Origin: Gammaproteobacteria bacterium
GTDB lineage: Bacteria > Pseudomonadota > Gammaproteobacteria > Pseudomonadales > UBA7434
Assembly (NCBI GenBank): GCA_024280785.1
Contig: JAJRPK010000384.1
Coordinates: 1-32,324 of the forward strand
Reading direction: 5' to 3'
DNA: 32,324 nt
Below are positions 1 to 32,324 of the stretch, in pieces. The notes under the pieces are model-generated. The model saw only the letters and a list, made by a program, of their open reading frames with translations. It was not told the DNA's origin and searched no databases. A program made the position numbers and the translations under genes. Numbering within the stretch: position 1 is the stretch's first letter; each line of letters starts with the position of its first letter.

Positions 1-2
1 AA

Positions 3-527
3 CAGCTTATTCAAGGCCACAAAATCCTGGTCGCTGGCAACGACAGCTTGGGGCCCTTAGCCCAGCTTTTTTGCAACAACATGACCTACAGTGACCCTGA
101 CTTGCGACCGGCACTCCCGGCACTTCTAATAAGCCCTGCTACTGGTGTTTTTCTGGCTTCAGCTGCCGATAAATCGAACCAGCATCTGCCGGAAGACTCC
201 AATCATATTATCAACGGCCTTGATTGGAATCATCACCCTATTGTCCGACAGCTAGAAGCCATGGGGCAAAGCGGTGATGCCCTGCTGCTTTTATGCCACA
301 GTTCAACGTCAGTGATTGATCAAAAAATTATGGCTACAGCCAGAGCAAGAAACATCAGTACGGTGGTTATTGGTCAAATGGATACATCGACGAAACTCAC
401 CGCTAACCAGCAAACTCTTAGCCTACCTTTGCAATGTGAAAACTTAGCAAGAATGCATGAGGTGTGCTTATTTATTTTAAATTGTCTTAACGATATCATT
501 GATGACCAGTTATTTGGCAATAGCTAA
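3..527 (+). CDS. diaA: DiaA-like SIS-domain protein (5' end truncated by window edge)
   Basis: Open frame continues upstream of the listed ORF (QLIQGHKILVAGNDSLGPLAQLF...). C-terminus ENLARMHEVCLFILNCLNDIIDDQLF resembles DiaA [22 protein letters not shown]; next gene is dolP as in the diaA-dolP order. Confidence 0.75.
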   Translation, partial: QLIQGHKILVAGNDSLGPLAQLFCNNMTYSDPDLRPALPALLISPATGVFLASAADKSNQHLPEDSNHIINGLDWNHHPIVRQLEAMGQSGDALLLLCHSSTSVIDQKIMATARARNISTVVIGQMDTSTKLTANQQTLSLPLQCENLARMHEVCLFILNCLNDIIDDQLFGNS

Positions 528-545
528 ATATTTACAAGGCTTATT

Positions 546-1157
546 ATGAAAGTACTTTTCGCAAGCTCCTATCGCAGCAACCTTATTTTTTCACGACTGG
601 TTCTCTGCACTTTACTCGCCAGCTGTTTTTTGTCTGGCTGTACTTCTATTATCACCGCTACCAGAAAAGAACCCATTGGTGAGGATTACAATTCAAGAAC
701 TGCCGGCGCTTACATTGATGACCAACTAATAGAAACCAAAGCAATAGTTAATCTTAAAAAAACAGACAAACGCTTTAAAGCCGCTCAAGTTTATGTCGAT
801 AGCTATAACGGCGTCGTTTTACTAACTGGCAACGTCCCCGTTGTCGATATGCGAGAGATTGCCACCAACATAGTACAAAAAATACGTAAAGTACGTCGTG
901 TACACAATGAACTTGAGATATCTCCACCTCGTTCATTTGGTGCAAAAATAGCTGATGCTTGGCTTAGTACTAAGGTGAAAACTCGTTTGCTATTTAGCAA
1001 ACAAGTGCGCAGTGGTCGCGTGCACCTCGTTACAAAGAATGGGGTGATTTTCTTAATGGGACTTGTCGGTCACAAAGAAGCCGATACCATTGTTGAAGTC
1101 ACTAAAAAATCTTATGGGCTACAAAAGATCGTCCGTGTATTTGAATACGTTGACTAA
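546..1157 (+). CDS. dolP: BON-domain outer-membrane lipoprotein (DolP/YraP family)
   Basis: Signal peptide with lipobox LSGC; two BON-like repeats (VYVDSYNGVVLLTGNVP..., VHLVTKNGVIFLMGLVGHKEAD); located directly after diaA. Confidence 0.85.
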   Translation: MKVLFASSYRSNLIFSRLVLCTLLASCFLSGCTSIITATRKEPIGEDYNSRTAGAYIDDQLIETKAIVNLKKTDKRFKAAQVYVDSYNGVVLLTGNVPVVDMREIATNIVQKIRKVRRVHNELEISPPRSFGAKIADAWLSTKVKTRLLFSKQVRSGRVHLVTKNGVIFLMGLVGHKEADTIVEVTKKSYGLQKIVRVFEYVD

Positions 1158-1236
1158 CGCATATAGTTAATAATTCCATCAGGCTCTACTTACTTATTAT
1201 TTGACGAGTAGGCTTCTCCCTGTTTATACGTTTTAC

Positions 1237-1300
1237 CTATTTAACTATCTAGTTATTTAACTTCCTGGTTATTTAACTACCTTGTTATTTAACTACGTGT
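1237..1300. repeat. 16-bp tandem repeat, 4 copies, overlapping the sspB stop codon
   Basis: CTATTTAACTATCTAG / TTATTTAACTTCCTGG / TTATTTAACTACCTTG / TTATTTAACTACGTGT. Confidence 0.95.
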
Positions 1301-1728
1301 AAACTAGGTTTTACACTACTGCTGCTTTCTGTTTTTTTATTTGAAACTAATTTTGGGCCTTTACCTTTAGGTGGCTCACCATTTGGCCCTGCATCGGGCT
1401 CTAAATCAAACATCATTCCCTGACCATTTTCTCTTGCATAAATCCCTAAAATTCCGGACATTGGTGCGTAAATATCCACAGGGATACCGCCGAAGCGAGC
1501 ATTAAAACGAATACCCTTTTTATCGATAGAGAGGTTGGCCACGGCAGTAGTTGCAATATTTAAAACTATTTGACCGTCTTTAACGTAATCCTGTGGAACC
1601 TCAACACCATCGGTATAAGCATTAACTAACACATAAGGTGAGCAATCGTTATCGACTATCCACTGGTACAATGCATTGACCAGATAGGATTTACTCGAAG
1701 ACATAACTGGTTTTTTAGAATCTGTCAT
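1285..1728 (-). CDS. sspB: ClpXP protease specificity-enhancing factor SspB
   Basis: DGQIVLNIA, RFNARFGGIP, IYARENGQGMMF motifs; C-terminal LHVVK resembles the ClpX-binding tail of SspB; adjacent to sspA. Confidence 0.93.
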   Translation of the reverse strand: MTDSKKPVMSSSKSYLVNALYQWIVDNDCSPYVLVNAYTDGVEVPQDYVKDGQIVLNIATTAVANLSIDKKGIRFNARFGGIPVDIYAPMSGILGIYARENGQGMMFDLEPDAGPNGEPPKGKGPKLVSNKKTESSSSVKPSLHVVK

Positions 1729-1755
1729 GTCGTAACGGCTCTCATTGATTGACTG

Positions 1756-1794
1756 TGGCTGTACCTCTAGCTCTACCTTTTAGCTTAGCCTTTT
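1756..1794. repeat. 13-bp degenerate tandem repeat x3 upstream of sspB
   Basis: TGGCTGTACCTCT / AGCTCTACCTTTT / AGCTTAGCCTTTT. Confidence 0.65.
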
Positions 1795-1942
1795 CTAACA
1801 TCTGGATAGCATATGAGCGCAGGCTATACTTTTTATTTTTGACTTTACAGACTGCGCAAAAGCCAGACTATAAATAATCCCTGCGTCTCGTTTTAGCAGT
1901 GTTTTCCTATCACCGCACTTCTATCTTCTGTTCAAACTTCTA

Positions 1943-2560
1943 TTAATTAGAGCGTAACTCTCGCTCTAATTCACTTAAACCCTGTTGAAACGACTCCATT
2001 CCAAACAAGCGATCCATGTAATCCAGTAGTGGTTTGACCTGTTTGGTATTCGGTAGCGTAACCCCAAGGTGTTCTAAACGCCATAGTACCGGGCCTAAAC
2101 AACAATCGATTAAAGTGAACTCTTCACTCATAAAGAAGGGCTTATCCGCAAAGATAGGCGCTATGCTCGTCAAACTGTCACCTAAATTTTTGATGCAAGC
2201 ATCAATGTTTTTGTCTTTACCCGCTTGAATCGTATCAACCAATGAGCACCAATCGCGCTCGATGCGGTAAATATACAAACGACTCTCTCCACGTGCCACT
2301 GGATAAACCGGTAGCAAGGGAGGGTGAGGAAATCGCTCGTCCAGATACTCCATGATTACTTTGGATTCATAAAGAACCAAGTCGCGGTCAAGCAAAGTTG
2401 GCAATGAACCATAAGGATTAACATCCACCAGTTCACGCGGCAAATTATTTGAATCCGTGTCTATAACATCACACGTCACACCCTTTTCTGCCAATACGAT
2501 GCGTACGCGATGACTATAGTGACTCAACGGATCAGATAATAAAGTCATTGATGACCGCAT
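1943..2560 (-). CDS. sspA: Stringent starvation protein A (GST-fold)
   Basis: [24 protein letters not shown]... [37 protein letters not shown]. Start chosen at ATG 2560 (MRSSMTLL) because AGAGG lies just upstream; longer ORF start at 2671 overlaps the cytochrome gene. Confidence 0.9.
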
Positions 2561-2591
2561 GGTCACCTCTTCTGGAGTATTAGTTTGAGTA

Positions 2592-4640
2592 TTAATGATC
2601 GACATCCTTCCAATATTCGCGATTAAGCAAGTAAGTAAAAACAAAAAATACGGCAATAAATAGTAAAACATAAACGCCCATACGCTGCCGTTTTACTGCA
2701 ATTGGCTCGGCCATATAGGTCATAAAATTAACCAGGTCGTACATCGCAGACTGGTATTCTTCGGGGTTTAAACTACCGATGACATCTCCTGTAACAACGC
2801 GTCCACAAGGTGTATGACCGTCTTCAAGTGCAACCCCGTGAGAATCCCGCTTGATGCCCCCGTTGGCGGCAATCGCGATAGGAGGCCGGCAGTGCTGTTC
2901 GCCCTGCAGTCCCAACAAAACGTGCGGCATACCTACGTCTTTAAAAACCAGATTATTCACTCCGTAGGGTCGGGATGGATCCATATAAAAAGACGTTAGA
3001 TAAGTATAAAGCCACTCTGGCGAACGGGCTCTGGCGGCCAGTGTAAGATCTGGAGGCGCCGCACCAAATGCTTTTTTAGCGTAGGCTTCAGTCATACTAA
3101 TAGACATCAATGATCCAATATTAGTGTCATTCCCCAGGATCAAATGCTCCTTCGCCAAGCCTTCCGGAATCCCCAAGTCATCCGCTAACCGCCCCCAACG
3201 CATGTATTGAGCGGCGTGACAGCCCATGCAGTAATTGACAAACAAAGCCGACCCACGCTGTAGTGAATCGGTATCTGTTAAATCAAGGTCGATCTGTGTA
3301 CAGGGTACGCGACCACAATCAAAAGCCGCCGCTGATGCCACTGCTTTTAGAGGGAGGGCCGTCATCGCAAGAATTAACGCCAATACAGCAAGTGCTTTAA
3401 ACGTACCCATACCACCGTCGGTAGTCACTCTATCCGGGACCGTTTTATTAGATTCTATCGAAGTCCAAACGGGCATCAATAAGAAATAACCGAAATAGAT
3501 AACGGTACAAATCCGTGCCAGAAAAGTTCGCGACTCCGATACACTCCAAACCCCTAAGACACCAAGAATTAAAAAAGCGGCACTGAACACAACTAACGCA
3601 ACTTTACTGCCCATGCCACGATATCGAATCGACTTAACGGGGTTGCGGTCCAACCATGGAAGCAAGAAAGGAATAGCGACTGACGCAGCAAAGAAAATAA
3701 AGCCCCAGAATTTATCGGGAATGGCTCGCAAAACCGAATAGAACGGAGTGAAGTACCACACCGGAGCAATATGTTCAGGCGTCTTAAGCGGATTGGCAAT
3801 CTCAAAGTTCGGCGGCTCTAAAAACAAGCCGTTAAACTCAGGCATAAAGAACATAATGAAACAGAAAATAAACAAGAATACAGCGATAGCTTGTAAATCA
3901 TGCACCGTGTAATAAGGATGGAATGCGACGCCATCCAGCGGAATGCCCTTCTCGTCCTTATGTTTTTTGATGTCGACACCGTCGGGGTTGTTCGAACCCA
4001 CTTCGTGCAATGCTAATAAATGCAGTACAACTAACGCAAGTAACACGATAGGTAGAGCAACAACGTGCAAAGCAAAAAAGCGGTTAAGCGTAATCCCGGA
4101 TATCAGGTAATCACCACGAAACCATTCGACCAAAGCCTCGCCGACATAGGGAATAGCACCAAACAATGAAATAATAACCTGTGCTCCCCAGTAGGACATT
4201 TGCCCCCACGGTAGAACGTAACCCATAAAGGCCTCTGCCATTAGCACGACAAAAATCAGCATGCCAAAAATCCAGATCAATTCACGAGGTTTCTGATAAG
4301 AACCGTATAAAAGTGCACGGTACATATGCAGATAGATAACAACGAAAAATGCCGACGCACCGGTGGAGTGCATATAACGCAGGATCCAGCCGTAATCGAC
4401 GTCTCGCATTATGTACTCGACCGAAGCAAAGGCAGCTTCTTGACTCGGCACATAGCTCATTGCTAACCAAATACCGGTCAACAATTGGTTAACTAAAACC
4501 AGCAGTGAAATGACACCAAAGAAATACCAGAAATTAAAGTTCTTGGGGGCAAAGTAGCCGCCCATGTGGGTATCCCACGCACGTACAATCGGTAAACGAA
4601 CATCAACCCAATCGCGTAACCCTACTAGCCAATTACCCAT
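2592..4640 (-). CDS. Ubiquinol-cytochrome c reductase cytochrome b / cytochrome c1 encoded as one ORF
   Basis: Cytochrome b haem ligands ([46 protein letters not shown]), [18 protein letters not shown]; then without stop an internal signal-like segment ([27 protein letters not shown]), CMGCH haem c motif, [11 protein letters not shown] and C-terminal TM anchor typical of c1. Confidence 0.93.
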
Positions 4641-5233
4641 TACGCTGTCTCCTCGTCAATACCAATTACCATGACTGAATCTGATTCGTACGAATAAGGC
4701 GGTACAACCAGATTGGTCGAAGCGGGAACATTCTTAAAAACCCTACCTGCCAAATCGAATTTTGAACCGTGGCAAGCGCAGAAAAAGCCCCCTTTCCAAT
4801 CCGCAGTAGGAGCCGCTGCATCGAGCTTTTTCACGTATTTAGGAGAACAACCCAGATGAGTACAAAGACCAACCAGCACCAGCAAGTCACTTTGAACAGC
4901 TCGGTTAAGTTCGTCGACATACGTTGGTTGCTTAGAGATTAACGACTGAGGGTCTTTTAACAAATCGTTCTGACCGGGCAGGTCGTCGAGCTGCTCTTGA
5001 GTTCGTCGAACGACGAAAACCGGCTGTCCACGCCAAGCTATCGTTACAAGCTGCCCTGGCTCTACTTTGCTCGCGTCAAATTTAACCGGTGCACCTGCCG
5101 CTTTCGCTCTTGCGCTGGGGTTCCATGATCCGATAAACGGCACCGCGATCCCCACTGCACCTGCGACACCAACTGCCGATGTAGCCGCTGTTAAAAACCT
5201 TCGTCGGCCGGTATTCGTACCGTCGTTGCTCAT
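4640..5233 (-). CDS. petA: Rieske iron-sulfur subunit of cytochrome bc1
   Basis: CTHLGC...CACHGSKFD Rieske motifs; Tat-type RRRFL N-terminus; stop overlaps the next start (TAATG). Confidence 0.95.
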   Translation of the reverse strand: MSNDGTNTGRRRFLTAATSAVGVAGAVGIAVPFIGSWNPSARAKAAGAPVKFDASKVEPGQLVTIAWRGQPVFVVRRTQEQLDDLPGQNDLLKDPQSLISKQPTYVDELNRAVQSDLLVLVGLCTHLGCSPKYVKKLDAAAPTADWKGGFFCACHGSKFDLAGRVFKNVPASTNLVVPPYSYESDSVMVIGIDEETA

Positions 5234-5552
5234 TTAGACTCCCCCGAAACCTGATTATCCAAAACTATACGCTAGTTGCTTATATTGTGTTTTTTTCTAG
5301 TGCTGGCCGATGTCACTGCTACCTTTTTTCATACATGTATACATACATAAACTGGATAACCTTTCTCCTATCCAGCCAGTCTACAAATGCTCTCAGATTA
5401 CAGGTTCCGTCCATTTACCCAACCTTAATTTTTAATATCCTACCCAACTTACTTTTCCGACAAGTTTAGATACTTGGAACAACATTGAATTGACGGTTCA
5501 CTCGACAGACTAACAGCAGTGCAAAAAGTAGTGACGATCGTTAATGATGAAA

Positions 5553-5587
5553 GTTGGTGGTTAACAGTTAGTGGCTAATAGCTAATA
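5553..5587. repeat. 14-bp degenerate tandem repeat in petA upstream region
   Basis: GTTGGTGGTTAACA / GTTAGTGGCTAATA, followed by GCTAATA repeated directly (5574-5587). Confidence 0.65.
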
Positions 5588-5834
5588 AATACTGACCAAA
5601 TTAATGAGTTTAGGCACTCACTACCCAGCCGACGCGAATACTAAATTAATATAGTCTCTATGTCAGAAAATTGTGCACTATTGCAGGCAATTTTACTCGA
5701 TAGTAGGCATTTTCCCGCTTTCCGCGCCAAAGCTTAATCTCGCAGCCAAATAATCAAAAAGAACGTATTGCGGACGAGGTAAAACTGAAGAAAATTTAGC
5801 AGGGCTTTATCACCCACCTTCACCTCATAGATAC

Positions 5835-5866
5835 AAAAAAGCCCGGTGAATACACCAGGCTTTTTT
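5835..5866 (-). terminator. Rho-independent terminator downstream of rpsI
   Basis: AAAAAAGCCCGGTGAATACACCAGGCTTTTTT: GC-rich stem-loop ending in a T run on the minus strand, just after rpsI. Confidence 0.85.
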
Positions 5867-5881
5867 CCAACCAAGCAAAAT

Positions 5882-6274
5882 TTAGCGCTTGGAAAACTGT
5901 GGCTTTTTACGTGCTTTACGCAAACCAACTTTTTTTCGTTCTACTTCACGAGCATCTCGGGTAACAAAGCCCGCTTTTCGAAGAACAGGTCGAAGGCTCT
6001 CATCAAACTGCAACAATGCTCGAGTAATACCGTGACGAATGGCGCCTGCTTGGCCGAAACTACCGCCACCCTTAACCGATATATTTATATCGAATTTATC
6101 TTCGGCTTCAACCAACTGCAGCGGTTGACGAACGATCATACGCGCCACCTGACGACCGAAAAATTCGTCCAACGGACGCTTATTAACGGTGATGCTTCCG
6201 CTTCCGCTAGTTAAATAAACACGAGCCGCCGCCGTTTTACGTCGACCTGTTCCATAATATTGTGTGGCTGCCAT
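5882..6274 (-). CDS. rpsI: 30S ribosomal protein S9
   Basis: [17 protein letters not shown]...[17 protein letters not shown]. Confidence 0.98.
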
Positions 6275-6295
6275 AATTATTCTCTTACCTTTAAC

Positions 6296-6724
6296 TTACA
6301 GCTCTAAAGCTTTTGGTTGCTGTGCTGTGTGAGGATGCTCTGTACCCGCGTACACTTTAAGCTTGCGAAACATTGCCCGACCCAGTGGGTTCTTGGGCAA
6401 CATACCTTTAACGGCAAACTCGATAGTGCGCTCTGGCGCTTTTTGAATCAATTTATCAAAGGATATTGACTTAAGACCACCGATATATCCAGTGTAAGAA
6501 TGGTATATCTTGCCTTTTCCTTTATTACCGGTGACCACTACTTTTTCTGCGTTAACCACAATAATAAAATCGCCTGTATCCATATGCGGTGTATATTCAG
6601 GCTTATGCTTACCGCGTAATCTATGGGCTATTTCAGTTGCAATACGGCCAAGAGTTTTCCCTGCTGCATCAACGACATACCAGTCATGCTGGATATCAGA
6701 AGGCTTGGCACTAAAAGTTTTCAT
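6296..6724 (-). CDS. rplM: 50S ribosomal protein L13
   Basis: [54 protein letters not shown]; start at 6724, preceded by GGGGATG-type SD. Confidence 0.98.
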
Positions 6725-6802
6725 CAGAAAACATCCCCAACTAGCTCGGTTTACGAGCATGATGTTAAAAGCCCCTTTTATGGGCCACGAAAAAGAGCGC
6801 GA

Positions 6803-6831
6803 ATACTACAGAATTGAGCACGAATTAGCAA
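6803..6831 (-). promoter_or_regulatory. Putative sigma70 promoter for rplM-rpsI
   Basis: Minus strand TTGCTA (6831-6826), 17-nt spacer, TAGTAT (6808-6803), about 80 bp upstream of rplM start. Confidence 0.55.
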
Positions 6832-7011
6832 CTGAAATATGCGCCAGCCCTAATAGGAGCTAGCATCGCCAAAAACCGGTTAAAAACCAAGCACTGCCTC
6901 GCCTTATAGATATATCTACCGCCCGGCATCTCTCAGCCGAAGTCCTTAGGCAGCTAGCTACTTGGGTTAGGGTTAGAGCAACTACAATCATCGCTTATTT
7001 ATTAGCTGCGG

Positions 7012-7794
7012 CTAAAACCCTTCGGTTTTGTGGACTTGCTTCCAAATCAAACCCGGGAAAAAACGACGTATTCGAGTGCCGGTTTCTGTTCCTTTGCCCG
7101 AGTAGACCCAGAATTTACCATTATTCAGCACTGTTTCGATGTCATCGATAACTTCTTGTGGGTCTAGCGGAGCTCCTTGATCCAGCATCTTCGGCCACAC
7201 GGTATCTTTGGCTTGCTGCAGCAACGGGGTTTTCACAACCGCTGGACAGACACAGACAAAACGCACACCGCTGTTGATGTTTTCATGGTATAAAATCTCG
7301 GTGTACATCGCGACCGCCGCTTTGGATGCCGCGTATACACCGGCATACATTATCGGTAACAGACCTGCCGAGGAAGCAAAGCTAATAAAATCACCTCTGC
7401 CGCGAGCCACCATGCCAGGCAACGTAGCCTGAGTGATATTGATAAATCCACCAAAATTGATGTCCATCACTTTATGCTGAACGGCATTATTGTGCTCAAG
7501 TATTTTACCAAAAGGCATAATCGCTGCTGCATTGTAAACGCCTGTAAGTGGCCCCAGCTTAGACTCTAGCTCCGCAACGGCCGCTTGAACAGCCGCAAAA
7601 TCGGTGATATCCACTTTCCACGTACTCAGACCTTCGACGCCCTGAGCCGTCTCTGCCAGGCCCTCTTCGTTGACATCAAAAACTGCGACCAAAGCGCCTT
7701 GCTGGCAAAAGTTGCGCGCTGCCAATCGTCCCATGCCACTTCCACCACCGGTAATCAATATAACCTGACCTTTTCTATCCGAACTTGCTGACAT
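7012..7794 (-). CDS. SDR-family oxidoreductase
   Basis: ILITGGGSGMGRLAARNF Rossmann glycine motif, NAA, YAASKAA catalytic motif. Confidence 0.9.
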   Translation of the reverse strand: MSASSDRKGQVILITGGGSGMGRLAARNFCQQGALVAVFDVNEEGLAETAQGVEGLSTWKVDITDFAAVQAAVAELESKLGPLTGVYNAAAIMPFGKILEHNNAVQHKVMDINFGGFINITQATLPGMVARGRGDFISFASSAGLLPIMYAGVYAASKAAVAMYTEILYHENINSGVRFVCVCPAVVKTPLLQQAKDTVWPKMLDQGAPLDPQEVIDDIETVLNNGKFWVYSGKGTETGTRIRRFFPGLIWKQVHKTEGF

Positions 7795-7852
7795 TAGGCT
7801 CTCTCTCTAAAAGTTAAAATCGTCAATTTAAACGGGGCACGTGCTTAATAGC

Positions 7853-7896
7853 AACGTAGTAACAACGTAGTAACAACGTAGTAACAAAATAATAAC
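7853..7896. repeat. 11-bp tandem repeat AACGTAGTAAC (3 exact copies plus a degenerate fourth)
   Basis: 7853-7863, 7864-7874, 7875-7885 identical; 7886-7896 AAAATAATAAC. Confidence 0.95.
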
Positions 7897-8062
7897 AACA
7901 TGAAAACAATGCAAATCGGGAGCTTTACACCGATGATGAGAAGCTCTAAAGCAACCACCTGCCGTAACTAGCGTGGCGCATGGTCTCCCAAGAGGCTTAA
8001 GAGTTCAATGTTGCAACATTCCAATGTTACGATAATCATTCGAAACTGAACTACAAAGCTAC

Positions 8063-8083
8063 AGGGTTCAGGGTTCAGGGTCC
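8063..8083. repeat. 7-bp tandem repeat AGGGTTC x3
   Basis: AGGGTTC AGGGTTC AGGGTCC. Confidence 0.9.
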
Positions 8084-8095
8084 GAAACAACAAAA

Positions 8096-8854
8096 TCACA
8101 TCCCGTTAAAGTCAGGTGCTCGCTTTTCAAAAAAAGCGGTAATCGCTTCGGTGCTTTCTGCAGAACCCACTTGTTTCATCATCAGTTCTACCTCTATTTT
8201 TTTCGCAATCTCTATATTTCCTATATGAGTTGCTTTTAAACAACGTTTGGTCGCCACCAATGCATTGCGTGGCCACTGGGCAATTTCTAACGCTTTTTCT
8301 TTCGCTTTGGCATGCAATTCTGCATCGGGATAAACCGCAGTGACAATCCCCAAATCGAGAGCCCGCTGCGCACCTATCCACTCAGCGGTATACATTATTT
8401 CAGCCGCACGTCTGGCGCCGATATTTGCTTGCAGCATGTAACTGCTTGAAAATTCCGGCACCAAACCCAAGTTAACAAAGGGAAAGCGCATCCTCAGGCT
8501 TTCCCCCGCATAAACAACATCACAATGCAGCGGAATCGTAGCCCCACCACCAATTGCCGTACCATCGACAGCAACGACGATGGGCTTATCGAAACTAGCA
8601 ATCGCTTCAGCACACTGTTCAAACGGCGCATTGCCCTCACTAAAATCCCCCGCTAAATCCATGCCCGAACAAAAATTTCCTCCGGCTCCTGCCAGCAATA
8701 CAACACTAACCTTGTCGTTGTCTCTTGCCTCAACAAATGCAGAACCTAACGCTTTAAACAAGCCATTATCCAAAGCATTTTTTCTCTTGGGTCTATTTAA
8801 CGTCAAGTAAGCAACGTTGTCTTCTATCAGTACTTTCAAGCTTTCTATTGTCAT
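8096..8854 (-). CDS. Enoyl-CoA hydratase/isomerase (crotonase) family protein
   Basis: LTLNRPKRKNALDNGL, GAGGNFCSGMDLAG, DGTAIGGGATIPLHCDVVYAGES, NLGLVPEFSSSYML. Start at MTIESLK (8854) preferred. Confidence 0.9.
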   Translation of the reverse strand: MTIESLKVLIEDNVAYLTLNRPKRKNALDNGLFKALGSAFVEARDNDKVSVVLLAGAGGNFCSGMDLAGDFSEGNAPFEQCAEAIASFDKPIVVAVDGTAIGGGATIPLHCDVVYAGESLRMRFPFVNLGLVPEFSSSYMLQANIGARRAAEIMYTAEWIGAQRALDLGIVTAVYPDAELHAKAKEKALEIAQWPRNALVATKRCLKATHIGNIEIAKKIEVELMMKQVGSAESTEAITAFFEKRAPDFNGM

Positions 8855-8948
8855 AAAAACCCACACTAAAGTTAAAAAATAAATTTATTCGATTTCAAAA
8901 AAATAGTTCTTCAGTTAGAGATTCGAAGCCAAATAATTTTGCGCTAAA

Positions 8949-9018
8949 AAGATCGTTATTGTAATGTCGTTGCTGCAATGTCGTTGCTGCAATGTCGCTT
9001 CTGAAATGCCGTTATTAG
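8949..9018. repeat. 14-bp tandem repeat (consensus AATGTCGTTGCTGC on plus strand), 5 copies with two central copies identical
   Basis: 8949 AAGATCGTTATTGT, 8963 and 8977 AATGTCGTTGCTGC, 8991 AATGTCGCTTCTGA, 9005 AATGCCGTTATTAG; last unit contains the zapE stop codon. Confidence 0.92.
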
Positions 9019-10157
9019 GCTTTATGCTCTGCTGCCAGGTAATCATGAGATTGCATTTCCTGCAACCGGCTTTTGGTTCGTTCAAACTCAAACGACAACC
9101 GACCTTTGGCATACAAATCTAACAAAGCCACTTCTGCCGATATCACCAGTTTGATATTGTGGTCGTAAAACTCATCGACCAAATTAATAAATCGGCGGGC
9201 TTTATCTTCATTTGCTGGACCCATTCGTGGAACATCACTCAACAATACAGCATGAAATTCTCTGGCAATTTCAATGTAATCATTTTGCGACCGAGGGCCG
9301 CCGCATAGCTCTTCAAAATCAAACCAAACAACATCGTCAGCAAAATATCTTGCCCTAATATAACGACCTTCTATTTCGATCGGGACATCGGTTTCAACAC
9401 AAATAAAATCTTTACCGCGCTTGGGCACTAAATTCTGAAAACTGTCCAATAAACTCATATCAGCTTGAGCGTCAAGAGGCGAATGATACAACTCGGCTTG
9501 CTTTAGCGCACGCAAACGATAATCCACGCCTCCGTCGAGATTGACGACTTCTGTGTGCTGTTTGATTAACGCAATGGCCCCCAAAAAACGCGCTCGTTGC
9601 AAACCGTCTTTATAAAGACCGTCGGGCTCGATATTAGATGTAGCTACCAATGTAACGCCTCGCGCAAACAAGGCCTCAAACATACCCGCTAACAACATGG
9701 CATCAGTAATATCGGAGACAAAAAACTCGTCAAAGCAAATCACTCGCGTTTGCGCCGCTATTCTATCAGCAACAATTTCTAGCGGGTCTTTGTGACCCTG
9801 CAAGCTCGTCAACTCCAAATGCAGGTTGCGCATAAACCGATGAAAGTGGATACGCATCTTGTCATCAATGGGCAGGACATCGTAAAACATATCCATTAAA
9901 TAGGTCTTTCCGCGTCCTACTCCCCCCCAAAAATACAGACCTCGCTCAGGAATATTTACAGCTGTCTGTCCTTTTATTTTGGCGAACCATGAACCTAATT
10001 TATGCCGCAACGGTGGCTGCCGACGGTCACGCTCAACTAATCGGTCAAATAAGTTCTGAAGTTTATCTACCGCCAGCGCCTGCGACGGATCTTCGCAGAA
10101 ATCTGATTTTTCAAGGTCTAGTCGGTAACGCTGTATTAAATTAGTAACGGAATTCAT
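9015..10157 (-). CDS. zapE: Cell division protein ZapE (AFG1-like ATPase)
   Basis: GLYFWGGVGRGKTYLMDMFYDVLP P-loop, FHRFMRNLH, ICFDEFFVSDITDAMLLAGMFEALFARGVTLVATSN. Start chosen at MNSVTNLIQRYRLDL (10157). Confidence 0.9.
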   Translation of the reverse strand: MNSVTNLIQRYRLDLEKSDFCEDPSQALAVDKLQNLFDRLVERDRRQPPLRHKLGSWFAKIKGQTAVNIPERGLYFWGGVGRGKTYLMDMFYDVLPIDDKMRIHFHRFMRNLHLELTSLQGHKDPLEIVADRIAAQTRVICFDEFFVSDITDAMLLAGMFEALFARGVTLVATSNIEPDGLYKDGLQRARFLGAIALIKQHTEVVNLDGGVDYRLRALKQAELYHSPLDAQADMSLLDSFQNLVPKRGKDFICVETDVPIEIEGRYIRARYFADDVVWFDFEELCGGPRSQNDYIEIAREFHAVLLSDVPRMGPANEDKARRFINLVDEFYDHNIKLVISAEVALLDLYAKGRLSFEFERTKSRLQEMQSHDYLAAEHKA

Positions 10158-10164
10158 CAATCTA

Positions 10165-10191
10165 TCATGTATCTCATGTATCTCATGTATC
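10165..10191. repeat. 9-bp perfect tandem repeat TCATGTATC x3
   Basis: 10165-10173, 10174-10182, 10183-10191 identical; immediately 5' of zapE start. Confidence 0.95.
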
Positions 10192-10225
10192 GAGTGAGGA
10201 TTACGGTGGACTAAGCAAGTCATAT

Positions 10226-10251
10226 AATCCATACGACTAATCCATACGACC
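10226..10251. repeat. 13-bp tandem duplication AATCCATACGAC(T/C)
   Basis: 10226-10238 and 10239-10251, 12/13 identical. Confidence 0.9.
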
Positions 10252-10437
10252 AAGGCGGGCGACAAGGCCAAGCAGTTGGCCCAATTTAGCGGGATCGAGA
10301 TTAACCGCCTTAGGCGCTATTAGCAATCAACTGAGCGGTCTGACTACCACTTAAAAATTTCTTATATGGGTCAATATGTATGATGGAAACACGACAATTC
10401 GAGTTATACTAGGCTCTGCTTAATGAGAGGAATTATC

Positions 10438-11031
10438 ATGTTTGACTTGGGTTTTATTATTTTAGTGGGCGTTGCATCGGCCATTGTTGGGCTAATTATT
10501 GGCATTGGCTTGCATCGGGGCGTCAGCAATGCAGAAATTAAAGTGCGTGAATTGAGTAAGTCGCTCGCCAAAGCAGAAGAAAAAAATGCCCAATATCAGC
10601 AACAAGTTGCTCAACATTTTTCTCAAACTGCCGGTTTACTTAATGATTTAACAGAAAAGTATAAAGATATTCATCAGCATCTCGCCGCTGGCGCTAACCA
10701 ATTGTGCCGGGATGAAAACGGCCAATCTTTGCTAGTTGATGGCCCCAATCGTGCCGGTGGCGAACAACATCCACTAATTTCTGACCATCCAGAGATTCTT
10801 CAACCTCCTCTGGATTATGCACCTAAAGCAGATAACGCCCAGAGCGGGACGTTGTCCGAAGACTACGGTTTAGAGAAAATCAATCTCAACGAAGCGCCAG
10901 AAACCCGTGATGAATCTAGCGTCGAACCCGTATTAACGGATACCTATACTCAATCTGCCACAACTCAGGCAGCTGAAGCGGCAAACTCTTCGTCCAATGA
11001 AACTTCTCATCCTAACGTAAGAGCCATCTAG
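10438..11031 (+). CDS. zapG: ZapG/YhcB family (DUF1043) membrane protein
   Basis: N-terminal TM (LGFIILVGVASAIVGLIIGIGLHRG) followed by coiled-coil AELSKSLAKAEEKNAQYQQQVAQHFSQTAGLLNDLTEKYKDIHQHLAAGA-type YhcB signature; divergent from zapE; AGAGG upstream of ATG 10438. Confidence 0.85.
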   Translation: MFDLGFIILVGVASAIVGLIIGIGLHRGVSNAEIKVRELSKSLAKAEEKNAQYQQQVAQHFSQTAGLLNDLTEKYKDIHQHLAAGANQLCRDENGQSLLVDGPNRAGGEQHPLISDHPEILQPPLDYAPKADNAQSGTLSEDYGLEKINLNEAPETRDESSVEPVLTDTYTQSATTQAAEAANSSSNETSHPNVRAI

Positions 11032-11049
11032 CGGTATATAAAGAGCCAT

Positions 11050-11805
11050 CTAAACCGGGTTGTCGCAGTCTACAAACTGGCAATCGATATTAAATTGCTT
11101 AGCGATAATTTCTCCCAATGCCTGCACTCCGTACCGCTCGGTCGCGTGATGCCCCGCTGCAAAAAAATGAATGCCGTATTCTCTAGCTTCGTGCACCGTA
11201 GGTTCAGACACTTCTCCAGTGATATACGCATCGACCCCTAAAGCTACAGCTGTAGCTATTTCGGCTTGCGCCGCCCCGGTGCACCAAGCTACTCGATGTA
11301 TCGGTCTCTCCGCCTTGATGTGCAATGGGCTCCGCTGAAGACATTGACCTATATGTGCAGCAAGGTCAGCACCATTCCAAGCCCTATCTAACAATGCTGT
11401 CCGCACCAATGGCAGCATTTCGTCATCGGACTTAATCTCTTCTGGTTCCCAACCAAAAACCTTCGCCAGCTGAATATTGTTTCCGTACAAGGGGTGCACA
11501 TCTAATGGCAGGTGGTAGGCCAACAAACTAATCTCATTGGCTAACAATTTTTCTATGCGTTGTTTTTTTATGCCCACGATTCTAGCATCTTCATTCTTCC
11601 AAAAATAACCGTGATGCACCAATAATATATCTGCCTTTCTATGGACGGCCTCATCAATCAAGTCTTGACTCGCCGTCACCCCTGATACAATCCGCTCAAC
11701 CGACCTTTTACCCTCGATTTGCAATCCGTTTGGGCAGTAGTCATCAATTCGGTCAATTGTCAATAAATCATTGGCGTAGCTTACAATATCTGTTAGATCG
11801 ACCAC
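11050..11805 (-). CDS. Nif3-like dinuclear metal centre hexameric protein
   Basis: YCPNGLQIEG, GVTASQDLIDEAV, ADILLVHHGYFWK, CTGAAQ, DAYITGEVSEPTVHEARE, HHATERYGVQALGE. GTG start at 11805 preferred (AGAGG 7 nt upstream). Confidence 0.9.
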   Translation of the reverse strand: MVDLTDIVSYANDLLTIDRIDDYCPNGLQIEGKRSVERIVSGVTASQDLIDEAVHRKADILLVHHGYFWKNEDARIVGIKKQRIEKLLANEISLLAYHLPLDVHPLYGNNIQLAKVFGWEPEEIKSDDEMLPLVRTALLDRAWNGADLAAHIGQCLQRSPLHIKAERPIHRVAWCTGAAQAEIATAVALGVDAYITGEVSEPTVHEAREYGIHFFAAGHHATERYGVQALGEIIAKQFNIDCQFVDCDNPV

Positions 11806-12090
11806 TCTACCACCTCTTTTTATCTTTATCTTCACCGCTTAACGGCCTCATTTTCCAGCATTGCCTCACGATGTGAGGCGCTCATTATAAACGCCTTAGC
11901 AAATTATGCGTAGATATCCACTAAGTTCTGATTATTTTAACATTTCCGACATACCGTCTTCCCTACTTTCGCCGCCCTAGTACTGGACAATTCATCTTGT
12001 GAAAACCTTAAAAATCCTTGTTCGCTTGCATCGACAGCAATCGTCAGGTTAAATCAAATGATCAGGCATTTATCACCGAGACGATAACCA

Positions 12091-13236
12091 TTGAATAATC
12101 AGCAATCCAATACTATGCGTACATTTTCATACTATAGCTGGCCCATTCTAGTAGGTATTTTGCTCGCAGTACTTATCCTGCAATATCGGTCATCAACACA
12201 GAACCCAAGTATCGATCACTCAAGTCGTACCGCACAATCTAATGCCATTTTCAGCTATGCAGACATTGTTGACTTGGCACTACCATCTGTAGTCAATATC
12301 TATACCCGTCGCGTGATCAAATCACAAAGCCATCCATTTATGCGCGATCCGCAGTTGCGTGAATTTTTAAAGCGCAATGGCATAGGCCAAAAGGACAAAA
12401 TTGAGCGCAGTCTAGGTTCCGGCGTCATTGTCAGCAGCGACGGCTACATTCTAACCAACAATCATGTTATTAGCCGAGCTGATAGTATCCGCGTACATTT
12501 GCTCGACGGCCGCGAGCGCTTTGCCAAAGTCATTGGTATCGATGTCGCATCTGATTTAGCCGTGTTAAAAATCAACTTGGGCAATTTAACTCCAGCAATC
12601 TTTGCCACCGACGCTGTTCGTACCGGTGATGTCGTCCTCGCCATCGGCAACCCTTACGGCATTGGCCAAACAGTCACTCAAGGTATCGTTTCCGCCACCG
12701 GTCGTCACGGTCTACGTATCAATACCTACGAGAATTATATTCAAACCGATGCCGCCATTAACAAGGGAAATTCGGGAGGCGCTTTGATCAATGCGCACGG
12801 CCATTTGATCGGTATCAATAGTGTACTTTACTCTAGCTCGGGCGGCGCCGATGGTATTGGATTTGCGATCCCATTAAACACCGCAGAATTCGTCTTGAAA
12901 CAGATCGTTCGCCATGGCGAAGTCACACGTGGGTGGCTTGGCGTTACCGTTGAGGGAATCACGCCAAGTATTGCGGAAGCGTTTGATTTGTCTTCATCAC
13001 ACGGTTTGATATTAACCAATATCGCGAAAGGAGGGCCCGCCGATAAAGCGGGCCTAAAACCCGGTGATATTATTACTCATATTGACGACTTAAAAATAAG
13101 TGACGGCAACGCTAGCATGCACCAGATCGGGCAAACTGAGCCTGGAACCAAGGTGAATGTCAGAGCAATCCACAACGGCGCAGCACAAAGCTTTTTAGTC
13201 GAGATTGGCAAACGGCCAAGAGGTAATAGCAGCTGA
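12091..13236 (+). CDS. DegS/AlgW-type periplasmic serine endoprotease (trypsin + PDZ)
   Basis: N-terminal TM; triad motifs TNNHV, SDLAVLKI, NKGNSGGALIN; PDZ GGPADKAGLKPGDIITHID. Start uncertain (TTG 12091 or ATG 12115). Confidence 0.9.
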   Translation: MNNQQSNTMRTFSYYSWPILVGILLAVLILQYRSSTQNPSIDHSSRTAQSNAIFSYADIVDLALPSVVNIYTRRVIKSQSHPFMRDPQLREFLKRNGIGQKDKIERSLGSGVIVSSDGYILTNNHVISRADSIRVHLLDGRERFAKVIGIDVASDLAVLKINLGNLTPAIFATDAVRTGDVVLAIGNPYGIGQTVTQGIVSATGRHGLRINTYENYIQTDAAINKGNSGGALINAHGHLIGINSVLYSSSGGADGIGFAIPLNTAEFVLKQIVRHGEVTRGWLGVTVEGITPSIAEAFDLSSSHGLILTNIAKGGPADKAGLKPGDIITHIDDLKISDGNASMHQIGQTEPGTKVNVRAIHNGAAQSFLVEIGKRPRGNSS

Positions 13237-13254
13237 GCCTTTCAACGTATTATT

Positions 13255-13299
13255 ATCACTATCGCATCGGCATCGGCATCGGCATCGGGCAATAGTGAT
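13255..13299. repeat. (GCATCG)x4 microsatellite (13264-13287) flanked by 8-bp inverted repeat ATCACTAT/ATAGTGAT
   Basis: Read directly; lies between convergent protease and aldo/keto reductase genes. Confidence 0.9.
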
Positions 13300-13304
13300 T
13301 CTAT

Positions 13305-14294
13305 CTAGCCATCTTCAGGGTCTAATGAAATTTCAAATTCCTTGGCATAGCGGGGCCCCTTAACAGCATTAACATTAAAAATTTCACCGGCCCGATTAAA
13401 GTCATCGGCACTAATTGACAGCTCGGTAGCCAATGCATTTTCCACCGCATAAGCGACATGTTTAGTCCCCGGAATAGGCACTAGTGTACCCTCACCTTGC
13501 GCTAACAACCAAGCCAATGAAAATTGCGCCGGCGTACAATTATTATCTTGAGATAAAACAATAAGTTCTTTCATTAATTTTAAATTTGCAGTGAGGTCCT
13601 CACCTAGAAATCGCGGCATAAATCGACGCATGTCCATATCATCGTATTCTGTTTCGACAGAAATTATGCCCGTTAAAAAACCCCTACCCAACGGACTAAA
13701 AGGAACAAAGCCCACGCCCATTTCTTTACAGGCCGCTAGCATTTTATACTCTGGCTCGCGTGTCCAAAGAGAATACTCTGACTGCACCGCAGAAATAGGA
13801 TGTACTGCATGCGCCTTGCGCAGAGTAGTGGTCGATATTTCCGATAATCCAATGGCGCGAATTTTCCCTTCATCGACTAATCGTGAAAGCTCACCAACAC
13901 TATCTTCAATGGGAACATTGTGATCGCGGCGATGAAGATAATATAAATCGATGACATCCGTTTGAAGGTCTTTCAAACTGGTTTCACAAGATTCTCGAAC
14001 ATTTTTAGGTGTGCAATCGACAAACCGCCCACCCTTATCATCTATCTTAATCCCGCACTTACTAGCCAGCACCATCTGCTTGCGTTTGCTTTTTAGCACT
14101 CGGCCTATTAACTGTTCGTTATGGCCCATACCATAGGCGCTAGCGGTATCAAAAAAAGTATATCCCACATCTAACGCTTTGTGTAATGCTCTCTCGCACT
14201 CGTCCGGGTCCGGTTTGCCGTAACCAAAAGACATGTTCATACAACCTAGACCTAATGCCGAGACGGATAACTTACCTAATTTTCTGCTTTCCAT
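13305..14294 (-). CDS. Aldo/keto reductase
   Basis: LGLGCMNMSFGYG, FFDTASAYGMGHNEQLIGRVL, DLYYLHRRD, GKIRAIGLSEIS, PIPGTKH. Confidence 0.92.
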   Translation of the reverse strand: MESRKLGKLSVSALGLGCMNMSFGYGKPDPDECERALHKALDVGYTFFDTASAYGMGHNEQLIGRVLKSKRKQMVLASKCGIKIDDKGGRFVDCTPKNVRESCETSLKDLQTDVIDLYYLHRRDHNVPIEDSVGELSRLVDEGKIRAIGLSEISTTTLRKAHAVHPISAVQSEYSLWTREPEYKMLAACKEMGVGFVPFSPLGRGFLTGIISVETEYDDMDMRRFMPRFLGEDLTANLKLMKELIVLSQDNNCTPAQFSLAWLLAQGEGTLVPIPGTKHVAYAVENALATELSISADDFNRAGEIFNVNAVKGPRYAKEFEISLDPEDG

Positions 14295-14398
14295 TGATGA
14301 TTCCTACTTCAATTAATCGCCCATTAACAATGAATTAAACATCGCCTGACTCACTCTAAGAGTTTAAAACTATTGCAAAAATACCGTGTACCTGAATT

Positions 14399-15511
14399 TT
14401 ATAATTCTGAAAACTTTACTACTCGTGTATCTACCGGCGGGTGCGAATCAGCTTCGACCCAACGAAATAACATCGCCCCCTGATCGTGGCCCGCGGTTGT
14501 CAGCCAATTGGGGTAAGCCTCACCCGGGTCACTATGAGCAATTACAATTTTGACCGAACCGTCTTTTTCGTAAGTTGCTTTATGCTTGTTAGTATGAATA
14601 CAGTAGTAGCGATGATCCAAAGACTCCATCCAATAGTTTGACAGTTGAAAGTTCCAAGTCTTACAGCTAGGGATTTTTTTAGCCTCGATAAGCAAAGCTT
14701 CGTCTGGCGCTAATTTCCAGTAACTGTTCATATAATGAATGCTGGGATCACCCCCCGCTTTTAGGCACATACTCTGATCATTCGACGGAAGCGCATTAAT
14801 ATGTTCACTAAATATTTGCATCCAGTCAGTAAAAATCGTCGCCGTACTTCTAACAAATTGACCTGCGTTGAGTAATTGCCGCTCAAAGGTTTCTGGAACC
14901 AGGTAGTTATTACCGGCTCCATTTAAACACTCTATTTTTAATTGCGCTCGAGTTTCAAGCAGTCGATTAAGAAATGTTTGTCTCACTAAAATACTGGTAG
15001 TATCGGCCGTCATGGGTAACCAATTACCTTTATGCGGTTTGCAGCTCAATATGATTTCAAAACTACCATCATCATTTATTTCTAATTCATCGGCTTCGAC
15101 ATGCCCAGTCGGTTCCATACTTCCCGTCGTATCGTAGCTACCGGCTTTGGTTTCGAGACTTAAATAATCGACAGTGCCGCGGGTGCCAGAAATAAGATAA
15201 TCGTATTGGCCGCTAACATTGCAGTTCTGGTAAAAATTATCAGGGTTATCGTTACCGATTTTTATCGTATCGTGCGACAAGGAGAAAAAAACGGGGAAGC
15301 GCGGATCGCTAAATTCAACATTACTTTCTAGTCCGGCACGCAATAGGCGGGTTAAATATCGATACCCTTCTGCTCGATTAAAAGGATCCGTAGGCGCGCC
15401 TTTTCCCAACACTACCTCGCCTGTGGTTTTAAGATGATCACAAAATTCTGCCCATGCGCTATCATCGACTATAGGTGCTGGATCACTATTAGTCAGGTTA
15501 CCGCTGTTCAT
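14399..15511 (-). CDS. DUF1214-type domain-containing protein
   Basis: GNWLPMTADTTSILVRQTF and TWNFQLSNYWMESLDHRYY...GAMLFRW motifs resemble DUF1214 proteins; recalled, not searched. Confidence 0.65.
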   Translation of the reverse strand: MNSGNLTNSDPAPIVDDSAWAEFCDHLKTTGEVVLGKGAPTDPFNRAEGYRYLTRLLRAGLESNVEFSDPRFPVFFSLSHDTIKIGNDNPDNFYQNCNVSGQYDYLISGTRGTVDYLSLETKAGSYDTTGSMEPTGHVEADELEINDDGSFEIILSCKPHKGNWLPMTADTTSILVRQTFLNRLLETRAQLKIECLNGAGNNYLVPETFERQLLNAGQFVRSTATIFTDWMQIFSEHINALPSNDQSMCLKAGGDPSIHYMNSYWKLAPDEALLIEAKKIPSCKTWNFQLSNYWMESLDHRYYCIHTNKHKATYEKDGSVKIVIAHSDPGEAYPNWLTTAGHDQGAMLFRWVEADSHPPVDTRVVKFSEL

Positions 15512-16156
15512 ATTGAGTTCCTATATTTAAAATACTCGTCACGTCGAATCGGCTATCTATATAATCCAAATAGCTGTAACAAGCCATGACACGTTCAGCA
15601 GACAAGCAAATCATATTATCGATAAATGCAAATGATGTATTAACTCAACTGTATTTTTATTACTGGTCGAGTATACCGTATCTCTCGACCCCTAAAATTA
15701 TATTATTATTTAGTTGTATGGCTTTGGTTTTACTGTAAGGCGATAATTTGATAGCGTGAAAAATAACGCCTCTACTTTATGAATCAGGCTGCTTGACGTA
15801 AGCTGTACAGACTCACAATTATACCTCGATCAATTTCAACCACTAACTCTACAGTCATTCCAATATTCGAACCGGCAGCTCCATAATTAAACTCCCGTGA
15901 ACTAATTATCCCTCCATAAGTCTCCGCTATATATTTTTATGACAAAATAAAACCTCGCTCTCTTTTTAATAACGGTTAGGTAACTGATATTTATTGTTAT
16001 TAGCCATCGAAATACTCTCGAAATTAAAAGTCTCGTCTAACGGGTAATTGTTCTTATTACATTTATGCATAAAGCGGCACACTTTATATTACTAAATAAT
16101 ATTTGGTCAAACCACCTTGTATACTGTCCAATATACTCGTGGTAAAGATTGCAGCT

Positions 16157-16177
16157 ATGCGTGTAGGCCTAACGCAT
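16157..16177. promoter_or_regulatory. Near-perfect palindrome upstream of 16218 gene
   Basis: ATGCGTGTAGG|CCTAACGCAT: 10-bp arms with a single unpaired G, 40-60 bp before the ATG. Confidence 0.4.
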
Positions 16178-16217
16178 AAAAAACGTGATCGTTAAAATTC
16201 AAACCGGGGAGAGCGTT

Positions 16218-16781
16218 ATGATTAGACATTACTACATCAGCAATAATTTAGATGATTTAGAACAAGTCGAAGCCGAGCTCCAGCAAGGCGGCATCGAAAC
16301 TCCACAGATTCACGTCTTTAGTCAAAGCAGCGCTCAATCAGATGTCGAAGAGCGTAAGTTACACGAGGTCAGCTCATTCACTAAACGCGACATTGTCCGC
16401 TCCAGCATAATAGGTTTTGGTTTTGGATCGATTGCTGCCATCGCCATTTTGGTCTTAGCTCAAGTTATGGGCTGGTTCGAATCCGGCGCGGGGTGGACGC
16501 CGTTCATTTTCTTAGCCATTGTTCTGTTCGGCTTCTCGGCCTGGGAAGGAGGGCTACGGGGAATTCAAGAACCCAATCGTGAATTCGTGCAATTTCAAGA
16601 GGCCCTGGATAAAGGCCGCCACATTTTTTTTATCGACGTAAACTCTAACCAGGAAGGCATCTTACAAAAAGTGCTTGCTCGGCACCCTAATTTGGTGTTT
16701 GCAGGTGAAGGAGCATCCGCGCCAGCATGGCTTATTCTCGGCCAGACTCAATTACTAAAAATGGTTAAATCACTCCCCTAA
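16218..16781 (+). CDS. Conserved membrane protein of unknown function (N-terminal soluble domain, two TM segments)
   Basis: ORF with GGGGAGAG SD before ATG 16218; hydrophobic IIGFGFGSIAAIAILVLAQVMGW and FIFLAIVLFGFSAWEGG. Confidence 0.75.
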   Translation: MIRHYYISNNLDDLEQVEAELQQGGIETPQIHVFSQSSAQSDVEERKLHEVSSFTKRDIVRSSIIGFGFGSIAAIAILVLAQVMGWFESGAGWTPFIFLAIVLFGFSAWEGGLRGIQEPNREFVQFQEALDKGRHIFFIDVNSNQEGILQKVLARHPNLVFAGEGASAPAWLILGQTQLLKMVKSLP

Positions 16782-16980
16782 GCGTTCGATGCCACGCATT
16801 CATTGCTTGTAAGAAATCTTTTCATTGACTGACGATAAGGTTTGTTGCTTGCGATGTCGGCAGAAACAACTGCTCACGTTTCAATATATTAGCTTGTGCC
16901 TTTTAATTGTAGTGGGCTACGCTGGAGTTTGAACCGACTTAACATTAGTTTCAGAAATTTTGACCTTGCTCCGGCACAAA

Positions 16981-18081
16981 TTATTGCTTTGCTAATAATT
17001 CACTTTCAACCTTTTCGGCTGCTCGGCGTACGTACGCCAATCGATGCTCTAACACTTCAATTTTTTTATTAATTTCATCCTTATCTTCATCACCCTGCTC
17101 AGACTGCTTAAGTTTGGCTATTTTATCTTTTAGTAGCTGCTTTCTTTGTAATAGAATTTCCTTTTTTTCTGCCGTTTCTGCTTTATCAAAAACAAGCGAT
17201 TCGGGCGTCTCCACTGTTGATCGAGTCAACGGGTCATCGTTTGGCCGCTTGGCTGTCGAGTTAGATTTTGCTACCACTTTGTGATCGCCACTAAAAACGC
17301 GCTGATTCATAAAAGCTGGCGAAACAATTTCTATATTCGCAGAGTGCAGAGTCATGATGATATTTTTTCGCAGTACAGAACGCACCGTCAGCAACTGCTT
17401 TACTTCTTCTAAAAATCCTGCAATGCGATAAACAATACTAAAATCACCCAGAGTTTTTATGTAAACAAAAGGCGCGGTCAAGCCTGCTTCTTCTGCCGCC
17501 TTCAACAATAAATCTTCGATTTCGTCGACATCAATTCCGTAACCTAATGAGACTTCGGCCGATACTATTGTTCCCGATGATAGAACGACTGTCACAGGAT
17601 TTGAGACTAAATAAAGATTAGGGATGGTCGTTAAATCACGGTCTTCTGTCTGAATTTCCGTATGAAATAAAGCCCGTTCAGTAACCCGACCGAACTGATC
17701 ACCCACACGAATAAAATCTCCAGGGTGTATGTTATCGGAACCTCGCAGCATAAGCCCCGCTACGGCATTGGCGACAAAACTGGTTGAGGAAAACGCCATT
17801 ATCAGTGTGAGCAACAGGCCTAACAAGGTTAGTAGCTGTATGCGAAGCTCTTGATTGACGGGTAACACCAGTATTCCCGCAATAATATAAATCAACGTCA
17901 CGCCGGCGACAATAAGAGTGCGGTTTAGCTTATCTCTATTTGGGTTTCTATGACGCCGGAACCAACCGGACAACATCGTTAAAGAAAACACGCCAAAGAT
18001 AATGACAACAGCAAACTGCCATAACGGAAAAATATATTTCACTAGTAATTCTATGATGTTATTGTCCATAGCTTTATCCAA
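16981..18081 (-). CDS. MscS-family mechanosensitive channel-like protein
   Basis: FSSTSFVANAVAGLMLRGSDNIHPGDFIRVGDQFGRVTERALFHTEIQTEDRDLTTIPNLYLVSNPVTV; C-terminal coiled coil. Confidence 0.85.
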   Translation of the reverse strand: MDKAMDNNIIELLVKYIFPLWQFAVVIIFGVFSLTMLSGWFRRHRNPNRDKLNRTLIVAGVTLIYIIAGILVLPVNQELRIQLLTLLGLLLTLIMAFSSTSFVANAVAGLMLRGSDNIHPGDFIRVGDQFGRVTERALFHTEIQTEDRDLTTIPNLYLVSNPVTVVLSSGTIVSAEVSLGYGIDVDEIEDLLLKAAEEAGLTAPFVYIKTLGDFSIVYRIAGFLEEVKQLLTVRSVLRKNIIMTLHSANIEIVSPAFMNQRVFSGDHKVVAKSNSTAKRPNDDPLTRSTVETPESLVFDKAETAEKKEILLQRKQLLKDKIAKLKQSEQGDEDKDEINKKIEVLEHRLAYVRRAAEKVESELLAKQ

Positions 18082-18101
18082 CTCAGAGTTCGTCTTACTT
18101 C

Positions 18102-18143
18102 ACTTTCGCGCTATTTAACTTAGCTTTCGTGTTATTTAACTTA
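18102..18143. repeat. 21-bp tandem duplication between nitrilase-family gene and mscS-like gene
   Basis: ACTTTCGCGCTATTTAACTTA / GCTTTCGTGTTATTTAACTTA (18/21); second unit ends on the nitrilase stop codon. Confidence 0.93.
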
Positions 18144-19073
18144 ACGCTCTGGTATTTTTATCACCTGATGTAAATGGCAGGGAATACGATTTCTTGTTGT
18201 TTCGCAGTAGGCTAAATCAACGTCCGCCACTACGACCCCCTCGCCCGTTTTAATTTCATCCAAGATCTCACCCCATGGATTAACAATCATCGAATGACCG
18301 TAAGTCTCGCGCTTATCAGAATGTTCTCCCCCTTGATTGGCCGCAATAACGTAGCAAGAATTCTCTATGGCTCGCGCTTTGATAAGTGTACGCCAGTGAG
18401 CACGGCCAGTGAGTTTTGTGAACGCACTGGGGATGGCAATAATATCGACGCCTGCCTGAAACATCAGCCTAAACAGTTCTGGAAACCTTAAGTCGTAACA
18501 AATCGCCAAACCCAAACGCCCGAATGGAGTGTCGATTACGACCACACGATTTCCCGCTGAAAAGCTGTCGGACTCTCTATAATAGCGTTGGCCATCGTCA
18601 ACAATCGCATCGAACAAATGAATTTTGTCGTATTCGGCAACACGATCCCCTTTACTATTAAATACAACACACCGAGAAAACGGTTTGCTCTGGATCAATT
18701 TTCTATCTGTATGAAGCTTGGGAGTAATGGTATCGCCTTGGCTAAACGAGCTCTGCTCACGATAAGGAATCGAACCCGATACAATCCACACTTGATGATC
18801 TCGCGCCAAATCTGAAATAAATGCTAGTATTGATGAATTATCCGAACTTTGTAACGAAGAATTCACCGCTTTATTCGAACCCATGCAAGCAAACATCTCG
18901 GGAATAACCACAAGCCGAGCGCCCCTCAACACCGAACCTGAAATCAACACAGAAAGATGATCGAGGTTTTCCTGTATATCAGAGCTACTTACCATCTGAA
19001 TCGCGGCGACAGTATTAACCGACTGAATTTTTTTTTCAGCCGCTGTCGTCAAATACTTATCACCCAAACTCAC
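18141..19073 (-). CDS. Carbon-nitrogen hydrolase (nitrilase superfamily) family protein
   Basis: VIPEMFACMG (Glu), EYDKIHLFD (Lys), GLAICYDLRFPELFR (Cys); ATGA overlap with yhdP stop. Confidence 0.92.
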   Translation of the reverse strand: MSLGDKYLTTAAEKKIQSVNTVAAIQMVSSSDIQENLDHLSVLISGSVLRGARLVVIPEMFACMGSNKAVNSSLQSSDNSSILAFISDLARDHQVWIVSGSIPYREQSSFSQGDTITPKLHTDRKLIQSKPFSRCVVFNSKGDRVAEYDKIHLFDAIVDDGQRYYRESDSFSAGNRVVVIDTPFGRLGLAICYDLRFPELFRLMFQAGVDIIAIPSAFTKLTGRAHWRTLIKARAIENSCYVIAANQGGEHSDKRETYGHSMIVNPWGEILDEIKTGEGVVVADVDLAYCETTRNRIPCHLHQVIKIPER

Positions 19074-22000
19074 GGAGATTCAAGCTCATTAGATTCACCA
19101 ATGTCTTGAATGGGGGCAGTGTGGTCTCCACCCCCATCAGTTCCTGCATCAAACAAACGAGAAAACTTAGCCTCTGCATTATCTAACGGACCTTTAATCG
19201 TGTAGACGGCACTGGACAAACGGTCAAGTTCATTGCTAAACAGCTTGCTGGCAATAAAGACTCCAGCCGCAACGGGCAATCCTCCCGCTAGAGCCGCGAT
19301 CCACGGCAGATTTGATGCAACAGGTAGGGTCATAACTAGTTCAGCATCAATAGAGGCTTCGTCTAAATCAACATGTCCAGTCAACGAAAACTGACTGGAC
19401 GGCGATTTTATTTTAATAGGCACCTGATCAAAGTGGGCTAGTTCATCTTCGATCTGCAGAGTGCCGGTAACCGAGTCGAAACTTAGTCCATCTTTATACA
19501 AATCAGAAAAATCTAGCTGTAATCTGCGCAACAAGGTATCGAAGTTGACGAGACTCACAGCCTTCAACAAACCTTGAGCTGAATCCGACGCTTTCAAAAA
19601 TTGCCCCTTACTAAACGCAAACTCAAATTCACCACTAACCGTTTTAAGCGAAAAATTCTCAGGTCCACCACTCCAGTTTAGAGCTAATTCAAACTGAGTT
19701 TTTTTACTTTTGATCGGTGAATTAGCATCGGCAGAGGCAGCAAAGCTCTCGATAAAAGCGGCAATATTATTACTACTCATCGATATATCCAAAGAGCTGG
19801 CCACTTCCCCTTTGTTGCTCACCCCCCACAATAAACCGTCGTCGATAGTGGATCTTATGTCCATTGACGCATAACTAGCTATTACATTGTGGATCAAAGC
19901 AATATTATTAGTGGGCGTCAACAAAAAACTCCACTGGCCTACCGCCTTTTTTCCTATATACAACTGCTGTATGTCAATATCGAGCGGAACTAATTCAGAC
20001 GGCGACGGCAAGCTACTTGGCAAAAAGCTCGAACTTCCATCGAGTAAGCTAGGTTTATTTAAACGGAGGTAGACTAAGTCGAGCTTAAAGCGATCACGTT
20101 CGGCTAAATCATCCAATATAAGAGGCATTGAGTCCCAGACGCTATTCTCTTTAACCGTAGCATCATCGTTAGTGATCTTTCTAACCACACCCCCAACACC
20201 ACTTTTTACGTCAGCGACAACCCACGTTTTTGAGTCTTTTGCTGGCAAGGTAACAAGGCCTTTTACTTGATCACTCTCGATCGAAAACTGCCACCTATCC
20301 TCTACCCGCAAGGCTTCGACGACAGCGTTGGAAAAAGGCATATCAAACGCGTTCAAATCATCTAAACGCAAGCGGCGTATAATAATCTCAGTTTCTGTAC
20401 TTACCGCCACACCCGAATTTTGTAGCTCCATTTCAGCTCGTTCGTACTGATCCAATACTTCCAGCCATTCATCTAAATTAAAATGCTCCAAATGGCCACT
20501 AACCGCTAAACCTATTGTTTGTTTCTTGTATTGTGCGATGAGTTTTTCGTGAACCTTTTTTTGCCCCACTCCAACTTCGGCATTGTTATAAAATATATTT
20601 TTATCGGTATGCTCGGACAGCGCGCGTTGACCAACTAAAACTTTTCCTCCATAGAATTTAAATTGTTCGAATTCCAACTGGATTTTTGCTCTTTCGGCAA
20701 TCTCTACCAGCATAGGCTGGCGTACTGCAGCGATATCCCAATTCAGATTCAAGGCGGCGGCGGTATCTTTATGTTTTGAAAGTTCGCCAGGAAGCGCCAA
20801 CGTTATTCCTACTAAATCGCTGTTTACAGATAATAACGTTTGAGATCTGGTGTAATCAACACGTAGATCTATTTCGCTCTGCCCTTCGGCAAAAACAAAT
20901 AGAGGTTGATCTAGCCAACCATAGATATCTTTGGCCAAAACGCGCCCGTTGACATCAACTCTAAATGTGTCATCACCTTGCTTATTACTTTCGCCGGTAT
21001 AGTCCCCTAGCACTACTTCTACAGGCTCACCCCATATTTTTGCCGTTATTTTATTTGACACCAAGCCCGCTTTTGTTGTGAAACTAATAGGGCCATTAAC
21101 GTCTGTCACTTCGATATCCAAATTTTTCATATCGATTATTCCATCTTCGATCCAGCCACTAAAGTCAACACGAATATTATCAACATATTGTTCGTCCAAA
21201 GGAATGCTTAGACTCAAACGTCCGTCTTTTACCTTCCCCGCGCCGCGCCAAGTACCCATTAACTCACCTAACTGTTGCTGCAACGGCGAATGCTGTAACA
21301 CCGAGAAAACATCGTCCAAATTGCCACCTACATTTGCTTCCAGTTCAACTCTCGCATCGCGTTCAGCTGTATGCACCACAACGTTAGCATTCTTTATTGA
21401 TAAGCCAGATAGATCGCCAGTGATCACATTAACCTGTGTTTGGGAGCTTGATATTTCTACCAGGCCATCTATATCTGTTGCTTTAGGCCAATTTCGATCA
21501 AACCTAACTTCTGCCTCAGAGAGGTTAAAATACAACTGTATAGAACGTCTCTCTCCTTCATTTTTACGTAGGGAACCGTTATATATAAAGGCACCGTCAA
21601 TCACTTGTGCTTGCACTTCTGCGTCCGCCACCCACCGCTGTAAACCTTTATTAACTGTAAAGGGGATCAGGTGAAGCAAGCTAGATCCCACGGCATTTTT
21701 TACCCCGATATTTAGCTCCATATGACCTGCTTCGGAACCTTTTCCTCGACCTACGTCGACAAAAAAACTCCCGCCGATAGAACCTGCCACCGCACTCGAA
21801 GCTACAAGCTTATCCGACGTACCATCATCATCGATAACAGTGCTGCTACCGCCGTCACTTTCATTTTTATTTTTATTTTCTACCAATTTTTCCTGTAACT
21901 TAATATCTTTTCCATTAATTATGATTCGCTTTCCTATCGACCAATCAACTAAGCCCTCTGCTTTATCAAAAACCAAAGGATCTTTATATATCTGAGGGAA

Positions 22001-23368
22001 AGAAATAGAAAATCCGTCATCTACTGACAGCGCTATCAATCCTCTCGAGGCATTCGCGTGAATATATCCATCTATCCCCGTACCGCCCGGTATATTCCCC
22101 CAAGGCCTAACACTAACGTTTTCTAATAGTGCCTCTAAACTAAACTCGGTAATTCGCTTACCGCTTGGAATAGAAACATGCAACTGCTTCACCATACCGC
22201 CAGGCATTAATGTTTCAAGCACTTTCAATGGCGGTCCAGACAGCACCCCACTGTCTGCCAGAATCTCGCTCAACTGCCCAATATTAACAACCGGTGTCCG
22301 AATAATAATATTGGAAATTTTCGCCTCTGTTTGCGCCAAAGAAATATGAGCCAAAGGCATATGTAACGGCTGTTTGCGCCACGTCGCCCCTAACTCTTGC
22401 CACCATAAGTCAACGCCTCCCGAGTCCATCTCCTCGACTCCAAGACGAACTGAGATTTCTTCTATTTGCCAATTGAACGAACCAGCACGGGAAATTGACC
22501 CTCCGTCGACAATAGCGGTTGCCTGCCATTTACGATCTGGTTTTTTAGTAGCCCAGAATTCACCCGACCAGTCATTGATTACCCATTGGTCAGCAAATAA
22601 TTCTAACCACGGAGTCAAGCTAAAATGATCAGCTTTCACATATGCATTGATATTTGCCTGTTTAGAAAACGGTGCATTTTCAGTCTCTACTAACAGCTTA
22701 AAGCTACCGTAATCTTGGCTTGTTTGAGAAAAAGTAAATCGACGGAAACTGTCGTATCTTTCGCTGTGCATTTGCATCGCGGGAAGTTGAATATCAACCA
22801 TCTTGTCGCCATCAACTGCCCATTGGAGATTAATATTGTCAATCGCCAACCGACGAATATGAGAAAGAAAACCTTGTAAGGCGATACTCTGACCGGACCC
22901 GGAAAGACTCATTCCCTGAATTTTCCAATGTTTATCTACCGTTTTCTCTAAAGCAACCGAAAGATTTTTTCCTTGGATGTCCGTTAGCCGAAACTCGCGA
23001 GAAAATAAAGAGGCCAGCACATCCAACCGAAGTTCTCCTTCGGATAATGAAAATACAATTTTATTATTTGTCAGGTCTAGCGCATCGCTCGCATTAAGAG
23101 GCGGCGACTGAGTAATTGCTAATCTGGCTTCTAGCTTGCCAACCCTAAGCACAGGATTTAATTTATTCCATTCGCCACTAAGCCCTTCTATCGTCCACGC
23201 CAAGCCCGTTCTTTCTTCTAACGAAGAAACTAATGTCGGCACAAGGGACTCAATATAAGGTAACAAAAAACGACCGACGCTAAAATATAGTGCCAGTAAA
23301 ATGTATATCGCAGCTACGGTTATTAGTAGGCTTCTCAAGCAACGATCAAACAACTTTAGTACGCTCAC
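19070..23368 (-). CDS. yhdP: YhdP family (AsmA-like, DUF3971) envelope lipid-transport protein
   Basis: 1432-aa protein with N-terminal TM, GEWNKLNPVLRVGKLEARL, C-terminal LKAVSLVNFDTLLRRLQLDFSDLYKDGLSFDSVTGTLQIEDE...; placed between rng and nitrilase as in Pseudomonas. Confidence 0.9.
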   Translation of the reverse strand: MSVLKLFDRCLRSLLITVAAIYILLALYFSVGRFLLPYIESLVPTLVSSLEERTGLAWTIEGLSGEWNKLNPVLRVGKLEARLAITQSPPLNASDALDLTNNKIVFSLSEGELRLDVLASLFSREFRLTDIQGKNLSVALEKTVDKHWKIQGMSLSGSGQSIALQGFLSHIRRLAIDNINLQWAVDGDKMVDIQLPAMQMHSERYDSFRRFTFSQTSQDYGSFKLLVETENAPFSKQANINAYVKADHFSLTPWLELFADQWVINDWSGEFWATKKPDRKWQATAIVDGGSISRAGSFNWQIEEISVRLGVEEMDSGGVDLWWQELGATWRKQPLHMPLAHISLAQTEAKISNIIIRTPVVNIGQLSEILADSGVLSGPPLKVLETLMPGGMVKQLHVSIPSGKRITEFSLEALLENVSVRPWGNIPGGTGIDGYIHANASRGLIALSVDDGFSISFPQIYKDPLVFDKAEGLVDWSIGKRIIINGKDIKLQEKLVENKNKNESDGGSSTVIDDDGTSDKLVASSAVAGSIGGSFFVDVGRGKGSEAGHMELNIGVKNAVGSSLLHLIPFTVNKGLQRWVADAEVQAQVIDGAFIYNGSLRKNEGERRSIQLYFNLSEAEVRFDRNWPKATDIDGLVEISSSQTQVNVITGDLSGLSIKNANVVVHTAERDARVELEANVGGNLDDVFSVLQHSPLQQQLGELMGTWRGAGKVKDGRLSLSIPLDEQYVDNIRVDFSGWIEDGIIDMKNLDIEVTDVNGPISFTTKAGLVSNKITAKIWGEPVEVVLGDYTGESNKQGDDTFRVDVNGRVLAKDIYGWLDQPLFVFAEGQSEIDLRVDYTRSQTLLSVNSDLVGITLALPGELSKHKDTAAALNLNWDIAAVRQPMLVEIAERAKIQLEFEQFKFYGGKVLVGQRALSEHTDKNIFYNNAEVGVGQKKVHEKLIAQYKKQTIGLAVSGHLEHFNLDEWLEVLDQYERAEMELQNSGVAVSTETEIIIRRLRLDDLNAFDMPFSNAVVEALRVEDRWQFSIESDQVKGLVTLPAKDSKTWVVADVKSGVGGVVRKITNDDATVKENSVWDSMPLILDDLAERDRFKLDLVYLRLNKPSLLDGSSSFLPSSLPSPSELVPLDIDIQQLYIGKKAVGQWSFLLTPTNNIALIHNVIASYASMDIRSTIDDGLLWGVSNKGEVASSLDISMSSNNIAAFIESFAASADANSPIKSKKTQFELALNWSGGPENFSLKTVSGEFEFAFSKGQFLKASDSAQGLLKAVSLVNFDTLLRRLQLDFSDLYKDGLSFDSVTGTLQIEDELAHFDQVPIKIKSPSSQFSLTGHVDLDEASIDAELVMTLPVASNLPWIAALAGGLPVAAGVFIASKLFSNELDRLSSAVYTIKGPLDNAEAKFSRLFDAGTDGGGDHTAPIQDIGESNELESP

Positions 23369-23396
23369 TTCAACCTAACCGTACTCAAGAAATATT

Positions 23397-24917
23397 TTAT
23401 AAAAGCACAACATCATATTGTTCCTGTGTATAAACAGGCTCCACTTGAAAATGTATCGACTTAGCTAAGGCTGACTGTAAATTACTGATTGCTTCGGAAT
23501 CCTCGTCTAATAATCGGTCTACCACAGATTGAGATGCAAGGACTAACAATCTATCGTTATCGTAAGCACGAGCCTCGCGAACGATTTCTCGAAAAATATC
23601 CGAGCAAACAGTCTCCGCTGAGCGCAACGAGCCTCGAGCGGAACAAGCAACACAGGTTTCACACAAAACGTGCTCAAGACTTTCTCGCGTACGCTTGCGA
23701 GTCATTTCAATTAACCCCAGCCCTGAAAATTCACCGATGTATGTTTTGGTCTTATCCTTTTCAACCTCTTTGCTCAATATACGTAATACCTGCCGGCGAT
23801 GATCTTCATTATTCATATCGATAAAGTCAACGATGATGATACCACCCAAATTCCGTAACCGTATTTGACGTGCTAGCGTTGTGGCTGCTTCTAAATTTGT
23901 TTTGAATATTGTTTCATCTTGGTTGCGCTTGCCAACGTAAGCACCCGTGTTTACGTCTATCGTAGTCATTGCCTCAGTTTGATCAATAATCAAGTAACCT
24001 CCCGATTTGAGCTGAACCTTTCTATTCAGTGCCTTATTGATTTCTTCTTCGACACCAAATAAATCAAATATTGGACGATCTGATGAGTAATACTCTAACT
24101 TATCAGTGATTTCCGGAACAAATTCTTGCGTGAAACTCACCATGCGCTCATAAACATCGGAACTATCAATACGGATTTTCTCCAATTCCGGGTAGACTAA
24201 ATCACGGACAGTTCTTTCACATAGTTGTAAATCGGTATAGATCAAGCTAGGGGCGACCTGTTGGACCATTTTTCTTTCGAGCGCCCGCCATAATCTTTTA
24301 AGATATCGAATGTCAGCAATGAAATCTTGCTCTCCTATCGACTCGGCAGCAGTACGAATAATGTAACCACCTGAAGTCGCTTGTGCGTTTACTTTATCCG
24401 CTTTCCTCTCATTTTCAGTAACTTCTCTCTCTAGTTCCACCACCGATAATGCATTATCCAACCATTCTTTCAGTTGGTTTCTCCGCTCCGCATCGTCAAT
24501 TAAATTAGACACCCCTGTTTTGTTAGAAAATAAGGTATAAACTAAATTCCTTGAAGCGATTGAAAGATAACTGCCGATTCGTGCACCTTTAGTTCCCAGT
24601 GGATCCTTGATAACTTGCACAAGAATACTCTGCCCTTCATGAACTAATTGCCGAATATCTAAATCGGATTTATTTCCACCAATCTTATCGAAAGAAAAAA
24701 TATCCCGTACATGCATAAAACCCGATTTTTCTAGCCCAATATCGACAAATGCCGCTTGCATTCCGGGCAATACCCGAACCACTTTGCCATAATATATATT
24801 GCCGACAATACCTCTATTTCTCTCACGCTCTATGAAAACCTCACGTAACACGCCGTTTTCAACCAGTGCCACCCGAGACTCCATCGGTGTCACATTCATT
24901 AAAATCTCTTCACTCAT
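23397..24917 (-). CDS. rng: Ribonuclease G
   Basis: MSEEILMNVTPMESRVALVENGVLREVFIERE, S1 region GNIYYGKVVRVLPGMQAAFVDIGLEKSGFMHV, TIDVNTGAYVGKRNQDETIFKTNLEAA, C-terminal CETC. Start at 24917 preferred over 24971. Confidence 0.95.
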   Translation of the reverse strand: MSEEILMNVTPMESRVALVENGVLREVFIERERNRGIVGNIYYGKVVRVLPGMQAAFVDIGLEKSGFMHVRDIFSFDKIGGNKSDLDIRQLVHEGQSILVQVIKDPLGTKGARIGSYLSIASRNLVYTLFSNKTGVSNLIDDAERRNQLKEWLDNALSVVELEREVTENERKADKVNAQATSGGYIIRTAAESIGEQDFIADIRYLKRLWRALERKMVQQVAPSLIYTDLQLCERTVRDLVYPELEKIRIDSSDVYERMVSFTQEFVPEITDKLEYYSSDRPIFDLFGVEEEINKALNRKVQLKSGGYLIIDQTEAMTTIDVNTGAYVGKRNQDETIFKTNLEAATTLARQIRLRNLGGIIIVDFIDMNNEDHRRQVLRILSKEVEKDKTKTYIGEFSGLGLIEMTRKRTRESLEHVLCETCVACSARGSLRSAETVCSDIFREIVREARAYDNDRLLVLASQSVVDRLLDEDSEAISNLQSALAKSIHFQVEPVYTQEQYDVVLL

Positions 24918-25091
24918 GTCGGTCAAACACCTTTCCATTGAGCGCTTTAAATCACCCTGAAGAAAACTCACAATGGTAATTTATTAACGGAGCTTATCGT
25001 TAGTGACACTTAAAAGTTACAACTGCGTATAAGCTAATGCTTTTCGTTAGGCAGAGCGGCAAAAAAATCTTTTGTCTATATCATCCCAATC

Positions 25092-25119
25092 CAAAGTGAA
25101 TTCTGTTTGATTCACTTTG
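25092..25119. repeat. Inverted repeat CAAAGTGAAT-8 nt-ATTCACTTTG in the mreD-rng gap
   Basis: Perfect 10-bp arms. Confidence 0.85.
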
Positions 25120-25163
25120 AAGCCTTTAACGATGAAGCATGAGAAATGTTATCGATGGAAGGA

Positions 25164-25649
25164 TTAAAATGTCAGCCTATCCAATGTTAATTTCATCCAC
25201 GGCCACAACAGAGCACTTACTAATGCGGGAATAAGGAAGGCCATGCTGTAATAATTACCGCCGGTCAAACCATGAACCCAGTAACCTATTAATTGATAAA
25301 TACCGACTAAAATAAAGACCGAAAAAGCTTGCTCAACCACTGACAACATTCTCAACCGCTGGTGTAGTAGAAAACATAGGTACGCTAAAACGGTAAGTCC
25401 CAACGCATTTTGCCCTAAAACGGCGCCTTCGAGAACGTCTACCGCCAGTCCGAGGCTCCAAGCATATACCATCCCAATTTTAAACGGAGAGTTAATAACC
25501 CAATAAACAACCGTCATCGCTGCTAACTCGGGACGTAACCAGCTTGCCCAAATAGCCAACGGCCATACCGCTCCTAACAGAGAAATTGCGGCGGTAAAAA
25601 CCACCAAAAACCAAGAAGCGGTCTGTGAATCCTCTGCCGCGTGGTTCAT
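25164..25649 (-). CDS. mreD: Rod shape-determining protein MreD
   Basis: 161-aa multi-TM protein immediately after mreC; RPELAAMTVVYWVINSPFKIGMVYAWSLGLAVDVLEGAVLGQNAL typical of MreD. Confidence 0.92.
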   Translation of the reverse strand: MNHAAEDSQTASWFLVVFTAAISLLGAVWPLAIWASWLRPELAAMTVVYWVINSPFKIGMVYAWSLGLAVDVLEGAVLGQNALGLTVLAYLCFLLHQRLRMLSVVEQAFSVFILVGIYQLIGYWVHGLTGGNYYSMAFLIPALVSALLWPWMKLTLDRLTF

Positions 25650-25678
25650 CAGCTTCTTTCCGTCGAAACTTGTGAGTG

Positions 25679-25706
25679 CGTATTGCTCACGATGTAGTGC
25701 TCACGA
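25679..25706. repeat. 14-bp tandem duplication spanning the mreC stop codon
   Basis: Minus strand TCGTGAGCACTACA / TCGTGAGCAATACG. Confidence 0.9.
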
Positions 25707-26534
25707 CAAAGGCACCCCAGCGGCAAAAACCAGTAGCACATATCGACTACGATCCAGTTTGGCACTGGGGCGGATCACTATTTTCAAAAACGGCTTTCCC
25801 GGATCCAGCACTACAGATTCAACCACTCCAACGGGATAACCGACGGGAAAACGCTGACCGAGCCCTGAGCTAACCAGTAAATCACCCGCTTTGATATCGG
25901 TTGTCGCCACTACATTAGGCAATATCAAGGTATCAATACGACCTGAACCTTCGGCAATGGCTCGCACACCATTTCGATTGATCTGCACAGGAATAGCATG
26001 GTGAGAGTCACTGATGAGAATCACTCGGGCATTAACGGCATTGACTTCGATGACTTGACCCAACAATCCATAGGCATCGATAACGGGTTGACCGACGTAG
26101 ACTCCCTTGCCCTCTCCTTTATTTATAACAATTTGGTGCTTTAATGGGTCAGGTGAAACACTGATTAACTCAGCGACGAGTACGCTATCTTGCAGCACCG
26201 TAGATGAACCCAGTAACTCCCTCAAACGAACATTTTCTGCCGTCAAAAAAACCAGCTTTTGCAATTTACCTTGCTGCACGCGCGCCTCACTGTGCAAACG
26301 TTCATTTTCTGCCAGCAAAGTGTCGCGAGAGGTGAAATAGGAATCCAAGCCCTGCACAAAATGGCCAGGCTGATTAGATAACCAATAAAAGGGGACGGAT
26401 AAGTAAGACAACACGACTCTGGCGCCACCCGTCATGTCAGTTTTGTAATCAGCCGCCATTAGCAGTAGCGATAGTAGACCCAATACTGTTAATCGTGTGC
26501 CAACTGACGGAGTTTTGCCAAAAATAGGTTTAAT
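25701..26534 (-). CDS. mreC: Rod shape-determining protein MreC, probable ATT start codon at 26534
   Basis: ENVRLRELLGS, INKGEGKGVYVGQPVID, GLGQRFPVGYPVGVVESV. Frame open upstream of TTG 26483 and encodes IKPIFGKTPSVGTRLTVL, aligning with E. coli MreC MKPIFSRGPS; AGGGG 7 nt upstream of ATT. Confidence 0.9.
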   Translation of the reverse strand: MKPIFGKTPSVGTRLTVLGLLSLLLMAADYKTDMTGGARVVLSYLSVPFYWLSNQPGHFVQGLDSYFTSRDTLLAENERLHSEARVQQGKLQKLVFLTAENVRLRELLGSSTVLQDSVLVAELISVSPDPLKHQIVINKGEGKGVYVGQPVIDAYGLLGQVIEVNAVNARVILISDSHHAIPVQINRNGVRAIAEGSGRIDTLILPNVVATTDIKAGDLLVSSGLGQRFPVGYPVGVVESVVLDPGKPFLKIVIRPSAKLDRSRYVLLVFAAGVPLS

Positions 26535-26563
26535 TACGCAACCCCTACAGGTACTGGCCGGTG

Positions 26564-27700
<1,137 letters not shown>

Positions 27701-27747
27701 TTAACTAACTGACCGCAACACCGCACAATAATTTATAAGGTATCTGA

Positions 27748-27768
27748 TTGATGACGTTAACGTATCAA
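27748..27768. promoter_or_regulatory. Palindrome upstream of mreB (possible operator)
   Basis: TTGATGACGTTAACGTATCAA: 10-bp arms with one unpaired G, core ACGTTAACGT. Confidence 0.4.
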
Positions 27769-27951
27769 CAAACGCAGCCACTATTTTAAATTTAACTCAT
27801 TCAATTTAAGTGAAGGCAATATTCAGGCGAAGACAAGAAATTTACTTGGCAATCTGGCATTGTTCCAAATCTAAGCCCAAATTTTTTCTACAACGCTCAC
27901 TACATCGCCTTATTTTATCGCAGCATTGGTATATCTGTAATATTTCACGGC

Positions 27952-27975
27952 AAACCCGGCACTAAACCCAGCACT
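27952..27975. repeat. 12-bp tandem duplication AAACCC(G/A)GCACT between mreB and gatC
   Basis: 27952-27963 and 27964-27975, 11/12 identical. Confidence 0.9.
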
Positions 27976-28366
27976 AACAGCCGCGATCAATCAGTGCCTA
28001 TCTAGTAATCTTAAAAAGAACTTGATAGACGTATAATTGCACATAAGTCGATGAGACAAAGTCGTATAGCAAGATTAATTTAGCTATTAATACGCAATAT
28101 ATGACCGCTGGTAAAATAATCGACGAACTGTAACAACGGCAGGGATTTAGGGCAAGGCTGAAATGTGATAACTTAGCGCATTTACCAATTTCGTTAACCA
28201 CTTGGATAGAAGTTCAAAGAAGCTTTGGTTCTTATTATCAAGCTATAAACGAATAAATCACTCAAGTCGCCGCTCTAGCAACCGGCAAAAGAAACCGGCA
28301 AAGCTAAACAGCCACTTAAACGTCCATTATCCTTACACCACCGCACATCAAATAGAAACGCCCGAT

Positions 28367-28666
28367 ATGAGTATTACGCCCGATGAAATTATAGCCACTG
28401 CCAAACTGGCGAAACTGCAAGTAGATGATAAAGATATTTCCGAAGTTACTGAGCGAATCAGCGCCATACTTGAATTAGTCGATCAAATGCAAGCCATCGA
28501 TACAAGCGAGATCCAGCCTATGGCGAATGTGCTGGACGCCGTTCAATATTTACGCCCGGATACGATCGTAGAGCCCGACAACAAAATTCTACGTCGGGAC
28601 CAATTTCAACAAATAGCGCCTGCCACTGACGAAGGTTTGTATCTAGTGCCAAAAGTTATTGAGTAA
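28367..28666 (+). CDS. gatC: Asp/Glu-tRNA amidotransferase subunit GatC
   Basis: MSITPDEIIATAKLAKLQVDDKDISEVTERISAILELVDQMQAIDTSEIQPMANVLDAVQYLRPD; start at 28367, within longer ORF. Confidence 0.95.
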   Translation: MSITPDEIIATAKLAKLQVDDKDISEVTERISAILELVDQMQAIDTSEIQPMANVLDAVQYLRPDTIVEPDNKILRRDQFQQIAPATDEGLYLVPKVIE

Positions 28667-28831
28667 TAAGCAATGATTTTCTTTAGTTGCCGCTGAGCAT
28701 TGGCCACTGCTGGAGCATTTGTTGTCAAGCTTTCTCATTTTAGACAGCAAAATTATCCAGTCTATGCCCGCTAACTTTTACCGTACATATTATGTATTCA
28801 CCTTATCCACTCACATAGAAAAGCCAAATCA

Positions 28832-30289
28832 ATGACCGCTTTACACCAATTAACACTCGCAGAAATTCATCAGGGATTAGCGCAAAAAGATTTTTCTTCG
28901 CGCGAAATAACCCAACACCTTCTCGACCGCATACGTTCTCTGGATAAAACTTACAATTGTTTTATCACCCTCGACAAAAAAGGTGCTCTTGAGGCTGCCG
29001 ACGCTGCTGATTCCTTGCTGGCGAAAGGAAGCGAAGGGGCGTTACTCGGCGTGCCCTTTGCCCATAAAGATATTTTTTGCACTAACGGCATCAGAACCAG
29101 TTGCGGCTCAAAAATGTTAGACAACTTTGTTCCACCCTACGACGCCACAGTAGTCGCAAAATTAAAGAACCAAGGCGTAGTTATGTTGGGAAAAACCAAC
29201 ATGGATGAATTTGCCATGGGCTCATCTAACGAAACCAGCTTTTATGGCGCAGTAAAAAATCCCTGGGATACAAACCGGGTACCTGGAGGCTCATCGGGAG
29301 GATCCGCCGCCGCTATTGCTGCACGATTGACGCCCGCTGCCACCGGCACGGATACTGGAGGTTCAATCCGTCAACCCGCCGCGCTCTGCGGCATTACCGG
29401 TTTAAAGCCCACCTACGGCAGAGTTAGTCGCTACGGTATGATTGCCTTTGCTTCAAGCCTTGACCAGGGTGGCCCAATGGCCAGAACCGCAGAAGACGCG
29501 GCCATTTTATTAAATGCAATGGCCGGTTACGACAATAAAGACTCTACTTGCACCGACATACCGGTTCCCGACTATACCGCTGAGCTTACGCAGCCACTCA
29601 AGGGACTGAGAATAGGCTTACCGCGTGAATACTTTGATGAGCGACTGAATGAAGACATGGCCCAAACTGTGCATTGTGCGTTAGCAGAATTGGAAAAGCT
29701 CGGCGCCACACTGATCGATGTCGACCTCCCGAATTCAGCACTATCGGTGCCAGCTTACTATGTCATTGCACCGGCAGAAGCCTCATCCAATCTATCGCGA
29801 TTTGATGGCGTTCGTTACGGTTATCGTTGCAACGATCCAAAAGACCTGGAGGATTTGTACACGCGAACCCGTAGCGAAGGTTTTGGCGATGAAGTCAAGC
29901 GACGTATTTTAATTGGCACCTACGCACTGTCTGCCGGCTACTACGATGCCTACTACCGAAAAGCTCAACAAATTCGCAGACTTATTAACCAAGATTTTGT
30001 TAGCGCGTTTGAGCAAGTCGACATTATTGCCGGCCCCACATCTCCGTCGCCAGCCTTTAAGTTTGGCTCAAAAAACAATGATCCCGTATCAATGTACCTC
30101 GAAGATATATACACAATTGCGGTAAATCTAGCGGGGCTACCAGGAATGTCGATACCCGCCGGTATCGTTGACAAAATGCCCGTAGGCTTGCAGCTGGTCG
30201 GCAATTACTTTGCCGAAGCCAAACTTCTTAATGTCGCACACCAATATCAAACGGTAACCGACTGGCACAAAGCATCGCCGATTGACTAG
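28832..30289 (+). CDS. gatA: Asp/Glu-tRNA amidotransferase subunit GatA
   Basis: Amidase signature [64 protein letters not shown]. Confidence 0.97.
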
Positions 30290-30383
30290 AAACCCGGGAT
30301 TTTTCCATCGGGCGGTCAAAGAGATCCATGCGATAGCACTATTATTGCGAAAACCAAGAATCTAACGAATTATATTAAAGGTT

Positions 30384-31838
30384 ATGAGAATGCAGTGGGA
30401 AACAGTGATTGGCTTAGAAGTACACGTTCAACTTTCTACCCAATCGAAAATATTTAGTGGGTCATCAATTGCCTTTGGCGCAGAACCTAACACTCAGGCT
30501 AACGCAGTAGACTTGGCAATGCCTGGCACTCTGCCGGTCGCCAATGAACAAGCCTTTCACAAGGCTATTATGTTTGGCTTGGCCATCGACGCAGCCATTG
30601 AAAAAAAGTCGGCATTTGAACGAAAAAATTATTTTTACCCTGATCTACCCAAAGGCTATCAAACCACACAATTAGAAAAACCCATAGTCGGCCCAGGCCA
30701 TATCGACATTGAAGTCGGCGAAAACTCTACGGTCAAACGTATCCGCATTCACCACGCGCATTTAGAGGAAGACGCAGGAAAATCATTGCACGAAGATTTT
30801 CACGGCATGTCAGGAATAGACTTAAACCGAGCCGGCACACCGCTCATTGAAATCGTTTCAGAGCCCGACATGAGTTCTTCTGAAGAAGCCATTAAATTTC
30901 TCAAGAAGGTACACGGGATCGTCACCTATCTTGGCATTTCCGACGGAGATATGTCACAGGGGTCACTACGCTGTGACGCCAATGTTTCCGTACGCCCTGT
31001 TGGAGAGAAAAAACTGGGAACCCGTGCTGAAATAAAAAACCTCAATTCGTTTCGTTTTATCGAAAAAGCGATACACATAGAGGTAGCGCGACAAATAGAA
31101 CTTATCGAAGATGGCGGCACGGTAGTTCAGGAAACACGTCTCTACGACAGTGAAAAAAATGAAACTCGGAGTATGCGAAGCAAAGAAGAAGCCAATGACT
31201 ATCGTTATTTTCCTTGCCCCGATCTATTACCAGTAGTTATCGAAGACAGTGTAATAGAAGCATTGCGTAAGAAAATCCCGGAACTGCCCGAAGCTAAACT
31301 CCAGCGCTTTCAAAGCGAATATGCACTATCGTATTACGACGCCTCTCTATTGACAGAATTACGAAGCGTAGCGGATTACTTTGAAACGACAACAAAAACC
31401 TGCGCAGATGCCAAACTGTCAGCTAACTGGATTATCGGAGACCTGTCAGCCTTTTTAAACAAACAGGGTATACCCATTGAACACTCTCCCGTTTCAGCGA
31501 ATCAACTGGCTGACTTAATCACCCGTATTAAAGACCAAACCATTTCGGGAAAAATTGCCAAGCAAGTATTCGAAGCCATGTGTAACGGAGAAGGCTCGGC
31601 AGATGAAATTATAGAAAGCAAGGGCTTGAAACAACTGAGCGATGGGGGGGCTATCGAGGCTATGGTCGATGACGTTATTGCCAAAAGTGCCGCACAAGTC
31701 GAACAATACCAAGCCGCAGAGCCCGACAAACAAAAGAAACTACTAGGATATTTTGTCGGTCAGGTAATGAAAGCCTCTAAGGGAAAAGCGAATCCAGGAC
31801 AAGTTAATAAAATACTGGCAGAAAAACTCGCCAAGTAG
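30384..31838 (+). CDS. gatB: Asp/Glu-tRNA amidotransferase subunit GatB
   Basis: [61 protein letters not shown]-terminal YqeY-like domain. Confidence 0.97.
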
Positions 31839-31968
31839 ATAAATTATCTATATCGGATTAATTGGACGATAGCGGCATCCCCGATATCACCGGTATAATA
31901 GTGACCCAGCAAGCCCGACCGACCGACAATCATCATTTTTAGTGAATTTTCAGCAATAAGGCCAACGA

Positions 31969-32259
31969 ATGAGCTCAAAGAAAGACAAAGAAAAGGTAAT
32001 CGATCCGGTGTGGGGAGAAGAACGTATTCGCGAGTTTTTAGAGTTACTCCCCCCAACCGGTGAAAATCCAGACCATCATAAACTTCTTAAGGCCTATCAA
32101 AGTATGAGAGCCGAGGATTTTGACGATTTTATCCAATACTTTACTGAAGCAGGAGGCGATCTCACGGCCAAAGATAATCTTGGTAAAACAGTCTCGGACA
32201 CTATATCACTGCACCGCTATGGACAGCCCTACATTGACTCTATTAATAAACGAATCTAA
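31969..32259 (+). CDS. PA4642-family small conserved protein
   Basis: EERIREFLELLP...HKLLKAYQSMRAEDFDDFIQYFTEAGGDLTAKDNLGKTVSDTISLHRYGQPYIDSI resembles the Pseudomonas PA4642 family; recalled, not searched. Confidence 0.75.
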   Translation: MSSKKDKEKVIDPVWGEERIREFLELLPPTGENPDHHKLLKAYQSMRAEDFDDFIQYFTEAGGDLTAKDNLGKTVSDTISLHRYGQPYIDSINKRI

Positions 32260-32272
32260 CGTTTATTAATAG
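32240..32272. repeat. 13-bp perfect inverted repeat with the stop codon in the loop
   Basis: CTATTAATAAACG-AATCTAA-CGTTTATTAATAG; no clear T run after it. Confidence 0.9.
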
Positions 32273-32324
32273 CTATGCTTTACATCCGCAACGTAACCGC
32301 ACCAATAACACTTAAACAAAGAGG

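Follow-up and report, generated by a model that had tools for sequence, protein, structure and literature searches.

Where does translation of mreC begin if its reading frame offers no ordinary start codon ahead of the conserved N-terminus, and what might such a start do to the amount of MreC that is made? This question is raised by the window studied here (the whole stretch of 32,324 nt that was analysed), in which mreB, mreC and mreD lie co-directionally in this order, with the following features.

26564..27607, minus strand: mreB, ATG start, ending 29 nt before the mreC AUU (PF06723, 474 bits)
26568..26570, minus strand: TGA stop codon upstream of the AUU and in frame with it
26542..26546, minus strand: Shine-Dalgarno (SD) sequence AGGGG, 7 nt spacing to the AUU; divergence among relatives dips at G/A-rich positions -11 to -8
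26532..26534, minus strand: AUU start codon of mreC, no other start-like codon past the in-frame stop agrees with the conserved N-terminus
25701..26534, minus strand: mreC, 277 codons counted from the AUU, matching PF04085 (MreC) and TIGR00219
26484..26534, minus strand: the 17 codons lost with a start at TTG 26483, corresponding to the cytoplasmic N-tail and the first part of the membrane anchor by hydropathy, with coding periodicity in relatives
25164..25649, minus strand: mreD, ATG start (PF04093, 72.6 bits)

In profile searches the mreC product scored 141 bits against PF04085 (curated cut-off 28 bits) and 204.9 bits against TIGR00219 (cut-off 92.75), with profile positions 3-272 covering residues 5-270. 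Reading from ATT 26534, 16 further codons precede TTG 26483 (codon 18) and give the N-terminus (M)KPIFGKTPSVGTRLTV. An earlier, sequence-only reading of this DNA had placed the start at ATT 26534, with AGGGG (26546-26542) 7 nt ahead of it, and these coordinates and sequences were all exact on re-reading. Its further statement that no ATG, GTG or TTG lies upstream in frame holds in the window sequence back to TGA 26570, and the E. coli MreC N-terminus to which it had likened the protein, MKPIFSRGPS, was confirmed by the E. coli locus in our sample and by PDB 7eft. It had also held that a start at TTG would cut off most of the membrane anchor. The loss is real, as the best 19-residue hydropathy window of MreC falls from 1.69 with the AUU start to 0.94 with the TTG start; TTG 26483 sits inside the anchor, and starting there drops the positive N-tail together with half of the anchor. 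Around the mreC start no RNA structure beyond chance was predicted (z 0.61), and an out-of-frame TTG-CGT-AAT-TAA (26541-26530, minus strand) between the SD and the start is unconserved in relatives.

On comparative grounds, it is near certain that mreC starts at AUU 26534. mreC was collected from 160 genomes that belong to the order of the source genome (45 families) and from 121 genomes of the class outside that order (95 families), and in each gene we noted which codon aligns with ATT 26534; ATT, ATC and ATA are together called ATH. Within the order, ATH was found in 133 of 160 genes (ATT 63, ATC 62, ATA 8), representing 39 of 45 families, and in the other orders, in a first sample that was biased towards better-scoring MreC matches, in 74 of 121 (ATC 35, ATT 25, ATA 14), representing 59 of 95 families. 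A more divergent class sample, 57 further loci from lower-scoring families, yielded ATH in 11, a canonical codon in 14 and N-termini too diverged to call in 32, and the ATH start of mreC, as judged from these alignments, is therefore common, not universal. For two alphaproteobacterial MreC N-termini no alignment was obtained at the start site. Comparison of mreC 5' ends in close relatives, which the sequence-only reading had proposed as a check, gave ATT or ATC in all ten members of the window's genus that were readable at the mreC start, and ATC or ATT was likewise present in 8/8 members of a family in which MreC shows 85-94% identity to P. aeruginosa MreC (structure 6zlv). Where the N-terminus aligned and the codon was not ATH, it was nearly always ATG, GTG or TTG. 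In two loci of one further family (L256 and L366), which lack a nearby canonical start, codon 1 is GTT and follows a good SD, possibly a GUU start like that of some Streptomyces sigR genes; in L256, an ATC is also present one codon upstream of the GTT.

The DNA on either side of the codon indicates that it is a start. Among 142 pairs of related ATH mreC genes, divergence within codons 2-12 is 12.5, 5.6 and 38.8% at positions 1, 2 and 3, and in the 30 nt upstream of the ATH it is 46-49% whichever frame is taken, falling to 13-31% only over -11 to -8, the position of the SD. As the pairs were chosen for ATH, the invariance of A and T within the codon is by selection and it is the flanking pattern that counts, according to which coding periodicity begins exactly at the ATH codon and the DNA upstream is noncoding. 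Control genes treated in the same way behaved differently from mreC: 154 of 158 mreB genes (ATH-only in one) and 135 of 144 mreD genes (ATH-only in one) have a canonical codon exactly at the aligned start or close to it. For infC, a known AUU gene, ATH was mostly recovered outside the window's genus (18 of 30 loci at the aligned codon), the genus itself being an exception. That the ATH might be an internal isoleucine codon behind an upstream start was rejected, since in most relatives, too, the frame from the upstream stop to the conserved N-terminus contains no ATG, GTG or TTG; an upstream canonical start within 12 codons occurs in 21 of 208 ATH genes, and in 20 of these its SD energy is weaker than the one at the ATH, the last showing equal values. 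By comparison, mreC resembles genes initiated at AUU, AUC or AUA in its lack of a canonical codon, its usable SD spacing, its conserved codon class and the onset of constraint at that codon.

The earlier proposal of AUU initiation at 26534 is thus strongly supported by the alignment of relatives, in which it is common far beyond the source genome. Translation from TTG 26483, with the homology upstream being residual, would use a standard start and would be a gene finder's choice, yet it is very improbable: codons 2-12 of the AUU frame are under coding constraint behind a conserved SD, half of the anchor would be removed, and relatives keep IKPxF and mostly not the TTG. Less probable still is a canonical start hidden by sequencing or assembly error. 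The source assembly, with 481 contigs, is metagenome-like, but the same codon class recurs in dozens of independent assemblies, single-contig genomes included, and the specific error considered by the sequence-only reading, a GTG misread as GTA at 26537, is excluded by genus relatives, which show ACC, ACG, TCT, CTT, ACT or GCC there and never GTG.

Investigating SD strength, expressed as the median energy predicted for pairing between the 20-nt leader and the anti-SD, we observed -7.1 kcal/mol for mreC genes with ATH starts vs -3.2 kcal/mol for those with AUG starts (p=8e-11), compared with -3.9 for mreB AUG, -6.3 for mreD AUG and -2.5 kcal/mol for background. In phylogenetically independent pairs, AUG was associated with the weaker SD about 6 times, against about 0.1 times for the opposite direction (median p 0.03). 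In E. coli and related bacteria mreC starts with AUG, usually without a good SD; the E. coli N-terminus, (M)KPIFSRGPS, is orthologous to that of the window, whereas its AUG lacks a recognisable SD. Ten mreC loci of our sample, E. coli included, combine AUG with little or no SD. This trade-off could reflect selection for a modest rate of mreC initiation, or it may be relaxation, in which only an AUH start needs a strong SD that is free to decay once AUG arises. The selection reading is favoured by the sequence comparison because the SDs of mreC AUG genes are weaker than those of mreD AUG genes (p=3e-5). Of the suggestion already made from the window alone, that MreC dosage relative to MreB may be set by IF3-sensitive initiation, the dosage part gains indirect support, since the mreC genes that switched to AUG have the weaker SD sites.

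Our main reading, with a probability of roughly 0.6, is that weak AUU initiation combined with an SD would give a low MreC output relative to the operon neighbours, that this arrangement would be open to IF3 and is probably ancestral, and that AUG lineages mostly weakened the SD. The ordinary initiator tRNA would pair with the first two bases of AUU 26534, aided by the SD, and the mismatch at the third base would leave mreC initiation weak and open to IF3 proofreading, such that MreC would be made at a lower rate than its neighbours in the operon; AUG lineages, including E. coli, would have kept modest initiation by another route, as the SD has mostly been weakened there too. An AUU start likely lowers MreC synthesis, and by analogy with infC and pcnB we infer that mreC initiation is sensitive to IF3; it should be both weak and IF3-sensitive because IF3 destabilises initiation at such codons in infC and sigR. 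A plausible reason for low MreC is stoichiometry. MreC and MreD have been reported to act in opposed ways on PBP2-RodA, and filaments formed by self-association of P. aeruginosa MreC have been proposed to regulate MreC concentration (PMC8657477).

The history of the codon was reconstructed on an MreC tree built with FastTree; it has no outgroup, and the inference of the root depends on it. Parsimony counted 37 changes between ATH and canonical codons and 80 third-base changes, and of three likelihood models the best one has AUG arising at 0.46 of the rate that other third-base changes would predict and, once gained, never lost, the root state being T or C and not AUG. AUU, AUC or AUA is accordingly modelled as the likely, though not proven, ancestral mreC start in most Gammaproteobacteria, and an AUG gain running at roughly half of the neutral rate amounts, in these models, to mild constraint only. 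Such mild constraint would also suit an AUU start that is real but a near-neutral relic, with a strong SD compensating fully, normal MreC output and no regulatory role of IF3, and so would the strong SD wherever mreC starts with ATH. We consider this rather unlikely: AUG, if simply better, should have swept, but 98 families spread over deep branches have kept ATH, and SDs weaken once AUG arises. Coupled re-initiation, in which the AUH of mreC would depend on ribosomes finishing mreB and thereby tie MreC to MreB synthesis, agrees with the short distance of 29 nt between the co-directional genes in the window. It is quite improbable, given that mreB-mreC spacing is variable among ATH genes (median 76 nt, range 6-377) and that there is no stop-start overlap of mreB and mreC.

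The AUU start of mreC can be placed beside known systems. E. coli infC starts with AUU and is autoregulated by IF3, and changing AUU to AUG abolishes this control (Butler 1987 and Sacerdot 1996, as far as they are described in PMC5559785 and PMC5472188); the ATT start of Xanthomonas infC was seen by proteomics (PMC5559785). In Streptomyces sigR, a GTC start (GTT in two species) is conserved with a strong conserved SD, and repression by IF3 was shown (PMC5472188). Like infC, mreC has an AUU/AUC start with an SD and is conserved among relatives in this respect, but it is no translation gene and has no obvious feedback on IF3. With sigR it shares a conserved start other than AUG, GUG or UUG and a strong SD, whereas phylum and codon differ and the IF3 effect, experimental for sigR, is predicted for mreC. 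The pcnB gene of E. coli also starts at AUU outside the translation-initiation genes; mreC differs from it by sitting within a morphogenesis operon.

Additionally, infC itself starts with GTG in nine genomes of the window's genus, where a fixed 11-codon ORF (beginning ATT AAG CAA behind GGAG) lies ahead of it and its TGA overlaps the infC GTG as GTGA. The sequence suggests a leader that starts at AUU and is coupled to infC, and IF3 autoregulation may have moved into the leader in this genus. The leader peptide itself is probably unimportant, because no codon periodicity was found in the ORF across the genus genomes. In the source assembly, which is about 78% complete, infC was not found.

No description of mreC starting at a noncanonical codon turned up in open-access full text; as the literature search was limited to this, with subscription papers and database annotations outside its scope, prior notice is possible. 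To our knowledge, very few bacterial genes start with AUU, AUC or AUA, and a morphogenesis gene doing so in about 98 of the families sampled would be, apart from infC, the widest such case known to us. We tentatively propose, as a possibility we would not yet rate as probable, that AUH initiation of mreC is an ancestral gammaproteobacterial device linking the dose of the elongation machinery to IF3 and the translation state, which would have gone unseen since E. coli took AUG with a poor SD. Gene finders limited to ATG, GTG and TTG are predicted to misannotate the MreC N-terminus in many genomes, and in Pseudomonas-like bacteria, which are genetically tractable, the mreC start offers a direct test of whether IF3 tunes cell-wall elongation.
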